Part shown: positions 1-64,000 of the stretch, one piece after another
Layout: each line of letters opens with the position of its first letter
How positions within the stretch are numbered: position 1 is the stretch's first letter
Source of the DNA: an uncultured Flaviramulus sp.
GTDB taxonomy: Bacteria; Bacteroidota; Bacteroidia; Flavobacteriales; Flavobacteriaceae
Assembly (NCBI GenBank): GCA_947501105.1
Contig: CANMUP010000004.1
Location: 248,001 to 312,000, forward strand
Length of the DNA: 64,000 nt
Direction of reading: 5' to 3'
Notes under the pieces: generated by a model
Databases searched by the model: none
What the model was told of the DNA's origin: nothing
What the model saw: the letters and a program-made list of their open reading frames with translations, nothing else
Made by a program: the position numbers and the translations under genes

Positions 1-306
1 ATAGTAGGTAATAATTCTGTCATTTATAATCAAGAAGAAGCTTTAAAAGGTGCCGACTTTGTGTACACTAAAAACTGGAGCTCATATAACGATTACGGAA
101 AGGTATTAAATACAAATACGAATTGGGTGATAACTAAAGAAAAATTAGGGAAAGCCAAATTTATGCATTGTTTACCTGTGCGACGAAATGTTGTAGTAGA
201 AGATGCTGTTTTAGATAGCAAAAACTCCATAGTAATTGAGCAAGCCAATAACAGAACTTTTGCTGCGCAATGGGTGTTAAAAAAAATATTAGAAGATTTA
301 AAATGA
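1..306 (+). CDS. argF': N-acyl-L-ornithine carbamoyltransferase, 3' part (partial)
   Basis: The gene runs in from the left edge, frame 1, and stops with TGA at 304-306, so only about the last 101 residues are present. The segment carries HCLPVRRNV, the form found in acetyl-/succinyl-ornithine carbamoyltransferases, where classical ornithine carbamoyltransferases have HCLPA(F/Y). It would therefore carbamoylate an N-acylated ornithine, the arginine route known in Bacteroides (succinyl) and Xanthomonas (acetyl). The C-terminal helix (NNRTFAAQWVLKKIL) is typical of the family. The stop overlaps the argB start (ATGA), indicating translational coupling. Whether the substrate is acetyl- or succinylornithine cannot be read from this fragment. 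Confidence 0.9.
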   Translation: MVGNNSVIYNQEEALKGADFVYTKNWSSYNDYGKVLNTNTNWVITKEKLGKAKFMHCLPVRRNVVVEDAVLDSKNSIVIEQANNRTFAAQWVLKKILEDLK

Positions 307-1079
307 AGACTCTAAAAATTATTAAAATAGGAGGAAATATTATTGACGACCTACAAGTATTAAATCATTTCCTTGAAGGGTTTTCAAAAATTGAAGGTCC
401 TAAAATTTTAGTGCATGGCGGCGGAAAACTAGCAACAAAACTAGCGCATCAAATGGGCATTGAGGTAAAAATGACCAGTGGAAGGCGTATTACTGATGCC
501 GATACTTTAGATATTATTACTATGGTTTATGCAGGTAAAATCAATAAAAACATTGTAGCTAAACTGCAAACTAAACAATGTAATGCCATTGGGTTTTCTG
601 GAGCAGATGGAAATACTATAGTATCAGAAAAACGCCCTGTAAAAGATGTCGATTTTGGCTTTGTAGGCGATGTGCTAAAGGTGAATACTAATACGCTTAA
701 AGCACTTTTAAACATTAGAGTTACTCCTGTATTTTGTGCCATAACACATGATGAAAATGGGCAGCTTTTAAACACAAACGCAGATACAATTGCATCAGAA
801 TTAGCCATTGGTTTTGCAAATATTTTTAAAACTGAACTGTATTATTGTTTCGAAAAAAATGGCGTATTGCAGAATGTAAATGATGACAATTCGGTTATAG
901 AACATATCAATTCTGAAAATTATAAAACACTAATAAACGATGGAATTATTGCAGATGGTATGCTACCAAAACTTAACAACTGTTTTCATGCCATCAATCA
1001 TAAGGTAGATAAAGTATGCATTGGCAAACCAGAAATGCTTTTTAAATCAAATACAAAATACACCACAATTCAAGGGTAA
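303..1079 (+). CDS. argB: Acetylglutamate kinase (N-acyl-glutamate kinase)
   Basis: Amino-acid-kinase fold enzyme of 258 residues that phosphorylates N-acetyl- (or N-succinyl-) glutamate in arginine biosynthesis. Visible motifs are the N-terminal lysine/glycine loop IKIGGNIIDD, the second glycine-rich loop VHGGGKLATKLA, and the substrate segment TSGRRITD. The start at 303 (MKTLKIIKIGG) is preferred over an in-frame ATG at 270, because 270 would overlap argF' by 37 bases and add residues that precede the family N-terminus. It overlaps argF' by ATGA and ends in TAATG with argE, so the three genes are coupled in one operon. Confidence 0.95.
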   Translation: MKTLKIIKIGGNIIDDLQVLNHFLEGFSKIEGPKILVHGGGKLATKLAHQMGIEVKMTSGRRITDADTLDIITMVYAGKINKNIVAKLQTKQCNAIGFSGADGNTIVSEKRPVKDVDFGFVGDVLKVNTNTLKALLNIRVTPVFCAITHDENGQLLNTNADTIASELAIGFANIFKTELYYCFEKNGVLQNVNDDNSVIEHINSENYKTLINDGIIADGMLPKLNNCFHAINHKVDKVCIGKPEMLFKSNTKYTTIQG

Positions 1080-2149
1080 TGAAAACACAACAAGAGTTAA
1101 CAGAAGAAGCAATTGCTATACTAAAAAAGCTTATAGAAACACAATCTTTTTCATCCGAAGAAGAGCACACAGCGGTGATTTTAGAAACTTGGTTAGCAAC
1201 CAATCATATTGATTATACACGCACAAAAAATAATGTTTGGGCAGTCAACAAGTATTTTGATAAAAACAAGCCCACCTTGTTACTTAATTCGCATCACGAT
1301 ACAGTAAAGCCCAATAACGGTTACACAAAAGACCCTTTTAAAGCCATTATAGAAGATGGCAAATTATATGGTTTGGGCAGTAATGATGCTGGTGGCTGTT
1401 TGGCATCGTTAATTGCAACATTTACTTATTTTTACGAAAAAGAAGATTTAAAATATAATTTGGTATTGGTAGCTTCTGCAGAAGAAGAAAGTAGCGGTCC
1501 AAATGGGTTAAATAGTATGCTCTCGGTAATTCCCAAAATAAACGTAGCTATTGTTGGAGAACCTACCTTAATGCATTTAGCAGTGGCCGAAAAAGGATTG
1601 GTAGTTTTTGATGCTGAGGTACACGGAACTCCAAGTCACGCAGCGCATCCAAATAATAATAATGCTATTTACAATGTGATTGAAGTATTGAAATGGTTTA
1701 AAGATTTTAAGTTTAATAAAATATCGGAAGTACTGGGTGAAGTAAAAATGACAGTCACACAAATTAACGCAGGAAAACAGCATAATGCAGTACCTGCCGA
1801 TGTAAAATTAGTTGTGGATGTTCGTGTGAATGATAAATATACCAATCAAGAAATAGCCGATTTATTAGTATCTAACGCACCGTGTGATGTTATAGAGGCC
1901 AGAAGTTTACGATTAAACTCATCGTCAATTCCTGTCGAACACGAATTGGTAAAAGCTGGAGTTGCCATTGGGAGAGAAACCTATGGGTCGCCAACCTTAT
2001 CGGACCAAGCTGTATTGACCTGCCCATCGTTAAAATTAGGTCCAGGTGATAGTACTCGTTCTCACACTGCTGATGAATTTATTTATGTAAACGAAATAGA
2101 AGAGGGAATTAAAATTTATATTGAATTGTTAAATCGCGTAATCGTTTAA
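1079..2149 (+). CDS. argE: M20-family acylornithine/acylcitrulline deacetylase
   Basis: Zinc-dependent M20 amidohydrolase of 356 residues that removes the N-acyl group in arginine synthesis. Metal and catalytic motifs are present: H72-x-D74 (SHHDTV), D103 (NDAGG), the glutamate pair around 135-137 (SAEEES), E161 (VGEPT) and a C-terminal SHTADEF histidine. The dimerisation-domain segment HGTPSHAAHP is also present. Because the upstream carbamoyltransferase is of the acyl-ornithine type, the physiological substrate may be N-acyl-citrulline and not N-acetylornithine; this is inference from context. It starts within the argB stop (TAATG). Confidence 0.92.
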   Translation: MKTQQELTEEAIAILKKLIETQSFSSEEEHTAVILETWLATNHIDYTRTKNNVWAVNKYFDKNKPTLLLNSHHDTVKPNNGYTKDPFKAIIEDGKLYGLGSNDAGGCLASLIATFTYFYEKEDLKYNLVLVASAEEESSGPNGLNSMLSVIPKINVAIVGEPTLMHLAVAEKGLVVFDAEVHGTPSHAAHPNNNNAIYNVIEVLKWFKDFKFNKISEVLGEVKMTVTQINAGKQHNAVPADVKLVVDVRVNDKYTNQEIADLLVSNAPCDVIEARSLRLNSSSIPVEHELVKAGVAIGRETYGSPTLSDQAVLTCPSLKLGPGDSTRSHTADEFIYVNEIEEGIKIYIELLNRVIV

Positions 2150-2184
2150 ACAAATCAACGTATAAACAAATAAACAATAAGAAG

Positions 2185-3459
2185 ATGAAACTCTGGGATA
2201 AAGGATTTACAATAGACAAACAAATAGAGCAATTTACTGTTGGTAACGATAGAGAAATTGATATACATATTGCTAAATACGATGTAATAGCATCTAGAGC
2301 ACATGCTAAAATGCTTCAAAAAATTGGCATTATAACTGTTGAAGAATTAGTTGAATTATTAAGTGGGTTAAAAGTTTTAGAGAGTCAAATTGAAAACGGA
2401 ACGTTTGAAATTGATGAACAATTTGAAGATGTGCATTCTAAAATTGAGTTTGAACTTACCAAATCTTTAGGTGAGGTTGGAAAAAAAATCCATACAGCAC
2501 GCTCTAGAAACGATCAAGTTTTAGTGGCTCTTCATTTATATTACAAAGACAACTTATTTGAAATAAAATCAAAATCAAAAACCTTTTTTGAAACCTTATT
2601 GCAATTAGCCGAAACACATAAAGAAGCATTGTTACCTGGTTACACGCATTTGCAAGTGGCCATGCCATCATCGTTTGGGTTGTGGTTTTCTGCCTATGCA
2701 GAATTGTTAATTGATGATGTATATTTATTAAACGCCGCTATAAAAACAGTAGACCAAAACCCTCTGGGTTCAGCTGCTGGTTACGGGAGTTCTTTCCCTA
2801 TAGATAGAGATATTACGACCAAAGAAATGGGTTTTAAAACCCTAAAATACAATGTGGTTGCAGCACAAATGAGTCGTGGTAAAAGTGAACGTACCATTGC
2901 TGCTACATTAGGAAGTTTAGCAAACACTATGTCGCGCTTTGCAATGGATATTTGTTTATATATGAGTCAGAATTTTGGATTTATCTCCTTTCCAGATGAG
3001 TTAACAACAGGTAGCAGCATTATGCCACATAAAAAGAATCCTGATGTATTTGAGTTGATTCGAGGTAAATGTAATAAAATTCAAGCTTTACAAACAGAAA
3101 TGGTTCTAATAACTAATAATTTACCAAGTGGTTATCATAGAGATTTTCAGTTATTAAAAGAAAATACTATTAATGCTTTTGAAGAATTAAAAGCTATTTT
3201 AGATATTTTCAATTACGCCATTCAGCAAATTGTTGTTAAAGACATTGACTTAAATGATGATAAATATAAATACCTGTTCACGGTAGACAACATCAACAAT
3301 TTAGTAGTTGATGGGATGAGTTTTAGAGAAGCTTATCAAAAAATTGGTGGCGAAGTACAAGCTGGTACATATACGCCAGATATGTCAAAAAAACATTCGC
3401 ACATTGGGAGTATTCATAATTTATGTTTGAGTAAAATAAAAGATAAATTTCCAGAATAG
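2185..3459 (+). CDS. argH: Argininosuccinate lyase
   Basis: Last step of arginine synthesis, splitting argininosuccinate to arginine and fumarate. The 424-residue protein carries the fumarase/aspartase-superfamily signature GSSIMPHKKNPD near residues 276-287, with the mobile-loop serine at 277/278, and the N-terminal HTARSRNDQV motif. It is a little shorter than the roughly 460 residues of enterobacterial ArgH. It lies 35 bases after argE with a purine-rich AATAAGAAG just before the ATG, and closes the arginine operon; no clear hairpin terminator follows. Confidence 0.96.
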   Translation: MKLWDKGFTIDKQIEQFTVGNDREIDIHIAKYDVIASRAHAKMLQKIGIITVEELVELLSGLKVLESQIENGTFEIDEQFEDVHSKIEFELTKSLGEVGKKIHTARSRNDQVLVALHLYYKDNLFEIKSKSKTFFETLLQLAETHKEALLPGYTHLQVAMPSSFGLWFSAYAELLIDDVYLLNAAIKTVDQNPLGSAAGYGSSFPIDRDITTKEMGFKTLKYNVVAAQMSRGKSERTIAATLGSLANTMSRFAMDICLYMSQNFGFISFPDELTTGSSIMPHKKNPDVFELIRGKCNKIQALQTEMVLITNNLPSGYHRDFQLLKENTINAFEELKAILDIFNYAIQQIVVKDIDLNDDKYKYLFTVDNINNLVVDGMSFREAYQKIGGEVQAGTYTPDMSKKHSHIGSIHNLCLSKIKDKFPE

Positions 3460-3517
3460 TTGATTTTCATATTAATAACATTTAACTTGTTCTCGCAATT
3501 AATTCACTTTTAAAATT

Positions 3518-4381
3518 ATGCAAAAAACAGTTCTATTTTTTATGCTATGCCTTTTAGTTTCCAGTATTGGGTTTTCGCAAACAGGCAAAGTATTCGATCA
3601 ATTATCTCATACCAGTAAAATTTTAAAACAGGAGCGAAATTTTGCAATCTATTTACCCCCAGATTATGAAACTTCACAACGTAGTTACCCTGTTTTGTAT
3701 TTATTACATGGTGCTGGTGATGACCAAACAGGTTGGGTACAGTTTGGTGAAGTATTGCAAATTACAGATAAAACTATAAAAGAAGGTCATGCTACTTCTA
3801 TGATAATTGTAATGCCAGATGCCTATACTACAAGGCTGGGTTACTTTAACGATGTTAGAGGTGATTGGAATTATGAAGATTACTTTTTTAAAGAATTAAT
3901 GCCTTATGTAGAAAGTAAATATCGTATTAAAAGTAAAAAAGAATATCGTGCTATTGCTGGCTTATCAATGGGCGGTGGCGGCTCTTTTATGTATGCTTTA
4001 CATCATCCAGAATTATTTGCATCGGCGTGTCCTTTAAGCGCATATATTGGCCCAAAATCAGTTGATGAAATGAAGCGATTTGCAAAACGCTATAATAATT
4101 TTGAAGTTAATGATGCCGATGCTAAAACTTATTTCCCGCAACATAATGCATTATCATTAATTGAAAATATGACTAAAGAGCAAATTGAATCTGTTCGCTG
4201 GTATATTGATTGCGGTGACGACGATTTTCTTTATGAAGGCAATAGTTTAGTGCATCTTGCTTTAAGAAAAAAGGAAGTAAAGCATGAATTTAGAATTAGA
4301 GACGGCGGACACTCATGGAAATATTGGCGAGAAGCACTTCCTGAGGTTTTAAAGTTTGTTTCACAAGGATTTCATAGATAA
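3518..4381 (+). CDS. Secreted alpha/beta-hydrolase, putative esterase (esterase D/FrmB-like)
   Basis: A 287-residue protein with a clear Sec signal peptide (hydrophobic residues 5-18, cleavage likely after GFSQ). The fold is that of the PF00756 esterase family: oxyanion-side motif YLLHGAGDD, nucleophile elbow GLSMG with S150, acidic residue in DCGDDDFL, and catalytic histidine in RDGGHSW. Such proteins hydrolyse carboxylic esters, for example feruloyl or acyl esters on polysaccharides; the substrate here is unknown. The gene stands alone, 58 bases after argH. Confidence 0.85.
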   Translation: MQKTVLFFMLCLLVSSIGFSQTGKVFDQLSHTSKILKQERNFAIYLPPDYETSQRSYPVLYLLHGAGDDQTGWVQFGEVLQITDKTIKEGHATSMIIVMPDAYTTRLGYFNDVRGDWNYEDYFFKELMPYVESKYRIKSKKEYRAIAGLSMGGGGSFMYALHHPELFASACPLSAYIGPKSVDEMKRFAKRYNNFEVNDADAKTYFPQHNALSLIENMTKEQIESVRWYIDCGDDDFLYEGNSLVHLALRKKEVKHEFRIRDGGHSWKYWREALPEVLKFVSQGFHR

Positions 4382-4410
4382 TATACAGCCTGCCTTTTCA
4401 AAAAAACACT

Positions 4411-4464
4411 GAGTATAAATCACTTGTGTTAATCTTGTTTCAGTTTTAAAACGAGTTTATACTC
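4411..4464. repeat. Inverted repeat, 9-bp arms, between esterase and peptidase genes
   Basis: GAGTATAAA at 4411-4419 is exactly complementary to TTTATACTC at 4456-4464, with 36 bases between. There is no T-run, so it is not an obvious intrinsic terminator. It could be a protein-binding site or chance in AT-rich DNA. Confidence 0.3.
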
Positions 4465-4553
4465 TTTAACTTGTTGTTGCACATTTTTAATGAACTGTAA
4501 CAAAATCATTAATATCTTATCTTTTAAAGCGACAACCATTAATATTAAACTAA

Positions 4554-5837
4554 ATGATTCCATTTATTAATCGCAAAAATTTTTACAGAATACCTTTTGT
4601 TTCTTGTTTGACACTATTGCTTATTAGTTGTTCAGAAAATAATCAAATAAAAAAAACATCTCACTATTCAGTCAAAGCAGAAATCAATACTGAAAAACAA
4701 TTATTAAATTCCAATGTCAGCATTTCCTATTTGCCAACCAAGTCTACATTAACAGATAGTCTAGAATTTATAGTTCATGAAAATGCCATCATTAATAAAT
4801 GTTCTGCTAATGGTCTATTGAATTATGTCGAAAAGAAAAAAAACAATAAAGCAAAGTCTATTGTCTTATATTTTAATCATAAAATAGAAAAACCAGTAAA
4901 TATTACTTTTGATTATGATTTCGTTTTAAAAAAAGAAGATGCGCCTTGGGGCATAGACAGAATTTCGGAAGATTGGATAGAACTAAGCTTAAATTCGGGT
5001 TGGTTACCTATAATATCTTCATATAATAACCAATTTAGTTCAGTAACGGAATTAAGTGTCCAATCAAAAAATAAATTTGATATTCTATCAAGTGGTACAA
5101 CAAAAAAGTTAAAAAACAACAAGTTTGAAATAACAAATTTAGTTCCTCAAATTGATCTTGTGCTCATAGGGAGTACAAACTTTGACAAAAGTTCTAATGG
5201 AAATATTACCATTTATGAAAATAAAAGTAATAAAGAAAGAAACAAGTTTATACATAATCTGAGTGAGAAGAGTTTTCAATGGCTTGATAATAAATTTGGC
5301 CATGTAAAAAAATTGCCCTCAGCTAAACTAATAATAACCCCAAGGAATGAAAGCGGATACGCAAGAAAAAACTTAATTGTGTTAAGTAATGATATATCTG
5401 TTAAAGACACTATTCATTTTGTAAATTATATTACCCATGAATTTGCGCATTTTTGGAGTAATGGTGCAAACCCATTGACCGAACATAGGTGGTTGGACGA
5501 ATCTATAGCTGAATATGTTGCTTGGAAATACATAGACAAAGAATTCGGTAATGATTATCTTAAAACGTTTCTTAATAGAGCAGAAAAAGAAGCAGATACT
5601 ATTTCGGCTGTATATATTAAAGGTGTAACCAAAATACCTGCACATCCAGTAATGTATAGGAAAGGAGTCTATAAATTATTTGAGCTTGAAAAGCGTATTG
5701 GAGAGGAGAATATGTTTTTGCTTCTTTCAAATTGGTTTAAGATTGAAAAAAAGAACTCTGAAGAGTTTTTGGACATTCTTGAAAATTCTTCTGGTAATAA
5801 AATGGCTCAGCATTTTAGGTTAGAACTATCAAGATAA
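4554..5837 (+). CDS. Lipoprotein with M1-like (gluzincin) metallopeptidase domain
   Basis: A 427-residue protein beginning with a lipoprotein signal (hydrophobic stretch then LLISC, lipidation Cys about residue 26). Residues 295-299 are HEFAH, followed after 16 residues by the acidic E316 in LDESIAEYVAW. This is the gluzincin zinc-site plan of M1 aminopeptidases (HExxH-x18-E), with a spacer two residues shorter. The N-terminal half is beta-rich, like the M1 N-terminal domain, but with low similarity by eye. Size is about half that of a full M1 peptidase. Likely an envelope-bound peptidase or an inactive relative; substrate unknown. Confidence 0.7.
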   Translation: MIPFINRKNFYRIPFVSCLTLLLISCSENNQIKKTSHYSVKAEINTEKQLLNSNVSISYLPTKSTLTDSLEFIVHENAIINKCSANGLLNYVEKKKNNKAKSIVLYFNHKIEKPVNITFDYDFVLKKEDAPWGIDRISEDWIELSLNSGWLPIISSYNNQFSSVTELSVQSKNKFDILSSGTTKKLKNNKFEITNLVPQIDLVLIGSTNFDKSSNGNITIYENKSNKERNKFIHNLSEKSFQWLDNKFGHVKKLPSAKLIITPRNESGYARKNLIVLSNDISVKDTIHFVNYITHEFAHFWSNGANPLTEHRWLDESIAEYVAWKYIDKEFGNDYLKTFLNRAEKEADTISAVYIKGVTKIPAHPVMYRKGVYKLFELEKRIGEENMFLLLSNWFKIEKKNSEEFLDILENSSGNKMAQHFRLELSR

Positions 5838-5866
5838 TTCTCCTATTTAAACGTGTTAGAACTCAG

Positions 5867-5929
5867 CATAAAATAAAAAGCCTGCATTTACATGCAGGCT
5901 TTGCGCTAATTCGTGGGGAGAGCAGGATT
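5867..5929 (-). repeat. Partial duplicate of tRNA-Tyr 3' end plus its terminator
   Basis: This 63-base stretch matches 6028-6091 with a single A indel. It contains the terminator hairpin, the spacer and the last bases of the tRNA (acceptor strand and start of the T arm) and then diverges after GGATT. It is too short to encode a tRNA. Such tRNA-3'-end duplications are usual traces of site-specific integration, or of local tandem duplication. Confidence 0.8.
5879..5900 (-). terminator. Hairpin, first copy of the tRNA-Tyr terminator
   Basis: AGCCTGCAT, loop TTAC, ATGCAGGCT; on the minus strand it is followed by a T-rich tract. It is identical to the working copy at 6041-6062, and could also end the peptidase transcript coming from the left. 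Confidence 0.6.
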
Positions 5930-5988
5930 GGATATCCTTTATCCAACGTTTTGAAAATGCAAAGTTACAATGCTTTTACATTACCCTT

Positions 5989-6039
5989 TTTTATTTTATG
6001 AGAACCCTAAAACACGTTTTGTATTCTCATAAAATAAAA
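5989..6039. repeat. Perfect inverted repeat with 16-bp arms beside the tRNA-Tyr terminator
   Basis: TTTTATTTTATGAGAA at 5989-6004 pairs exactly with 6024-6039. The 19-base centre itself contains AAAACACGTTTT, a smaller palindrome. The right arm overlaps the T-run of the tRNA terminator. It lies in the stretch between the two copies of the tRNA tail. Confidence 0.75.
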
Positions 6040-6040
6040 A

Positions 6041-6062
6041 AGCCTGCATTTACATGCAGGCT
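6041..6062 (-). terminator. Intrinsic terminator of tRNA-Tyr
   Basis: A 9-bp perfect stem (AGCCTGCAT/ATGCAGGCT) with a four-base loop starts 14 bases after the tRNA 3' end on the minus strand and is followed by TTTTTTATTTTAT. Confidence 0.85.
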
Positions 6063-6075
6063 TTGCGCTAATTCG

Positions 6076-6157
<82 letters not shown>

Positions 6158-6217
6158 AAAACCGACCGCAAATATATTATAGTTATTGTTTTAACGCAAG
6201 CAAAAAATTATCAATTT

Positions 6218-8917
6218 TTATAAATTATACTTAATACTTAACACCAAAAATCGAGGTTGTATAAAATACTCGCTTGTACTTGTATATAAACTATTGGTAT
6301 TGTCTTGATTAAGCGATTTTGTGTTTAACAAATTGGTTGCTCCTAATTTATATTCCCATTTACTATCCTTTTTTTGGTACGTTAAACTAGCATCAAAAAA
6401 GCTGTAATTATTTAAGGTTTCTATCTCGTTTTTATAATTATAATACGAATAATCTGCTCTAAAAATAAATGACTTAAGAAAATAAGCATCCACATTAATA
6501 AACGGGCTATGGGTATAAAATTTGTTGCTTCCACTGCCTTGATTATAATCATTCACGCTTAAATTATAACCTATTTCCACATTTGGTGCTTTTCTAAAAT
6601 TAGTACTTACACGCGTACGATATGATTGAGTAAACGACTCATTTACATTGCGTTGATTATTTACAAATTGGTTAAACTTTGAAAATGAAAAGTTCCCGCT
6701 TAAAGACGCTTTTATCTTTCCAAAAGTTCTTTCAAAGCGACCGTTTGCACTAATAGATTCATCAGCAAAATTAGAGTTAAAAGGTGTAGAAATTCTATTA
6801 GTGGTATTTGGTAAAAACTCTGATTGAGATCGTATTTGATCTATACGTTTATTATAATTAATAGAAGCAAACACATTGGTGTAATTAAACATATTAAAGC
6901 TAGAATAGTTTAAATTTAAATTGTGCGACAATGAGTTTTCTAAATCCTTGTTACCCTGAAACAGCGAGTTATAATTATTAAACACCAAAGCTTCAGCAAG
7001 TTGGTTTACATTTGTAAAGCTAGTTTGCATGCGGTAATTAAAATTAATTGTTTCGCTCTTTTTTAGCTGAATTCTTGTATTGAAATCTGGTAGTATTCGT
7101 CCAAAAGTTATTTTAGTCTCCGTATTAAATTGTGTGTTATTTGTGGTGTAAGTATGTGCTGAAAACCCTGGGGTAAACGTAAAAATACCTGTTTTTAAAC
7201 GATAATGAAATCCTAAATACAAGTCACTAAAATTATATTTAATATCATTCTCTACCTCTCCTTGAGCACTATTAAGTTCAAACTTATTATTGCTGTCTAA
7301 AATTTGATAAATTTCTGAGCTGAAACGTTGCGTACTAAATAACGACCCCAAAGTTAAATTGACATTACTTTTTTGATTTAGCACATACCAATAATCAAGT
7401 TTCGCATCTAACTTATTCGTTTTTATGCGCTTATCTTGTGCTACATTAAACCCAGTTTGGGTATCATCTAACCCTAAAGTTTGTGAGAATTGAAACTCAT
7501 TAGTTTTTTCTAATGCTGCATTATAAAAAGGATCTTCGTCTTGTAACAAATATTGCGCTTCAAAAGCAAAAATATTGTTTTCATCTAGTGTATAGTAATA
7601 ATTTGCATTCTGATTGATACTATATGGGTTTTGTTCCTGATTCTCATCTATATTTTGTAATACTGATGAAAAGAAATCTTTATATTCATTTTGCTTAGAC
7701 ACCCGACCAAACACATCATAATCAAAATGATTATTGATATTAGGTTTATAACTAGAACTAAATTTAAACAAGCCTAAATCGCTTTTTTGAAGGGTACTAC
7801 TTGTTGTTGTTTCATCGTCTTGCGGAAGAGTACCACCGCTAGATTGCACATATGTTCTAGTACTGTTTTGTTGCATCTCGGTTTTATTACCTGAGTAAAT
7901 AGCAAATCCACTTAAATTCCATGTTTTTTTAGGTGAATAACTAAAATTGGCAGCTCCAAATTTAGCTTCAATAGATTTAGCTCGATTGTTTCTCATCGTT
8001 AAAAAACCAATATCGCTAGAAGCTACATTAAAGTTGGTTCCACTATTTCTATTAATTCCTCTAAACCCTCCAGAAAAGTTAAAATAATCACGTCTGGTAA
8101 ATGGTATTTCTCCAATATTATTAAAATCTGTTATAATATTAATACTATATTTTGGGCTATAATAAAATAGTTTCGGGTGCACTAAGTAACGCTCATCCAA
8201 CCCTAATCCAGCAGTAACTTCACCAAACCAAAAATTCTTTTTCCCTTCTTTTAATTTAATATTAATAGCTATATTATCTTCATTGCTTCTTACATTTCTT
8301 AATTGCCCTACATCATCATGGTTTTTCAAAATTTCAATTTTATCTAACGCATCAGCAGGTATGTTTTTTGTTGCAAGTTTTGTATCACCATCAAAAAAAT
8401 CTTTTCCTTCAACCATAACCTTGCTTACCGTTTTTCCTTCAACTTGTATCTCGCCTTCATCATTTACTTCTACTCCTGGTAGTTTATTTAAAACATCTTC
8501 AAGTTTTTTATCGGTTTCGTTTTTAAAAGAATCTGCATTATAAATTAAAGTATCTCCCTTTACAACCACAGGCATTTCGTAAACCAGTTCAACAGCATCT
8601 AACTCGTTATCGGTTTGTAAGATGAAATCTTTAGTAATATCAATTTCTTTAGTATTTATAATTTCTTCTCCCGTCTTCATTCCTATATAACTTACTTGTA
8701 GTGTATATGAAGCATTTTTTTGTAAGTTTAATTTATAACGACCATCACTATTGGTAATTCCGTAAGAATCTAAAGCTTTTGTTTCTTGGTTTATAGCCAC
8801 TACATTAGCTAACTCTAAAGGACGACCAATACTATCTTTTACAACACCTTCTAATTTAATTTGCGCAAAGGTTGTACTTGCCATTAATATGAATAGCAGG
8901 GTTATTTTTAATTTCAT
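6218..8917 (-). CDS. Outer-membrane beta-barrel protein with carboxypeptidase-regulatory-like N-terminus
   Basis: An 899-residue protein with a signal peptide (MKLKITLLFILMASTTFAQ). A CarboxypepD_reg-like domain (about 20-105) with VSYIGMKTGEE is followed by a plug-like segment (about 125-230: DVLNKLPGVEV, EGKDFF, IPADALDKIEIL) and a long beta-barrel ending in an aromatic-rich strand (FLVLSIKYNL). This is the TonB-receptor-like OMP_b-brl_3 type common in Bacteroidota; the cargo is unknown. It is third in a minus-strand operon behind two GLPGLI genes, a combination seen repeatedly in flavobacteria, so the three probably act together in the envelope. Confidence 0.88.
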   Translation of the reverse strand: MKLKITLLFILMASTTFAQIKLEGVVKDSIGRPLELANVVAINQETKALDSYGITNSDGRYKLNLQKNASYTLQVSYIGMKTGEEIINTKEIDITKDFILQTDNELDAVELVYEMPVVVKGDTLIYNADSFKNETDKKLEDVLNKLPGVEVNDEGEIQVEGKTVSKVMVEGKDFFDGDTKLATKNIPADALDKIEILKNHDDVGQLRNVRSNEDNIAINIKLKEGKKNFWFGEVTAGLGLDERYLVHPKLFYYSPKYSINIITDFNNIGEIPFTRRDYFNFSGGFRGINRNSGTNFNVASSDIGFLTMRNNRAKSIEAKFGAANFSYSPKKTWNLSGFAIYSGNKTEMQQNSTRTYVQSSGGTLPQDDETTTSSTLQKSDLGLFKFSSSYKPNINNHFDYDVFGRVSKQNEYKDFFSSVLQNIDENQEQNPYSINQNANYYYTLDENNIFAFEAQYLLQDEDPFYNAALEKTNEFQFSQTLGLDDTQTGFNVAQDKRIKTNKLDAKLDYWYVLNQKSNVNLTLGSLFSTQRFSSEIYQILDSNNKFELNSAQGEVENDIKYNFSDLYLGFHYRLKTGIFTFTPGFSAHTYTTNNTQFNTETKITFGRILPDFNTRIQLKKSETINFNYRMQTSFTNVNQLAEALVFNNYNSLFQGNKDLENSLSHNLNLNYSSFNMFNYTNVFASINYNKRIDQIRSQSEFLPNTTNRISTPFNSNFADESISANGRFERTFGKIKASLSGNFSFSKFNQFVNNQRNVNESFTQSYRTRVSTNFRKAPNVEIGYNLSVNDYNQGSGSNKFYTHSPFINVDAYFLKSFIFRADYSYYNYKNEIETLNNYSFFDASLTYQKKDSKWEYKLGATNLLNTKSLNQDNTNSLYTSTSEYFIQPRFLVLSIKYNL

Positions 8918-9038
8918 CTGGTATATTATTGTTTTTTATAGGTCATATGCAACATCCAAAAAATCTTTTTAGGTATGTGATTGAGTTGTTTGTACTGGAT
9001 GTTTCATTAATTTGTTTTTTTTTGATTGATTGAGCGTG

Positions 9039-9911
9039 TTAGCCTCTTCTTCTATTTCTGCCTTGACCTCTTCTTCTAAAGTTTTCACGCATTTCTTCTA
9101 CCTTCTTTTTTAATATGCTATTATATTCAAGTTTGGTAACTACTTTTCCTTTTGAAGGCTTTTTAATCTCTTCTTTTTCGTTGGGATTCATTATAATTTT
9201 TGAACATAACACAGTTGTTCTTCCTGCATTTACTTCTAAAATTAAACCAGGAAGCCCCCAATATTCTCCTGGGCCTTGATTAACTGGTATTTGGAGTGTA
9301 TACCAAGCCACTACATCAATTTGTTTAACAGGGTTTACAGTGTCGTTTACTTTAATTTTAGTTGAGTCTTGTTTTCTGTTTTCTGGCCGTCTTCTAAAAC
9401 TTGTAAAATCAAAATCGGAATTAGCTATTGTTGCAGTTGCTTTAAAACACATATATTTCCCTATTTGTTTAGTTTCACTTCCCATAATCCAGTCTATTTG
9501 CGGTAAAGAATCTTTTATTAAGAATTGTTTCCCAAATAATTCTTGGTCTTGTAAAATCAGTTTTTCCTTTATATTTTTATATTGATCTCCTCCTGTAAGA
9601 CTAGACATCATTCCTCTAAACCGCCCTCCTTGACCTTGACCAGGAGCCGCTAGCTTTACTTCTTCTTCATAAATTGATTCTGTTTTATTAAATGTTAGTA
9701 TATATGTTTTTTCAAACATACTTTTCATACGTGCAGCTATTTGCTTTTTTTGCTCGTCACTCATTCCTGGTCGCCCAAAATTATTCATGTCTACTGAGGT
9801 TTTAGACATATAATAAGCCTTTCCTAAAAAATCATTTTGAGCAAAAGAAAAAAGGGAAATAAACAGGATTAAACTACAAACAGAATACTTAAAAAAAATA
9901 GTGAATTTCAT
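9039..9911 (-). CDS. GLPGLI family protein (second of tandem pair)
   Basis: A 290-residue exported protein with signal peptide (cleavage near FSFAQ). It carries the family-naming sequence WGLPGLILEVN at about two-thirds of its length, preceded by VAWYTLQIPVNQGP. The C-terminus is strongly basic (RRRGQGRNRRRG). Function is unknown for the family; members are periplasmic or surface proteins often next to barrel proteins. It is paralogous to the neighbour at 9995-10816 along its whole length, 83 bases away, and was probably made by tandem duplication. Confidence 0.88.
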   Translation of the reverse strand: MKFTIFFKYSVCSLILFISLFSFAQNDFLGKAYYMSKTSVDMNNFGRPGMSDEQKKQIAARMKSMFEKTYILTFNKTESIYEEEVKLAAPGQGQGGRFRGMMSSLTGGDQYKNIKEKLILQDQELFGKQFLIKDSLPQIDWIMGSETKQIGKYMCFKATATIANSDFDFTSFRRRPENRKQDSTKIKVNDTVNPVKQIDVVAWYTLQIPVNQGPGEYWGLPGLILEVNAGRTTVLCSKIIMNPNEKEEIKKPSKGKVVTKLEYNSILKKKVEEMRENFRRRGQGRNRRRG

Positions 9912-9994
9912 TCTATAAAGTCGTTAGGTTAGATATTAAAATATTTTAATATCTATAAGACTTTAAAAAACTGTAATAGTTTAATTTTAATTAT

Positions 9995-10816
9995 TTAACC
10001 ACCAACTCTAATCATAACTCTTTCTCCATCTCCATCACCTCTTCGAGATCGAAATTGTTCCATCATTTCTTTAGATTTTTTATCCATAATCTCGTCAAAC
10101 TTTGCTTGAGTTACTTCTTTACCTTTAGTGGGCTCTTCAATCTTTATTGGCTCTTTAGGGTTTATAACAATTTTGTTGCAAACCAGTGTTAAATCACCGT
10201 CATTCACTTCTAATATTAACCCAGGAAGCCCATAAAAATCTGATGGCCCATTATTAACAGGGATTTGTGGTGTATACCAAACCGTAGTAGTTCGTTGTTT
10301 GGTTATTGTTTCTGTTTCTGCTTTTTCGTTAAAAGTTTCCGTAGTATATTCATCTTTAAAAACAGCTTTAAAGCAGGTATAATTTCCAATATTTTTAGTT
10401 TCGTTTACGAGTTCCCATTTTCTATTAGTTAGTGAGTCTTTTACTAAAAACAGCTTTCCAAAAGTTTCTGTTTTGTTTGTAAACCTGTTTTCTTTTACAT
10501 TTTTATACATAACATCTGAGCCCTGAGAAACTCTAATTTGTATACCCGATTGTACTGGCGAAGGTGCTTCTAGTTTTTCATTTCGCTTATAAATGGATTC
10601 ATTTTTATTAAATGTTAAAGTATATTCTTGCTGAAACTGTTTTCGTAACTGTTCTTGAATTTGTTTCTGCATTTCCGCATTAGTATTTTCATCACTCATG
10701 TTTAAATCTACTTTTCTGTGTGACTTATAGGTAGCTACACCTTGAAAATCTTGGGCACTAACTTTAGTTACTACTAATGTTAATATTACAATGACTGCTT
10801 TAATGATTGTTTTCAT
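9995..10816 (-). CDS. GLPGLI family protein (first of tandem pair)
   Basis: A 273-residue exported protein with a signal peptide (hydrophobic residues 6-20, cleavage after SAQ). It contains YGLPGLILEVN and the shared TVWYTPQIPVNNGP block. It is the first gene of the minus-strand operon leading to the barrel protein and is divergent from the sensor kinase, so it is a likely target of that two-component system. The biochemical role of the family is not known. Confidence 0.88.
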   Translation of the reverse strand: MKTIIKAVIVILTLVVTKVSAQDFQGVATYKSHRKVDLNMSDENTNAEMQKQIQEQLRKQFQQEYTLTFNKNESIYKRNEKLEAPSPVQSGIQIRVSQGSDVMYKNVKENRFTNKTETFGKLFLVKDSLTNRKWELVNETKNIGNYTCFKAVFKDEYTTETFNEKAETETITKQRTTTVWYTPQIPVNNGPSDFYGLPGLILEVNDGDLTLVCNKIVINPKEPIKIEEPTKGKEVTQAKFDEIMDKKSKEMMEQFRSRRGDGDGERVMIRVGG

Positions 10817-10899
10817 GTTAATCTTCTTTTTTAAAATTAATTACTGTTCGTTTTTTGATTAATGAGGTACAAATATGAAAAGTAAAATGCCTTTTAATA

Positions 10900-10925
10900 G
10901 TTAACGAGTGTTAACGTGTGTTAAC
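10900..10925. promoter_or_regulatory. Three GTTAAC direct repeats at exact 10-bp spacing: probable response-regulator box
   Basis: GTTAAC occurs at 10900, 10910 and 10920, one DNA turn apart, in the divergent region between the GLPGLI operon and the kinase gene. OmpR/PhoB-type regulators, such as the one encoded at 12424, bind direct repeats with 10-11 bp phasing. The site is just upstream of a probable kinase promoter. Confidence 0.6.
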
Positions 10926-10928
10926 CAA

Positions 10929-10960
10929 TTGGTTTTGTAACAGTTTAACATTTACTTTTG
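10929..10960 (+). promoter_or_regulatory. Probable Bacteroidota-type promoter of the kinase/regulator operon
   Basis: TACTTTTG (10953-10960) fits the -7 consensus TAnnTTTG. TTG at 10929-10931 is a possible -33 element, 21 bases upstream, at the long end of the usual range. The start codon at 10965 lies only four bases after the element, so the transcript would be leaderless or nearly so. Confidence 0.5.
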
Positions 10961-10964
10961 AATT

Positions 10965-12431
10965 ATGAATGAAAAAAAATATAAATGGCTTTTATATTTA
11001 ATTGTTACAACTATATTATTAACAATAGTTGTGCAATGCTATTGGAATTACAAGAATTATTTGCAAAACAAACAAAATTTTATTAATCAAGTACAGGTTA
11101 GTTTTGATAATGCTTTAGATACTTATTATGCAGATCTTGCAGAATCTAATCAAATGACTTTCATTGACATTGAATCTGACAGTTTAAAATTTAAAAATGA
11201 ATTAAAACGTTTAAACTCTGATTTGATAATCAGGCAAGTTCAAGAAGATTATAAAGGTGAAATTGATAAAGAAATATCAGGATTTACACAAATAGTAGGT
11301 TCAGATAGTGGTTTTACATTTTCCAAAGAGCAAAATCATATAAAACAAATTAAAGTTATTAAAGGCAAAAAAGCTGCAGATAGTTTAAAACTGATAAAAG
11401 GCATTACATCCATTTTTATATCAATCCACAACGATACATTAGATTTTAAAAAATTAACTCCTATTGTAAATGATGAACTTAAAAGAAAGCAATTAGATAT
11501 TGATTATTCGCTTAAACATTATAAAAGCGATAGTCTTTTTAATGCATATAATACTGAATTGGTTAATCCAGATTTTCTAAAAACAAAATCAAAATCAACC
11601 TTTTTAAAGCAAAATGAAAGTTTAGAAATTGCCTATCAAAATGCTACAAAAATCATTTTAAAAAGAAGCGCATTTAGTCTGTTAATGTCCACAATTCTTG
11701 TTTTAGCCGTTATTAGTTGTTTATTATATCTTTTAAAAATCATAAAAAATCAAAAACAATTAGCCGAAGTAAAAAACGATTTAATTAGCAATATTACACA
11801 CGAGTTTAAAACCCCTATTGCTACTATTGGTGTTGCTATAGAAAGCATTAAAAACTTTAATGTAATTGATGACAAAGAGAAGACTAAAACGTATTTAGAT
11901 ATGTCTAACAGTCAATTGTCTAAACTCAATGTAATGGTTGAAAAACTTCTTGAAACCGCAACTTTAGATAGTGACAGTTTAAAACTTAAAAAAGACAATT
12001 ATAATATAACAGACATATTGCAAACTATAGTTGAAAAGCATAAAATTCAAACAGAAAAATCAATAAACTACGTCACAGTCTCAAATAAAATAACGGCCAA
12101 TATTGACGTTTTTCATTTTGAAAATGCAATAAATAACATTTTAGATAACGCGATAAAGTATGGAGGAAATACAATTGATATTGATTTATCTCAAAACTCA
12201 ATTGCCTTTACAATTTCCATTTCAGATGATGGTAATTCGCTAACAAAAGCAAATAAAGATAAGATATTCGAAAAATTTTATCGTGTTCCAAAAGGCAATA
12301 CTCATGATGTAAAAGGTTTTGGAATTGGTTTGTATTATGCGAAAAAAATTGCAGAAAAGCATGGTGGCACTATTCATTTAGATTTAGAAAACAATAAAAC
12401 AACTTTTAAAATGTCTTTACCTAATGAGTAA
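10965..12431 (+). CDS. Membrane sensor histidine kinase
   Basis: A 488-residue kinase with transmembrane segments at about 8-29 and 233-255 enclosing a roughly 200-residue periplasmic sensor domain with no recognisable family. The cytoplasmic part has a HisKA domain with phospho-accepting H279 in NITHEFKTP, an N-box NNILDNAIKYGG, and G-box GFGIGLYYAKKI. It overlaps the downstream response regulator by 8 bases. The divergent position beside the GLPGLI/barrel operon suggests that it senses envelope state and controls that operon. Confidence 0.93.
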   Translation: MNEKKYKWLLYLIVTTILLTIVVQCYWNYKNYLQNKQNFINQVQVSFDNALDTYYADLAESNQMTFIDIESDSLKFKNELKRLNSDLIIRQVQEDYKGEIDKEISGFTQIVGSDSGFTFSKEQNHIKQIKVIKGKKAADSLKLIKGITSIFISIHNDTLDFKKLTPIVNDELKRKQLDIDYSLKHYKSDSLFNAYNTELVNPDFLKTKSKSTFLKQNESLEIAYQNATKIILKRSAFSLLMSTILVLAVISCLLYLLKIIKNQKQLAEVKNDLISNITHEFKTPIATIGVAIESIKNFNVIDDKEKTKTYLDMSNSQLSKLNVMVEKLLETATLDSDSLKLKKDNYNITDILQTIVEKHKIQTEKSINYVTVSNKITANIDVFHFENAINNILDNAIKYGGNTIDIDLSQNSIAFTISISDDGNSLTKANKDKIFEKFYRVPKGNTHDVKGFGIGLYYAKKIAEKHGGTIHLDLENNKTTFKMSLPNE

Positions 12432-13107
12432 ATTAACTACTATACTTTTAGCCGAAGACGAGCCAGCATTAGGGCTAATAATTAAAGAAAGTCTAGAAAC
12501 TAGAGGCTTTCAAGTTCTACTATGCGAAAATGGTGAGATTGCTTTTAAGTCCTATCAAAAACAGAAACCAGAGCTTTTAGTTTTAGATGTAATGATGCCA
12601 AAAAAAGACGGATTTACTTTAGCTAAAGAGATTCGGATGGAAGACGATACTATTCCTATTATATTTTTAACTGCTAAATCGCAAACGCAAGATGTAGTAG
12701 AAGGTTTTACCATTGGCGGTAACGACTATTTAAAAAAACCCTTTAGTATGGAAGAATTGATTGTACGTATCAACAGTCTGCTTAACAGAACCAAGCTTCA
12801 AAAGACATCGGAAATATTAAATATTGGAGATTATACTTTTAATTTTCCTAAACAGATACTTCAATTCAAAAACGATGAAAATATTCAATTAACACATCGC
12901 GAAGCACATTTATTATTTCATTTAATAAAGAATAAAAACGCTGTTTTAGACAGGTCGGTAATTTTAAATAAGCTTTGGGGAAATGATGATTTTTTCTCGG
13001 CAAGAAGTATGGATGTTTTTATTACCAAACTAAGAAAAAAGTTAAATAGAGACGATAGTATTCAAATTATAAATGTTCGTGGGTTTGGATACAAATTAAT
13101 TTGCTAA
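12424..13107 (+). CDS. OmpR/PhoB-family response regulator
   Basis: A 227-residue protein: receiver domain (1-120) with acidic pocket EDE (11-13), phosphorylated D55 in LLVLDVMMPKKDG and the conserved lysine in FLTAKS, followed by a winged-helix DNA-binding domain (about 132-227) with SARSMDVFITKLRKKL and GFGYKL. It is translationally coupled to the kinase (8-base overlap). The three phased GTTAAC repeats upstream of the kinase are the best candidate for its binding site. Confidence 0.94.
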   Translation: MSKLTTILLAEDEPALGLIIKESLETRGFQVLLCENGEIAFKSYQKQKPELLVLDVMMPKKDGFTLAKEIRMEDDTIPIIFLTAKSQTQDVVEGFTIGGNDYLKKPFSMEELIVRINSLLNRTKLQKTSEILNIGDYTFNFPKQILQFKNDENIQLTHREAHLLFHLIKNKNAVLDRSVILNKLWGNDDFFSARSMDVFITKLRKKLNRDDSIQIINVRGFGYKLIC

Positions 13108-13140
13108 AAGTGGTTTGATTTTTGTATTTTTCCAAATACT

Positions 13141-13935
13141 ATGAAATCCTTATCCGTTTTATTTTTTTTTATTTCAGTAGTTGCTTTTTCACAAAAAACA
13201 ATTAAAACTTCATTTATAAAAACCATTGATATAAAAGCCGAAGCCATTATTTCTATTGATAAAATTAGTGACTTTGAAGATATAAAATATGTAGATAATA
13301 AAACTTTGTTTAAAAAACATAAAGATTCTATCCTTTATAATTACAGCAATGTACAGCTAGGTGAAATAACATCAGTAGATGCTTTTAGTCCATTAAAAAT
13401 TAAACTCTTTTATAAAAATTTTAATACGGTTATGGTTTTAGATAATCGTTTAACCGAAACAGATAAAATTGATTTTAATATTACAAAACCCTACAAAAAT
13501 GTATCGCATGTATCTACAGGTTTTGGCAATAGACTTTGGATTTTTAATCAAGATTTACAACAACTAGAGCTTTACGATTATAAAACTGGCGAAGTATTTG
13601 CAAAGTCTGCCCCTATCCAATCTAGTGTTATCAGCCTTAAAAGCAACTATAATAATTGCTGGCTACTTACAGAAAACTACTTGTATAAATACGACACTTA
13701 TGGAAGCCTTATTTATAAAATTGAAAATAAAAACTATACAGCTATGGCTTTAGATTATGGCAATATAGTGTTGCAATCCAGCACTAAAAGCTTATTCTAC
13801 TTATCAAAAGGCAGTCAAATAGCTACACCAATTGAAACTCCAAAATTGTTAATAAAACAGTTTTTACTAACCAATGGAAGCTTGTATATTTACGACAATG
13901 AATTTCTTCATGAATACCAACTAATAAAAGATTAA
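13141..13935 (+). CDS. Secreted protein of unknown function, possible beta-propeller
   Basis: A 264-residue protein with a signal peptide (MKSLSVLFFFISVVAFSQ). The rest is beta-rich with repeated aromatic blocks (NRLWIFNQDLQQLELYDY, NNCWLLTENYLYKYD) that resemble beta-propeller blades. I do not recognise a named family. It starts 33 bases after the response regulator and ends three bases before the deoxynucleoside kinase, so it is probably co-transcribed with the latter; no functional link is apparent. Confidence 0.7.
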   Translation: MKSLSVLFFFISVVAFSQKTIKTSFIKTIDIKAEAIISIDKISDFEDIKYVDNKTLFKKHKDSILYNYSNVQLGEITSVDAFSPLKIKLFYKNFNTVMVLDNRLTETDKIDFNITKPYKNVSHVSTGFGNRLWIFNQDLQQLELYDYKTGEVFAKSAPIQSSVISLKSNYNNCWLLTENYLYKYDTYGSLIYKIENKNYTAMALDYGNIVLQSSTKSLFYLSKGSQIATPIETPKLLIKQFLLTNGSLYIYDNEFLHEYQLIKD

Positions 13936-13938
13936 ATT

Positions 13939-14553
13939 ATGCACGTTGCAATTGCAGGAAATATTGGCGCAGGAAAAACAACGCTTACAAAATTACTAGC
14001 GAAACATTATAAATGGGAAGCTCAACTTGAAGATGTTGTAGACAATCCATATTTAGATGATTTTTATAATCAAATGGAACGCTGGAGTTTTAACTTGCAA
14101 GTATATTTTTTAAATAGTAGGTTTCGTCAAGTAGCTCAAATTCGCGAAAGCGGAAAAGACATTATTCAAGATAGAACCATTTATGAAGATGCTCATATTT
14201 TTGCACCCAATTTGCATGCTATGGGTTTAATGACCAACCGAGATTTCGAAAACTACTCATCGCTTTTCAATCTTATGGAATCTTTTGTACAAGGTCCAGA
14301 TTTACTTATTTATTTACGCAGTTCAATCTCTAATTTAGTGGAACAAATTCATAAACGTGGTCGTGATTACGAAAACTCAATAAGCATTGATTATTTAAGC
14401 AGGTTAAACGAACGCTACGAAGCTTGGATTTCTAAATACGATAAAGGCAATTTACTAATTATCGATGTAGATAATTTAGATTTTGTATCAAACCCTGAAG
14501 ATTTGGGTGGTATTATCAATAAAGTAGAAGCCGAAATTAACGGTCTTTTTTAG
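13939..14553 (+). CDS. Deoxynucleoside kinase
   Basis: A 204-residue P-loop kinase of the dNK/dGK type that phosphorylates salvaged deoxynucleosides. The Walker A motif GNIGAGKTT is at residues 7-15. Family motifs follow: WxxQLED(V)VDNPYL, the RWSFNLQVYFL helix, the catalytic DRTIYEDAHIF and the lid RGRDYEN. Which base it prefers cannot be told by eye. It fits the nucleoside transporter and thymidylate synthase found elsewhere in the window. Confidence 0.88.
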   Translation: MHVAIAGNIGAGKTTLTKLLAKHYKWEAQLEDVVDNPYLDDFYNQMERWSFNLQVYFLNSRFRQVAQIRESGKDIIQDRTIYEDAHIFAPNLHAMGLMTNRDFENYSSLFNLMESFVQGPDLLIYLRSSISNLVEQIHKRGRDYENSISIDYLSRLNERYEAWISKYDKGNLLIIDVDNLDFVSNPEDLGGIINKVEAEINGLF

Positions 14554-14645
14554 GGCGTTTTTACCAAAAAAGGTAAACCGCGCTTTCCGTTATATCTTTT
14601 TCTCGTGCCTCAAAAAAGGATGCCACATCAATCGCTAACGCAAAA
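14554..14645. repeat. Extragenic repeat element of a type common in flavobacteria
   Basis: Directly after the kinase stop comes a hairpin TTTACC-AAAAAA-GGTAAA (14561-14576 region), then CGCGCTTTCCGTTATATC, a TTTTT/AAAAAA-flanked centre and GGATGCCACATCAATCGCTAACGC. I recall very similar sequences scattered between genes in many Flavobacteriaceae; copy number in this genome cannot be checked here. No ORF is present. Confidence 0.5.
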
Positions 14646-14873
14646 CAACTTCAATTCTAGTTTGTAATTAACACAAATATTTCTCGTCAAAAAAGTTGTA
14701 ACTTTAGTAATTAAACTTTTATTTTTTGTTTAATAAAAGGTTTTACGCATTCAAGAATTACTATTTAATTATTGTTAAAAAAGTTACTTGTCGTATTAAG
14801 TAACTCTCAAGAAATTAATATACTTCTTAAGATGTTTAATTAGCTATTTTTACTTTTTAACTAACTATACTAT
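14646..14873. other. AT-rich intergenic region before the Crp-family gene
   Basis: With the repeat element to its left this makes a 320-base gene-free stretch. It holds the inverted repeat listed at 14782-14805 and presumably the promoter of the redox cluster; I see no other gene or RNA. Confidence 0.6.
14782..14805. promoter_or_regulatory. Inverted repeat AGTTACTT-N8-AAGTAACT, possible operator
   Basis: Perfect 8-bp arms separated by GTCGTATT, 69 bases before the start of a Crp-family regulator gene. The two-fold symmetry suits a dimeric regulator, possibly the Crp protein itself, although it is not the canonical Crp/Fnr sequence (TTGAT/TGTGA type). Confidence 0.5.
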
Positions 14874-15539
14874 TTGAAAGCAATCACTAAATACTGGTTT
14901 TTAGAGGGGTTCAACCTTTTTAAAAAACTCGGAATGCTCAACATGATGAAAATTTGTGAGATTCTTGAAATGGATAATATTGAAAAAGGGAAACCCATTG
15001 AGCTTACCAACAAACATAAAAATAGTGTTTTCTTTCTAAAAAGAGGTAGTGTAAAAATTGTTAATGCTGCTCATAATTCCGTAAAATATGTTGTAAAACG
15101 AGGTCATATATTTGGAGAACTCGCTCTTTATGATAAGGAAGCCGCTAAAGAAGAAATTGCCTATGCTTTAGAAGATTGTGTAATCTGTTATATCGAGTCT
15201 GAAAGAATGGAAGAGTTAATGGAGAAACATAAATCACTTAAAAATGGTGTTCTTAAAATTTATGGGTTACGTATAAAAAAGTTAGAACGAAGACTTCATG
15301 ATTTGCTTTATAAAGATAGCGCAACTAGGGTACAAGAATTTATTACAGATTATGTAAATGAATTTGGAGAAACTAATGAAAAAGGGAAATTAGTAGCAAA
15401 AAATCTTTTATCACACAAAGAAATAGCAAATCTCACCAATACATCGAGACAAACGGTAAGTAATGTATTAAGTACATTACGAAAAAAAGGAATCATTAAT
15501 TATAATAAGGAAACCATATTAGTTAATAGCATTCAATAA
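14874..15539 (+). CDS. Crp/Fnr-family transcriptional regulator (TTG start)
   Basis: A 221-residue regulator. The N-terminal cyclic-nucleotide-binding-like barrel (about 10-120) has the FFLKRGSVKI and GHIFGELALYD signatures, followed by a long dimer helix and a C-terminal HTH_Crp with HKEIANLTNTSRQTVSNVLSTL. The TTG at 14874 is used because an in-frame stop lies just upstream and the family N-terminus (KYWFLEGFNLFKKL) begins right after it. It lacks the four-cysteine Fe-S pattern of Fnr, so the signal is unknown. It lies 32 bases before the Rieske-glutamate-synthase gene and is the likely regulator of that operon. Confidence 0.85.
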   Translation: MKAITKYWFLEGFNLFKKLGMLNMMKICEILEMDNIEKGKPIELTNKHKNSVFFLKRGSVKIVNAAHNSVKYVVKRGHIFGELALYDKEAAKEEIAYALEDCVICYIESERMEELMEKHKSLKNGVLKIYGLRIKKLERRLHDLLYKDSATRVQEFITDYVNEFGETNEKGKLVAKNLLSHKEIANLTNTSRQTVSNVLSTLRKKGIINYNKETILVNSIQ

Positions 15540-15571
15540 TTTCAAAACAAAACCAAAAAAAACCACTAAGC

Positions 15572-17182
15572 ATGAAGAAACCAGTAGTTATTGCAAAAGT
15601 AAGCGAGTTAATCAATAAACAACCAGAACACGCACTCGTAAACGGGTTAGATTTGGTAATAGTGAAGTTTGATGAAGATATTTCTGTGCTCTATGGAAGA
15701 TGCTTACACAGAGGTGCGCTAATGTCAGATGGTCATGTAGATGGGCACAATCTTATTTGTGGCGTTCACGGTTGGGATTATCGAGTAGATTCTGGCGTTT
15801 CAGAATACAATAATAAAGAAGTGCTTCATAAATTCTCTACCAAGATTGAAGGTGATGATTTAATGGTAGATGTCTTTGAAATTGATGCTTATTTAGTCAA
15901 CAGTCCACAACCATTTAATCGCGATGAATATTTAGGTGCTTATGCAGATACGCATCCAGAGGACACAGAACCTTATACTGGTTATATAAAAGAACTCGCC
16001 CATAACGGATTAAAAAATTTGGGCCATCACGGTTTTTCAGCATCAATGGGTGTTGATAGGAATACCTTGCCAAAATGGAATGATATTCAGTTTCTACCAG
16101 CACAATTAGCATCAAGACCTTTATTAGACCACGAAGCCGTGGCAACAAAAGTTGTGATTGGCCCAAATGCAAAAAAGCCATTAGAATTAGATATGCCTTT
16201 GTTTGTGAGCGATATGAGTTTCGGAGCTTTATCTCGCGAAGCAAAAATAGCCTTATCTAAAGGAGCGCAATTGGCAGGGACAGGAATTTGCTCTGGTGAA
16301 GGCGGCATGCTACCAGAAGAACAAGAGAATAATTCAAGATATTTTTACGAATTAGCTTCCGCACAATTTGGTTTTACATGGGATAAATTGGATAACGTAC
16401 AAGCCTTTCATTTTAAAGGCGGACAAGGTGCGAAAACAGGAACTGGCGGACATTTGCCAGGAAATAAAGTAAGTAAAGAAATTGCCGAAGTGAGAGGATT
16501 AAAAGAAGGCGAAACAGCTATTTCTCCAGCAGCAAATCCAAATTTTCATAGTATACAAGATTTTAAAGACTTTGCTGATAAAGTACGTGAGCGTACAGGA
16601 GGAATTCCAATTGGTTTTAAAATTGCTGCCAGCCATATTGAAAAAGACATTCAGTTTGCACTCGATGTAGGTGTAGATTATATCATTCTTGATGGTCGTG
16701 GTGGAGGAACAGGTTCTGCACCAACCATTTTACGCGACCATATAAATGTGCCAACAATTCCTGCATTAGCAAGAGCTAGAAAATATATGGACAAAGTTGG
16801 CGCTACAGATGTAACTCTAGTAATTACTGGAGGTTTAAGAGTTGCCGAAGATTTTGCCAAAGCCATGATGCTAGGCGCAGATGCAATTGCAGTTTCAAAT
16901 TCTGCATTGCAAGCTATAGGTTGTTTAGGAATGCGTGCTTGTGGAAGCAATAATTGTCCAGTCGGAATTGCAACTCAAAAAGAGTCATTACGTAGTCGTT
17001 TGATAATTGATTCTTCAGCAAAACAATTGCAAAACTTTTTTGAAGCAACCAACGATTTAATTAGAGTGGTAGCTCGTTCATGTGGGCATGATGATATAAC
17101 CAAATTTAATCACGATGACCTTTCAACTTTCGATAGGGATATCCACAAATTAACTGGAATTAATTATGCAGGAATACAGTAA
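15572..17182 (+). CDS. Rieske domain fused to FMN-binding glutamate-synthase-like oxidoreductase
   Basis: A 536-residue fusion. Residues 1-105 form a Rieske [2Fe-2S] domain with ligands C44-x-H46 and C63-xx-H66. Residues from about 140 match the FMN domain of glutamate synthase (GltB-type: SDMSFGALS, ICSGEGGM, KGGQGAKTGTGGHLPG, DGRGGGTGSAP, ITGGLR). C451-x5-C457-x4-C462 (with CPVGIATQ) is the 3Fe-4S signature of GltB. There is no glutaminase domain, so it is not a complete glutamate synthase. The arrangement predicts electron flow Rieske to 3Fe-4S to FMN or the reverse; the substrate is unknown. It is the first enzyme gene of a run with two further Rieske fusions. Confidence 0.88.
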   Translation: MKKPVVIAKVSELINKQPEHALVNGLDLVIVKFDEDISVLYGRCLHRGALMSDGHVDGHNLICGVHGWDYRVDSGVSEYNNKEVLHKFSTKIEGDDLMVDVFEIDAYLVNSPQPFNRDEYLGAYADTHPEDTEPYTGYIKELAHNGLKNLGHHGFSASMGVDRNTLPKWNDIQFLPAQLASRPLLDHEAVATKVVIGPNAKKPLELDMPLFVSDMSFGALSREAKIALSKGAQLAGTGICSGEGGMLPEEQENNSRYFYELASAQFGFTWDKLDNVQAFHFKGGQGAKTGTGGHLPGNKVSKEIAEVRGLKEGETAISPAANPNFHSIQDFKDFADKVRERTGGIPIGFKIAASHIEKDIQFALDVGVDYIILDGRGGGTGSAPTILRDHINVPTIPALARARKYMDKVGATDVTLVITGGLRVAEDFAKAMMLGADAIAVSNSALQAIGCLGMRACGSNNCPVGIATQKESLRSRLIIDSSAKQLQNFFEATNDLIRVVARSCGHDDITKFNHDDLSTFDRDIHKLTGINYAGIQ

Positions 17183-17186
17183 TATT

Positions 17187-17573
17187 ATGGAAAACTGGTA
17201 TTTACCAATAACAATAGTTCCAGGTATTGGCTTGCTAATTCTGTCGACTTCTAATCTTATGGTCACTTTAACCAATGAGTTAAGTGGATTTATAAAAGAA
17301 CAGTCAAAAGACGAGTCTATAATTTCACGAAAACTGATTCAATTAAAAACATTAAATCGTGCCATGGTATTTTTTTACATATCAGTGGCATGTTTAGCAA
17401 TTTCTGGATTAATTGGTGGTTTGCAATTAAGTTCAATAAATAATACTGCCACTTATATAAGTATAATAGGCATTGTAATCATGCTTTTAGGTCTATTTTC
17501 TTTAATAAAATACTCCTATAGAGCAGTAAGTATTCGACAAGACCAGTTTAAAGCAAAATTCAACAAAAACTAA
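17187..17573 (+). CDS. Small membrane protein, DUF2721-like
   Basis: A 128-residue protein with three predicted membrane helices (about 5-24, 60-82 and 90-110) and a basic C-terminus. The pattern (N-terminal helix, amphipathic part, LKTLNRAMVFFYISVACL) resembles DUF2721 proteins, of unknown function. The start at 17187 (MENWYL) is preferred to an in-frame ATG at 17166, which overlaps the upstream gene by 17 bases; an AGGAA lies upstream. It ends six bases before the Rieske-ThDP gene. It may anchor or partner the soluble redox enzymes on either side. Confidence 0.65.
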   Translation: MENWYLPITIVPGIGLLILSTSNLMVTLTNELSGFIKEQSKDESIISRKLIQLKTLNRAMVFFYISVACLAISGLIGGLQLSSINNTATYISIIGIVIMLLGLFSLIKYSYRAVSIRQDQFKAKFNKN

Positions 17574-17579
17574 AAGAAT

Positions 17580-19529
17580 ATGGCAACAACCAAAAAATGG
17601 TACAGTGTACTAAAAGATAAAAAAACATTGCCAGAAGGCCGTGTTCAAACCGTTACTGCTGGTCATCAAGGTATTTGTTTAACACATTACAATGGCAAAT
17701 TTTCTGCACTCGATAATAAATGTCCGCATCAAGGAGGTCCTTTAGGTGAAGGCTCTATTGAAAACGGAATGTTACGTTGTCCTTGGCATGGTTGGGATTT
17801 TGACCCATGTACAGGAACACCTCCTGGTGGATTTGATGATGGCGTAAAGACCTTTGAAGTGAAAGAAGACGGCAATGAGATTTTAATAGCCATTGAAGAA
17901 GAGGAAACACATCAAGATACGATTTCTGATGTCATGATAGAAACTATGGTTAATTGGGGAGTAAATACTGGTTTTGGAATGGTTGGTCATTCAAACTTAG
18001 GAGTTGCTAATGCCATGATGCGTCAAGAAGAACAAGGGAAGTTTCAGTTTTTTGGTATTCGTCATGAAGGAGCTGCAGCTTTTGCAGCTTCAGCTTATGG
18101 AAAATTAACCGGGAAACCAGCTGTTTGTTTTGGTATTGCTGGTCCAGGCTCTACCAATATGTATACAGGAATGTGGGATGCTAAAGTAGACCGCTCACCT
18201 ATGTTAGCCCTTTCAGGTCAAGTAAACACACAAGTTATGGGAACTGGTGCCTTTCAAGAAGTAGATTTAGTTGGCGCCTTTCAAACAGTAGCGAACTTCA
18301 ATCATAGTGTACAGCAAAACTCAAAACATAGCGAGTTAATGAGTTTGGCTATAAAAAGCGCCTTATTAAATAGAGACGTATCACATATAACATTTCCAGA
18401 TGAAGTGGCTTTTATGCCAAAACCTGCAGGAGAAGAAGCGCAAACTCCAGAAGGAAGAATTACACCTATGAACATATTACCTCCGCCACAAATGGTTGCA
18501 AAGGCTGTTTCAATGATTTCTGAATCCAAAATGCCTGCTATTATTGTTGGTCACGGAGCGCGTTTTCATATGAAAGCTATCACGGCGTTTGCAGAAAAAT
18601 TAAACTGTCCTGTAATTACAACGTTTAAGGCAAAAGGCCAAATTTCAGATCATCATGATTTAGGTTGTGGAGTATTAGGAAGAAGTGGTACTCCAATCGC
18701 TTCCTGGTTTATGAACGAAAGTGATTTGCTAATTGTATTTGGAGCTTCATTCTCTAATCATACAGGTATTACACCTAAAAAGCCAATCATTCAAGTAGAT
18801 TATGATCCGAATGCATTAAGTAAGTTTCATAAAGTTGATGCAGCACTTTGGGGAGAGATATCTGAAACCTTATCCATTATAGAAGCACAAATAGAAGGCA
18901 ATCTTAATACCGTAGACAGACGTCCAGAAATTGCAAAACGATGGGCGATTTGGCAAGAAGAAAAAGCAAGTCGATTAAAAGATGAAAGTGACATTGGTTT
19001 AAGCTCCATTGCCGTTTTTGAAGCCATGAATAAAGTGGTCCCTGATAACGCAGTAATTGCTGTAGATGTTGGAAACAACACCTACTCTTTCGGACGTTAT
19101 TTTGAACCTAAAAATCAATCTGTTTTAATGTCAGGTTATTTGGGCTCTATAGGGTTTTCATTGCCAGCAGCCATGGGTGCATGGGCTGCACAAGGAAAAG
19201 ACAGACCAATTTGGTCCGTTTCTGGTGATGGTGGTTTTGGACAGTATTTAGGTGAAATGATGACCTTGGTAAAATACAATATGAACATTAAGCACGTATT
19301 ACTTAACAATTCAGAATTAGGAAAAATATCAAAAGAACAAAAGGCTGCTGAATTAGACGTTTGGAAAACATCTTTACACAATGTAAGTTTTGCAAAGTAT
19401 GCCGAAAACTGTGGTGCATTAGGTATTAGAGTAACCAAAAAAGAAGACTTAATACCAGCACTAGAAAAACTAAAAGCACACAATGGTCCAGCCTTATTAG
19501 AAATAATAACAGATGCAACATTAATATAG
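17580..19529 (+). CDS. Rieske domain fused to ThDP-dependent pyruvate-oxidase-like enzyme
   Basis: A 649-residue fusion. Residues 1-108 are a Rieske domain (C48-x-H50, C67-xx-H70, with CPHQGGPLGEG and CPWHGW). Residues from about 112 are a three-domain thiamine-diphosphate enzyme: catalytic E163 in RHEGAAAFAA, central NAD/FAD-like domain, and the ThDP/Mg site GDGGFGQY with NN 26-28 residues on. Blocks such as LLNRDVSHITFPDEVAF look most like PoxB-type pyruvate:quinone oxidoreductase and less like acetolactate synthase, but the PoxB C-terminal membrane-binding tail is absent. Pyruvate or another 2-oxo acid may be decarboxylated with electrons passed to the attached Rieske cluster; this is inference. 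Confidence 0.85.
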   Translation: MATTKKWYSVLKDKKTLPEGRVQTVTAGHQGICLTHYNGKFSALDNKCPHQGGPLGEGSIENGMLRCPWHGWDFDPCTGTPPGGFDDGVKTFEVKEDGNEILIAIEEEETHQDTISDVMIETMVNWGVNTGFGMVGHSNLGVANAMMRQEEQGKFQFFGIRHEGAAAFAASAYGKLTGKPAVCFGIAGPGSTNMYTGMWDAKVDRSPMLALSGQVNTQVMGTGAFQEVDLVGAFQTVANFNHSVQQNSKHSELMSLAIKSALLNRDVSHITFPDEVAFMPKPAGEEAQTPEGRITPMNILPPPQMVAKAVSMISESKMPAIIVGHGARFHMKAITAFAEKLNCPVITTFKAKGQISDHHDLGCGVLGRSGTPIASWFMNESDLLIVFGASFSNHTGITPKKPIIQVDYDPNALSKFHKVDAALWGEISETLSIIEAQIEGNLNTVDRRPEIAKRWAIWQEEKASRLKDESDIGLSSIAVFEAMNKVVPDNAVIAVDVGNNTYSFGRYFEPKNQSVLMSGYLGSIGFSLPAAMGAWAAQGKDRPIWSVSGDGGFGQYLGEMMTLVKYNMNIKHVLLNNSELGKISKEQKAAELDVWKTSLHNVSFAKYAENCGALGIRVTKKEDLIPALEKLKAHNGPALLEIITDATLI

Positions 19530-19560
19530 ATTAAAGAACAATAAACAATTTATATCTGGA

Positions 19561-20214
19561 ATGAATTCGATGAGCGTTTTATTAGAAAAATACAAATACT
19601 TAATTGCTCTTTTAAGTGTATTCAATTTTCTATTAACCCCTATTCATATTGCAGTAAGTGGATTTAATCCAGCTTATGTTATCGTTATAAATTATACGTT
19701 GGTTATTTTAAGTAGTTCATTAATTGCTTCCATGAAAAGAGCCAAACTCATAACATACATACTTGGTTTTTTAACACTTTTTGCCATTTGGCTAGAATTT
19801 TCTAACCATAATTCTGAATCAATCTTAATTTGCAGACTGGTATTTTCCTTTTTGTTATTTTCCTGCTTTTGTATTATACTTATTAGGCAACTATTAAAGA
19901 TAACGGAAATCAACCTCCAGTTTATTTTAGGGCCAATTTTAGGCTTCCTCTATTTAGGTGTTATAGGAGGTGTACTTTTTGAATTTATTCATTTTTTAGA
20001 TTCAAATTCATTTCAATTAATCAAGGGTTTTTCTGGCTATAGCTTTTATTATTTCAGTTTTATAAGTATTACATCTGTTGGCTATGGTGATATTACTCCA
20101 ATAACAGCTCCAGCGCAATCATTAACACTAGTTATGAATATTATAGGACAATTCTATTTAGTTATTGTTATTGGTGTATTTGTAGGTAAGTATATTAACG
20201 TAAAATCATCATAA
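19561..20214 (+). CDS. Six-helix potassium channel
   Basis: A 217-residue integral membrane protein with about six hydrophobic segments and the K+ selectivity filter TSVGYGD at 171-177, followed by the inner helix. The positions equivalent to S4 lack the regular arginines of voltage-gated channels, so voltage gating is unlikely. No cytosolic RCK domain is attached. Its stop is immediately followed by the ATG of the Na+/H+ antiporter, indicating one transcript. Confidence 0.85.
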   Translation: MNSMSVLLEKYKYLIALLSVFNFLLTPIHIAVSGFNPAYVIVINYTLVILSSSLIASMKRAKLITYILGFLTLFAIWLEFSNHNSESILICRLVFSFLLFSCFCIILIRQLLKITEINLQFILGPILGFLYLGVIGGVLFEFIHFLDSNSFQLIKGFSGYSFYYFSFISITSVGYGDITPITAPAQSLTLVMNIIGQFYLVIVIGVFVGKYINVKSS

Positions 20215-21456
20215 ATGTTCGAATCTTTTAGTATCGTATTTACTATTTCCGCGCTTTTTAATTTTATAAATTATAAATGGTTGAAATTACCAAGTACGAT
20301 AGGTCTGCTAATTTTGAGCTTAATTTTAATCATTCCAATAACATTAAGTGAAACTGTTTTTCCAGAATTTTATAAATTCTTTTGCGATATTATTGTTAAT
20401 GCCAATTTTAAATCACTTTTGCTTGATGGTATTTTGAGTTTTATGCTTTTTGCTGGGGCTTTACACGTTAATATTGGAGCGCTTGCAAAACAAAAAAAAT
20501 CAATTTTATTGTTTGCGACCATAAGCGTACTTATCTCTACTTTTATCGTTGGAGGATTGATTTTCTATACTGCAAAATTAATTGGCTTAGAATTGCCATT
20601 TATACATGCATTATTATTTGGATCGTTAATTTCTCCAACAGATCCAATTGCCGTTATGGCTATTCTTAAAAAAGCAAATATTGCTAAAAGCCTAGGCATT
20701 AAAATTGAAGGGGAGTCTTTGTTTAATGATGGTATTGGTGTTGTTGTGTTTTCAGGAATCTTACTATTAGCAACTGCAACTGGTGATTATAATCAAGCTG
20801 AAATCAGCAAAGAAATTGGAACCCTTTTCTTAGAAGAAGCTATTGGTGGTATTGTGTATGGATTAGTTATTGGTTTTATTGGTTTGCAATTCATTAAATC
20901 ATTAAAAGACAACCCACATTTGTCTGTTATGATAAGCTTAGCAATCGTTATGGGTGGCTATGCAGGCGCTTCTATGTTGCATGTTTCAGGTCCATTAGCG
21001 ATGGTCATAGCTGGTTTGTTTGTAGGTAATAAAATTAATATTAGTAATAACAAAAGTGATGTTCAAAAAGCTCTCAACGAATTTTGGGAAATTTTAGACG
21101 ATGTTTTTAATGGTATTTTATTTGTTCTTATTGGCCTTGCTATGCATTTATTAGAATTCAATAAAACATATCTTATTTTAGGTGTTATGGCCATTGTAAT
21201 TGTACTTTCTGCAAGATTGGTTTCAGTGTTTTTACCTTATTCATTATTGAAACACGAAGAAAAAAAGCCCATAAAAACGATTGCTATTTTAACTTGGGGA
21301 GGATTACGAGGTGGTATTTCAATAGCATTGGCTTTAAGTTTGTCTGATGAGCTATCAGGAGAGTTGATTTTATATATTACTTATGTTGTTGTGCTATTTT
21401 CGATTATTGTACAAGGCTTAAGTATTGGCAAGGTTGTAAAAAAGTTATATTCGTAA
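20215..21456 (+). CDS. CPA1-type sodium/proton antiporter
   Basis: A 413-residue protein with about 12 membrane helices. It carries the CPA1 ion-binding motifs: [12 protein letters not shown] around 142 and [10 protein letters not shown] around 168, plus the late [17 protein letters not shown] signature. It exchanges Na+ (or K+) for H+. It abuts the K+ channel with no gap, suggesting joint control of cytoplasmic K+/Na+/pH together with the redox enzymes. There is no long C-terminal regulatory domain. Confidence 0.92.
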
Positions 21457-21525
21457 AACAGAGTTAGTTTATAAGTAATAACTTTTATTGGTTGTTACCT
21501 TTTTATTTAGAAAATTCATTTAGTT

Positions 21526-21738
21526 ATGACATATATTATCAACATATTTTTAGGGGTTTTAGGAATCTATTTTTCTATAGGTTTACTATTCGGATTGTAC
21601 TTCGTCATTATTGGAGCTACAAAAATAGACCCTTTAATGCAGGGCACTAAAAAGAAAGTTCGCTTCTTATTACTTCCTGGAGTGATCGCTACTTGGCCCT
21701 TTTTAATCGTTAAATTATTCAAATCTAAATCTATTTAA
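21526..21738 (+). CDS. Small membrane protein of unknown function
   Basis: A 70-residue protein with two hydrophobic segments (about 3-30 and 47-62) separated by a basic loop (QGTKKKVR). I recognise no family. It is separated by one base from the next gene, and both precede the haem-b/Rieske protein, so it may be a small subunit of that complex. Confidence 0.6.
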   Translation: MTYIINIFLGVLGIYFSIGLLFGLYFVIIGATKIDPLMQGTKKKVRFLLLPGVIATWPFLIVKLFKSKSI

Positions 21739-21739
21739 T

Positions 21740-22141
21740 ATGACTTCTGGACAACGAAAAGCACATAAATATATTTGGCTATTACTCATTATCATTGTTC
21801 CTATATTAATCATCTTTTCTATTAAAGATTTAGATGCTTTTGCATCAAAAAACAACATATCTAATGAATTTAAAGTTTCAAAGGATGCTGTTTTAAAAGC
21901 TGCAGAAAACGAATTGATTAAAGTCTCATTAAGTTCAAATTCTATCGAAATCATTTTAAAATCAACATTAAAGAATGCTTCTTCAATAGTTTATGAATCA
22001 GATTCCGAAGGAAATAAAAAAGAAATCATAGGGCAATTAACAACCTCTGGAATTTACAATTTCAAAATTGAAAATCAACCAAAAGGTATTGTTTTATATG
22101 ATGAGTTAAAAGAAAACGTAATAACTAAATTGACATTTTAA
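21740..22141 (+). CDS. Membrane-anchored protein of unknown function
   Basis: A 133-residue protein with one N-terminal membrane helix (about 12-29) and a roughly 100-residue soluble domain, probably periplasmic by the positive-inside rule. No cysteine or histidine clusters are visible. It overlaps the downstream ferric-reductase-like gene by one base (TAATG), so the two are translationally coupled and likely form a complex. Confidence 0.65.
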   Translation: MTSGQRKAHKYIWLLLIIIVPILIIFSIKDLDAFASKNNISNEFKVSKDAVLKAAENELIKVSLSSNSIEIILKSTLKNASSIVYESDSEGNKKEIIGQLTTSGIYNFKIENQPKGIVLYDELKENVITKLTF

Positions 22142-23169
22142 TGGGCTTAGATTATCAATTAGTGCTTTGGAACAAACACAAGAAAACTTACGATAAAATT
22201 ATTGTATTAAGTATGTTGCTGTACATTGTTTTATTCGCAGTTATCACTATCGCTTTTAATTCTGAAACGAGTATTGAAACTCTTGTAATTAGAGCATTTG
22301 GTTCATTAGCTATTATTATGCTTCATATTATTTTAGCCATTGGCCCGTTAAGCAGATTAAATTCCAACTTTTTACCAATACTTTATAATCGAAGACATTT
22401 AGGAGTAAGTATGTTTATAGCAGCTTTGATTCATGGTGGTTTTTCTATGTTTCAATTTCATGCTTTAGGTGATGTAAACCCAGTCTATTCAGTGTTTACA
22501 TCAAATATGGATTATGGTTCGTTAACTAACTTCCCTTTTCAAGTTTTAGGGTTTTTAGCATTACTCATTTTATTTATAATGGCTTCTACGAGTCATGATT
22601 TTTTCTTAGCAAACTTATCTGCTAAAGTTTGGAAACGTTTACACATGATGGTTTATTTTGCTTACGCTTTAATTATTGCACATGTATTTCTAGGCGCTTT
22701 TCAGCAAGAAACCTCTCCATTCACAATAGGTATTATGATTATAGGTTTTTTAGTAGTTGCAAGCCTACATTTGATTACCGCATTTAAAGAACGTAAAACT
22801 GATAGAGTCAAAACTGAAGAAAAAGAAGGTTGGCTAACTGTGTGTAACATTTCAGAAATTCAAGAGGACAGAGCAAAAATATTCACCGTAGACAATGAGC
22901 GTGTTGCTATTTTTAAATACGACGGAAAATTATCTGCCATTCACAACGTCTGTAAACATCAAGGCGGACCTCTAGGAGAAGGAAAAATTATTGACGGTTG
23001 TGTTACTTGTCCTTGGCATGGCTATCAATATTTACCAAGCAATGGACAATCTCCTCCTCCATTTACAGAAAAAGTGACAACCTACGAATTGAAACTAGAC
23101 GAAGAAACCGTTTATATTAATCCGAAAGCTTTTGAAGAAGGCACAGAAGTTAAACCTTGTAAAATTTAG
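22141..23169 (+). CDS. Haem-b ferric-reductase-like membrane protein with C-terminal Rieske domain
   Basis: A 342-residue protein. Residues 20-215 hold about six membrane helices of the ferric-reductase-like transmembrane domain, with histidines suitable as haem ligands (H62, H86, H98, H168, H181). Residues about 228-325 form a Rieske domain (C271-x-H273, C290-xx-H293; CKHQGGPLGEG, CPWHGY). In classical FRE/NOX proteins the C-terminus is an FAD/NAD module; here it is replaced by a Rieske cluster. The Rieske motif is nearly the same as that of the ThDP fusion. Predicted role: passing electrons between a cytosolic Rieske cluster and haems across the membrane. Confidence 0.85.
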   Translation: MGLDYQLVLWNKHKKTYDKIIVLSMLLYIVLFAVITIAFNSETSIETLVIRAFGSLAIIMLHIILAIGPLSRLNSNFLPILYNRRHLGVSMFIAALIHGGFSMFQFHALGDVNPVYSVFTSNMDYGSLTNFPFQVLGFLALLILFIMASTSHDFFLANLSAKVWKRLHMMVYFAYALIIAHVFLGAFQQETSPFTIGIMIIGFLVVASLHLITAFKERKTDRVKTEEKEGWLTVCNISEIQEDRAKIFTVDNERVAIFKYDGKLSAIHNVCKHQGGPLGEGKIIDGCVTCPWHGYQYLPSNGQSPPPFTEKVTTYELKLDEETVYINPKAFEEGTEVKPCKI

Positions 23170-23172
23170 TCT

Positions 23173-23964
23173 ATGAAAAAGAATGATGAATTTTATGTGC
23201 CATATATTGACGGAAGTCTAGGTAGCAAAACAAAAAAAACACTTAAACGCTTTACTTTTATTGCAATTGTAGTAATTGTAATTGGCGCTTTAATATTCAG
23301 CTTTGCTCAAAAACCTTTTAAAAATAGCACATTCGAATTAACAAGTGCTACGAAAATTACAGGAACCTATCATGAAAATCCATATCCTATGCTTCGCGTA
23401 GAAGTTGCAGATAATACCTTTAAAAATATTTTACTTTTAGGCTTTGGAAAATCGAGTGCTAATCCCTTTTTAGAAAAACTTCACAGTGAAGTTAAAAATC
23501 TAAATGGTAAGACCTTAAACATTGAAGGCAATTTAATTTACTATAACGGGAAAACACTAATTCAAATTACGGATGACGAAAAGGTGACACTGAAAAACAA
23601 GAAAACTAGTTTGGCACTACAAAAAGAGCTCATTAGTAAAATGACATTGCAAGGCGAAATCATAGACCCAAAATGCTATTTTGGTGTTATGAAACCTGGT
23701 AAAGGGAAAATACATCGCAGTTGTGCAGTGCGTTGTATCTCTGGCGGTATTCCTCCTGTTTTAGCTACTACAGATAACAATAACATCTCTCAATATTATT
23801 TACTAACTGATCTAAAAGGTAATCCCATTAATAAAGATGTGCTTTCTTATATTGGAAAACCTTCAGAAATAACTGGCATTGTTGAAAAAATGGAAGATTG
23901 GTATATTATGAAAATTGATGCCGATGATATAAAAATTATCAGTGAAAACTCTTCAATTTATTAG
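23173..23964 (+). CDS. Membrane-anchored protein with conserved three-cysteine region
   Basis: A 263-residue protein with one membrane helix (about 27-45) and a C-terminal domain, probably periplasmic. A striking block at 163-196 has C168, C184 and C188 (DPKCYFGVMKPGKGK, then CAVRCISGGIPPV), a pattern suited to metal or cofactor binding or to disulfide chemistry. I believe this block is conserved in proteins of several phyla but know no assigned function. It lies three bases after the haem/Rieske gene and ends the operon; a terminator follows. It may accept electrons from the haem protein. Confidence 0.7.
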   Translation: MKKNDEFYVPYIDGSLGSKTKKTLKRFTFIAIVVIVIGALIFSFAQKPFKNSTFELTSATKITGTYHENPYPMLRVEVADNTFKNILLLGFGKSSANPFLEKLHSEVKNLNGKTLNIEGNLIYYNGKTLIQITDDEKVTLKNKKTSLALQKELISKMTLQGEIIDPKCYFGVMKPGKGKIHRSCAVRCISGGIPPVLATTDNNNISQYYLLTDLKGNPINKDVLSYIGKPSEITGIVEKMEDWYIMKIDADDIKIISENSSIY

Positions 23965-23968
23965 AATT

Positions 23969-23998
23969 AAAAAGCCACATCAAATGATGTGGCTTTTT
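23969..23998. terminator. Bidirectional intrinsic terminator
   Basis: AAAAAGCCACATCA, loop AA, TGATGTGGCTTTTT, between the convergent redox operon and hppA. A/T runs on both sides let it serve both strands. Confidence 0.9.
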
Positions 23999-24020
23999 GT
24001 TTTTAGTAGCTAGTTTTTAT

Positions 24021-26381
24021 TTAGCTATTCTCTTCTTTCTTCAAATTTGAAACGGCTTGCTTTACTTCAGTTTCAGTGCCTTCAAAGGTTTCATAATTAG
24101 TAGATTTTTCTCCGTTTTCGTTTACAACAGTAGTTACTACCGCTTTAAAAACGCCTTCTTCAACTTCATTCATTTCTACTTTAATTTCTTTAGAAATATT
24201 TTGAGCCACTAACTCTGTAGCTTCTTTTTCTTCAACATAAGCAGCAACACCTTCAGAAGTTAATGCAATACTAGGCGCGATAACTAATGCTACAACAGAC
24301 ATTAATTTTAATAAGATATTTAATGAAGGTCCAGATGTATCTTTAAAAGGATCTCCTACAGTATCACCAACAACAGCTGCTTTATGAGCATCTGTTCCTT
24401 TTTTCCCTTGTTCTTCAATAGTTTTCTTAGCATTATCCCAAGCACCACCAGCATTAGACTGGAAGATTGCCATAAGCACACCACAAGTAGTAACACCAGC
24501 AAGTAATCCTCCTAACATTTCTGCGCCACCTAAAAAGCCAACTGCTACAGGAACAGCAATTGCTAATAAACCTGGTAATACCATTTCTCTAATAGATGCT
24601 TTTGTAGAAATATCTATACATTTACTATAATCAGCAACACCGTCAGCTTCATCAAATATTTTTCTATCAGCTTCTGATGCTTTTGTCATATCAGAATCAT
24701 ACTTTCGCATAATTTCTAAAGCCGCTTTTAATTTTGGAATATCTCTAAATTGACGACGAACCTCTTCAATCATAGCCATAGCAGCTCTACCAACAGCATT
24801 CATTGATAAGGCTGAAAACACAAATGGCAACATACCTCCAACTAATAATCCAGCCATAATTTTAGGCTGAGATACATCAATTGCAGTTACGCCTGCCGTT
24901 TTCATAAAAGCAGCAAATAAAGCCAACGCAGTTAAAGCTGCCGAAGCAATTGCAAAACCTTTACCAACAGCTGCAGTTGTATTACCAACAGCATCTAATT
25001 TATCAGTACGTTCGCGAACCTCGCTTGGTAATTCAGCCATTTCAGCAATACCTCCTGCGTTATCACAGATTGGGCCGTAAGCATCAACTGCTAACTGAAT
25101 CCCTGTGTTTGCTAACATTCCTACAGCCGCAATAGCAATACCGTATAAACCTGCAAAATGATGCGATACCATAATAGCAGCAGCAATTAAAAGAATAGGG
25201 ACCATTGTTGACATCATGCCAACACCTAAACCAGCAATAATATTTGTAGCTGCCCCAGTTTCAGATTGTGCAACAATAGACATTACAGGTTTTTTACCTG
25301 TAGCTGTATAATATTCAGTTATTTTACCAACACCTAAGCCGGCAACTAAACCAGCAATTGTTGCCCAAAATACACCCATAGCTCCGAAAGGTAAACCTTC
25401 TACAGATTCAGGGATTAATGCATTAATAATAAAATAAGACGCTACAACCATTAATCCTGCCGAACCAAATTCGCCAATATTTAATGCTGTTTGTGGGTTT
25501 CCACCATCTTTTACTTTTACAAAAAAGGTTCCTAATATAGACATTATTATACCTACAGCACCAAGAACTAAAGGCAAGTATACCGCTCCTAAACCATCAA
25601 AATCAGGCGTTAAAATAAAAGCACCTAATACCATGGTTCCTATAATAGAACCTACATACGATTCGAATAAATCAGCTCCCATACCAGCAACATCTCCAAC
25701 GTTATCTCCAACATTATCTGCAATAGTAGCAGGGTTTAACGGATGATCTTCTGGAATACCAGCTTCAACTTTACCAACTAAATCTGCACCAACATCGGCA
25801 GCCTTTGTATAAATACCTCCACCAACACGTGCAAATAAAGCAATAGATGAAGCTCCTAATGAAAATCCTGAAAGCACATTTAATACCATTCCTAAATTTT
25901 CAGATCCAGGCCATAAGCCTTGATATACTATAAATAAACCACTTAATCCTAAAATACCTAAACCTACAACACCTAAACCCATTACAGCACCTCCAGCAAA
26001 AGCAACTTCTAAAGCTCTTCCTAATGATGTTCTTGCAGCTTCGGTAGTTCTAACATTTGCTTTGGTTGCAACTTTCATACCGATGAATCCTGCTAAGGCA
26101 GAACAAATGGCTCCTACAATAAATGATATAGCTACCATCCCATTAGAGCCCGCTTCCGAAGTACCCTTAAAATATAATAAGACAGCTACCGCTACCACAA
26201 AAATTGCTAAAACCTTGTATTCGGCTTTTAAAAATGCCATAGCTCCGTCTGCAATATTCTTAGCTATACGTGACATTTTTTCATTACCAATTTCTTGTTT
26301 TGAAACCCATCCGCTTTTCAGAAAAACAAAAATTAAAGCTACAACACCAAAAAGTGGTAAAAATTTTACTATTAATTCCAT
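24021..26381 (-). CDS. hppA: K+-dependent membrane-bound cation-translocating pyrophosphatase
   Basis: A 786-residue, roughly 16-helix pump that uses pyrophosphate hydrolysis to move H+ and/or Na+. The catalytic region has [19 protein letters not shown] and [31 protein letters not shown] at 466-475 has Ala at 470, where K+-independent enzymes have Lys (GNTTKA), so this is the K+-dependent class. Whether it pumps Na+, H+ or both cannot be decided by eye. The C-terminus carries an acidic extension of about 80 residues after the last helix. It neighbours a soluble pyrophosphatase and is convergent to a cluster with K+ and Na+ transporters. Confidence 0.95.
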
Positions 26382-26453
26382 ATTAGTTAGTTAATTTTAG
26401 TTAATGATTTTTTTTAACGGAGCCTAAAATAGGAAAATATAAGTGATAAAAAA

Positions 26454-26477
26454 AACCACCTTAAACTTAAGATGGCT
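26454..26477 (-). terminator. Intrinsic terminator of ppa
   Basis: On the minus strand AGCCATCTTAA, loop GT, TTAAGGTGGTT followed by a run of T. It separates ppa from hppA, so the two pyrophosphatase genes are probably separate transcripts. Confidence 0.75.
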
Positions 26478-26509
26478 CATTTTTAAATTAATATGTTTTT
26501 TAACTCTAT

Positions 26510-27037
26510 TTAGATAGTAAAAGTTCTTTTCTTCTTATGCTCGCTATTATCATAACGCTGTACACATTTATGGTAAATTTCTATAGCTTCTTTTGCATTT
26601 CCCCAACCACCAACATCAACTTTCTTTTTTTCTAAATCTTTATATACTTGGAAGAAATGCTCAATTTCTTTTATTCTATGAGGATTTAAATCAACAATAT
26701 CAGTTTTTTGGTTCCAAACTGGGTCAGAAACAGGAACACAAATAATTTTTTCATCCGGACCTTTCTCATCCGTCATATGGAAAACACCAATAGGTTTTAC
26801 TTCCATAACTACCATTGGATAAGTAGGTTCTGTACCCATTACCAATACATCTAATGGATCTTGATCTAATGCTAATGTTTCTGGAACAAAACCATAATCT
26901 CCTGGATACATCATTGATGAAAACAACATTCTATCAAAACGAATTTTATTCAATGTAAAATCGTATTCGTATTTATTTCTACTTCCTTTTGGTATCTCAA
27001 TTAACACGTCAAATGTTAAATCTTTTTTCTTAGTCAT
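26510..27037 (-). CDS. ppa: Soluble inorganic pyrophosphatase (family I)
   Basis: A 175-residue cytoplasmic enzyme that hydrolyses pyrophosphate to phosphate. Family I motifs are IEIPKGSRNKYEYD, MMYPGDYGFVPET and the metal-binding signature DQDPLDVLVMG. The start at 27037 (MTKKKDLTFD) is chosen because an in-frame ATG at 27094 lies upstream of a good promoter (27061-27091) and would add unrelated residues. The C-terminus is rich in Lys/Arg. Together with hppA it means that cytosolic PPi can either be burned or used for ion pumping. Confidence 0.95.
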   Translation of the reverse strand: MTKKKDLTFDVLIEIPKGSRNKYEYDFTLNKIRFDRMLFSSMMYPGDYGFVPETLALDQDPLDVLVMGTEPTYPMVVMEVKPIGVFHMTDEKGPDEKIICVPVSDPVWNQKTDIVDLNPHRIKEIEHFFQVYKDLEKKKVDVGGWGNAKEAIEIYHKCVQRYDNSEHKKKRTFTI

Positions 27038-27060
27038 ATCTTCAATTCTATTTTGGGGTG

Positions 27061-27091
27061 CAAATGTACAGAACACTTTAAGAGTAAGCAA
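27061..27091 (-). promoter_or_regulatory. Bacteroidota-type promoter of ppa
   Basis: On the minus strand TACATTTG (27068-27061) matches TAnnTTTG, and TTG (27091-27089) lies 20 bases upstream. The expected leader is about 20 bases, which supports the ppa start at 27037. Confidence 0.65.
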
Positions 27092-27313
27092 CAAAACAAG
27101 TTAGTTTTAAAGTTCTTTAGTTTGCTTTTACCATATATTAATTATTTCTTAACAGAATGCTTAAATTTCTTAGATTTAATAATCAATATCTACTCTATTT
27201 GTTCTATTTGTTTCAACTTATTAAAGCCAAAGACTTTAACTGTTCTGTAAGAAAATCTATTCGTTATATTTATTATATTGCGCTCGACTAACTCAAATAA
27301 ACTACAATAAATC

Positions 27314-29542
27314 ATGCGTTCTATTTTATTCCTATTTTTAGCTCTCTTTTCATTTTCAGCCTTATACGCCCAAAATCAACCTTGGCAAGGTAAATTTGAA
27401 CCTATTGATAATATGATAGCACCTCCAAACGCTTATCGTGCTGCAAGTGGTGCACCAGGAAAAGCATATTGGCAGCAACGTGCAGACTATAAAATAAAAG
27501 CTGTTTTAGATGAAGCTAACAATACACTATCTGGCGAAGAAACCATAACATACTATAATAATTCTCCAGATGATTTAAGTTATTTATGGATTCAGCTTGA
27601 ACAAAATGTAAATAAAAAAGAAAATGAAGATTTTGGCGACATAAATAATAGTATTAGAGAAGGCATAAGTACAAGACAAATGCAATTTCTTACTAGAGCT
27701 ATCGATTTTCCTGCGGGCTATTCTATTAAATATATAAAAGATGCCAACGGAAATTCTATAAAATCATTGGTTAATAATACTATGATGAAAGTATTGCTTA
27801 ATGAGCCATTAAAATCTGGCACTTCGATGAGCTTCTCTATAGCTTGGTCATACCCAATTACCGACCGTAGTATGTATTTATTGTCTAGAGAAGGTTATGA
27901 ATATTTCCCTGAAGATGATAATACGGTTTACTTAATTGCACATTGGTTTCCTAGAATGGCAGTTTATAATGATACTGAAGGTTGGCAAAACCAACAATTT
28001 CAAAAGCTCGGTGAATTTGCTTTAGAATTTGGTGATTATGAGGTTGAAATTTCTGTTCCTGAAGATCATATTGTTGCATCTACAGGAAGTCTTCTAAATA
28101 GCGATGCCGTATTAACAAAAACGCAACGTAAAAGAATGAATGAAGCTAGTAAGTCGTTCGATAAACCTGTAATGATTATTACAAAAGAAGAAGCAGTAGT
28201 TAACGAAAAAACAAAATCAAAAAAACTAAAAACTTGGAAATATAGTGCTACAAATGTTAGAGATTTTGCATTTGCATCGTCTCGAAAATTTATGTGGGAT
28301 GCACAAGCTGTAAAATTGCCAACTAATACTGTAATGGCAATGTCTTTTTATCCAAAAGAAGGATTACCTGTATGGCAAGGAGAATCTACAAAAGCTATTA
28401 TGCATGCGCTTGAAGTGTATTCTGAAGCTACGTTTGATTATCCGTATCCTGTATGTATTTCGGTAAACACATCGAATATTGGAATGGAATTCCCAATGAT
28501 TAGTTTTAATGGTGGGCGACCAAAAAATGGTAAAATAAGTGATGGTGCAAAACAAGGTATGATTGGAACCATTATACATGAAGTTGGACATAATTGGTTT
28601 CCTATGATTGTGAGTTCAGACGAACGTAAATGGATGTGGATGGACGAAGGCCTAAATACTTTTCTACACCAACGTACAGTTGCCGAGCGTTACCCAAATT
28701 TCAACAGTACTACACCTAAAAGTATTGTGCCGTTTATGAGTGGAGATAAAAATATTTTACGCCCAATAATGACAACTTCAGATAATGAATTAATGAGTCA
28801 ATTTGGAGCTAATTTCTATCTAAAACCAACTGTTGGACTACAAATGCTACGGAACTCAATTATTGGTAAAGAACTCTTCGATCAAGCTTTTAAAGAATAT
28901 GCAAATCGTTGGAAATACAAACATCCAAATCCAGCAGATTTATTTAGAACTCTTGAAGATGCCACTGCAACTGATTTAGATTGGTTTTACAGAGGTTGGT
29001 TTTTTACAACCGATAATGTAGATATGGAATTAGCCAATGTAAAATGGTTTAAGGTTTTTGAAGAAGACACCAATATTGAAGATCAAAAGAAAAAATCTCA
29101 ATTTAAAATTGAAGGCGAAAATTCTAGCGCAAAAGCAAAAGATTTTTCTAGCGGTCCAGAAGTTATTAATATGAATGCAACACCTGATACTGCTTATGGT
29201 CAGTTTTTATCTAGAATTGATGAAGCCGAAGTTAAAAAACATGTGTCTGGTAAAAACATTTACGAAGTAACTATAAAAAATAAAGGTGGATTAGTTATGC
29301 CTGTTACTATTGAATGGGTTTATACTGATGGCACTAAAGACATCGATAAATTACCAGCTCAAATATGGCGCAGAAACGAGTACGAAGCAAAACACACTTT
29401 TATAAAAGAAAAAGAAGTTACAGAAGTAAATCTTGATCCTAATTTTGAGTTTGCCGATGTAGACACAAAAAATAATAGTTTTCCTAAAGTTGAAACACCA
29501 TCAGAGTTTGATGAGTTTAAAAACAAAACGTTAGGGAACTAG
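27314..29542 (+). CDS. Secreted M1-family metallopeptidase
   Basis: A 742-residue protein with signal peptide (MRSILFLFLALFSFSALYAQ). The N-terminal beta-domain is followed by the gluzincin site H422-E-V-G-H426 with the third zinc ligand E445 after exactly 18 residues (DEGLN). A GMEFPM motif upstream corresponds to the GAMEN-type exopeptidase segment in altered form. It is likely a periplasmic or surface aminopeptidase. Length fits this flavobacterial subgroup. The following gene is 27 bases away. Confidence 0.9.
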   Translation: MRSILFLFLALFSFSALYAQNQPWQGKFEPIDNMIAPPNAYRAASGAPGKAYWQQRADYKIKAVLDEANNTLSGEETITYYNNSPDDLSYLWIQLEQNVNKKENEDFGDINNSIREGISTRQMQFLTRAIDFPAGYSIKYIKDANGNSIKSLVNNTMMKVLLNEPLKSGTSMSFSIAWSYPITDRSMYLLSREGYEYFPEDDNTVYLIAHWFPRMAVYNDTEGWQNQQFQKLGEFALEFGDYEVEISVPEDHIVASTGSLLNSDAVLTKTQRKRMNEASKSFDKPVMIITKEEAVVNEKTKSKKLKTWKYSATNVRDFAFASSRKFMWDAQAVKLPTNTVMAMSFYPKEGLPVWQGESTKAIMHALEVYSEATFDYPYPVCISVNTSNIGMEFPMISFNGGRPKNGKISDGAKQGMIGTIIHEVGHNWFPMIVSSDERKWMWMDEGLNTFLHQRTVAERYPNFNSTTPKSIVPFMSGDKNILRPIMTTSDNELMSQFGANFYLKPTVGLQMLRNSIIGKELFDQAFKEYANRWKYKHPNPADLFRTLEDATATDLDWFYRGWFFTTDNVDMELANVKWFKVFEEDTNIEDQKKKSQFKIEGENSSAKAKDFSSGPEVINMNATPDTAYGQFLSRIDEAEVKKHVSGKNIYEVTIKNKGGLVMPVTIEWVYTDGTKDIDKLPAQIWRRNEYEAKHTFIKEKEVTEVNLDPNFEFADVDTKNNSFPKVETPSEFDEFKNKTLGN

Positions 29543-29569
29543 TTTTAATTCTTAAGATATCTAGCTCAA

Positions 29570-30187
29570 GTGAATTTTAGCAAATACATATTAACATTTT
29601 TTATTTGTATTAGTTTTTTTTGGCAATTAGAAAGTCAGGCAAAAAAAACGGAGTTTAATATTTTATTTATTGGCAACAGCCTAACCTATACTAACAATTT
29701 GCCATTATTAGTAAAAAAACAGGCAAAAAAACATGGTATTGTTATAACCACCAAAATGATTGCTAAACCCAATTACGCTATTTCTGACCACTGGCACGAG
29801 GGTGATGTACAAAAATTGATTGCAAGTAAAACATTTGATTTTGTAGTTATTCAACAAGGTCCATCATCGCAACAAGATGGCAAACAATTACTTGTTGAGT
29901 ATGGAAAAAAATATAATATACTCTGTAAAAATAGCAATGCCAAACTCGTCTATTTTATGGTTTGGCCACCAATAAATCACCCAGAAAGGTTTGAAGGCGT
30001 AATAAATAACCATCAATACGCTGCAAAAATTAATAATGCCATATTATGTCCTGTTGGTGAAGTTTGGAAAAAACATTTTAAAACCACAAGCAATTATGAT
30101 TATTATGGTCCTGATGGTTTTCATCCTTCTAAAAAAGGTAGCGAAACGGCGGCCAAAATTATTGTGGAGTATTTGTTTCCTAAATGA
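29570..30187 (+). CDS. Secreted SGNH/GDSL-type hydrolase (GTG start)
   Basis: A 205-residue exported protein (signal segment about 6-24). SGNH features: nucleophile S37 in FIGNSLTY, a central block with FVVIQQGPSS, and the C-terminal D182-xx-H185 dyad in GPDGFHPS. Enzymes of this fold remove acyl groups from sugars or lipids; substrate unknown. GTG at 29570 is the only plausible start, because an in-frame stop lies 24 bases upstream. It may be co-transcribed with the M1 peptidase. Confidence 0.8.
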   Translation: MNFSKYILTFFICISFFWQLESQAKKTEFNILFIGNSLTYTNNLPLLVKKQAKKHGIVITTKMIAKPNYAISDHWHEGDVQKLIASKTFDFVVIQQGPSSQQDGKQLLVEYGKKYNILCKNSNAKLVYFMVWPPINHPERFEGVINNHQYAAKINNAILCPVGEVWKKHFKTTSNYDYYGPDGFHPSKKGSETAAKIIVEYLFPK

Positions 30188-30310
30188 ATTTTAAAACCTC
30201 AATCTAACACTTGACTTTGTTAAAAAAAATGTCGAAGTTCGTTTAAAGGCTTATATTAAACATTAAAATGGATTCATATTCTAGAATTGTAGCCAATTAG
30301 AAAAAATCAC

Positions 30311-31042
30311 ATGAAGAAGATTACATTATTATTGTTTGCTATTTGTTCACTAAATGCAATCGGACAGAAAAAACTAAAAATTGAAATTGATAACCCTGAA
30401 CCTAGAGTTGGACAAAGCATAACTTTTTCAATTAATGTTGACTTTCTAACTGACTACTTCAAAAAGGAATTAGGAAAGAATGTTGATTTTACTCGATCTA
30501 CTTCAATTTTTGGAATGCAATCAGATGATTTTGAAAGAGTAATTATTTTCAAAAAAGCAAAAAAATATAAAATTGGGCCTTTTGATTTTGAGTTTAATGG
30601 TAAGAAATACTCAACTGAAACTATTGAAGTAAATGTTCTGCCAAAATTACCAATGGAAAATGGAGTATGGTTAAGAATAACTGAATCTGAAGGCCAAAAA
30701 TATCTCATTCTTGAACAATTGATAAGTAACGAATCAAATAAAACAGATAATGGAAATGGTGGTTATTCCCATACTATTGGCGGAGTTAAACCTAAAGGAA
30801 AAGAATTCGCTGAATTAAATGAGGAATTAACAAAAGGAGTTGAATTGAGCAATTACAGCTCTGCTTCAAACACTTTGACTCCTGAAGATGCTGGGCTTTT
30901 TGATGTTGGGTTTTCATATTCAATAAAGAAATATAAAATAAAATTTGATGAAAGTTTTAATGGCGAATATTTAATATCGGAAAAGGACTTTAAAAATTTA
31001 CCTAACGTATTCGATATTGGAAAAATAAAAGTGGAAAAATAA
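30311..31042 (+). CDS. Secreted protein of unknown function, weakly BatD-like
   Basis: A 243-residue protein with signal peptide (MKKITLLLFAICSLNAIGQ). Residues 20-115 look like an immunoglobulin-type beta domain (IDNPEPRVGQSITFSINV, YKIGPFDFEFNGKKYS) as in BatD/oxygen-tolerance proteins, but no membrane helix follows. The assignment is tentative. Its leader resembles that of the gene at 41886, and both have cassette-like flanks. Confidence 0.55.
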   Translation: MKKITLLLFAICSLNAIGQKKLKIEIDNPEPRVGQSITFSINVDFLTDYFKKELGKNVDFTRSTSIFGMQSDDFERVIIFKKAKKYKIGPFDFEFNGKKYSTETIEVNVLPKLPMENGVWLRITESEGQKYLILEQLISNESNKTDNGNGGYSHTIGGVKPKGKEFAELNEELTKGVELSNYSSASNTLTPEDAGLFDVGFSYSIKKYKIKFDESFNGEYLISEKDFKNLPNVFDIGKIKVEK

Positions 31043-31252
31043 CTAGCTACAACACTGTATAAAATTAACTACTAGTTCAAGCCTACTTACAAAAATCTCA
31101 CGAATTTTCTATTCAGTTTATATTTGCCAAATTAGTTACTTAAACCACGCAATTAATCTTATACAAACACGTTAAACGAACTTCAACTATCAAGAAAATG
31201 TTGTTTTCAAAACAGGTTGTACATTACTTAACAATTCGTAATGACAAAATTT
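31043..31252. other. Cassette-like non-coding tail after the 30311 gene
   Basis: About 200 bases with no ORF. It opens with CTACAACACTGTATAA and later has CTTATACAAACACGTT, loosely complementary ends. I recall similar tails after single small genes in many Bacteroidota genomes, but cannot verify copies. Confidence 0.35.
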
Positions 31253-33766
31253 CTAAAAATGAAATCCAAAAGTACCTGTAACACCAAACTTACGTACATC
31301 TGGATATAGCACTTTGTCCTTATAATTTCCTCTAAAATTAAAGTCGATTCTAAAGATTTTAAAGATATTACCAACTCCCAAGCTATACTCGTAATATGGT
31401 TTATTGTTTGGTGCAGCAAGTAAAATACTGTTTGGGTTATTTGTTGTATTTAAATCTATATTTTCTTGCGAAATTTCTCCCCAAACTCCACGAATACTTA
31501 CTATTTCTCGCAAATTTAATTTACGTAAAAATGGAATTCTTGAAAAGAAGCGCCCATTAAAATTATGCTCCAAATGAAACGACACATAAGTATCACTCAC
31601 AAACTCGTAAAAATCTAACTGTGAAAACGTATTATATATTGAAAAATACGATTGATTCCCTGGAATAACGCTTAATAAACCTAAAGGCACTTCTCCAAAT
31701 GTTTTACCAGCTTCAATAGTAGTATTCAACCTTCCAAAACCTCCTACTTGCCATGGTTGTAAGTAAGACAATTGTAGCTTGGTATAATCGAAATCGCTAT
31801 TTAACATACTTTTATCTCCTCGACTTATTTGAGCAAAAATACGTGCAAAATCATCATTTGCCGTACGTCGCTCTACACCAAAACCTGTCATTTTTCGTTT
31901 TGGGAAATAGGACACTGATAGTGATGTTTCAAATTGTTTTATTTCAGATGAAAAACCTGTTGGAGAATCTGCATCAACATAATCCAAACTAAAGGTTGGT
32001 GATGCCGACTCTAAAGTCCGGTAATTACTTCCTAACCTAAAAATAAGATTTCTTACAGGCTCTAATTCAACTGCTAAACTTGTTAAGTTTATTGAAGTTA
32101 ATTTATCATTCGCACCTGTACCCACAACCGATGAGGATGCTAAACTACGCCCTAAAACATCTGTACTTGTTGTCAAACTTGCTCCTATTTGCTCTACATC
32201 TCGCCTGTTCCCTCCAGAAACAATCAATCTATTTTTTTTATCTATTAACCATTTTCCAGAAATACCGTATTTAAATTTATCATCTCTAAAGCCATAAGCT
32301 AAAAAGCCTTCTAATCGCCACAAATCGTTTCTGCCAAAATAAGTTCTCCCTCCTGTACGTAAACGCAATCCTTCAACTTCGTTAAACCCAAAGGTTGAAA
32401 AAATGGGTCCGTAATCTAACGGCAACGAATTAAATTCAACGTAACCAGATGATAAGATACTACCCAAATTGTAAAGACGCTTAAACTTTTTTACAGTTTT
32501 TAAAGTGTCTAACATTTTATAGACCCCTTTTTCATCTTTATTTAATTCTTCTAGTCGATTTTCTGCCCAAAAGGCATCGCCCCTATCGTAAACATCTTTA
32601 TCATAATTATAAACTTCTTCATCATAGAATTTTTTATCCTTAACTTCATCAAACTTGTAATTATTATATAAGGTCGTTCGTTTACCATAAACGCCTCTCG
32701 ATTTTTCTTTTTTACTTAATGCAAAATCAGACATCATATAATCACGTTTCACAAGAAAAAGTGAATCGTTTAAAACTTCAAACTCTTGTTCAATATAAAT
32801 ATCTTTTACCCAGTTTATATTCGCACTCTTTGAAGCTTGCAGGTTAATTTCTTTAATAGCATAAGTTGAATCTGCTACCCAAAAATCACCTTTAAAAGTA
32901 AGTTCGTTTTTCCGTCTAGGATAGTAAATAATATTATAACACCATTTATTGTCTATAAAAGCGCTATCAGAAAGCACATAATTATAGGTGCTAATTCCTG
33001 TTTTTGAAAGCGGACTCACAAAGCTTTTATCGAAAAACTTTAGATAATTATCGTATACATTATAATCAGAATACAAATCGTCAACAAAATCAATCACTAC
33101 TTGATTATCGCTAAAACCAGAGTTTTTATTCCCTTTTAAAACTTCTTTTGTTTTGTTGATTACATTGTCGCCATAAACTGTTGATACGGCTTCGTTAATA
33201 AACATTGGCAAATACGTTTTACCAGTAACACGGGAGGTATCTACTTCGTTAAAAACAAATTCCATACCTCTAAATAGTTTACTTTTAATAAGTGCACTAT
33301 CAATAGTATTAATATCGAATTCTACTTTTTCGTACTTATCGTATTCATATTGTTTATAAAGATTTAGCCCGTTTCTTCGTTTGTGTTCCCAAATTTTACG
33401 TAGTAAGTCAATAGCAGGATTATTCTTTTTTGATTGTTTTCCTGATACAATAACTACAGCATCTAATTGAGCTGCTTCCTCTTTAAGCGTAAATTTTAAA
33501 TTATAATTTACTTTTTTAGTCAAAGGCACTTCAATGGTTTCGTAACCTATAAAAGAGATGGTTAAAGCATTCCATGTTTCGGAAGATTCTAAATAAAATT
33601 TTCCGTTTTCATCGGTTATTACTCCTTCAGTAGAGCCTTTAAATATAACATTAGCAAACGATATGGGTTGATTTCCCTCGTCAAACACATAACCGCTAAC
33701 CTTAGTTTGTGCTATTGCAAAAAACACATTTAGTAGGGAAAGGGCAAAAAGTAGTTTTATCTTCAT
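31253..33766 (-). CDS. DUF5686 outer-membrane protein with carboxypeptidase-regulatory-like domain
   Basis: An 837-residue exported protein. After a signal peptide (MKIKLLFALSLLNVFFAIAQ) there is a CarboxypepD_reg-like domain (about 20-105: GYVFDEGNQPISFANV, ITDENGKFYL, SFIGYETIEVP), then a long DUF5686-type region ending in beta-barrel-like strands and a terminal phenylalanine (GVTGTFGFHF). It is likely an outer-membrane protein of unknown cargo or role. The ATG at 33766 is preferred over a TTG three bases upstream. Confidence 0.82.
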   Translation of the reverse strand: MKIKLLFALSLLNVFFAIAQTKVSGYVFDEGNQPISFANVIFKGSTEGVITDENGKFYLESSETWNALTISFIGYETIEVPLTKKVNYNLKFTLKEEAAQLDAVVIVSGKQSKKNNPAIDLLRKIWEHKRRNGLNLYKQYEYDKYEKVEFDINTIDSALIKSKLFRGMEFVFNEVDTSRVTGKTYLPMFINEAVSTVYGDNVINKTKEVLKGNKNSGFSDNQVVIDFVDDLYSDYNVYDNYLKFFDKSFVSPLSKTGISTYNYVLSDSAFIDNKWCYNIIYYPRRKNELTFKGDFWVADSTYAIKEINLQASKSANINWVKDIYIEQEFEVLNDSLFLVKRDYMMSDFALSKKEKSRGVYGKRTTLYNNYKFDEVKDKKFYDEEVYNYDKDVYDRGDAFWAENRLEELNKDEKGVYKMLDTLKTVKKFKRLYNLGSILSSGYVEFNSLPLDYGPIFSTFGFNEVEGLRLRTGGRTYFGRNDLWRLEGFLAYGFRDDKFKYGISGKWLIDKKNRLIVSGGNRRDVEQIGASLTTSTDVLGRSLASSSVVGTGANDKLTSINLTSLAVELEPVRNLIFRLGSNYRTLESASPTFSLDYVDADSPTGFSSEIKQFETSLSVSYFPKRKMTGFGVERRTANDDFARIFAQISRGDKSMLNSDFDYTKLQLSYLQPWQVGGFGRLNTTIEAGKTFGEVPLGLLSVIPGNQSYFSIYNTFSQLDFYEFVSDTYVSFHLEHNFNGRFFSRIPFLRKLNLREIVSIRGVWGEISQENIDLNTTNNPNSILLAAPNNKPYYEYSLGVGNIFKIFRIDFNFRGNYKDKVLYPDVRKFGVTGTFGFHF

Positions 33767-33795
33767 CAAAAGACTTTAATTATTTTTTATAAAGA

Positions 33796-33803
33796 CAAAT
33801 ATA
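33796..33803 (-). promoter_or_regulatory. -7 element for the DUF5686 gene
   Basis: TATATTTG on the minus strand fits TAnnTTTG, 30 bases before the start codon. No convincing -33 TTG was found. Confidence 0.4.
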
Positions 33804-33916
33804 ATTTGCCTTTGGTTGCATGAAATTGAAAAATATAGTTTGAATCCATTTCATAATACAAAAAACTTCATCAACAATCGTGCTAATGAAGTTTATATAA
33901 CGCAAAAAATTGTAAT

Positions 33917-34894
33917 TTATTTATATAAAACTTTTTTTACTGCTTTAATCACATCGTTTCTGTTAGGCAACCATTCTGCCAGTAAAACTGGAGAGTATGG
34001 TGCAGGCGTATCGGCTGTGTTTATTTTTACAATTGGTGCATCTAAATAATCGAATGCTTCAGATTGTACTAAATAAGTAATTTCTGTTGCAACATTTCCA
34101 AAAGGCCATGCTTCTTCTAAAACTACCAATCGATTTGTTTTCTTCACAGACTCTACAATAGCTTTTCTATCCATCGGGCGCACAGTACGCAAATCTATAA
34201 TTTCACAGGAAATTCCTTCTTTTTCAAGTTCATCAGCAGCAGCAAAAGCTTCTTTTATTATTTTTCCAAAAGATACAATAGTAACGTCGGTTCCTTCACG
34301 CTTTATATCAGCAACACCTATGGGCAAAATGTATTCTCCTTCTGGCACTTCGCCTTTATCACCATACATTTGCTCACTTTCCATAAAAATCACTGGATCA
34401 TCATCTCTAATAGCTGCTTTTAATAAGCCTTTTGCATCATAAGGATTAGATGGTACTACTACTTTTAAACCTGGAGTATTTGCAAACCAGTTTTCAAAAG
34501 CTTGTGAGTGAGTAGCTCCTAATTGGCCAGCAGAAGCTGTAGGCCCACGAAATACTATTGGGCATTTAAATTGCCCGCCAGACATTTGTCTAATTTTTGC
34601 TGCGTTATTTATAATTTGATCAATTCCAACTAAAGAGAAGTTAAAGGTCATATACTCTACAATAGGTCTATTACCTGTCATGGTAGATCCAATGGCAATT
34701 CCAGCAAAACCAAGCTCTGCTATAGGTGTATCTATAACACGTTTTGCACCAAATTCATCTAACATCCCTTTTGAAGCTTTGTAGGCTCCGTTGTATTCAG
34801 CTACTTCTTCACCCATTAAATAAATGCTTTCATCTCTACGCATTTCTTCGCTCATAGCTTCACAAATAGCCTCTCTAAATTGAATTGTCTTCAT
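33917..34894 (-). CDS. pdhB: Pyruvate dehydrogenase E1 component, beta subunit
   Basis: A 325-residue transketolase-family beta subunit: REAICEAMSEEM start, EYMTFNFSLVGIDQIINNAAK, the GPTASAGQLGATHSQ segment and the C-terminal swivel domain (EGISCEIIDLRTVRPMD). It forms the heterotetrameric E1 that decarboxylates pyruvate with ThDP. No alpha subunit or E2 gene is adjacent. The start at 34894 (MKTIQFREAI) is chosen over 34930, since a good -7 element lies between the two. Confidence 0.92.
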   Translation of the reverse strand: MKTIQFREAICEAMSEEMRRDESIYLMGEEVAEYNGAYKASKGMLDEFGAKRVIDTPIAELGFAGIAIGSTMTGNRPIVEYMTFNFSLVGIDQIINNAAKIRQMSGGQFKCPIVFRGPTASAGQLGATHSQAFENWFANTPGLKVVVPSNPYDAKGLLKAAIRDDDPVIFMESEQMYGDKGEVPEGEYILPIGVADIKREGTDVTIVSFGKIIKEAFAAADELEKEGISCEIIDLRTVRPMDRKAIVESVKKTNRLVVLEEAWPFGNVATEITYLVQSEAFDYLDAPIVKINTADTPAPYSPVLLAEWLPNRNDVIKAVKKVLYK

Positions 34895-34918
34895 TAAATG
34901 TGTTTTTAAATCGAATTG

Positions 34919-34926
34919 CAAAAATA
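34919..34926 (-). promoter_or_regulatory. -7 element of the pdhB promoter
   Basis: TATTTTTG followed by C on the minus strand matches the Bacteroidota TAnnTTTG consensus, 25 bases before the chosen start codon. The -33 region is weak. Confidence 0.5.
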
Positions 34927-35107
34927 ACAATAAATAGAATACTTTGATTAAAAGAATTATTTAAAATTTATTATGCGTGCATAGTAAATATTAGAAATAA
35001 AATAATTAACTTCGTTGCCTAAATTTGAAGTGCTAAATTATAACAAAAACGATAACGTTGTAGTTCTAGGCTTCCCAAACAACTAATCTTAATTTAATTA
35101 CAATAAT

Positions 35108-35854
35108 ATGAAAATTTTAGTGTGTATTAGTCACGTTCCAGACACTACATCAAAAATTAATTTTACAGATGGCGACTCAAAATTTGACACCAATGGTGTT
35201 CAATTTGTAATAAACCCAAATGATGAATTTGGTTTAACCCGTGCCATGTGGTTTAAGGAAAAGCAAGGTGCAAGTGTAGATGTTGTAAATGTTGGTGGTG
35301 CAGAAACCGAGCCTACGCTTCGTAAAGCTTTAGCAATTGGTGCTGATGGTGCCATACGTGTTAACACAGCAGCAATTGATGGATTTCAAGTAGCTAAACA
35401 ATTAGCTAAAGTAGTTCAAGATGGTGGGTATGATTTGGTTATTGCAGGTAGAGAATCTATCGATTACAATGGCGGTATGGTTCCTGGCATGTTAGCTGGT
35501 TTAACTGGCGCTAATTTTGTAAATAACTGTATTAATCTTGATGTCGACGGTACAAATGCAACTGCTACCCGTGAAATTGATGGTGGAAAAGAAACTGTAT
35601 CTACATCGCTACCATTAGTAATTGGTGGGCAAAAAGGATTGGTACAAGAAAGTGATTTACGTATCCCAAATATGAGAGGTATTATGATGGCACGAAAAAA
35701 GCCTTTAACTGTAGTTGAACCTGTTGATGCATCTGCTGAAACTTCGTCAATTAAATTTGAAAAACCTGAGCCAAAAGGCGCAGTAACCTTAGTATCTCCA
35801 GATAACTTAGACGAATTAGTAAACTTACTTCACAACGAAGCGAAAGTGATTTAA
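35108..35854 (+). CDS. etfB: Electron transfer flavoprotein, beta subunit
   Basis: A 248-residue ETF beta subunit carrying AMP and forming the ETF heterodimer that takes electrons from acyl-CoA dehydrogenases. Visible features are the start MKILVCISHVPDT, GADGAIRV, the AGRESIDYNGGMVPGMLA loop and PNMRGIMMARKKPL. Upstream TAAATTTG at 35020 is a possible -7 element. etfA follows after 107 bases that contain two palindromes. Confidence 0.95.
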   Translation: MKILVCISHVPDTTSKINFTDGDSKFDTNGVQFVINPNDEFGLTRAMWFKEKQGASVDVVNVGGAETEPTLRKALAIGADGAIRVNTAAIDGFQVAKQLAKVVQDGGYDLVIAGRESIDYNGGMVPGMLAGLTGANFVNNCINLDVDGTNATATREIDGGKETVSTSLPLVIGGQKGLVQESDLRIPNMRGIMMARKKPLTVVEPVDASAETSSIKFEKPEPKGAVTLVSPDNLDELVNLLHNEAKVI

Positions 35855-35868
35855 TTGAAAATTAAATC

Positions 35869-35890
35869 ATCCCAAACTTGTTTTTGGGAT
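35869..35890 (+). terminator. Hairpin between etfB and etfA
   Basis: ATCCCAAA, CTTGTT, TTTGGGAT followed by CTTTT. It may attenuate transcription into etfA or end some transcripts. Confidence 0.5.
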
Positions 35891-35920
35891 CTTTTGAAGT
35901 AAACGATAAAGATTAATGAG

Positions 35921-35941
35921 ATCCTGAATCAAGTTCAGGAT
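35921..35941. repeat. Palindromic repeat ATCCTGAA-TCAAG-TTCAGGAT
   Basis: A perfect 8-bp stem and 5-base loop. The sequence is a widely seen short palindromic repeat in bacterial intergenic DNA, here between etfB and etfA. Confidence 0.6.
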
Positions 35942-35961
35942 AACAAAAAAAAGAAAAACAC

Positions 35962-36921
35962 ATGTCAGTTTTAGTATATACAGAATCAGAAAAAGGCGCT
36001 TTTAAAAAAGTAGCTTTAGAAGTAGCATCATACGCCAAAGCAGTAGCAAATCAATTAGGGACTACTGTTACAGCAGTTACAATAAATGCCAATGATACTT
36101 CAGAATTAGGAAAATATGGTGTTGATAAAGTTTTAAACGTAAATAACTCACAACTTGATACGTTTAATGCTCAAGCTTATGCTAAAGTTTTAAAACAAGC
36201 AGCAGAAAATGAAAATGCCAAAGTAGTTATAGTTAGCTCAAGTGCAGATAGCAAATATCTTGCGCCTCTTTTAGCTGTTGGTTTAGATGCTGGGTTTGCA
36301 TCAAACGTTGTTGAAGCACCAACAAGCACTTCGCCTTTTACGGTTAAGCGTACTGCTTTTACAAATAAAGCTTTTAACATAACAACAATAGATACCGATG
36401 TTAAATTAGTTGCCGTTTCTAATAATTCTTTCGGATTGGTAGAATCTAGTGGTAACGCTTCTGCGGAAGATTTTTCGCCTTCAATTCCAGAATTTGGTGT
36501 AAACGTACAATCGGTTGATAAAGCAACCGATAAAGTAACTATAGCAGATGCTGAAATTGTGGTTTCTGGTGGTCGTGGATTAAAAGGTCCAGAAAATTGG
36601 GGAATGATTGAGGAGTTAGCAGATGTTTTAGGAGCTGCAACAGCTTGCTCTAAACCTGTTTCAGATTTAGGCTGGAGACCTCATAGCGAGCACGTTGGAC
36701 AAACAGGAAAGCCAGTAGCATCAAACCTTTACATTGCAATTGGTATTTCTGGCGCTATTCAACATTTAGCAGGTATTAATGCTTCAAAAGTAAAAGTGGT
36801 AATTAATACTGATGCTGAAGCACCTTTCTTTAAAGCTGCCGATTATGGTGTTGTAGGTGATGCTTTTGAAGTAGTTCCTCAGCTAATTGAAAAATTAAAA
36901 GCTTTTAAAGCTCAACAATAA
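35962..36921 (+). CDS. etfA: Electron transfer flavoprotein, alpha subunit
   Basis: A 319-residue ETF alpha subunit. The C-terminal FAD-binding domain has the family signature: SGGRGLKGPENW, SKPVSDLGWRPHSEHVGQTG, NLYIAIGISGAIQHLAGI and VINTDAEAPFF. With EtfB it passes electrons to the respiratory chain. Confidence 0.96.
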   Translation: MSVLVYTESEKGAFKKVALEVASYAKAVANQLGTTVTAVTINANDTSELGKYGVDKVLNVNNSQLDTFNAQAYAKVLKQAAENENAKVVIVSSSADSKYLAPLLAVGLDAGFASNVVEAPTSTSPFTVKRTAFTNKAFNITTIDTDVKLVAVSNNSFGLVESSGNASAEDFSPSIPEFGVNVQSVDKATDKVTIADAEIVVSGGRGLKGPENWGMIEELADVLGAATACSKPVSDLGWRPHSEHVGQTGKPVASNLYIAIGISGAIQHLAGINASKVKVVINTDAEAPFFKAADYGVVGDAFEVVPQLIEKLKAFKAQQ

Positions 36922-37041
36922 ATTATTTTTTATAAATTGTATTGTTCCACAGAACTGATTAAATTAGCATTATATCATAATTCTGCCTTAGGCAGTTGGT
37001 TAATTCCTAATTTAAACAGTTCTTTGCGTTTTTTATAAATT

Positions 37042-37659
37042 ATGAGTTTAGTAAGATTAAACATAAAAGGCATATCATATAGTCAAACCCAAAATGGCGC
37101 TTATGCACTTATTTTAAATGAAGTTGATGGCGAGCGCAAACTCCCTATTGTAATTGGTGCTTTCGAGGCACAATCCATTGCTATAGCTTTAGAAAAAGAG
37201 ATTCGTCCACCACGTCCTTTAACTCACGATTTGTTTAAAAATTTTGCCGATAGATTTGATGTTGTTGTAAAGCAAGTGATTATTCACAAATTGGTTGATG
37301 GTGTTTTTTACTCTAGTTTAATTTGCGAACGCGATAAAATTGAAGAGATTATTGATGCTAGAACCAGTGATGCTATTGCTTTAGCACTTCGTTTTGATGC
37401 ACCAATTTTTACTTATAAAAATATCCTTGATAAAGCAGGTATTTATTTAAAAGTGAATCCTAAAAAAGAAGATGAAGACGAACTTCAAGATAGCATTTTA
37501 GTTGATGATTTATTAGCCAATGAATTAGAACCTAATGCGCCTCGCGAAAATTACAAAGGAAAAACCCTTGAAGAGCTTCACACGCTTTTAGATGAAGCCG
37601 TATCAAACGAAGATTACGAAGCTGCTGCTCATATTCGCGACGAAATTTCAAAACGCTAA
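37042..37659 (+). CDS. Bifunctional nuclease (BFN/DUF151) family protein with UVR motif
   Basis: A 205-residue protein. Residues 1-135 form the DUF151 domain (GERKLPIVIGAFEAQSIA, ARTSDAIALALRFDAPIF). The C-terminus (about 168-205) is a UvrB/UvrC-type helical hairpin (LEELHTLLDEAVSNEDYEAAAHIRDEI). Plant homologues have been reported to have nuclease activity; the bacterial role is not clear. The nucleoside transporter follows 14 bases later, probably in the same transcript. Confidence 0.88.
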   Translation: MSLVRLNIKGISYSQTQNGAYALILNEVDGERKLPIVIGAFEAQSIAIALEKEIRPPRPLTHDLFKNFADRFDVVVKQVIIHKLVDGVFYSSLICERDKIEEIIDARTSDAIALALRFDAPIFTYKNILDKAGIYLKVNPKKEDEDELQDSILVDDLLANELEPNAPRENYKGKTLEELHTLLDEAVSNEDYEAAAHIRDEISKR

Positions 37660-37673
37660 CCTAATACATATCT

Positions 37674-39221
37674 ATGAAATCTTTTTTTTTGTCTTTAGTT
37701 GCTGTTTTTTTCTTATTTACATCTACACTAATAGCACAAGAAACAGACAAAAATAAGCATACAGATACTATTACGAATACTTCTCAAACGCTTGTAATAG
37801 CACCAAATACTTCAACTGATTCTATACAAATAGCAGAAGAAACTGTTGAATCTGTTGATCAAAATCAACCAGTTGTTTCAAACACAGGTGAAACAGAAAA
37901 CTCTATTATTCCAAGCCAAGGTTTTTCATTAAACAGTTTATGGCGTGGTGTTTTAGGAATGATTACTTTAGTATTTGTAGCCTTTTTATTTAGTAGTAAT
38001 AGAAAAGCTATTAATTGGAAAATTGTAGGTATTGGTTTAGCATTTCAATTATTAATTGCAGTTGGTGTTTTAAAAGTTGAATTTATTAAAGATATTTTTG
38101 AATTTATTGGAAAAGGTTTTGTAAAAGTACTAGACTTTACACAATCTGGAAGCGAATTCCTTTTTAAAGGTTTAATTTCTGACATGGATACTTTTGGGTT
38201 TATTTTTGCTTTTCAAGTATTACCAACTATTATATTCTTTTCAGCCTTAACATCTGTTTTATTTTATTTTGGGATTATTCAAAAAGTAGTGAAGGCATTT
38301 GGATGGTTATTATCTAAACTATTAAAAATATCAGGAGCTGAAAGCTTAAGTATTGCTGGTAATGTTTTTTTAGGCCAAACAGAAGCGCCTTTATTGATTA
38401 AGGCTTATTTAGAAAAAATGAATAAGTCCGAAATGCTTTTAGTAATGATTGGCGGTATGGCCACCGTTGCAGGCGCTGTATTAGCAGCCTATATTGGATT
38501 TCTTGGTGGTGATGATTCTGCTTTAAGATTATTTTATGCGAAGCATTTATTAGCAGCATCGGTTATGGCAGCTCCTGGGGCTATTGTTATTTCAAAAATA
38601 TTATATCCGCAAACAGAAGATGTAAATACAGATGTAACTGTTTCTCAAGATAAGATAGGCTCTAATATTCTTGATGCCATAGCCAATGGTACTACAGAAG
38701 GTTTAAAACTTGCTGTAAACGTAGGTGCAATGCTACTTGTTTTTATGGCTTTTATCGCTATGATTAATTATGGTCTTCTTAAGATAGGTTATTATTCAGG
38801 CTTTAATGATTGGGTAGCAGCTAATACATCATACGACAACTTATCTCTAGAGCTAATATTAGGCTATGTTTTTGCTCCTTTAATGTGGCTCATTGGAGTT
38901 GCTAAAGAAGATATAGCTTTAATGGGACAGCTTCTTGGCATTAAACTAGCCGCTAGTGAATTCGTTGGTTATATTCAATTAGCAGATTTAAAAGACGTAG
39001 CATCTACAGCTCATTTAAAATATAATAAGTCTATAATTATGGCAACTTATATGCTTTGTGGCTTTGCAAATTTCGCTTCTATAGGCATTCAAATTGGAGG
39101 TATCGGCTCGTTAGCGCCAGGGCAACGTAAAACCTTATCTAAATTTGGCATGAAAGCCTTAATTGGTGGTACTATTGCATCTTTAATTTCGGCTACAATT
39201 GCTGGAATGATAATTGGTTAA
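37674..39221 (+). CDS. nupC: NupC/CNT-family nucleoside transporter with N-terminal exported extension
   Basis: A 515-residue protein. Residues 1-21 are a signal-like segment, then about 70 polar Ser/Thr/Glu-rich residues precede the concentrative nucleoside transporter body (from about 90; GNVFLGQTEAPLLIKAYL, and near the end LCGFANFASIGIQIGGIG). CNT proteins import nucleosides with Na+ or H+. The roughly 90-residue N-terminal part is extra compared with E. coli NupC (about 400 residues). Placed before thyA, it fits nucleotide salvage. Confidence 0.88.
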   Translation: MKSFFLSLVAVFFLFTSTLIAQETDKNKHTDTITNTSQTLVIAPNTSTDSIQIAEETVESVDQNQPVVSNTGETENSIIPSQGFSLNSLWRGVLGMITLVFVAFLFSSNRKAINWKIVGIGLAFQLLIAVGVLKVEFIKDIFEFIGKGFVKVLDFTQSGSEFLFKGLISDMDTFGFIFAFQVLPTIIFFSALTSVLFYFGIIQKVVKAFGWLLSKLLKISGAESLSIAGNVFLGQTEAPLLIKAYLEKMNKSEMLLVMIGGMATVAGAVLAAYIGFLGGDDSALRLFYAKHLLAASVMAAPGAIVISKILYPQTEDVNTDVTVSQDKIGSNILDAIANGTTEGLKLAVNVGAMLLVFMAFIAMINYGLLKIGYYSGFNDWVAANTSYDNLSLELILGYVFAPLMWLIGVAKEDIALMGQLLGIKLAASEFVGYIQLADLKDVASTAHLKYNKSIIMATYMLCGFANFASIGIQIGGIGSLAPGQRKTLSKFGMKALIGGTIASLISATIAGMIIG

Positions 39222-39290
39222 TAGTGATTTGTTACCAATAAATTACAAATATTCTGTTTAAAAAATTAGTTAATAACTTTTAAATAAAAC

Positions 39291-39327
39291 TAGGGATGAG
39301 TCGTAAAGATTCAACCCTATTTTTTTA
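39291..39327 (+). terminator. Probable terminator after nupC
   Basis: TAGGG (39291-39295) pairs with CCCTA (39315-39319), with extra pairing inside (TGA/TTCA), and is followed by TTTTTTTATTTTT. Confidence 0.6.
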
Positions 39328-39357
39328 TTTTTAAACTCTTGAAACTGAAATAAAAAA

Positions 39358-40182
39358 ATGAAGCAATATCACGATTTAGTAAAGCACGTTTTAGAAAACG
39401 GAAATGAAAAGGGAGATAGAACAGGAACTGGAACAAAAAGTGTTTTTGGGCATCAAATGCGTTTTGATTTAAGCGAAGGGTTCCCTATGGTTACCACGAA
39501 AAAACTTCACTTAAAATCTATCGTTTACGAATTACTTTGGTTTTTAAAAGGAGATACTAATATTGACTATTTAACTGAAAACGGTGTTAGAATTTGGAAT
39601 GACTGGGCAGATGAAAATGGTGATTTAGGTCCCGTTTATGGACACCAATGGCGTAACTGGAATAGTGATGAGATAGATCAAATTAAAGATGTTATTAACA
39701 CACTAAAAACCAATCCAAATAGTAGGAGAATGTTAGTTTCTGCTTGGAACCCTTCGGTGTTACCAGATACATCCAAAAGCTTTAGTGAAAATGTTGCAAA
39801 CGGTAAAGCTGCGTTACCACCTTGTCATGCATTCTTTCAGTTTTATGTAGCAGACGGAAAATTATCATGTCAACTCTATCAACGAAGTGCCGACATCTTT
39901 TTAGGCGTCCCTTTTAATATTGCAAGTTATGCGTTGTTTACCATGATGATGGCTCAAGTTTGTGGTTATCAAGCAGGAGAATTTATTCACACGTTTGGAG
40001 ATGCTCATATATACAGTAATCATTACGAGCAATTAGAATTACAATTATCTCGTGATTTAAGATCACTACCAAAAATGATATTAAATCCAGAAATAAAAGA
40101 TATTTTCGATTTTACTTTTGATGACTTCACTTTAGTAGATTATAATCCACACCCACATATAAAAGGTGTTGTAGCCGTATAA
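39358..40182 (+). CDS. thyA: Thymidylate synthase
   Basis: A 274-residue ThyA that methylates dUMP with methylene-tetrahydrofolate. Motifs: [17 protein letters not shown] at the N-terminus, catalytic C156 in [32 protein letters not shown], and the C-terminal [11 protein letters not shown] with a closing hydrophobic residue. The dihydrofolate it makes would be reduced by the DHFR encoded at 40840. Confidence 0.97.
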
Positions 40183-40184
40183 AA

Positions 40185-40215
40185 AAAGTGCTTTCAATTA
40201 AATTGAAAGCACTTT
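40185..40215. terminator. Strong bidirectional terminator between thyA and the E-set gene
   Basis: AAAGTGCTTTCAATT at 40185-40199 pairs exactly with 40201-40215. The genes on both sides converge on it. Confidence 0.88.
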
Positions 40216-40238
40216 GGTTTAGTTGATTTTGGATTTAA

Positions 40239-40535
40239 CTAAACGTTTAATACGCCATTTTCAGCAGATGCATAATCATTCCAAGCATAAGCATCAGCTT
40301 GCTCATCATTTATATAATTACCATCAACTAAGTATCTAAACTCGTAAGAGTTATCTTTTTCTAAGTTTAAAGCACCCTTAAAAGTACCATTCTTTAATTT
40401 TTTAAGCGATGTAGCTTTCGCATCCCATTCGTTAAAACTTCCTACAACAACTACTTCTTTTGCTTCTTCAGCAGGAACAGAAAAAGTAACTTTACATATA
40501 GGTTTGCTCTTTAAATATTGTTTTGTAATAGCCAT
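40239..40535 (-). CDS. Small isoamylase early-set (CBM48-like) protein
   Basis: A 98-residue, single-domain protein with the glycogen-binding E-set signature: VVVVGSFNEWDAKATSLKKL, GTFKGALNLEKDNSYEFRYLVDG and AWNDYASAENGV. Such domains bind alpha-glucans, usually attached to amylases or AMPK subunits; here the domain stands alone. The start at 40535 (MAITKQYLKSK) is preferred over 40562. A LacI-type palindrome lies in its upstream region. Confidence 0.85.
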   Translation of the reverse strand: MAITKQYLKSKPICKVTFSVPAEEAKEVVVVGSFNEWDAKATSLKKLKNGTFKGALNLEKDNSYEFRYLVDGNYINDEQADAYAWNDYASAENGVLNV

Positions 40536-40576
40536 AATTTTATTTTTTTGTTTGATTAACATTCTATTTTACAGGG

Positions 40577-40584
40577 CAAATTTA
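40577..40584 (-). promoter_or_regulatory. -7 element of the E-set gene
   Basis: TAAATTTG followed by C on the minus strand matches TAnnTTTG, 42 bases before the start codon. Confidence 0.45.
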
Positions 40585-40754
40585 TAAAACAATTATCCTT
40601 TTTTAATTTTTTAAAATGCTTTACATCAAAGAATTATCAATTTAATAATATGTCTTTACGTTAATTTAAAGTATTCGTTTTTTTTAACTAATAATTTACT
40701 GAAATGATAAAGAAATATTGATGCTTCATTAACTAAATTCTATTGATTTTAAGG

Positions 40755-40768
40755 CGAAAACGTTTTCG
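40755..40768. promoter_or_regulatory. Perfect palindrome CGAAAACGTTTTCG, LacI-family operator-like
   Basis: A 14-bp perfect palindrome with central CG. This is the form of many LacI/GalR-family operators (compare the PurR site with AAACGTTT). It sits between a glucan-binding-type protein gene and the DHFR fusion gene. No LacI-family gene is in the window. Confidence 0.5.
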
Positions 40769-40839
40769 TCTCTGAGGCTTAATTAATCTTTTAATAATAT
40801 TGCTAAAAGCTTTAACTTTACAATCATTATATTTTTGAT

Positions 40840-41772
40840 ATGTTCGGAAAGAAAAAACAAAAGCCACAAATAGACAAAGCTCAATTAGAGCTTATTGAAA
40901 ACGCACAAAAACGCATCAAACAAAAAAAGCGTTTATACATTCATTTTGTGATTTTTTTAATTGGAGCTATTTTTTTAATAGCCGCTAATACCGTTTTGGG
41001 TATTGGAAAAGATGTACAGTTTTTTGAGATCGATTGGTTTGTTTATGCCATCCTTTTATGGCTTTTCTTTTTTGTCTATCATGCTTTCAATGTATTTATT
41101 ACCCATAAATTTATGGGGAAAGCTTGGGAACAAAACCAGCTAGACAAACTAGTTGTAAAACAACAAGACCGTATTGATAAATTAAAAGAAGGTTTTGTAA
41201 AAGAAGAAACATTAATTGCGCAAAGCGAAGTTTATAACGAAACAACTTCAAAAGCTGAAAACATAAATTCTAATATCCAAAAACCAGAGCTTACCATTAT
41301 TGTAGCAGCCGGCGAAAACGATGCTATTGGTAAGGATAACAAACTCATTTGGCATTTAAGCGACGACTTAAAACGTTTTAAGAACTTAACCAATGGACAT
41401 CACATTATTATGGGGCGTAAAACTTTTGAGAGTTTCCCAAAACCACTACCTAATAGAACTCATGTGGTTATTTCAAGGCAACAGGACTACAAAGTCCCAA
41501 ATGGTGTAGTTCTTGTAAACTCATTAGAGGACGCCTTAGATGCAGCAAAAAACGATTTGCAACCATTTATAATTGGAGGTGGTGAAATTTACAAACAAGC
41601 CATGTTAATTGCCGATAAGATTGAGTTAACACGTGTGCATGAAAGTTTTGAAGCCGATACGTTTTTTCCAGAAATTGATGCTTCTGTTTGGAAAGAAACT
41701 ACCAATACCTTTCATAAAAAAGATGAAAACCATAAATATGAGTTCTCGTTTTTAACGTATGAAAGAGCATAG
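40840..41772 (+). CDS. folA: Membrane-anchored dihydrofolate reductase (2TM domain-DHFR fusion)
   Basis: A 310-residue fusion. Residues 1-115 form a 2TM domain: basic N-terminus, membrane helices at about 33-52 and 66-86, and a conserved FITHKFMGKAWEQ segment. After a polar linker, residues 149-310 are a complete DHFR: IIVAAGENDAIGKDNKLIWHL, acidic D175/D176 in SDDLKRFK, the MGRKTFESFP segment, IGGGEIYKQA and a C-terminal FLTYERA. It reduces dihydrofolate at the inner face of the membrane. Most DHFRs are soluble with about 160 residues, so the anchor is unusual. Confidence 0.93.
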   Translation: MFGKKKQKPQIDKAQLELIENAQKRIKQKKRLYIHFVIFLIGAIFLIAANTVLGIGKDVQFFEIDWFVYAILLWLFFFVYHAFNVFITHKFMGKAWEQNQLDKLVVKQQDRIDKLKEGFVKEETLIAQSEVYNETTSKAENINSNIQKPELTIIVAAGENDAIGKDNKLIWHLSDDLKRFKNLTNGHHIIMGRKTFESFPKPLPNRTHVVISRQQDYKVPNGVVLVNSLEDALDAAKNDLQPFIIGGGEIYKQAMLIADKIELTRVHESFEADTFFPEIDASVWKETTNTFHKKDENHKYEFSFLTYERA

Positions 41773-41885
41773 TTGAGTTTGACTTTGTAAAAATTTTCAG
41801 CTAACTTCGCTTAACGTTGTATATAAATCATTAAAACAGATTCATATCAGTAAAGTATTAGCGATAATTTGTCCAAAAAAATTAT
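41773..41885. other. Leader similar to that of the 30311 gene
   Basis: Shares TTGACTTTGTAAAAA-like, TTCG-TTAA-like and ATTAAAA-GATTCATAT blocks, in the same order and distance, with 30210-30285. It may be a conserved promoter/leader module of mobile small genes. Confidence 0.4.
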
Positions 41886-42722
41886 ATGAGAGAACAAATA
41901 TCAGTTAATAAAGCAATAAAAATAGGACATTTGATTGTGAATATCCCTGTATTCACTGCAATTATTGGATCTCCAGCTTTCGCTCTTTACTTATCAAAAC
42001 AAAATCTAATTCCAGGTTGGGGAATTGGAATCGCTTTCCTAATTGGTTTTGTATTAGCTTGGTTAATTTGGAGTTATATGATAACCAAATGGAGAATTTG
42101 GGCTTTTGAAAATGTTAGAAATGTTCACGAATTAAAGAAAAGAGCAATTCAAGAAAAGCTGATTTGGAATGACGGCAACATTTTTGAAAAAACTGAAATA
42201 AGGAATAGTGAAGACAAAATAAAACTCAGAAATCTTGAAAAGAAATTTGAAAAAGAAGACGAACATAAAGAAGATTATTCGCTTCCACCGAAAATAGAAA
42301 TTTTCTATTCCAAAGTTTATAGCTACTTTGAATTAGGCGTTTCTATTCTAATAATTGGAGTTGGGATTTACTTTTTACTTAAAGGAGAAACAAAAAGCTA
42401 TATTTTAGGCACAATAATGTCAGTAATTGGGCTTTATAGCTCTGCGAAAGAATTACGGAAAATATTTAACAACAAACCGTTGATTATAATTGACAACAAA
42501 GGGATTAAAACGAAAAATATTGGCTTTAGAAATTGGGCATCTATCAAAAATGAAGAAGTTATTCAAGAGGGTTATGGAAAATCTGCAAAATCATATTTGA
42601 CTTATTTTTACGATGAGGACGAATACGAAAAAATGAAAATTGACTCTCTAAATGTAACACATAGAGAATTAGAAAATATTATAAGAACATACAGAACACG
42701 AAACAATAAAAACAAACGCTAA
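41886..42722 (+). CDS. Membrane protein of unknown function
   Basis: A 278-residue protein with four predicted membrane helices (about 15-34, 43-63, 146-164 and 172-188) in two pairs around a charged cytoplasmic loop. The C-terminal domain (IIIDNKGIKTKNIGFRNWASIKNEE) resembles a small PH-like beta domain. I recognise no named family. Leader and tail mark it as a probable single-gene insert between housekeeping genes. Confidence 0.6.
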   Translation: MREQISVNKAIKIGHLIVNIPVFTAIIGSPAFALYLSKQNLIPGWGIGIAFLIGFVLAWLIWSYMITKWRIWAFENVRNVHELKKRAIQEKLIWNDGNIFEKTEIRNSEDKIKLRNLEKKFEKEDEHKEDYSLPPKIEIFYSKVYSYFELGVSILIIGVGIYFLLKGETKSYILGTIMSVIGLYSSAKELRKIFNNKPLIIIDNKGIKTKNIGFRNWASIKNEEVIQEGYGKSAKSYLTYFYDEDEYEKMKIDSLNVTHRELENIIRTYRTRNNKNKR

Positions 42723-42745
42723 CTAAGACTATAAATCCATTGCGG

Positions 42746-42768
42746 TTGAATTCCGATTAGGAATTCAA
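42746..42768. repeat. Hairpin TTGAATTCC-GATTA-GGAATTCAA after the 41886 gene
   Basis: A perfect 9-bp stem in the non-coding tail of the gene; no T-run follows, so it does not look like an ordinary terminator. Confidence 0.6.
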
Positions 42769-42904
42769 CACAAGTTTGCTATCTTTCGGTTACGGAGGAA
42801 AGAATTTTACAGGTTTTTCTGCAACGAAATCATAGCAAAAATCGTCAAACTAACCTTAAAAAATTCTTTTCCATCACCTCTTCTATTTTCCGTAATTTCG
42901 CAAC

Positions 42905-44461
42905 ATGGTAAAAGAAATTCAACTTCGTATATCTCTTAAAGAAGAAGAACGCTGCGATATACTTGTTATAAAATCAGCACAAGCTTTAAATATTGATAAA
43001 AAAGATATAACTGGAGTTAAAGTATTACGTAAATCTATTGATGCACGTAAACCAAAAATAATTTTCAACTATAAAGTTGCGGTTTACATTAAAGAAGCTT
43101 TACCAAAAAATTCAGAATATCAATTCAATTATGAAGATGTCTCAAAAGCTAAACCCATTCATATTATTGGGTTTGGTCCTGCAGGCATGTATGCCGCTTT
43201 GCGTTGTATAGAACTTGGCTTTAAGCCCATTGTTTTAGAACGCGGAAAAAATGTGCAAGACCGTCGCAGAGATTTAAAAGCCATAAATCAGGATCATTTT
43301 GTAAACGAAGATTCTAATTACTGTTTTGGCGAAGGTGGCGCTGGAACTTATAGCGATGGTAAATTATATACGCGAAGTTTAAAACGTGGTGATGTACGAC
43401 GTATTTTTGAAAACTTGGTGTTTCATGGTGCTACCGATCAGATTTTAGTGGATGCACATCCGCATATTGGAACCAACAAATTACCTAAAGTGGTTCAGAA
43501 TATTCGAGAAACCATTTTAAATTATGGTGGCGAAATTCATTTTGAAACGCGTGTTGTCGATTTTACTATAAAAAACAACAAAATACAAGCTATTCAATTG
43601 CTAAATGGTGATGAAATGATAGTAAGTAGAGTCATTTTGGCAACAGGTCATTCGGCTCGAGATATTTATTATTTACTACATAAAAAACAAATCGCCTTAC
43701 AAGTAAAATCATTCGCTATGGGTGTTCGTGTGGAACATCCGCAACATATTATAGATTCTATTCAATACCACTGCTCTGGCAAACGCCACGATTTGCTTCC
43801 TGCGGCTTCTTATGGATTAGTACAGCAAGTAAACGAGCGTGGTGTATATTCCTTTTGTATGTGTCCTGGCGGATTTATAGTGCCTGCGGCTACTGCAAAT
43901 GGCGAGGTGGTTGTTAATGGCATGTCGCCATCAAAACGAAATAATTTATATGCAAATTCTGGTATTGTAGTTGAAATTAATGCCGAACAAGATTTACGAA
44001 AATACGAGCAATTTGGAGTTTTAAAAGGGTTAGAATATCAGAAGAATTTAGAAAAATTAGCTTTTACGGCTGGTGGAAGAAGTCAGGTTGCTCCAGCGCA
44101 ACGTTTAACTGATTTTGTTGAAGGAAATTTGTCAAATAATTTGAATCCCACATCGTATCAGCCAGGACTAAAATCAGCTCCATTACATTCTTTATTACCA
44201 AAATTAATAGGTAGCAGATTAAGAAAAGGTTTTGAAGCTTTTGGAAGAAAAATGAAAGGTTACTATACCGAAGAAGCCAATATTGTTGGTGTAGAGTCTA
44301 GAACCTCATCGCCTGTAAATATTCCGCGAAAGGATAACTTAGAACATACAGAGGTACAAGGTCTCTTTCCATGCGGAGAAGGCGGTGGTTACGCCGGCGG
44401 TATTGTTTCTGCTGCTATGGATGGTGAACGTTGTGCAGAAGCTGCCTCTCAAAATTTGTAA
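42905..44461 (+). CDS. FAD-dependent oxidoreductase of the COG2509 type
   Basis: A 518-residue flavoprotein. An N-terminal region of about 80 residues precedes the FAD dinucleotide-binding loop IGFGPAGMYAAL (about 93-104). FGEGGAGTYSDGKL, ARDIYYLLHK, GVRVEHPQ and the C-terminal FPCGEGGGYAGGIVSAAMDG are characteristic of uncharacterised FAD-dependent dehydrogenases in this group. Substrate unknown. It is followed by an acetyltransferase gene 43 bases away. Confidence 0.88.
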   Translation: MVKEIQLRISLKEEERCDILVIKSAQALNIDKKDITGVKVLRKSIDARKPKIIFNYKVAVYIKEALPKNSEYQFNYEDVSKAKPIHIIGFGPAGMYAALRCIELGFKPIVLERGKNVQDRRRDLKAINQDHFVNEDSNYCFGEGGAGTYSDGKLYTRSLKRGDVRRIFENLVFHGATDQILVDAHPHIGTNKLPKVVQNIRETILNYGGEIHFETRVVDFTIKNNKIQAIQLLNGDEMIVSRVILATGHSARDIYYLLHKKQIALQVKSFAMGVRVEHPQHIIDSIQYHCSGKRHDLLPAASYGLVQQVNERGVYSFCMCPGGFIVPAATANGEVVVNGMSPSKRNNLYANSGIVVEINAEQDLRKYEQFGVLKGLEYQKNLEKLAFTAGGRSQVAPAQRLTDFVEGNLSNNLNPTSYQPGLKSAPLHSLLPKLIGSRLRKGFEAFGRKMKGYYTEEANIVGVESRTSSPVNIPRKDNLEHTEVQGLFPCGEGGGYAGGIVSAAMDGERCAEAASQNL

Positions 44462-44504
44462 TTTTCACTATCTTAATCCTCTTTATTAATAATAAATCCC
44501 AATT

Positions 44505-45065
44505 ATGACAGAAAAAGAAAAAATGATTGCTGGAAAATTATACAAACCTTCGGATGAAGAACTTTCAAAAGACAGATACAATGCCAGGTTATTATTGAAT
44601 ACTATAAATACACTAAGTGCAAAAGATGAAGAAAAACGAAATACGGCAATTCGACAACTTATTGAAAATATCGATGAAAGTCTGTATATAGAACCTCCTT
44701 TTTTCTGTGAATATGGCTATAATATTAAAGGTGGTAAAAATCTATATATGAATTTTAATTGCTGCATCTTAGATATATCCACAGTTACTTTTGGAGATAA
44801 CGTTATGCTAGCACCTAATGTACAAATCTATACTGCAACTCATCCTTTAAAAGCTAAAGAACGAAATAGTGGCTTAGAGTTTGGCAAACCTATTGTTATT
44901 GGCAATAGTGTATGGATTGGCGGCAACAGCACCATTTGTCCTGGTGTAACTTTAGGCAATAATGTTGTAATTGGCGCAGGCTCTGTAGTAACTAAAAGCT
45001 TCCCAGATAATGTAGTTATTGCTGGTAACCCAGCAAAAATTATTAAAACCATTGATAATAGTTAA
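44505..45065 (+). CDS. maa: Maltose O-acetyltransferase-type sugar acetyltransferase
   Basis: A 186-residue left-handed beta-helix enzyme. It has the N-terminal Mac domain (KMIAGKLYKPSDEELSKDR) and hexapeptide repeats with the catalytic-histidine segment TATHPLKAKER. The C-terminal coil is VVIGAGSVVTKSFPDNVVIAGNPAKII. It transfers acetyl from acetyl-CoA to a sugar; maltose or another acceptor is possible. The fabD promoter overlaps its last codons. Confidence 0.88.
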   Translation: MTEKEKMIAGKLYKPSDEELSKDRYNARLLLNTINTLSAKDEEKRNTAIRQLIENIDESLYIEPPFFCEYGYNIKGGKNLYMNFNCCILDISTVTFGDNVMLAPNVQIYTATHPLKAKERNSGLEFGKPIVIGNSVWIGGNSTICPGVTLGNNVVIGAGSVVTKSFPDNVVIAGNPAKIIKTIDNS

Positions 45066-45080
45066 TAATTCCTATTTTTG
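45052..45080 (+). promoter_or_regulatory. Bacteroidota-type promoter of fabD
   Basis: TTG at 45052-45054, 18 bases, then TATTTTTG (45073-45080) followed by C: a full match to the TTG/TAnnTTTG plan. The start codon at 45103 leaves a leader of about 18 bases. Confidence 0.7.
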
Positions 45081-45102
45081 CATCATTAAATTTTAAAACA
45101 AC

Positions 45103-45996
45103 ATGAACGCATATATATTTCCAGGTCAAGGCGCACAATTCTCAGGAATGGGTTTAGACTTATATGAAAACTCTCCTTTAGCTCAAGAATTATTTGAACA
45201 AGCCAATGACATTCTTGATTTCCACATAACAGATATTATGTTTGAAGGATCTGCTGAAGCCCTTAAAGAAACCCAAGTTACACAACCAGCTATATTTTTA
45301 CACTCAGTAATTTTAGCTAAAACTTTAGGTGATAGTTTTAAACCAAATATGGTAGCAGGACATTCTTTAGGTGAATTTTCTGCATTAGTTGCAAACGGTA
45401 GTTTAAACTTTGAAGACGGTTTAAAATTAGTATCTCAACGTGCTTTAGCCATGCAAAAAGCTTGCGAAATTCAACCTAGCACTATGGCCGCTGTTTTAGG
45501 TTTAGATGATGATATAGTTGAAAAAATATGCACCATAACAGAAGGGGTCGTAGTCGCAGCAAATTATAACTGCCCAGGCCAGCTAGTCATTTCTGGAGAA
45601 GTTGAAGCTATTAACAGAGCTTGTGAAGCTTTAAAAGAAGAAGGTGCACGACGTGCTTTAGTTTTACCAGTAGGAGGCGCATTTCATTCACCATTAATGG
45701 AACCAGCTCGCGAAGAATTAGCAGCTGCAATTGAAAACACAACATTTAGCAAGCCTAACTGTCCTATTTATCAAAATGTAACTGCCAATGCTGTGGTTAA
45801 TGAAGATGAAATAAAAGCTAACTTAATTTCACAACTTACAGCTCCAGTAAAATGGACACAATCCGTTCAGCAAATGATTGCTGATGGTGCTACTTTATTT
45901 ACTGAAGTTGGCCCAGGTAAAGTTTTACAAGGTTTAGTGAAAAAGATAAATAGAGAATCTCAAACAGCCTCTGCAACCTTTGAAAGTAATTTATAG
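45103..45996 (+). CDS. fabD: Malonyl-CoA:ACP transacylase
   Basis: A 297-residue FabD loading malonyl groups onto acyl carrier protein for fatty-acid synthesis. Motifs: FPGQGAQFSGMGLDL at the N-terminus, nucleophile S88 in GHSLGEFSALVANG, catalytic H195 in GGAFHSPLMEPA, and the C-terminal EVGPGKVLQGLVKKI. The stop is directly followed by the lspA start codon. Confidence 0.97.
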   Translation: MNAYIFPGQGAQFSGMGLDLYENSPLAQELFEQANDILDFHITDIMFEGSAEALKETQVTQPAIFLHSVILAKTLGDSFKPNMVAGHSLGEFSALVANGSLNFEDGLKLVSQRALAMQKACEIQPSTMAAVLGLDDDIVEKICTITEGVVVAANYNCPGQLVISGEVEAINRACEALKEEGARRALVLPVGGAFHSPLMEPAREELAAAIENTTFSKPNCPIYQNVTANAVVNEDEIKANLISQLTAPVKWTQSVQQMIADGATLFTEVGPGKVLQGLVKKINRESQTASATFESNL

Positions 45997-46497
45997 ATGA
46001 AGTTTACAAAGCGTACCACCTATATTTTATCTGTAATTATTATTACAATAGCTATAGACCAAATATCTAAAATTTGGATTCGAGCAAATGTTATTAAAGG
46101 TAGTACTAGCGAAATTATAGGAGACTTTTTCACACTACATAATGTAGAAAACAAAGGTGCTTTTTTAGGAATGGGTAGCGAATTAAATGATACGCTTAGA
46201 ATCATTTTATTACTTATTTTACCTGTTGTGGTTTTAGCATTTGTACTGCGCCATATTTTAAAAGATAAAACATTAGACAACCTTTCCCTTTTTGCATTCT
46301 CAAGTATCATTGGTGGAGGAATTGCTAATGTTTTTGATCGTTTTGTTTATAAATCAGTTACCGATTTTTGGCATATTGATTTAGGCGGTGTATTTAGAAC
46401 AGGCATTTTTAATGTAGCGGATCTTTTTGTTACTACAGGGATGATTATTCTAGTAATTGCTAGCTTTAGAAAGAAAAAGCAAGAAAAAGAGTCTTAA
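45997..46497 (+). CDS. lspA: Signal peptidase II (lipoprotein signal peptidase)
   Basis: A 166-residue membrane aspartic protease with four helices that removes signal peptides from prolipoproteins. Conserved blocks: NVENKGAFLGMG, GGGIANVFDRF with a catalytic Asp, and GIFNVADLFVTTG with the second Asp. It begins directly after fabD and its stop overlaps the convergent amidohydrolase stop by four bases. The lipoproteins encoded in this window are likely substrates. Confidence 0.95.
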   Translation: MKFTKRTTYILSVIIITIAIDQISKIWIRANVIKGSTSEIIGDFFTLHNVENKGAFLGMGSELNDTLRIILLLILPVVVLAFVLRHILKDKTLDNLSLFAFSSIIGGGIANVFDRFVYKSVTDFWHIDLGGVFRTGIFNVADLFVTTGMIILVIASFRKKKQEKES

Positions 46498-47777
46498 TCT
46501 GTTTTTTTATAAACCACACCTTCTTTCATTACAAAAACAACGTTTTCCATGGCTTTGATGTTTTGAGTAGGATCATCGTTAGTCGCAACAATATCAGCTA
46601 TGAATTCTTCCTTCAGTTGTCCTAAATCATTTTCCATTTCTAAAATTTTGGCATTTGTTATCGTAGCACTTTGAATAGCTTCTATGGCTGGCATTCCTGC
46701 TTCAACCATAAATCCAAACTCTTTACCATTATCTCCATGTTTAAAGACACCTGCATCAGTTCCAAACGCAATTCCAACTCCTTTTTTATAAGCTTTAGAA
46801 AAAGTTGTTTGAATTTGTGGACCAATAGCTAATGCTTTAGGTACAACAATATCAGGGTAAAATCCTTTTATTTTAGCTTTGCTTTCAACTTCCTTTCCTG
46901 CCGTAATAGTAGGTACATAATAGGCATTGTGCTTTTTCATTAATTCCATAGTCTTCTCACTCATTAATGTTCCATGTTCAATGGTTTTAACTCCTCCTAT
47001 AATGGCACGTTGCATACCTTCATCTCCATGTGCATGTGCAGCTACATGCATTCCATAATCTTTAGCTGTTTCACAAATTGCTTTAACTTCTTCTATAGTA
47101 AATTGAGGATTTGTTCCACTTTTAGCAACGCTTAGCACACCTCCAGTAGCCGTAATTTTAATACAATCTGCTCCATTTTTATAGCGTTGTCTCACTGCTT
47201 TTTTTGCATCTTCAACACTATTAATAACACCTTCTTTGGGTCCAGGATCTCCTTTTAAATTATTACGCATGCCGTTTGTAGGATCTGCATGTCCTCCAGT
47301 AGTAGCCAAAGATTTACCAGCTGTAAAAATTCTAGGCCCCTCAACATCACCACGGTTTATTGCTTTCCTTAAGGCTATATTTACTCCAGAACCACCTAAA
47401 TCTCTAACCGTAGTAAATCCAGCTTGCAAAGTCGCCTTTGCGTAAAGTGTAGATTTAAAAGCAACATCAGCTTCATTTAATGTATACTTTTCTATATATC
47501 GTTTTGGGCTAGATTCATGCTCTATATGCACATGCATATCTATTAGCCCAGGCATCACAGTTTTATCTTTTAAATCGACTATTTTATCATTTTCATTTTG
47601 AGGCAAACTAAACCCATTTTCAATAGATATGATTTTACTTCCAGATACTACAATTGTTTTATTTTCTAGAACTATCCCCTTTTTGGTATCAATTAATTTT
47701 CCACAATGTAAGTATGTGCTTTGCGAAAAACCAGACCAAAAAATGACAACGAATAATATAAAAAATGCTTTTTTCAT
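46494..47777 (-). CDS. Secreted metal-dependent amidohydrolase (prolidase/imidazolonepropionase-related)
   Basis: A 427-residue protein with signal peptide (cleavage near SGFSQ). The amidohydrolase-superfamily metal site shows as H82-x-H84 in GLIDMHVHIEHE, a candidate carbamylated lysine in ADCIKITATGG, histidines in HAAHAHGD and IEHGTLM, and the aspartate in GTDAGVF. The arrangement fits the group that contains Xaa-Pro and Xaa-Arg dipeptidases; substrate unproven. It starts next to the probable susCD scar and may once have been linked to that uptake locus. Confidence 0.85.
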   Translation of the reverse strand: MKKAFFILFVVIFWSGFSQSTYLHCGKLIDTKKGIVLENKTIVVSGSKIISIENGFSLPQNENDKIVDLKDKTVMPGLIDMHVHIEHESSPKRYIEKYTLNEADVAFKSTLYAKATLQAGFTTVRDLGGSGVNIALRKAINRGDVEGPRIFTAGKSLATTGGHADPTNGMRNNLKGDPGPKEGVINSVEDAKKAVRQRYKNGADCIKITATGGVLSVAKSGTNPQFTIEEVKAICETAKDYGMHVAAHAHGDEGMQRAIIGGVKTIEHGTLMSEKTMELMKKHNAYYVPTITAGKEVESKAKIKGFYPDIVVPKALAIGPQIQTTFSKAYKKGVGIAFGTDAGVFKHGDNGKEFGFMVEAGMPAIEAIQSATITNAKILEMENDLGQLKEEFIADIVATNDDPTQNIKAMENVVFVMKEGVVYKKTD

Positions 47778-48111
47778 GCTTATTATTTAGTTTGAAATAA
47801 ATATACAATTAAATATATTTAACATCATAATAAATATTTTAGTAAGTAGAGCATAAAAAAGACTGCCTTTCACAGCAGTCCTTTTCATAAAAGCTAGTTA
47901 ATTCTTAGAACATTGAGTTAGTCACTGCAAATTGAAAAAGGAAGGTTGTGATTTTTTTAGAAGACTAATTCAAATAAATCACCTTACAAAGAACGACACA
48001 AAGTTTAGTGATGCTCTATTTTTACAGTAAAGTTTATACAACCCTACCTTTTACAATTGCACAGTAAAAAAATAAAATAAAAACAATTTATAAGGTAATG
48101 CCTATAATAGT
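47778..48111. other. Gene-free region holding a probable susCD deletion scar
   Basis: The stretch from the amidohydrolase start to the AraC-type gene's end contains no ORF. Positions 47851-47910 resemble the terminator region after susD (49779-49835) and 47915-48080 resemble the leader of susC (54505-54675), in the same order and strand as if the two genes between had been removed. Confidence 0.7.
47861..47880 (-). terminator. Hairpin GACTGC-CTTTCACA-GCAGTC
   Basis: On the minus strand the stem is followed by TTTTTTATG. It is nearly the same as the hairpin ending susD at 49788-49807 and may now end the AraC-type transcript. Confidence 0.7.
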
Positions 48112-49605
48112 TTACCCCTTATTTTTATCTAAAGATGAAACAAGTTGTGAGGGTGTAATTGAAGTTTCCTTTTTAAATGCTTTATTAAAAGTAACCTTGT
48201 TATTAAAGCCTACTTCATAAGCAACATCGATAATTTGAAGCGTGTGTGAAGCGTCTTCTTCTAGCAATTTAATAGCTTCATTAATTCTAAATTTGTTAAT
48301 CAATTCAAAAAAGCTCATATCAAAATGCTCATTAATAATTTGTGAAGTATTATGTCTGGATGTGTTTAATTTATCAGAAAGTGTATCAAGATTTAGCGCA
48401 TTATCTTTAAAAATCTTTTTCTTTTCAAATAAATAAATTAATTGCTCTTTTAGTTCTTCCGATAATGATTTAGTTAATCCTGATTTCTGATATTTAGAGA
48501 AAAATGTTTTATCAGACAGTATAACGTCTTTACTAAATACTTGAGGTTGTACTTGCGCCATATATGCTACATACATTACCATTAATGACATAGCAATAAT
48601 TTGAGACTGGTATAAATAACTATTAGGACTAAAAAATATTCCACTTATTGCTATTCCATATACTAAATATGATACTACATAAAAAACATACATTCTATAA
48701 ATACTTTTTTTCCAAAAAGTGATAGCATTCTTATTTTTGAATTGGTTTGTTTTTTCTTTTCTTAAGTAGAGTTTACTTATTAAAAATCCGTAAATAGTTA
48801 ATGATAATAATTTTGGAATAAATATTATATATAAAAAATCATTAGGTGAATATGCTATACTAGTTCCTAATTGTATTTTAACTTTCTCATCAAAAGGTAA
48901 GCTATAAACTGGCAATAAGAAAAACAATAAAATCACCGTTGGCAAGAGGTGCAATAAATCGGCAATTTTAAACTGATACTGTTGAATTATTCTTTTAAAA
49001 TATAAGAATAATAATGGCCCATATAGTAACGCAACAGATGAAGACATTAAATATGTATGGGCATATTTAAACTGATAATTAGTGCTATAAAACACATAAT
49101 CTAAAATGAAAAATGCTTGTACAGCGATAAAACCACTGATAAGTCGTTTTCCTATTTTATCTGTGTTTTTAGTGAAATTTAGAACTATTGCAATGTAAAA
49201 ACCTATTAAAGCGATATAAAAATAAAAGAAATCAAGCACATTAAATTTTGGGAGATATTTATCAGATAATCCTTTAAAGCTTATTGTAGGATGAAGCTTA
49301 GTAAAGGCATCATTATTTAAAATTGAAAAATCTGCTGTGTAGTTTATATACTTTTCAAGATATAATGAAGCACTATTGGGTTTGTCTAAACCAACATGTT
49401 GAATGGCTAAACTTTTAAAAAGAGAAATTGAATCGTTTATGTCGCTTTTGTTTATAAACTCTAATGGGGAATGATTAATCCTATAAAGTTCAGCAAATTC
49501 TTGACCTGAACTTGTATTAACATTGGGACAATCTAAAGCAAAACTATTAAGAGCCAATAGAGCTAAAATAGCAAAAAAGAAGTAAAATTTTATTTTAAAC
49601 TTCAT
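48112..49605 (-). CDS. Multi-pass membrane AraC-family transcriptional regulator
   Basis: A 497-residue protein: signal peptide (1-23), a periplasmic part of about 90 residues, seven to eight membrane helices (about 125-350), then a cytoplasmic AraC-type double helix-turn-helix (about 395-490) with NTSRHNTSQIINEHFDMSFFEL and VAYEVGFNNKVTFNKAFKKETSITPSQ. This is the 7TM-HTH design of Bacteroidota membrane regulators. It lies downstream of susCD on the same strand and may sense a nutrient and control uptake genes. Confidence 0.88.
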   Translation of the reverse strand: MKFKIKFYFFFAILALLALNSFALDCPNVNTSSGQEFAELYRINHSPLEFINKSDINDSISLFKSLAIQHVGLDKPNSASLYLEKYINYTADFSILNNDAFTKLHPTISFKGLSDKYLPKFNVLDFFYFYIALIGFYIAIVLNFTKNTDKIGKRLISGFIAVQAFFILDYVFYSTNYQFKYAHTYLMSSSVALLYGPLLFLYFKRIIQQYQFKIADLLHLLPTVILLFFLLPVYSLPFDEKVKIQLGTSIAYSPNDFLYIIFIPKLLSLTIYGFLISKLYLRKEKTNQFKNKNAITFWKKSIYRMYVFYVVSYLVYGIAISGIFFSPNSYLYQSQIIAMSLMVMYVAYMAQVQPQVFSKDVILSDKTFFSKYQKSGLTKSLSEELKEQLIYLFEKKKIFKDNALNLDTLSDKLNTSRHNTSQIINEHFDMSFFELINKFRINEAIKLLEEDASHTLQIIDVAYEVGFNNKVTFNKAFKKETSITPSQLVSSLDKNKG

Positions 49606-49787
49606 TATGGTTGAATTAGTCCAACCATAAAAGTACTTATTTATAATTAAAACAAAACTCAGAAGTTCTTAAAAATTTGTTAACACGCCTTTATGCAGAT
49701 AATCTAATTGCCTTTATTTTATTAAGCATAATTTAAATTATAGAAGAAAAAAACAATATAAAACTCTTATTTAACAACATAAAAAAA

Positions 49788-49812
49788 GACTGCCTTTTAC
49801 AGCAGTCTTTTT
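49788..49812 (-). terminator. Intrinsic terminator of the susCD operon
   Basis: GACTGC (49788-49793) and GCAGTC (49802-49807) form the stem; a T-run follows on the minus strand and A/T tracts lie on both sides. Confidence 0.8.
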
Positions 49813-49842
49813 AATTGGAAAGTTAGTTAGTTTTCTTCTTTT

Positions 49843-51414
49843 TCAATTAAATGTTGGTATAAAACTATCATCTGTTCTTTCTGCAGCAGCAGTTAAATCG
49901 TAATGTGGCATGGTCCCAGACGGATCTGCGTTTGTACCACCTAATGTATAAAGTGATTCGCTTAGCACCTCTAATTCTGATGAAGGTACAGGAAAATGTC
50001 TAAATGTACCTACTTGCAAATCGTTGGTTCTTCTTCTATCAAAATAACCACTTCCTACAGCCGTATTAAATAATTCTATATAACGCTCATAAAAAATAGC
50101 GTCTAATATTTCATCTTTTGATGCTGCACCACCCAATGGAGCTAGTGCTCCTCTTGTTACACGTGAGCCTAAATTAACATCTACAATGGCTCCTGGCAAA
50201 TCGTTTAACCTAGCTTTTGCTTCTGCCAACAGCAATCTGTTATCCTCAAACGTAAATGTTTTAATTTGCTTAGCATCTGCTCCATCTGAAAAAGTTGGAT
50301 CGTTTTGAAAACGTGTATGTATATAATGTGAAAAATGGAATCTTCCTCTTTCTGATCTAAATAATATATCTGGTCTAAATTCAAAATCTCTACCTGCTCC
50401 TACTCTAGCATCTGCACTAGTCATTTCTGGGTTGGTCAAAGTTGAACCTGACGAACCTGGGAAGAATTCCGGCTGGCTTGGATCTAAAAGTTTTACAAGT
50501 CTCATATCTAAACGAGCCCCAAAAGGTCCAAAACCATTAGGAGAATCCATTAGTACATTGGAGTTATTCCACCAGCTAATGCCATTATCTCCCATTGGCC
50601 CAAAATCTTCAGTTATACCATTTTCAGTTAATGTTTTAATTTGATTCCAATCAATAGCATCATTTTCAGTCATATTTCTTGCAGATTGCACTATAAATCT
50701 TGCTTTAAAAGAGTTACATATCTTTATTAAGTTTGCATCAGATATTGCAACCCCATTTATAACTGTATTAGGGATTTCAAATGTATTAGAGTTTGCTAAT
50801 GCTATAGCGCTATCCAAATCTGCAATTGCTAAGTTTATTAACTGCTGATATGGTACAAATTCTAATTTCTGACTTAAATCGGTATTTTCATCTACTTCAA
50901 ATCCTTTTTCAAATAATAGACCTAAATACCCGTAAGATAATCCTCTTAGCAAATATGAAGCTGCCGATACCATGGGTGTATTATCTACACCAGAAGCTAT
51001 CCAAGTTATACCGTTGTTGTTTATTGCTCCTAACACATCATTAGCTGATGAAATAGCACCATAATTTCCTTGCCAAGGCTGTTCTAACACACTTACATCT
51101 GCCCAAGAAGAAGCATTAATTATTGGGTTTCTTGGTTCGCTAGACAATACTCTCATACCAAAATTACCCCATGAACATGTTGCAATATCTCCTGCTACAG
51201 CCAAAGGCGGATAAAGGTCTCTACCATTTGCTTGCCACCACGTAACAAATCCTCCGCTAGTAACACCTATTAAATCTGAACCAGTTGCTAATACTTGATT
51301 TCTATCTGGGTTATTTGAATTTACCACATTATCTATTTCAGTGCCACACGAAAAAAAGAGTAACACAAAACTGGCTAACGCTATATGTATTTTATTAAAA
51401 TTATAATTTTTCAT
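49843..51414 (-). CDS. SusD/RagB family nutrient-binding lipoprotein
   Basis: A 523-residue surface lipoprotein (signal ending LLFFSC, lipidation Cys about 23). The SusD fold is suggested by the N-terminal WWQANGRDLYPP region, the tetratricopeptide-like middle (AASYLLRGLSYGYLGLLF, INLAIADLDSAIALAN) and the C-terminal ALAPLGGAASKDEILDAIFYERYIELFNTAVG block, where many SusD proteins have ER.ELAFEG. It works as the lid of the SusC channel, 11 bases after susC. The ligand (glycan or peptide) cannot be inferred. Confidence 0.9.
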   Translation of the reverse strand: MKNYNFNKIHIALASFVLLFFSCGTEIDNVVNSNNPDRNQVLATGSDLIGVTSGGFVTWWQANGRDLYPPLAVAGDIATCSWGNFGMRVLSSEPRNPIINASSWADVSVLEQPWQGNYGAISSANDVLGAINNNGITWIASGVDNTPMVSAASYLLRGLSYGYLGLLFEKGFEVDENTDLSQKLEFVPYQQLINLAIADLDSAIALANSNTFEIPNTVINGVAISDANLIKICNSFKARFIVQSARNMTENDAIDWNQIKTLTENGITEDFGPMGDNGISWWNNSNVLMDSPNGFGPFGARLDMRLVKLLDPSQPEFFPGSSGSTLTNPEMTSADARVGAGRDFEFRPDILFRSERGRFHFSHYIHTRFQNDPTFSDGADAKQIKTFTFEDNRLLLAEAKARLNDLPGAIVDVNLGSRVTRGALAPLGGAASKDEILDAIFYERYIELFNTAVGSGYFDRRRTNDLQVGTFRHFPVPSSELEVLSESLYTLGGTNADPSGTMPHYDLTAAAERTDDSFIPTFN

Positions 51415-51425
51415 TTTTCTTTTTT

Positions 51426-54400
51426 TTAAAATGTTAATTGAACAGAGAAACTGTATGTTTTAGTAGATGGATAAGGGAAGTTATCTACCTTAAATACATT
51501 TGGGTCTCCTCCTGGCGTATTTGCATCACTTCCTATACCATCTGTATCTCTTGAAGTTAGGTTTGCTCTACTAGATTCAGATTGATTTGTTATGTCTGGA
51601 TCAAATCCTGAGTAATCTGTAATAGTTAGTAAATTTCGTCCTATAAAGCCTAATTTCACTGTATCGATAAAGTTACCGATGTTTCCTAATGCCTTAGAAT
51701 CAAGAGTATAATACAACGATAATTCGCGTAATTTCACAAAAGTACCATCTTCAACAAAAGCAGAACTTGCTAAATTCGTATTGTATAATCCTTGAAAGAA
51801 ATTATATGGTAAACCACTGGTAATATCTTGATGTCTTCCATCTCTATATAACCACTGCTTAGTTTTATTATAAATATCGCCTCCTTGTTTCCAATCTACA
51901 AGCGCATATAATGCTAAGTTTTTATATTTAAGAGTGGTATTAAATGCCATTCTAAAATCTGGAGTAATATCTCCCATAATAAAGAATTCGTTGCCTGAAC
52001 TATCAACCTGTTTTACAGGCGTGCTTCTTGTAGCTGCATCAACAACATACCCAAATTCGTTAACAACAAAATTACTAGCATTTGAACCAGCTGGTAAGTT
52101 GGCTAAATCTCTAATGTATATGTTACCAAACATAGCACCAAAATTCTGTCCTTGCTCTATTCTAAACAATGTTGTTTCTTGAGTACCTGGGCCTGTTAAA
52201 TATGCTGGCACATCTAAACGGCTAATTTTTTGTTCAGATTTATCCCAAACTACTCCTAAATTCCATGAAAAATTATTGTTTTGAATAATGTCATAATTCA
52301 ACGATGCTTCATAAGTTGTAGCATCAATTTCTCCAGCATTTCTCCATTGTGCTCCAAATCCTGTTGAAGCAGATAAAGGAACTCTAAGTATTTGATCTTC
52401 GGTTTTAGCCTTTACATAATTAAACTCAAAAGAAAACTTATCTAAAAAATCTATGTTAATACCCAATTCTAATTCACCAGTTTTTGCAGGTTTTAATTGA
52501 TTGTTTCCTAAAGTTGCTTTTGTTGGTGAGCCATTTTGAAGATTGAATGTTTCGAAACGCATTTCGTAAGTTGGTCTAATACCCGCAGTACCGTAAGAAC
52601 CTCTTAGCTTGAATTCTTGAACCCCAGGGATTTCAAAATCTTCTGTTAAACGATATGCGACACTTGTTCTAAAATAATTAGCCCACCTTGTATCTGGTCC
52701 GAAAAGAGAAGATCCTTCCCTTCTTATTACTCCACTAAATATATACTTCTTTTTATAATCAAAATCTGCTACAGCAAAGTAACTATCTGTTAGTATTTCT
52801 TGTGTTGCTGAGGATACTGTTGGTCCTCCTGCAATGTTATCTAAAGATCTAATACCAGATACTGCTAAATTATAACCTTCAGCATTATTAAACTCGTTAG
52901 CATACCTTTCATGCAAGTAACTTAGCCTTAAGTTTAAATTAAATTCGTCTTCAGATCCAAATGATCTTGTTATTAAACTATTTAATCTAATATTTTGTGC
53001 TCTACCATTAAAATTTGAACGTTGAAGAAATCCAATGTTTTGTGCTTGTCCATCTGGACTAGCAGACAAATACCCTTTTGGTATATAATCTTCAAAAGTG
53101 TTGTTTTCAAAATCGATAGAATAAGCTCCGTTTAACTTTAACCATGGTAACACTTTATAGTCTAAAGACACATTACCTAAAAAACGATTTCTCTTTTCTA
53201 CTTTGTCTTGATTTGCTAATTGATAAAGTGGATTATAAAGATTTGGATCGAATGTATTGGCATCAAAATTATAAAGAGACCCATCCTCCTCATTAACAGC
53301 ATGCCAATCGTAAATTGGTTCAGTAATTAAAGCCTCAAACAATGGATTAGTACCAGCAATACCCCCTCCTAAACTACCGTCTCTATTAGAATTACTATAG
53401 AAAAATGAAGTTTTTAAACTAATCTTATCAGAAATGTTGTTATCTAAATTTAATCTAAAGTTATCTCTTCTATAATCTTCAACTAAGGCAATAATGCCCT
53501 CGTCTTGAAGTCTTTGATAAGAAAAAAGATATCTTGCTTTTTCTCCACCACCAGTAACAGATGCATAATGAGTATTAAATATCCCTCTGTTAAATATTTC
53601 ATCTTGATAATCAAAAACTATATTTGATGGGTATAAATTATCACTTAACCCATCTGCATCTACTTCTCGAGATCCGCTTGTTAAGTCAAAAGCTGATCCA
53701 TCTGCAGTCATTTTAAATCGATGCGTTGTGGCTAAATCATATCTGTCTGAAACATCTTTCCAACCAATTTCGCTCCTATAAGTAACGCTGACTTTATCAT
53801 TTCCTTTTCCTCTTTTAGTAAATATTTGAATTACACCATTAGAGGCACGAGAACCATATAAAGATGCTCCAGCTGCTCCTTTAGCTACTTCAATACGTTC
53901 AACATCTTCAGTATTTATATCTGATAAACCACCTTCTAAAATAACACCATCAACAATAATAAGTGGTTGTTGACCTGTTGCTAATGAGTTTGCAGTTCTT
54001 AATTGAATAGAAACATCACTACCTGGTTGCCCTCCTGTTGGAGAAACAGAAACACCTGATATTTTTCCTTGAAGCGCTCCGGCTATATTAGTTGCAGGAA
54101 CATTTTCTAGAAGTTCGTTTTTAACCTGTCCAATGGAAAAACTCAGCTCTTTAGCTGATTTTCCTGATGCAGAACCAATAACTACAACTTCCTCTAAAGC
54201 ATTATCTGCTTTTAATGACACATTAATTGTGTTTGAAGCTCCTACTGTAACTAATTGAGTTGCATAACCTACAAAACTATACACAAGCACATCTCCTGTA
54301 TTTGCTGTAATGGAATAATTTCCATCAAAATCTGATGATGTTCCGTTTGAAGTTCCTTGAATTATAACCGTAGCTCCGGGAAGTGGTAAATTGTTATCGT

Positions 54401-54497
54401 CAGAAACTATTCCTGACACTGTTTTTTCTTGTGCGAGAGTTAACTGCACGACAAACGCTAGAATTAGCGTTAGCATTCTACTAAACTTTGTTTTCAT
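51426..54497 (-). CDS. SusC/RagA family TonB-linked outer-membrane transporter
   Basis: A 1023-residue receptor: signal peptide (1-22), CarboxypepD_reg-like domain (about 25-105, SGIVSDDNNLPLPGATVIIQG), plug with the SusC signatures VPATNIAGALQGKISGVSV, LIIVDGVILEG and KGAAGASLYGSRASNGVIQIFTK, then a 22-strand-type barrel ending PSTKTYSFSVQLTF. It imports oligomeric nutrients with TonB energy together with the SusD lipoprotein encoded next. No glycoside hydrolase or peptidase is in the same transcript, so substrate is open. Confidence 0.95.
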   Translation of the reverse strand: MKTKFSRMLTLILAFVVQLTLAQEKTVSGIVSDDNNLPLPGATVIIQGTSNGTSSDFDGNYSITANTGDVLVYSFVGYATQLVTVGASNTINVSLKADNALEEVVVIGSASGKSAKELSFSIGQVKNELLENVPATNIAGALQGKISGVSVSPTGGQPGSDVSIQLRTANSLATGQQPLIIVDGVILEGGLSDINTEDVERIEVAKGAAGASLYGSRASNGVIQIFTKRGKGNDKVSVTYRSEIGWKDVSDRYDLATTHRFKMTADGSAFDLTSGSREVDADGLSDNLYPSNIVFDYQDEIFNRGIFNTHYASVTGGGEKARYLFSYQRLQDEGIIALVEDYRRDNFRLNLDNNISDKISLKTSFFYSNSNRDGSLGGGIAGTNPLFEALITEPIYDWHAVNEEDGSLYNFDANTFDPNLYNPLYQLANQDKVEKRNRFLGNVSLDYKVLPWLKLNGAYSIDFENNTFEDYIPKGYLSASPDGQAQNIGFLQRSNFNGRAQNIRLNSLITRSFGSEDEFNLNLRLSYLHERYANEFNNAEGYNLAVSGIRSLDNIAGGPTVSSATQEILTDSYFAVADFDYKKKYIFSGVIRREGSSLFGPDTRWANYFRTSVAYRLTEDFEIPGVQEFKLRGSYGTAGIRPTYEMRFETFNLQNGSPTKATLGNNQLKPAKTGELELGINIDFLDKFSFEFNYVKAKTEDQILRVPLSASTGFGAQWRNAGEIDATTYEASLNYDIIQNNNFSWNLGVVWDKSEQKISRLDVPAYLTGPGTQETTLFRIEQGQNFGAMFGNIYIRDLANLPAGSNASNFVVNEFGYVVDAATRSTPVKQVDSSGNEFFIMGDITPDFRMAFNTTLKYKNLALYALVDWKQGGDIYNKTKQWLYRDGRHQDITSGLPYNFFQGLYNTNLASSAFVEDGTFVKLRELSLYYTLDSKALGNIGNFIDTVKLGFIGRNLLTITDYSGFDPDITNQSESSRANLTSRDTDGIGSDANTPGGDPNVFKVDNFPYPSTKTYSFSVQLTF

Positions 54498-54690
54498 ATT
54501 TGTTAATTTGAGTTAGTCTATGCAGATTGTAAAAAAGGAAGACAGCTATGATATTTTTTTAAGGACTAATTCAAAAAAAATCACTCCACAAAGCCAAAGT
54601 TTAGTGAAACTTTAGATATAGTAGTAAAGCTTATAACTGCCTTACCTTTTACAATTGCAGTAGTAAAAGAAGTAGTTTAATTGGTTTTCC
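54498..54690 (-). promoter_or_regulatory. 5' leader of susC, duplicated at the scar
   Basis: Shares exact blocks with 47915-48080: TACCTTTTACAATTGCA (54643-54659 and 48045-48061), CAAAGTTTAGTGA (54595-54607 and 47999-48011) and GACTAATTCAAA (54564-54575 and 47963-47974). Conservation outside a gene suggests a regulatory leader. Confidence 0.65.
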
Positions 54691-55036
54691 AGCATAAGTA
54701 TGATTTGAAGAGTCTCCAAAATGATTTGGTCTACTTATTTTATAACTTAAACAGATAAATAAATGATTAACTATAATTCCATATATATTTCATAACTTAA
54801 TAACATCAATAAAAATGCACGTTTTAATGCTAAAACAATAAATTATAAATTCTTAAAAAACACAATTTTTTTTTGAAGTCAATTTGTGATAAATTGATTT
54901 AAACTGCATTTTTTTTGAATTGATTTGATTTTAAATTGATTTGAATACCTCGTTTATTGCAGTAAAAGTGGATTAACTAAATTTAAAAAGTCATTTTTTT
55001 ATGCTAGCTTCGAATACTTAATTAATAAATTCATAA
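54691..55036. other. AT-rich divergent region before the LytTR regulator gene
   Basis: About 350 bases with no ORF. It contains AATTGATTT three times (54892, 54918, 54934), a possible binding site array for the LytTR regulator whose gene starts 95 bases later. Confidence 0.5.
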
Positions 55037-55819
55037 ATGATTGCTCCAATTAAAGCCATAATAATAGATGATGAATTCTTAGCCAGAAAAAGAGTTTCTA
55101 ATTTGTTAAATGATATAAAAGAGATTGAACTAATTGAAGAATGTAGTTCTGGCAAAGAAGCTATAAAAGCTATTAATAACCAAAAACCTGATCTTATTTT
55201 TTTGGATATCCAAATAACTGATATGACTGGTTTTGAAATACTTAAAAAGTTAGATGAATCAAACATGCCATTAGTCATATTTATAACAGCTTTTGATGAA
55301 TTTGCCTTAAAGGCTTTCGATTTTTTTGCATTTGACTACTTATTGAAACCTTTTAAAGATGAACGTTTTTTTCAATCTACAAACAAAGTGATAGAATTGT
55401 TTGCTTCAAACAAATCAAATGGTCTCAACAAAAAAATAAACAACTTATTAAAATACATTGAAAACCCAAATGAGGGTTTTTCGGAAATTAAACATTCAAA
55501 ACTAGCTATTAAGGCTAATGGTAAAGTTTCATTTATTGAGAAAAATGATATTAAATATATTCAAGCTTCTGGTTACTATGCTGAAATTTTTACTGAACAA
55601 AAAAAATACCTTTTAAGAGAGTCACTAAATTCTCTTTTAGAACAACTAAAGTCTTTTGACTTTATTAGAATTCATAGGTCAACCATTATTAATTCATCTT
55701 TAATAAAAGAAGTTTTATATTCTAATTATGGTGAGATTGATGTAAAAATGCTGGATGAAAAATTATTTAGAATTAGTAAAACTCACAAAAAGGAATTTCA
55801 GAAAAAAATGGGAATTTAA
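55037..55819 (+). CDS. LytTR-family response regulator
   Basis: A 260-residue protein. The receiver domain (1-122) has the acidic pair DD at 11-12, phosphorylated D57 in LIFLDIQITDMTG, and LLKPF. A LytTR DNA-binding domain (about 160-258) follows, with SFIEKNDIKYIQASGYYAEIF, LLRESLNSLLEQL and FIRIHRSTIIN. It starts at ATG 55037, 13 bases before the paired kinase gene begins downstream of its stop, and is divergent from susCD, a possible target. Confidence 0.92.
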   Translation: MIAPIKAIIIDDEFLARKRVSNLLNDIKEIELIEECSSGKEAIKAINNQKPDLIFLDIQITDMTGFEILKKLDESNMPLVIFITAFDEFALKAFDFFAFDYLLKPFKDERFFQSTNKVIELFASNKSNGLNKKINNLLKYIENPNEGFSEIKHSKLAIKANGKVSFIEKNDIKYIQASGYYAEIFTEQKKYLLRESLNSLLEQLKSFDFIRIHRSTIINSSLIKEVLYSNYGEIDVKMLDEKLFRISKTHKKEFQKKMGI

Positions 55820-55831
55820 TACCTTAATTTT

Positions 55832-56938
55832 ATGCTTAAAAACCTAAAAAAACATTTCGATTTTAAACTTATAGGTATTTTATCTTTGGTTTATATGGTC
55901 TTTGTTATTATTTATTCTTTCAAAAATATTTATTTAAGAATGTTTATGGAAAGAAAAATAAATTGGGGAGGATTTGTTTTTGCTAATGTATTAGACTGGT
56001 TTTTAATAACCATTTTTATGATTTTTATAGCATTTACTACAAAATATTTAATGCGTAAAAAAACCAAGCTAATCTATATCGTTTCTATACATTTATTTTT
56101 TTCGTTGTTTATTGGTGCTTTTACTATCGGCCTTTCATGGGTTGTAGAAAATATTGGAACACCAGCTGAATTTTCATTTTCTGAGTTATGTATATCTTTT
56201 ATAAGGTTGATCGATTTACACTTTCTAATTTACTTATCGTTAGTAACCATTATTTATATGTATTATTATTTTCAAAAAAGCCAAGAAAGTAAAATACAAA
56301 CTATTAAACTGCAAGATCAGCTTTCTAAATCTCACTTAAAATTTTTACAATCTCAAATGCATCCGCATTTTCTTTTTAATACTTTAAATGGTATTCATTC
56401 TTTAATGGGAATAGATATAGAAAAATCTAAAAGTATGGTTGTAGATTTAAGCGATCTACTTAGAAATGTTTTAGAAAAAAAAGATGAGAATTTAATTGAA
56501 TTACAAGAAGAATTAGAAATATTAAAAAAATACATTCACATTAAAAAAACACGTTTTTCTGATCAACTAAATATTCATCTAAATATTGAGGCTGGTTTAG
56601 AAAATATTTTAGTCCCAAATATGCTTATTCAGCCTATTGTAGAAAATTCAACTAAGCATGGCTATAGTACAGAATTTATTTCGTTAGAAATTATAATTGA
56701 TATATATAAGAAAAATGATAAGCTTATTGTTAAAGTCCAAAATGATGGTAAAGCATTAAAAGAAAAACTTTCTGCTTTGCTTAAAAAAGGGACAGGTCTC
56801 AACAATATTAGAGAGAGACTCAATACTTTATATGGTAACAATTACAAGCTTAATATTTATAATGAATCAAATAAAGTGATTACTAAAATTAGCATTCCTA
56901 TTAAATTGTCAATTTCAGAAATTGAAAAAGATTACTAA
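55832..56938 (+). CDS. LytS/YehU-type membrane sensor histidine kinase
   Basis: A 368-residue kinase with four membrane helices (about 13-31, 51-72, 82-104 and 122-147) and a His_kinase domain (PF06580): phospho-accepting H177 in LQSQMHPHFLFNTLNGIHS, N-box LIQPIVENSTKHG and the glycine box KGTGLNNIRERL. Little is exposed outside the membrane, so sensing probably occurs in the helices. It pairs with the LytTR regulator upstream. Its stop overlaps the convergent galE stop by four bases. Confidence 0.93.
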   Translation: MLKNLKKHFDFKLIGILSLVYMVFVIIYSFKNIYLRMFMERKINWGGFVFANVLDWFLITIFMIFIAFTTKYLMRKKTKLIYIVSIHLFFSLFIGAFTIGLSWVVENIGTPAEFSFSELCISFIRLIDLHFLIYLSLVTIIYMYYYFQKSQESKIQTIKLQDQLSKSHLKFLQSQMHPHFLFNTLNGIHSLMGIDIEKSKSMVVDLSDLLRNVLEKKDENLIELQEELEILKKYIHIKKTRFSDQLNIHLNIEAGLENILVPNMLIQPIVENSTKHGYSTEFISLEIIIDIYKKNDKLIVKVQNDGKALKEKLSALLKKGTGLNNIRERLNTLYGNNYKLNIYNESNKVITKISIPIKLSISEIEKDY

Positions 56939-57957
56939 CCCTTTCTAACAATTTGTTCCCATTTCCAAGCAGAACGCATCGCATCATCAAGCGTTAATTG
57001 GGTTTTCCATCCTAATTCGTTATTTGCTTTTGTTGTATCAGCATAAGCCGAAATAATGTCCCCTTCTCTTCTACCTACTATTTTATAATTAAGATTTTCT
57101 CCAGAAACTTTCTCAAATGCTTTAACTACTTCTAATACAGAACTTCCGGTTCCTGTTCCTAAATTAAAAGTTTCGTAATTAGCTTTGTTTTTGTTTTGCA
57201 ATAAGCGATTAAGAGCAACAACATGTGCTTTAGCTAAATCTACTACATGAATATAATCTCTAATACATGTGCCATCTGGTGTTGGGTAATCATCACCAAA
57301 AACAGATAATTGTTCACGAATACCGATAGCCGTTTGTGTAATAAAAGGCACTAAATTTTGTGGAACTCCTATTGGCAATTCACCAATTTTGGCTGATTCA
57401 TGAGAACCAACTGGATTAAAATAACGCAAAGCAATCGCTTTTAAATTTGGTGTTACTTTACAGGTATCGCTTATAATTTCTTCGCCTATTTGCTTAGTGT
57501 TCCCGTAAGGAGATTCAGCTTGTTTTACAGGGGCATTTTCAGTAATTGGCAATTCATCAGCTTGACCATAAACTGTACAAGACGAGCTAAAAATAAATGC
57601 AGCTGATGGTAGTTTTTTCAATTCTTTAAGAATGTATACTAATGTACTAATGTTATTTTCGTAATAAAGTAATGGCTCTTGTACGCTTTCGCCAACAGCT
57701 TTACTAGCTGCAAAATGAATCACGCCTTTTATATCATTATGTTTAGCAAAAAATGCTTCAACATCTTCTCTGTCTTTTAAATCTAGTTTTTCAAAAATGG
57801 GAGTCTTTCCTGAAATTGAAGTGATTCCATCTAAAACATCTATTGAAGAATTAGATAAATTATCAATAATAACAACTTCGTAACCTTCTTTTTGTAATTC
57901 AACAACAGTATGCGATCCTATAAAACCTAAACCACCTGTAACTAATATTTTATTCAT
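56935..57957 (-). CDS. galE: UDP-glucose 4-epimerase
   Basis: A 340-residue short-chain dehydrogenase/reductase: NAD-binding GGLGFIGSH (8-16), catalytic S126 region (FSSSCTVYG) and Y151-xxx-K155 (YGNTKQIGE). IRDYIHVVDLAKAHVVAL and the C-terminal YADTTKANNELGWK are typical of GalE. It interconverts UDP-glucose/galactose or the N-acetyl forms. It overlaps the upstream aminotransferase gene by 8 bases, suggesting a joint role in cell-surface sugar synthesis. Confidence 0.95.
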   Translation of the reverse strand: MNKILVTGGLGFIGSHTVVELQKEGYEVVIIDNLSNSSIDVLDGITSISGKTPIFEKLDLKDREDVEAFFAKHNDIKGVIHFAASKAVGESVQEPLLYYENNISTLVYILKELKKLPSAAFIFSSSCTVYGQADELPITENAPVKQAESPYGNTKQIGEEIISDTCKVTPNLKAIALRYFNPVGSHESAKIGELPIGVPQNLVPFITQTAIGIREQLSVFGDDYPTPDGTCIRDYIHVVDLAKAHVVALNRLLQNKNKANYETFNLGTGTGSSVLEVVKAFEKVSGENLNYKIVGRREGDIISAYADTTKANNELGWKTQLTLDDAMRSAWKWEQIVRKG

Positions 57958-59083
57958 TTATAAAATTTATAAGAGTTGATGTAATATATTCAATTTGCTC
58001 GTCATCTAATTCAGTATGCATCGGTAACGAAATAACATCATTAACTAATTGGTTTGTTATCGTAAAATCTGCTTCATTATAACGAGAATCTGCATATGCT
58101 TTTTGTAAATGAAGTGGAATTGGATAATATACACCACATGGAATATCGTGCGCATTTAAATGTTTTACTAAAGCATCTCTATCAACACCCTTTACCTTTA
58201 ATGTGTATTGATGAAATACATGATTATCATCACTTCCGCTTCTAAAAGGCGTTTCAATATTACTAATATTTTTAAATGCTTCATCGTATTTATTAGCCGC
58301 ATCTCTTCTTCTATCACAATAATCATCTAAGTGCGGTAATTTAGCATCCAAAACAGCCGCTTGAATACTATCAAGTCTCGAATTTACGCCAACAACATCA
58401 TGGTGATAACGCTCGTACATTCCGTGATTAACAACTCCTCTAATAGTATGTGCTAAATCATCATCATTGGTGAAAATAGCTCCACCATCACCATAACATC
58501 CTAAGTTTTTTGAAGGAAAAAACGAAGTAGACGATACATGTCCAATAGTTCCAGCTTTTGCCTTTGTACCATCTTTATAAGTATAAGTTGCTCCAATGGC
58601 TTGAGCATTGTCTTCTATGACAAATAAATTGTGAGCTCTGGCAATTTCCATTATTGCTTCCATATTAGCACATTGTCCAAATAAATGCACAGGTACAATT
58701 GCTTTTGTTTTTGGCGTGATTGCCTTTTTAATGGCTTCAATATTTATATTAAAATCGTCTGGATTAACATCTACTAAAACCGGCGTTAAATTAAGTAATG
58801 CAATAACCTCAACTGTAGCTGCAAAAGTAAAATCTGCAGTGATAACTTCGTCACCTGGTTTTAACCCTAAACCCATCATTGCAATTTGCAACGCATCAGT
58901 TCCATTCGCACATGGAATAACATGTTTTACTCCTAAATATTGCTCTAAATTCTTCTGAAACTCATGAACTTTAGGTCCATTTATAAATGATGTGTTTTCA
59001 ATAACTTCTTGTATCGAAGGGTTTACAACATCTTTTATTTGATTGTACTGACCTTTAAGGTCTACCATTTGAATTTTCTTCAT
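57950..59083 (-). CDS. DegT/DnrJ/EryC1/StrS-family nucleotide-sugar aminotransferase
   Basis: A 377-residue PLP enzyme. The family layout is visible: VIPCANGTDALQIAM, ADFTFAATVEVI, VPVHLFGQCANMEAI, EDNAQAIGA and the PLP lysine K192 in SFFPSKNLGCYGDGGA, followed by GMYERYHHDVVGVNSRLD. It transfers an amino group to a keto-sugar nucleotide for O-antigen or other surface glycans. First gene of a two-gene unit with galE and divergent from the Kdo transferase gene, in keeping with envelope glycan synthesis. Confidence 0.92.
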   Translation of the reverse strand: MKKIQMVDLKGQYNQIKDVVNPSIQEVIENTSFINGPKVHEFQKNLEQYLGVKHVIPCANGTDALQIAMMGLGLKPGDEVITADFTFAATVEVIALLNLTPVLVDVNPDDFNINIEAIKKAITPKTKAIVPVHLFGQCANMEAIMEIARAHNLFVIEDNAQAIGATYTYKDGTKAKAGTIGHVSSTSFFPSKNLGCYGDGGAIFTNDDDLAHTIRGVVNHGMYERYHHDVVGVNSRLDSIQAAVLDAKLPHLDDYCDRRRDAANKYDEAFKNISNIETPFRSGSDDNHVFHQYTLKVKGVDRDALVKHLNAHDIPCGVYYPIPLHLQKAYADSRYNEADFTITNQLVNDVISLPMHTELDDEQIEYITSTLINFINE

Positions 59084-59215
59084 CTAAAAAAATTTACAAC
59101 TTGTTTATACTTAAGAAAACAAACAAGCTTTATTTTAATGAATACTCCCTAGGAGTTTTAATGTAGCGAAATTACAAAATTCATATACGTTAACCAATGA
59201 ATTTATTTTAAAGAA

Positions 59216-60478
59216 ATGTATTTTAGCATTAAAGAAATAAAATTGAGTTTAATTTATAATTTATTAATTTATTTAACACATTTTGGTTTAAAATGCGCAG
59301 CGCCATTTAACAAAAAAATTAAACTTGGTGTCATTGGGCGTTCTGAGACTTTTAATATTTTAAAAAGCAGCCTTAACTATCAAGATAAAACCCTTTGGTT
59401 TCATTGTGCCTCCTTAGGCGAGTACGAACAAGGTCTTCCTGTTTTTCAAGCTTTACGAAAACATTACAAAAAGCATAAAATTATACTCACTTTTTTTTCT
59501 CCTTCAGGGTACCAAATTCGTAAAAATTCACCTATTGCAGATATTGTTATTTATTTGCCATTAGACACAAAAAAGAATGCAAAAACCTTTCTAAATATTG
59601 TTAAACCAGAGCTATCAATTTTTGTTAAATATGATATCTGGCCTAATTTTTTAAACGAACTAAAACGAAGAGAATTACGGGCCATCTTAATTTCGGCAGC
59701 ATTTAGAGAAAATCAATCATTTTTTAAGTTCTACGGAAAAACATTGCGAGGTGCTTTATTTTCTTTCGAACATATTTTTACTCAAAATGAAGCTTCTAAA
59801 ACATTGCTTGAATCTATAAATTATAACAATGTAACTGTTTCTGGCGACACGCGTTTTGATCGTGTTTCAAGTCAATTAAAAATCGACAATACTTTAAACT
59901 ATATTGATGAATTTAAAAACAACAAACTTTGTATAGTTGCAGGTAGTTCATGGCCAGAGGACGAAAGCTTATTTGTGAACTTCATTAATTCTGAAGCTTC
60001 AAAAAATATCAAGTTTATTATTGCGCCGCACAATATAAAGCCAACACAAATTAAAAATCTAAAGGAAAAACTTAATACTAAAGTTATATTGTTTTCTACT
60101 AAAGGAAATCAAAAACTTTCTAGCGCACAAGTTTTTATTGTTGATACCATAGGTGTATTATCTAAAATTTATAGCTACGCTGATGTAGCTTATGTTGGTG
60201 GAGCGATGGGGAATACAGGTCTTCACAACACATTAGAACCAGCGATTTTTGGAGTTCCTATTATTATTGGAAATAATCACTCTAAATTTCCTGAAGCTAA
60301 ATCAATGATTGACAATGGTGGCATGTTTTCAATTTCTACTCAAAAAGAATTTAATACAGTTTTAAGTGAACTCATTAAAAATGAGAGCAGAAGAGTTAAT
60401 TCTGGTAAGGAAAATTCAGATTTCATCAAAAAAAACCAAGGAGCCGTCATCCAAATACTCGATTATTTGCGTATATAA
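59216..60478 (+). CDS. waaA: 3-deoxy-D-manno-octulosonic acid (Kdo) transferase
   Basis: A 420-residue inner-membrane-associated GT30 enzyme attaching Kdo to lipid A. It has the N-terminal membrane-interacting helix (SLIYNLLIYLTHF), catalytic-base motif FHCASLGEYEQG with E69, FFSPSGYQIR, IFVKYDIWPNFL, and the C-terminal GGAMGNTGLHNTLEPAIFGVPIIIG. The ATG at 59216 gives nine residues before the family-like N-terminus; a TTG at 59243 (followed by SLIYNL), preceded by AAAGAA, is an alternative start. Confidence 0.94.
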   Translation: MYFSIKEIKLSLIYNLLIYLTHFGLKCAAPFNKKIKLGVIGRSETFNILKSSLNYQDKTLWFHCASLGEYEQGLPVFQALRKHYKKHKIILTFFSPSGYQIRKNSPIADIVIYLPLDTKKNAKTFLNIVKPELSIFVKYDIWPNFLNELKRRELRAILISAAFRENQSFFKFYGKTLRGALFSFEHIFTQNEASKTLLESINYNNVTVSGDTRFDRVSSQLKIDNTLNYIDEFKNNKLCIVAGSSWPEDESLFVNFINSEASKNIKFIIAPHNIKPTQIKNLKEKLNTKVILFSTKGNQKLSSAQVFIVDTIGVLSKIYSYADVAYVGGAMGNTGLHNTLEPAIFGVPIIIGNNHSKFPEAKSMIDNGGMFSISTQKEFNTVLSELIKNESRRVNSGKENSDFIKKNQGAVIQILDYLRI

Positions 60479-60591
60479 TATGATTTTAGTAGTAAATGTT
60501 AAAAAATTAACACAATTATAGCAGATTTTAACATGAAGTTATTAAATTCGTAATCTAGATATTTAAAAAATTAACACTAAAACAAAAACCG

Positions 60592-60927
60592 ATGAAAAAA
60601 TTATTTTTAAGTACTGCTTTATTATTAGTACTAGGCTTATCATTTACATCTTGTAGAGACACAAAAAAATCAGAAGATGCTGTAGAAAATGCTGTTGAAG
60701 CAACTGAAGAAGCTGCTGAAGCTGCTGGCGATGCTGTTGAAGAGGCTGCTGAAGCTGCTGGCGATGCTGTTGAAGAAGCTGCTGATGCTGCTGGTGAAGC
60801 TGTAGATAAAGCTGTAGACGCTGCTGGCGAAGCTGCAGATAAAGCTGTTGACGCTGCTGGTGAAGCTGTAGATGATGCTGCTGATGCTGCAAAAGACAAA
60901 TTAAAAGAAGCTACTGGTGGTAACTAA
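60592..60927 (+). CDS. Small lipoprotein of alanine-rich 11-residue repeats
   Basis: A 111-residue protein: lipoprotein signal (LSFTSC, lipidation Cys 21) then an almost uninterrupted Ala/Glu/Asp/Lys helix. From about residue 45 it is built of 11-residue units (AAGDAVEEAAE, AAGEAVDKAVD and variants, five or more copies). Such undecad repeats form long amphipathic helices, as in LEA-like and some membrane-binding proteins. Probably tethered to a membrane in the periplasm; role unknown. The long minus-strand reading frames here are mirror images of the repeat. A terminator follows. Confidence 0.8.
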   Translation: MKKLFLSTALLLVLGLSFTSCRDTKKSEDAVENAVEATEEAAEAAGDAVEEAAEAAGDAVEEAADAAGEAVDKAVDAAGEAADKAVDAAGEAVDDAADAAKDKLKEATGGN

Positions 60928-60949
60928 AAACCATTAAAGTTTATATGAA

Positions 60950-60974
60950 AAACCACCGATTAGGTGGTTTTTTT
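60950..60974 (+). terminator. Intrinsic terminator of the repeat lipoprotein gene
   Basis: AAACCACC, GATTA, GGTGGTTT followed by TTTT. Confidence 0.88.
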
Positions 60975-61004
60975 ATGCTCAAAAAGTATTGATAAATCAC
61001 TTGT

Positions 61005-62435
61005 TTAGTTTATTCCTCTATAATAATCTAAAATTTTAACACGCAATAAATATTCGTATTTAGCCTTATTCAAATTAATTTTGGCACCATCCATATTATT
61101 TTTGCTGCTGATATATTCAACAATATTAGACACACCATTATTAAACCTAACTTCGTTTATTCGGTATGATTCTTCAAATGCTACAACTTGTTCTAATAAA
61201 ATATGATATCTACTAAATGCAGATTCCATATTATTATAAGCCTGTTCTATAGATTGTTTAAAAATCAATTTTGTATTCTCCAGTTCTAACTTAGACTCTT
61301 CAAATTCTATTTTTTGCAATTGCACTGCATTTTTTGCTCGAAAACCATTAAATAGAGGGACTCTTACTGAAACTCCAACCACAGAATTAAGGTTGTTGTC
61401 AAATTGATCTTCGTAACTAATTTTACTACCAGAAAATTGTTTTTGATTTTGAAGCACCGGATAATCTTGATTGGCAATGGTTACAAAGTTTCCTGTTTCT
61501 ATTACATTACTTCCTGTTTCTGTAAAAATCTCGGCAGCACTTGAGTAGTTTGTGTTTAACTGCCCAAAAACAGATATTTCAGGATAATAATTTGAACGCG
61601 CCACTTTAATTCCACTATCGGCAGCATCAATTCGAAACTGTTTTGATTTGAATGTTGCTAGGTTTTGTAATGCATCATTATAAACATCGTTTGCAGAAAG
61701 CACATACTTATCAGAAGCTATTAAGCCTGAAATATTTTCAAAATCTTTTTCTGAATCTGAATCCAAGTTTAACAAAGTTATAAAATCTAAAATTGCAGCA
61801 TTCAAATTATTTTGTGCATCAACAATATTAACTTTATCTGTTGCATATTGTCCTTGCATATCGGTATAAGAAACTGGGTTTCCAACACCTTCATCATAAT
61901 GTGTCTTCAATCTTTTTAATTGAGCTTCAGTGTTTGTTAATCTAGATTTAGAAAGATCTAACAAGTCTCTACTATTTAATATTTGAATATATCCAACGGT
62001 AACTTGTAAAATTAAATTTTGCTTAGCTTCTTCCAATTCCATCTCTGAAGCTTTCATATTAAACTTACTCTGCTTGATACTATTTAATATCCTAAACCCA
62101 TTAAAAATAGTGGCATTTAAGTTTACACCAAGCGTTGAAAAAGTAAGCTCTTGATTGCTATAACTATTTGTAAATGGGTCAATACTTCTACCATCGTTAA
62201 CCCCAATATTATAATTTGCATTAAGGATAGGGAGCAATTCGTTAATAGATTGCTTATAATTGATGGAAGATGATTTTGCTAGAAGCCTTGAACTTTTTAA
62301 ATCATTGTTGTTTTCTAAAGCCAGTGAAATACAATCGTTTAAAGTAAACTGAGATTGTTGACTCTTTTGAGCAAACCCAACACTATAAAAGATGTTCATT
62401 AAAACTATCAATATAACTACTTTTTTATTCTTCAT
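61005..62435 (-). CDS. TolC-family outer-membrane efflux protein
   Basis: A 476-residue protein with signal peptide (cleavage near GFAQ). It shows the two-fold TolC/OEP repeat: coiled-coil helices with FTLNDCISLALENNNDLKSSRLL at the start and a second half beginning near AVQLQKIEFEESKLELENTK, plus beta segments ISVFGQLNTNY and VVGVSVRVPLFNGF. It is the channel of a tripartite exporter. A FtsX-type ABC permease gene lies upstream on the same strand, so MacAB-like export is likely; no adaptor is within the window. Confidence 0.92.
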   Translation of the reverse strand: MKNKKVVILIVLMNIFYSVGFAQKSQQSQFTLNDCISLALENNNDLKSSRLLAKSSSINYKQSINELLPILNANYNIGVNDGRSIDPFTNSYSNQELTFSTLGVNLNATIFNGFRILNSIKQSKFNMKASEMELEEAKQNLILQVTVGYIQILNSRDLLDLSKSRLTNTEAQLKRLKTHYDEGVGNPVSYTDMQGQYATDKVNIVDAQNNLNAAILDFITLLNLDSDSEKDFENISGLIASDKYVLSANDVYNDALQNLATFKSKQFRIDAADSGIKVARSNYYPEISVFGQLNTNYSSAAEIFTETGSNVIETGNFVTIANQDYPVLQNQKQFSGSKISYEDQFDNNLNSVVGVSVRVPLFNGFRAKNAVQLQKIEFEESKLELENTKLIFKQSIEQAYNNMESAFSRYHILLEQVVAFEESYRINEVRFNNGVSNIVEYISSKNNMDGAKINLNKAKYEYLLRVKILDYYRGIN

Positions 62436-62457
62436 TTTTTTTGGTATTTAAAAAATA

Positions 62458-62691
62458 TTACCAGTCTATATCCGACACTCTAATTGGTGGGTAATACCAC
62501 CACCATTTAATATTTAATTCAATATTATTATAATCTTCCATCATTTCCGTATGAAACTTCCATCGGTTACTTTTATAACAAAAACATGCTAATCCATTAA
62601 GCCCATTTTCATCTAAAATATAAACATCTTCACTAAACGTATCGAGTTTATCTGGTGATGGTTTATTCTTTTTTGGATCATACAAACACAC
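62458..62691 (-). CDS. Small protein of unknown function, possibly damaged at its start
   Basis: A 77-residue, Trp/Tyr-rich protein (WKFHTE, IKWWWYYPP) resembling DUF551-type small domains in layout (VYILDENG, short strand, W..H..., W.YYPP). The only start is GTG at 62691. The frame stays open and protein-like for about ten more codons upstream without a usual start codon, while an ATG with a good AAGGAAG is one base out of frame there. This may be a recent frameshift. It sits between the TolC and permease genes. Confidence 0.45.
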   Translation of the reverse strand: MCLYDPKKNKPSPDKLDTFSEDVYILDENGLNGLACFCYKSNRWKFHTEMMEDYNNIELNIKWWWYYPPIRVSDIDW

Positions 62692-62779
62692 TACAATGTT
62701 ATTTATAACACATTGGCTTCCTTAGTTTTTATTATTTATTACTTTCTTTAAGCTCACTACACCTTAATTAATTTGCTAG

Positions 62780-64000
62780 TTATTCTGTTCTTAAACTTTT
62801 AATAGGGTTAACTATTGCCGCTTTAATCCCTTGAAAACTTACTGTTAAAACAGATACAGTAACAGCTAAAAAAGTGGCTAACGCAAAAACACCCCAACCA
62901 ATTTCTATGCGATACTCAAAATCTTCTAGCCATTTGCTCATAGCATACCATGCTAATGGTAACGATATTAATATAGCAATGGCTACTAGCTTTAAAAAAT
63001 CAATTGAAAGTTTATAAGTTATCTGACTTACATTGGCCCCTAACACTTTTCTTATTCCAACTTCTTTAGTCCTTTTTTCAGCATTAAAAGCAGCTAGTCC
63101 AAACAGCCCTAAACAAGCTATTAAAATTGATAATAAGGTGAATGTTATAAAAATTTGTCCTAAACGTTGCTCTGCATCATAGACATCGTTAAACGATTTC
63201 TCAATAAAATAATAATCAAAAATTTGCCCTGGAGCCATCGTTTTCCAGATGCCTTCAATACTTGAAATGGTACTCGCATAATTTCCTGCATTTATTTTTA
63301 CAGCTAAGGCATTTGAATAGTCTCCAATCATCATCCCTAAAGCACCTATGTTTTCTCGTAACGATTCATAGTGAAAATTCTTAACCACACCTATAACGGT
63401 ATAAAACCTAGGGTTTTCCTCTCCCAAATCATCTGTTACTCGCTTACCGAGGGCCTCTTCTGGCGTAACCCCTAAAACCGCAACTGCAGATTCGTTTATA
63501 ACCACACTCAAAGAATCTGTTCTAAATTTTCTATCAAAACCGCGTCCCGCTATAATTTCCAAATCTAGGGTAGATATATAATCATAGTCTACTCGCCAAT
63601 GTTGCATTTGTAAAGCATTTTCTTGCTCCATAGCGCCTTCTTCGAAAAAAGAACTATCACTTCTGTTAGATGGCGTTGGGAAATAACCACTCAACGTAGT
63701 ATTCTTAACTGATGCCAATTGTTGCACTTGATTTTTAAATGATTCTCTCTGAATTCTATTTTCTAATGAGCCAACATCATTAACAACCAAAACCCTGTCT
63801 TTTGTATAACCCAAATCTTTGCTTTGTATATAATCTAATTGCTGAAAAACGACTAGAGTTCCTACAATTAAAAATACAGAAATAGCAAATTGGGAAACCA
63901 CTAATAAGCCTCTAATATTTCGTCCTCCAGCACTTCGTTCCCCACCTCCTTTAAGTACCTCAACAGGAACAAATCTTGACATAAAAAAAGCAGGGTACAT
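62780..64000 (-). CDS. FtsX/MacB-type ABC transporter permease, C-terminal part (partial)
   Basis: The gene is cut by the right edge: the Met codon at 64000-63998 is internal to the usual AGLYPAFxxSxFxPVEVLKG motif. The visible 406 residues hold a membrane helix (about 29-50, RGLLVVSQFAISVFLIVGTLVVF), a periplasmic MacB-like domain (VVINESAVAVLG, YTVIGVVKNFHYESL), and three C-terminal helices with the FtsX signature EKRTKEVGIRKVLGA. It belongs to the large two-repeat permeases of Bacteroidota, usually near 800 residues. Together with the TolC protein it is probably an export system. Confidence 0.9.
   Translation of the reverse strand: MYPAFFMSRFVPVEVLKGGGERSAGGRNIRGLLVVSQFAISVFLIVGTLVVFQQLDYIQSKDLGYTKDRVLVVNDVGSLENRIQRESFKNQVQQLASVKNTTLSGYFPTPSNRSDSSFFEEGAMEQENALQMQHWRVDYDYISTLDLEIIAGRGFDRKFRTDSLSVVINESAVAVLGVTPEEALGKRVTDDLGEENPRFYTVIGVVKNFHYESLRENIGALGMMIGDYSNALAVKINAGNYASTISSIEGIWKTMAPGQIFDYYFIEKSFNDVYDAEQRLGQIFITFTLLSILIACLGLFGLAAFNAEKRTKEVGIRKVLGANVSQITYKLSIDFLKLVAIAILISLPLAWYAMSKWLEDFEYRIEIGWGVFALATFLAVTVSVLTVSFQGIKAAIVNPIKSLRTE

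What the first reader, a model, noticed from the sequence alone, without database searches (positions are those of the whole stretch)
14874..23964. Operon with three Rieske fusion proteins, ion transporters and a haem-b membrane protein: candidate undescribed redox system
Ten co-directional genes with gaps of 0-70 bases or overlaps encode a Crp regulator, Rieske-GltB-like, Rieske-pyruvate-oxidase-like and haem-b/Rieske proteins, a three-cysteine anchored protein, K+ channel, Na+/H+ antiporter and small membrane proteins. Seen: all four Rieske ligands in each fusion, the GltB-type 3Fe-4S cysteines, the ThDP GDG...NN motif and five candidate haem histidines. Inferred: the soluble enzymes deliver (or take) electrons through Rieske clusters to the membrane haem protein, with ion flux linked to that activity. 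I know of no described pathway with this set.
Basis: partly seen in the sequence, partly recalled or inferred. Interest (0 to 1): 0.85.

Follow-up and report, generated by a model that had tools for sequence, protein, structure and literature searches.

The report
Operon for moving electrons across membranes
A set of neighbouring bacterial genes appears to build a little-known wire that carries electrons from two metabolic enzymes through the cell membrane to a metal-binding-looking protein outside, and no description of it turned up in the papers searched.

Summary
The operon is real: ten co-directional genes (window 14874-23964), gaps -17 to 69 bases, a terminator-like hairpin right after. 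Its three Rieske proteins are the only PF00355 matches in the 4.19-Mb genome. The fixed unit is a four-gene core: a 70-aa membrane protein, a 133-aa anchored protein, a Rieske-tailed NOX/STEAP-like haem protein (FrdR) and an anchored double-OB protein with an invariant Cys/Met/His/Cys/Cys set (Cys3). Cys3 accompanies FrdR in 60 of 60 well-flanked loci, is fused to it in one genome, and the core recurs, diverged, on Rhizobium plasmids. Rieske-pyruvate-oxidase (44/60), Rieske-GltB (36/60) and Na+/H+ antiporter (30/60) are frequent same-strand partners, but the two enzymes also occur without FrdR; Crp, DUF2721 and K+ channel are occasional. Rieske-PoxR and Rieske-GltR also share haloarchaeal plasmids. 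Best reading: the enzymes pass electrons via Rieske clusters to FrdR, which exports them to Cys3; antiporter and channel balance charge and pH. Everything beyond linkage, fold and residues is inferred. Observation confirmed, interpretation partly supported; a new variant of the FRD/NOX kind.

The parts
14874..15539 (+). Crp/Fnr-family regulator (TTG start as listed; ATG at 14934 possible)
   Evidence: ORF; PF13545 and PF00027 above cut-off; in 12 of 60 well-flanked FrdR loci, three of them under 31% identity
15572..17182 (+). GltR: N-terminal Rieske domain + GltB-type FMN/3Fe-4S domain, no glutaminase-domain match
   Evidence: PF00355 and PF01645; 3Fe-4S Cys 48/48, Rieske ligands 46/48; 36 of 60 loci
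17166..17573 (+). DUF2721-like small membrane protein
   Evidence: PF11026 E 2e-4, below curated cut-off; 12 of 60 loci, some on the other strand
17580..19529 (+). PoxR: N-terminal Rieske domain + pyruvate-oxidase-like ThDP enzyme; ends about 40 residues before E. coli PoxB would
   Evidence: PF00355, PF02775, PF00205, PF02776; best NCBIfam score pyruvate oxidase 387 bits, below its cut-off 742; PDB alignment pairs 644 of 649 with 527 of 572 of 3ey9; ligands 57/57; 44 of 60 loci
19561..20214 (+). ion channel (Ion_trans_2), probably K+
   Evidence: PF07885 above cut-off; 7 of 60 loci
20215..21456 (+). CPA1-like Na+/H+ antiporter
   Evidence: PF00999 E 2e-60; 30 of 60 loci
21526..21738 (+). core protein 1: 70-aa membrane protein with invariant G19, D35, W57
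   Evidence: no family; 72/72 rows incl. one Rhizobium; 58 of 60 loci; naturally fused to the next protein in L069 and L073
21740..22141 (+). core protein 2: membrane-anchored protein with invariant H9 and W13 near its N-terminus
   Evidence: no family over cut-off; 63/63 rows incl. the 54-aa Rhizobium version; 44 of 60 loci by BLAST, 63 of 80 by clustering
22141..23169 (+). FrdR: six-helix NOX/STEAP/ferric-reductase-like domain with C-terminal Rieske ferredoxin domain
23173..23964 (+). Cys3: one N-terminal helix, then two OB-like domains; the second carries D-x-K-C-x2-G-x-M-x-P-x5-H-x2-C-A-x2-C
   Evidence: no family over cut-off; AF2 pLDDT 90.7; C168, M173, H181, C184, C188 80/80; 60 of 60 loci
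23968..23999 (+). terminator-like hairpin, 14 pairs, followed by a T run
   Evidence: 10 such sites found in 14400-24200, 5.7 expected in shuffles; this one has the most pairs

Best explanation
The operon encodes a transmembrane electron-transfer system. The core is FrdR, a NOX/STEAP-like haem-b membrane protein in which a cytosolic Rieske ferredoxin domain stands where NOX has its FAD/NADPH domain. PoxR (pyruvate oxidised at ThDP/FAD) and GltR (an amino acid such as glutamate oxidised at FMN/3Fe-4S) hand electrons from their own Rieske domains to the Rieske domain of FrdR. FrdR carries them over haems to the outer side, where they reach the Cys/Met/His site of the anchored OB-fold protein Cys3, the dedicated partner or terminal reductase. 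The 70-aa and 133-aa proteins are membrane subunits of the same complex. Exporting electrons depolarises the membrane and leaves protons inside, so a Na+/H+ antiporter and sometimes a K+ channel are made with it, as proton channels serve phagocyte NOX. Shown: gene linkage, natural fusions, predicted folds, conserved ligands. Inferred: topology, haem and metal content, partner contacts, substrates, direction, ion coupling.
For: Cys3 with FrdR in 60/60 well-flanked loci and 78/80 overall; the two exceptions are a natural FrdR-Cys3 fusion (L108) and a contig end (L104). Two-domain Cys3 occurs in the same 9 genomes (besides the window's) as FrdR, of 296 searched (FrdR is split over contig ends in one, G309). 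FrdR (41% identity) and Cys3 lie side by side on 5 Rhizobium plasmids, with both small membrane proteins read in two of them. FrdR model resembles STEAP/NOX plus Rieske ferredoxin. Co-occurrence: FrdR-GltR 8 of 9 (Fisher 2e-7), FrdR-PoxR 4 of 9 (1.4e-5), PoxR-GltR 6 of 7 (1.4e-5), relatedness not corrected. PoxR lacks most of the last 45 residues of PoxB. All Rieske domains of G000, G135, G195 and G231 belong to these fusions.
Against: GltR mostly occurs without FrdR (28 of 36), PoxR in 3 of 7, so their Rieske domains can serve other partners. No FrdR was found on the haloarchaeal plasmids (tblastn, E <= 1e-15); their chromosomes were not searched. Sixteen of 60 FrdR loci have no PoxR within the flanks, and in the ten other FrdR genomes checked further Rieske proteins exist. 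None of three congeners has FrdR. No promoter was identified. Too few independent pairs exist on the FrdR tree to prove that the partners come and go together. Direction of flow is not shown.
Confidence: 0.5

Rival explanations
1. FrdR exchanges electrons with the quinone pool rather than exporting them; PoxR and GltR thus feed (or draw from) the respiratory chain, and Cys3 is an assembly or haem/metal-delivery factor.
For: PoxR's best PDB matches are E. coli pyruvate dehydrogenase [cytochrome], 3eya and 3ey9, which is quinone-linked (recalled). Cys3 is a one-helix anchored OB protein, a layout like the haem chaperone CcmE (recalled).
Against: FrdR aligns with outward electron carriers NOX and STEAP (direction recalled); Cys3 is as constant as FrdR itself and fused to it once, which fits a working partner better than a chaperone.
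Confidence: 0.22
2. Electrons run inwards: an outside donor or quinol reduces FrdR, and its Rieske domain supplies GltR for reductive amination (and PoxR in some reductive reaction), so the operon is a biosynthetic or redox-balancing device.
For: GltB-type enzymes normally take electrons from ferredoxin or GltD to make glutamate (recalled); GltR keeps the 3Fe-4S cysteines; a Rieske domain would replace the ferredoxin.
Against: PoxR is a pyruvate-oxidase-type enzyme, which releases electrons; the genome already has a 1507-aa GltB; NOX/STEAP relatives push electrons outwards (recalled).
Confidence: 0.15
3. The redox core and the two Rieske enzymes are separate functions brought together under shared regulation; they share no electrons.
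For: 33 gene orders; 14 of 62 tree rows have neither PoxR, GltR nor antiporter nearby, the Rhizobium row included (set so by hand), and PoxR, GltR and antiporter change at least 7, 13 and 12 times on the best FrdR tree; GltR stands alone at the same site in the congener G002.
Against: The partners share an unusual trait, a fused Rieske domain, and all Rieske domains of four genomes are in these fusions; PoxR and GltR also lie near each other in two haloarchaea.
Confidence: 0.13

Closest known systems
NADPH oxidases (NOX/DUOX, S. pneumoniae SpNOX) and STEAP metalloreductases
   Different: Rieske ferredoxin domain instead of FAD/NADPH domain; first pair H86-x11-H98, against the His-x12/14-His used to find bacterial NOX (passage of PMC5676040; the second pair, H168-x12-H181, fits); dedicated OB-fold partner
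MsrPQ, methionine sulfoxide repair of E. coli
   Same: cytosolic donor - FRD haem protein - periplasmic partner layout (passages of PMC5676040); MsrQ is the best NCBIfam match of the membrane part (46 bits)
   Different: far below the MsrQ cut-off of 130; no molybdenum enzyme in the operon (the genome's only PF00174 match is on another contig); partner is an OB-fold protein
Pyruvate oxidase PoxB / POX
   Same: three ThDP-enzyme domains, ThDP glutamate, FQ(E) and GDG motifs
   Different: N-terminal Rieske domain, C-terminal tail of PoxB mostly missing, below the cut-off of all 25 NCBIfam families shown
Glutamate synthase GltB and its short GltB-like relatives
   Same: FMN domain and 3Fe-4S cysteines; a Vibrio plasmid protein without the Rieske part is 64% identical over residues 133-534
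   Different: Rieske domain at the N-terminus, where GltB has its glutaminase domain (recalled); separate from the genome's own GltB
Rieske ferredoxins of aromatic dioxygenases
   Different: fused to a membrane haem-type protein, no oxygenase in the operon

Membership tests
FRD (ferric reductase-like/NOX/STEAP) superfamily | Ferric_reduct transmembrane domain | tested here: met
FRD (ferric reductase-like/NOX/STEAP) superfamily | candidate haem-ligand histidine pairs in two helices | tested here: met
   H86/H98 and H168/H181 invariant in 82 of 82, in helices 84-109 and 161-189 of the model; haem itself not testable here
NADPH oxidase (NOX) | C-terminal FAD- and NADPH-binding domains | tested here: not met
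   C-terminus is a Rieske domain
NADPH oxidase (NOX) | two His-x12/14-His pairs | tested here: not met
   x11 in the first pair, x12 in the second (positions; criterion)
MsrQ | NCBIfam equivalog cut-off | tested here: not met
   46.2 bits against 130
MsrQ | molybdenum partner MsrP next to it | tested here: not met
   none in the operon; single PF00174 match lies on contig C3
Pyruvate oxidase | three TPP-enzyme domains and ThDP glutamate | tested here: met
   (57 of 57)
Pyruvate oxidase | NCBIfam equivalog cut-off | tested here: not met
   387 bits against 742 for PRK08611
Pyruvate oxidase | oxidation of pyruvate, FAD content | not testable with these tools
   needs protein
Glutamate synthase large subunit | FMN domain with C-x5-C-x4-C 3Fe-4S cysteines | tested here: met
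   (48 of 48)
Glutamate synthase large subunit | N-terminal glutaminase domain and equivalog cut-off | tested here: not met
   N-terminus is Rieske, no glutaminase family among the matches; 134 bits against 1047
CcmE-like haem chaperone (for Cys3) | one N-terminal anchor and OB fold | tested here: inconclusive
Rieske ferredoxin-type domain | C-x-H ... C-x2-H ligands | tested here: met
   82/82, 57/57 and 46/48

The most novel reading that the evidence does not exclude
A new class of NOX-like electron exporter ('Rieske-NOX'): metabolism-driven, with pyruvate- and amino-acid-oxidising enzymes that carry their own Rieske plugs, feeding an outward haem wire to a new extracytoplasmic Cys/Met/His (copper-site-like) OB-fold terminal protein, with built-in charge and pH compensation by ion transporters.
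Probability: 0.38. Interest if true: 0.87.

Novelty: new variant of a known kind. Interest (0 to 1): 0.72.

Why it matters
If right, NOX/STEAP-type membrane proteins can be driven by Rieske-tailed metabolic enzymes instead of NAD(P)H, a new way for bacteria to dispose of electrons outside the cytoplasm or to serve outside targets. It proposes a function for three protein families that match no curated family here (the 70-aa, the 133-aa and the Cys3 families) and a reason for the Rieske-GltB and Rieske-PoxB fusions found from Bacteroidota to haloarchaea. It also offers a bacterial parallel to charge compensation of phagocyte NADPH oxidase.

Tried and rejected

Six single-domain Cys3 relatives in genomes without FrdR: five ORFs were seen (L175-L178, L180; the one in L179 was not picked up by the script); by eye, the one in L175 lies near regulator- and reductase-like genes, the others beside genes of no evident common function; no family over cut-off. 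That the Halorarius transporters are orthologues of the window's: rejected for the channel (E 0.34), weak for the antiporter (26% identity, E 1e-30); the M. abscessus antiporter is not similar (E 6). c7, an about 248-aa protein in 37 of 80 loci on either strand, has no Pfam match and gave no match in the window's genome (the tool warns that an empty answer shows little). Independent pairs on the tree: 2 on starred branches, too few for a test.

Papers: searches listed nothing for Rieske with pyruvate oxidase, ferric-reductase-like TM or GltB-like terms; one search listed one unrelated paper; four papers on other subjects; one search listed 8 of 3,460, all on other Rieske proteins, and so proves little. 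The library is open-licence only. PMC5676040 and PMC10715153 were read as passages (the second was not relevant); PMC7961965 and PMC4401748 were seen as abstract starts in the listing.

Among the 22 well-flanked loci from L084 on: Cys3 22, 70-aa protein 20, PoxR 7, GltR 7, antiporter 5. 'Well-flanked' means over 7.5 kb upstream and 3.5 kb downstream. Left out of the counts: 20 of 80 loci with short flanks, GltR hits under 50% identity (L105, L109) and fragments below set lengths (for example PoxR pieces in L052 and L089, antiporter piece in L073, Crp in L078 and L107). Two antiporter-like ORFs on the other strand (L042, L043) joined that cluster but do not match the window's antiporter and were not counted. 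The 133-aa family is missed by BLAST in 16 of 60 loci, several of which hold a clustered relative. The G146 match covers only a Rieske region with stops and was not counted as FrdR. The search threshold there was 1e-20, so weaker FrdR relatives are not in the tables.
Full report
OBSERVATION. The ten ORFs are present at the stated places and on one strand, nearly gapless, and end in a terminator-like hairpin. Domain content is as described. The genome (G000, 4.19 Mb, 99.97% complete) has three PF00355 matches, all in this operon. It also has a 1507-aa GltB-type ORF and a 528-aa GltB-like ORF without a Rieske match elsewhere, so GltR is probably not the housekeeping enzyme.

CONSERVATION. Of these 80 loci 78 have Cys3, 75 the 70-aa protein, 54 PoxR (two as fragments), 53 the 133-aa protein, 44 GltR (two only 32-33% identical), 37 the antiporter, 17 DUF2721, 14 Crp and 8 the K+ channel. 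In the 60 well-flanked loci the figures are Cys3 60, 70-aa 58, PoxR 44, 133-aa 44, GltR 36, antiporter 30, DUF2721 12, Crp 12 and K+ channel 7; three of the 12 Crp are distant (under 31% identity) and several DUF2721 genes lie on the other strand 5 kb away. All counted GltR (42), PoxR (52) and antiporter (36) genes lie on the FrdR strand, in 33 different gene orders, with median gaps of 1.5 bases for FrdR-Cys3, 1 for PoxR-70-aa and 7 for antiporter-PoxR. The two loci without a separate Cys3 are a contig that ends just after FrdR and a natural 630-aa FrdR-Cys3 fusion in a Ferruginibacter MAG; the 70-aa and 133-aa proteins are fused in two other loci. In the fusion the Cys3 anchor follows the FrdR Rieske domain, which would put that domain and the Cys3 N-terminus on one side of the membrane (inference).

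TEST OF THE LINK ACROSS A PHYLUM. In 296 Bacteroidota genomes FrdR occurs in 9 besides the window's (split over contig ends in G309). Two-domain Cys3 occurs in the same 9; 6 further genomes have only a single-domain relative. Rieske-GltR occurs in 36 others (8 more have only the GltB-like part) and PoxR in 7. FrdR with GltR 8, with PoxR 4, PoxR with GltR 6; Fisher p 2e-7, 1.4e-5, 1.4e-5 with n = 295, not corrected for kinship. On a quick tree of 62 FrdR sequences (15 of 59 inner branches well supported) PoxR, GltR and antiporter neighbourhood changes at least 7, 13 and 12 times, so partners are lost and gained around a stable core. In four genomes all Rieske domains belong to these fusions: G000 (3), G135 (3), G195 (2), G231 (3); the other ten FrdR genomes checked have further Rieske proteins.

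BEYOND BACTEROIDOTA. One of the 80 loci is titled as an Acidobacteria MAG (L093). In 72,556 plasmids FrdR (41% identity) and Cys3 are found side by side on five Rhizobium plasmids. On two of these they follow a 71-aa protein like the 70-aa one and a 53- or 54-aa protein with the same R-x2-H-x3-W motif as the 133-aa protein. PoxR (52-58% identity) lies on four haloarchaeal plasmids and one Mycobacteroides plasmid, GltR on three of the haloarchaeal ones with its Rieske ligands. In Halorarius PoxR is followed by a Na+/H+ antiporter, then (other strand) an ion channel, with GltR 4 kb on; in Salinirubellus PoxR and GltR are 1.4 kb apart; in Halorubrum they share a plasmid, 17 kb apart. The transporters are not close orthologues of the window's, so this is suggestive only.

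MECHANISM (inference). PoxR ends five residues after the point that pairs with PoxB residue 527 of 572; that the missing tail binds lipid is recalled. A Rieske domain at the N-terminus could then replace membrane contact as the exit for electrons. GltR has a Rieske domain where GltB has its glutaminase domain (recalled). FrdR has a Rieske domain where NOX has its NADPH domain. Three swaps of one kind in one operon are best explained by Rieske-to-Rieske transfer. Outward flow follows from the NOX/STEAP fold and from Cys3 as a predicted outer protein. The NOX parallel suggests a role for antiporter and channel: phagocyte NOX needs its charge movement balanced (abstract starts of PMC7961965 and PMC4401748).

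LIMITS. GltR and PoxR live without FrdR in many genomes, so coupling is not obligatory for them. Substrates, cofactors, direction and ion coupling are untested. The sample leans to near relatives. The paper library holds open-licence papers only.

VERDICT. A real, conserved redox module, undescribed in the papers that the searches could reach. It belongs to the FRD superfamily but is neither a NOX nor MsrQ by the features tested.

Noticed in passing
window 13939-26381: The operon sits between a deoxynucleoside-kinase-like gene and a membrane-pyrophosphatase-like gene (names by look, recalled). In the congener G002 (L032) the same two neighbours flank only gltR, so the rest was gained or lost at this site.
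   Followed up: partly
L108:776-2668: Natural FrdR-Cys3 fusion (630 aa) in a Ferruginibacter MAG; L069 and L073 carry natural fusions of the 70-aa and 133-aa proteins.
   Followed up: yes
L175, L176, L177, L178, L180: Small, probably secreted proteins with only the Cys/His-motif OB-like domain occur in Bacteroidota genomes without FrdR; no Pfam or NCBIfam family over cut-off.
   Followed up: partly
L094:7603-9261; also L095, L096, L100, L104, L106: A subtilase-like protein (Peptidase_S8 in L094, the only one scanned) directly precedes the 70-aa core gene in six divergent loci; the cluster also has members in L111 and L114.
   Followed up: no
L071:4811-5569 and L152:7157-7873: A flavodoxin/FMN-reductase-like protein within the flanks of eight Flavobacteriaceae-type PoxR loci; the one in L071 is 56% identical to one near PoxR on a Mycobacteroides plasmid.
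   Followed up: partly
L103:2486-3178, L146:7897-8616: Short-chain dehydrogenases recur within the flanks of 11 divergent loci on either strand, and one directly precedes the core in Rhizobium.
   Followed up: no
window 24021-27094: A membrane-pyrophosphatase-like gene and a soluble inorganic-pyrophosphatase-like gene are neighbours on the minus strand (names by look, recalled).
   Followed up: no
L065:6676-7410: An about 248-aa family (c7) with no Pfam match lies in 37 of 80 FrdR loci, but gave no match in the window's genome.
   Followed up: partly
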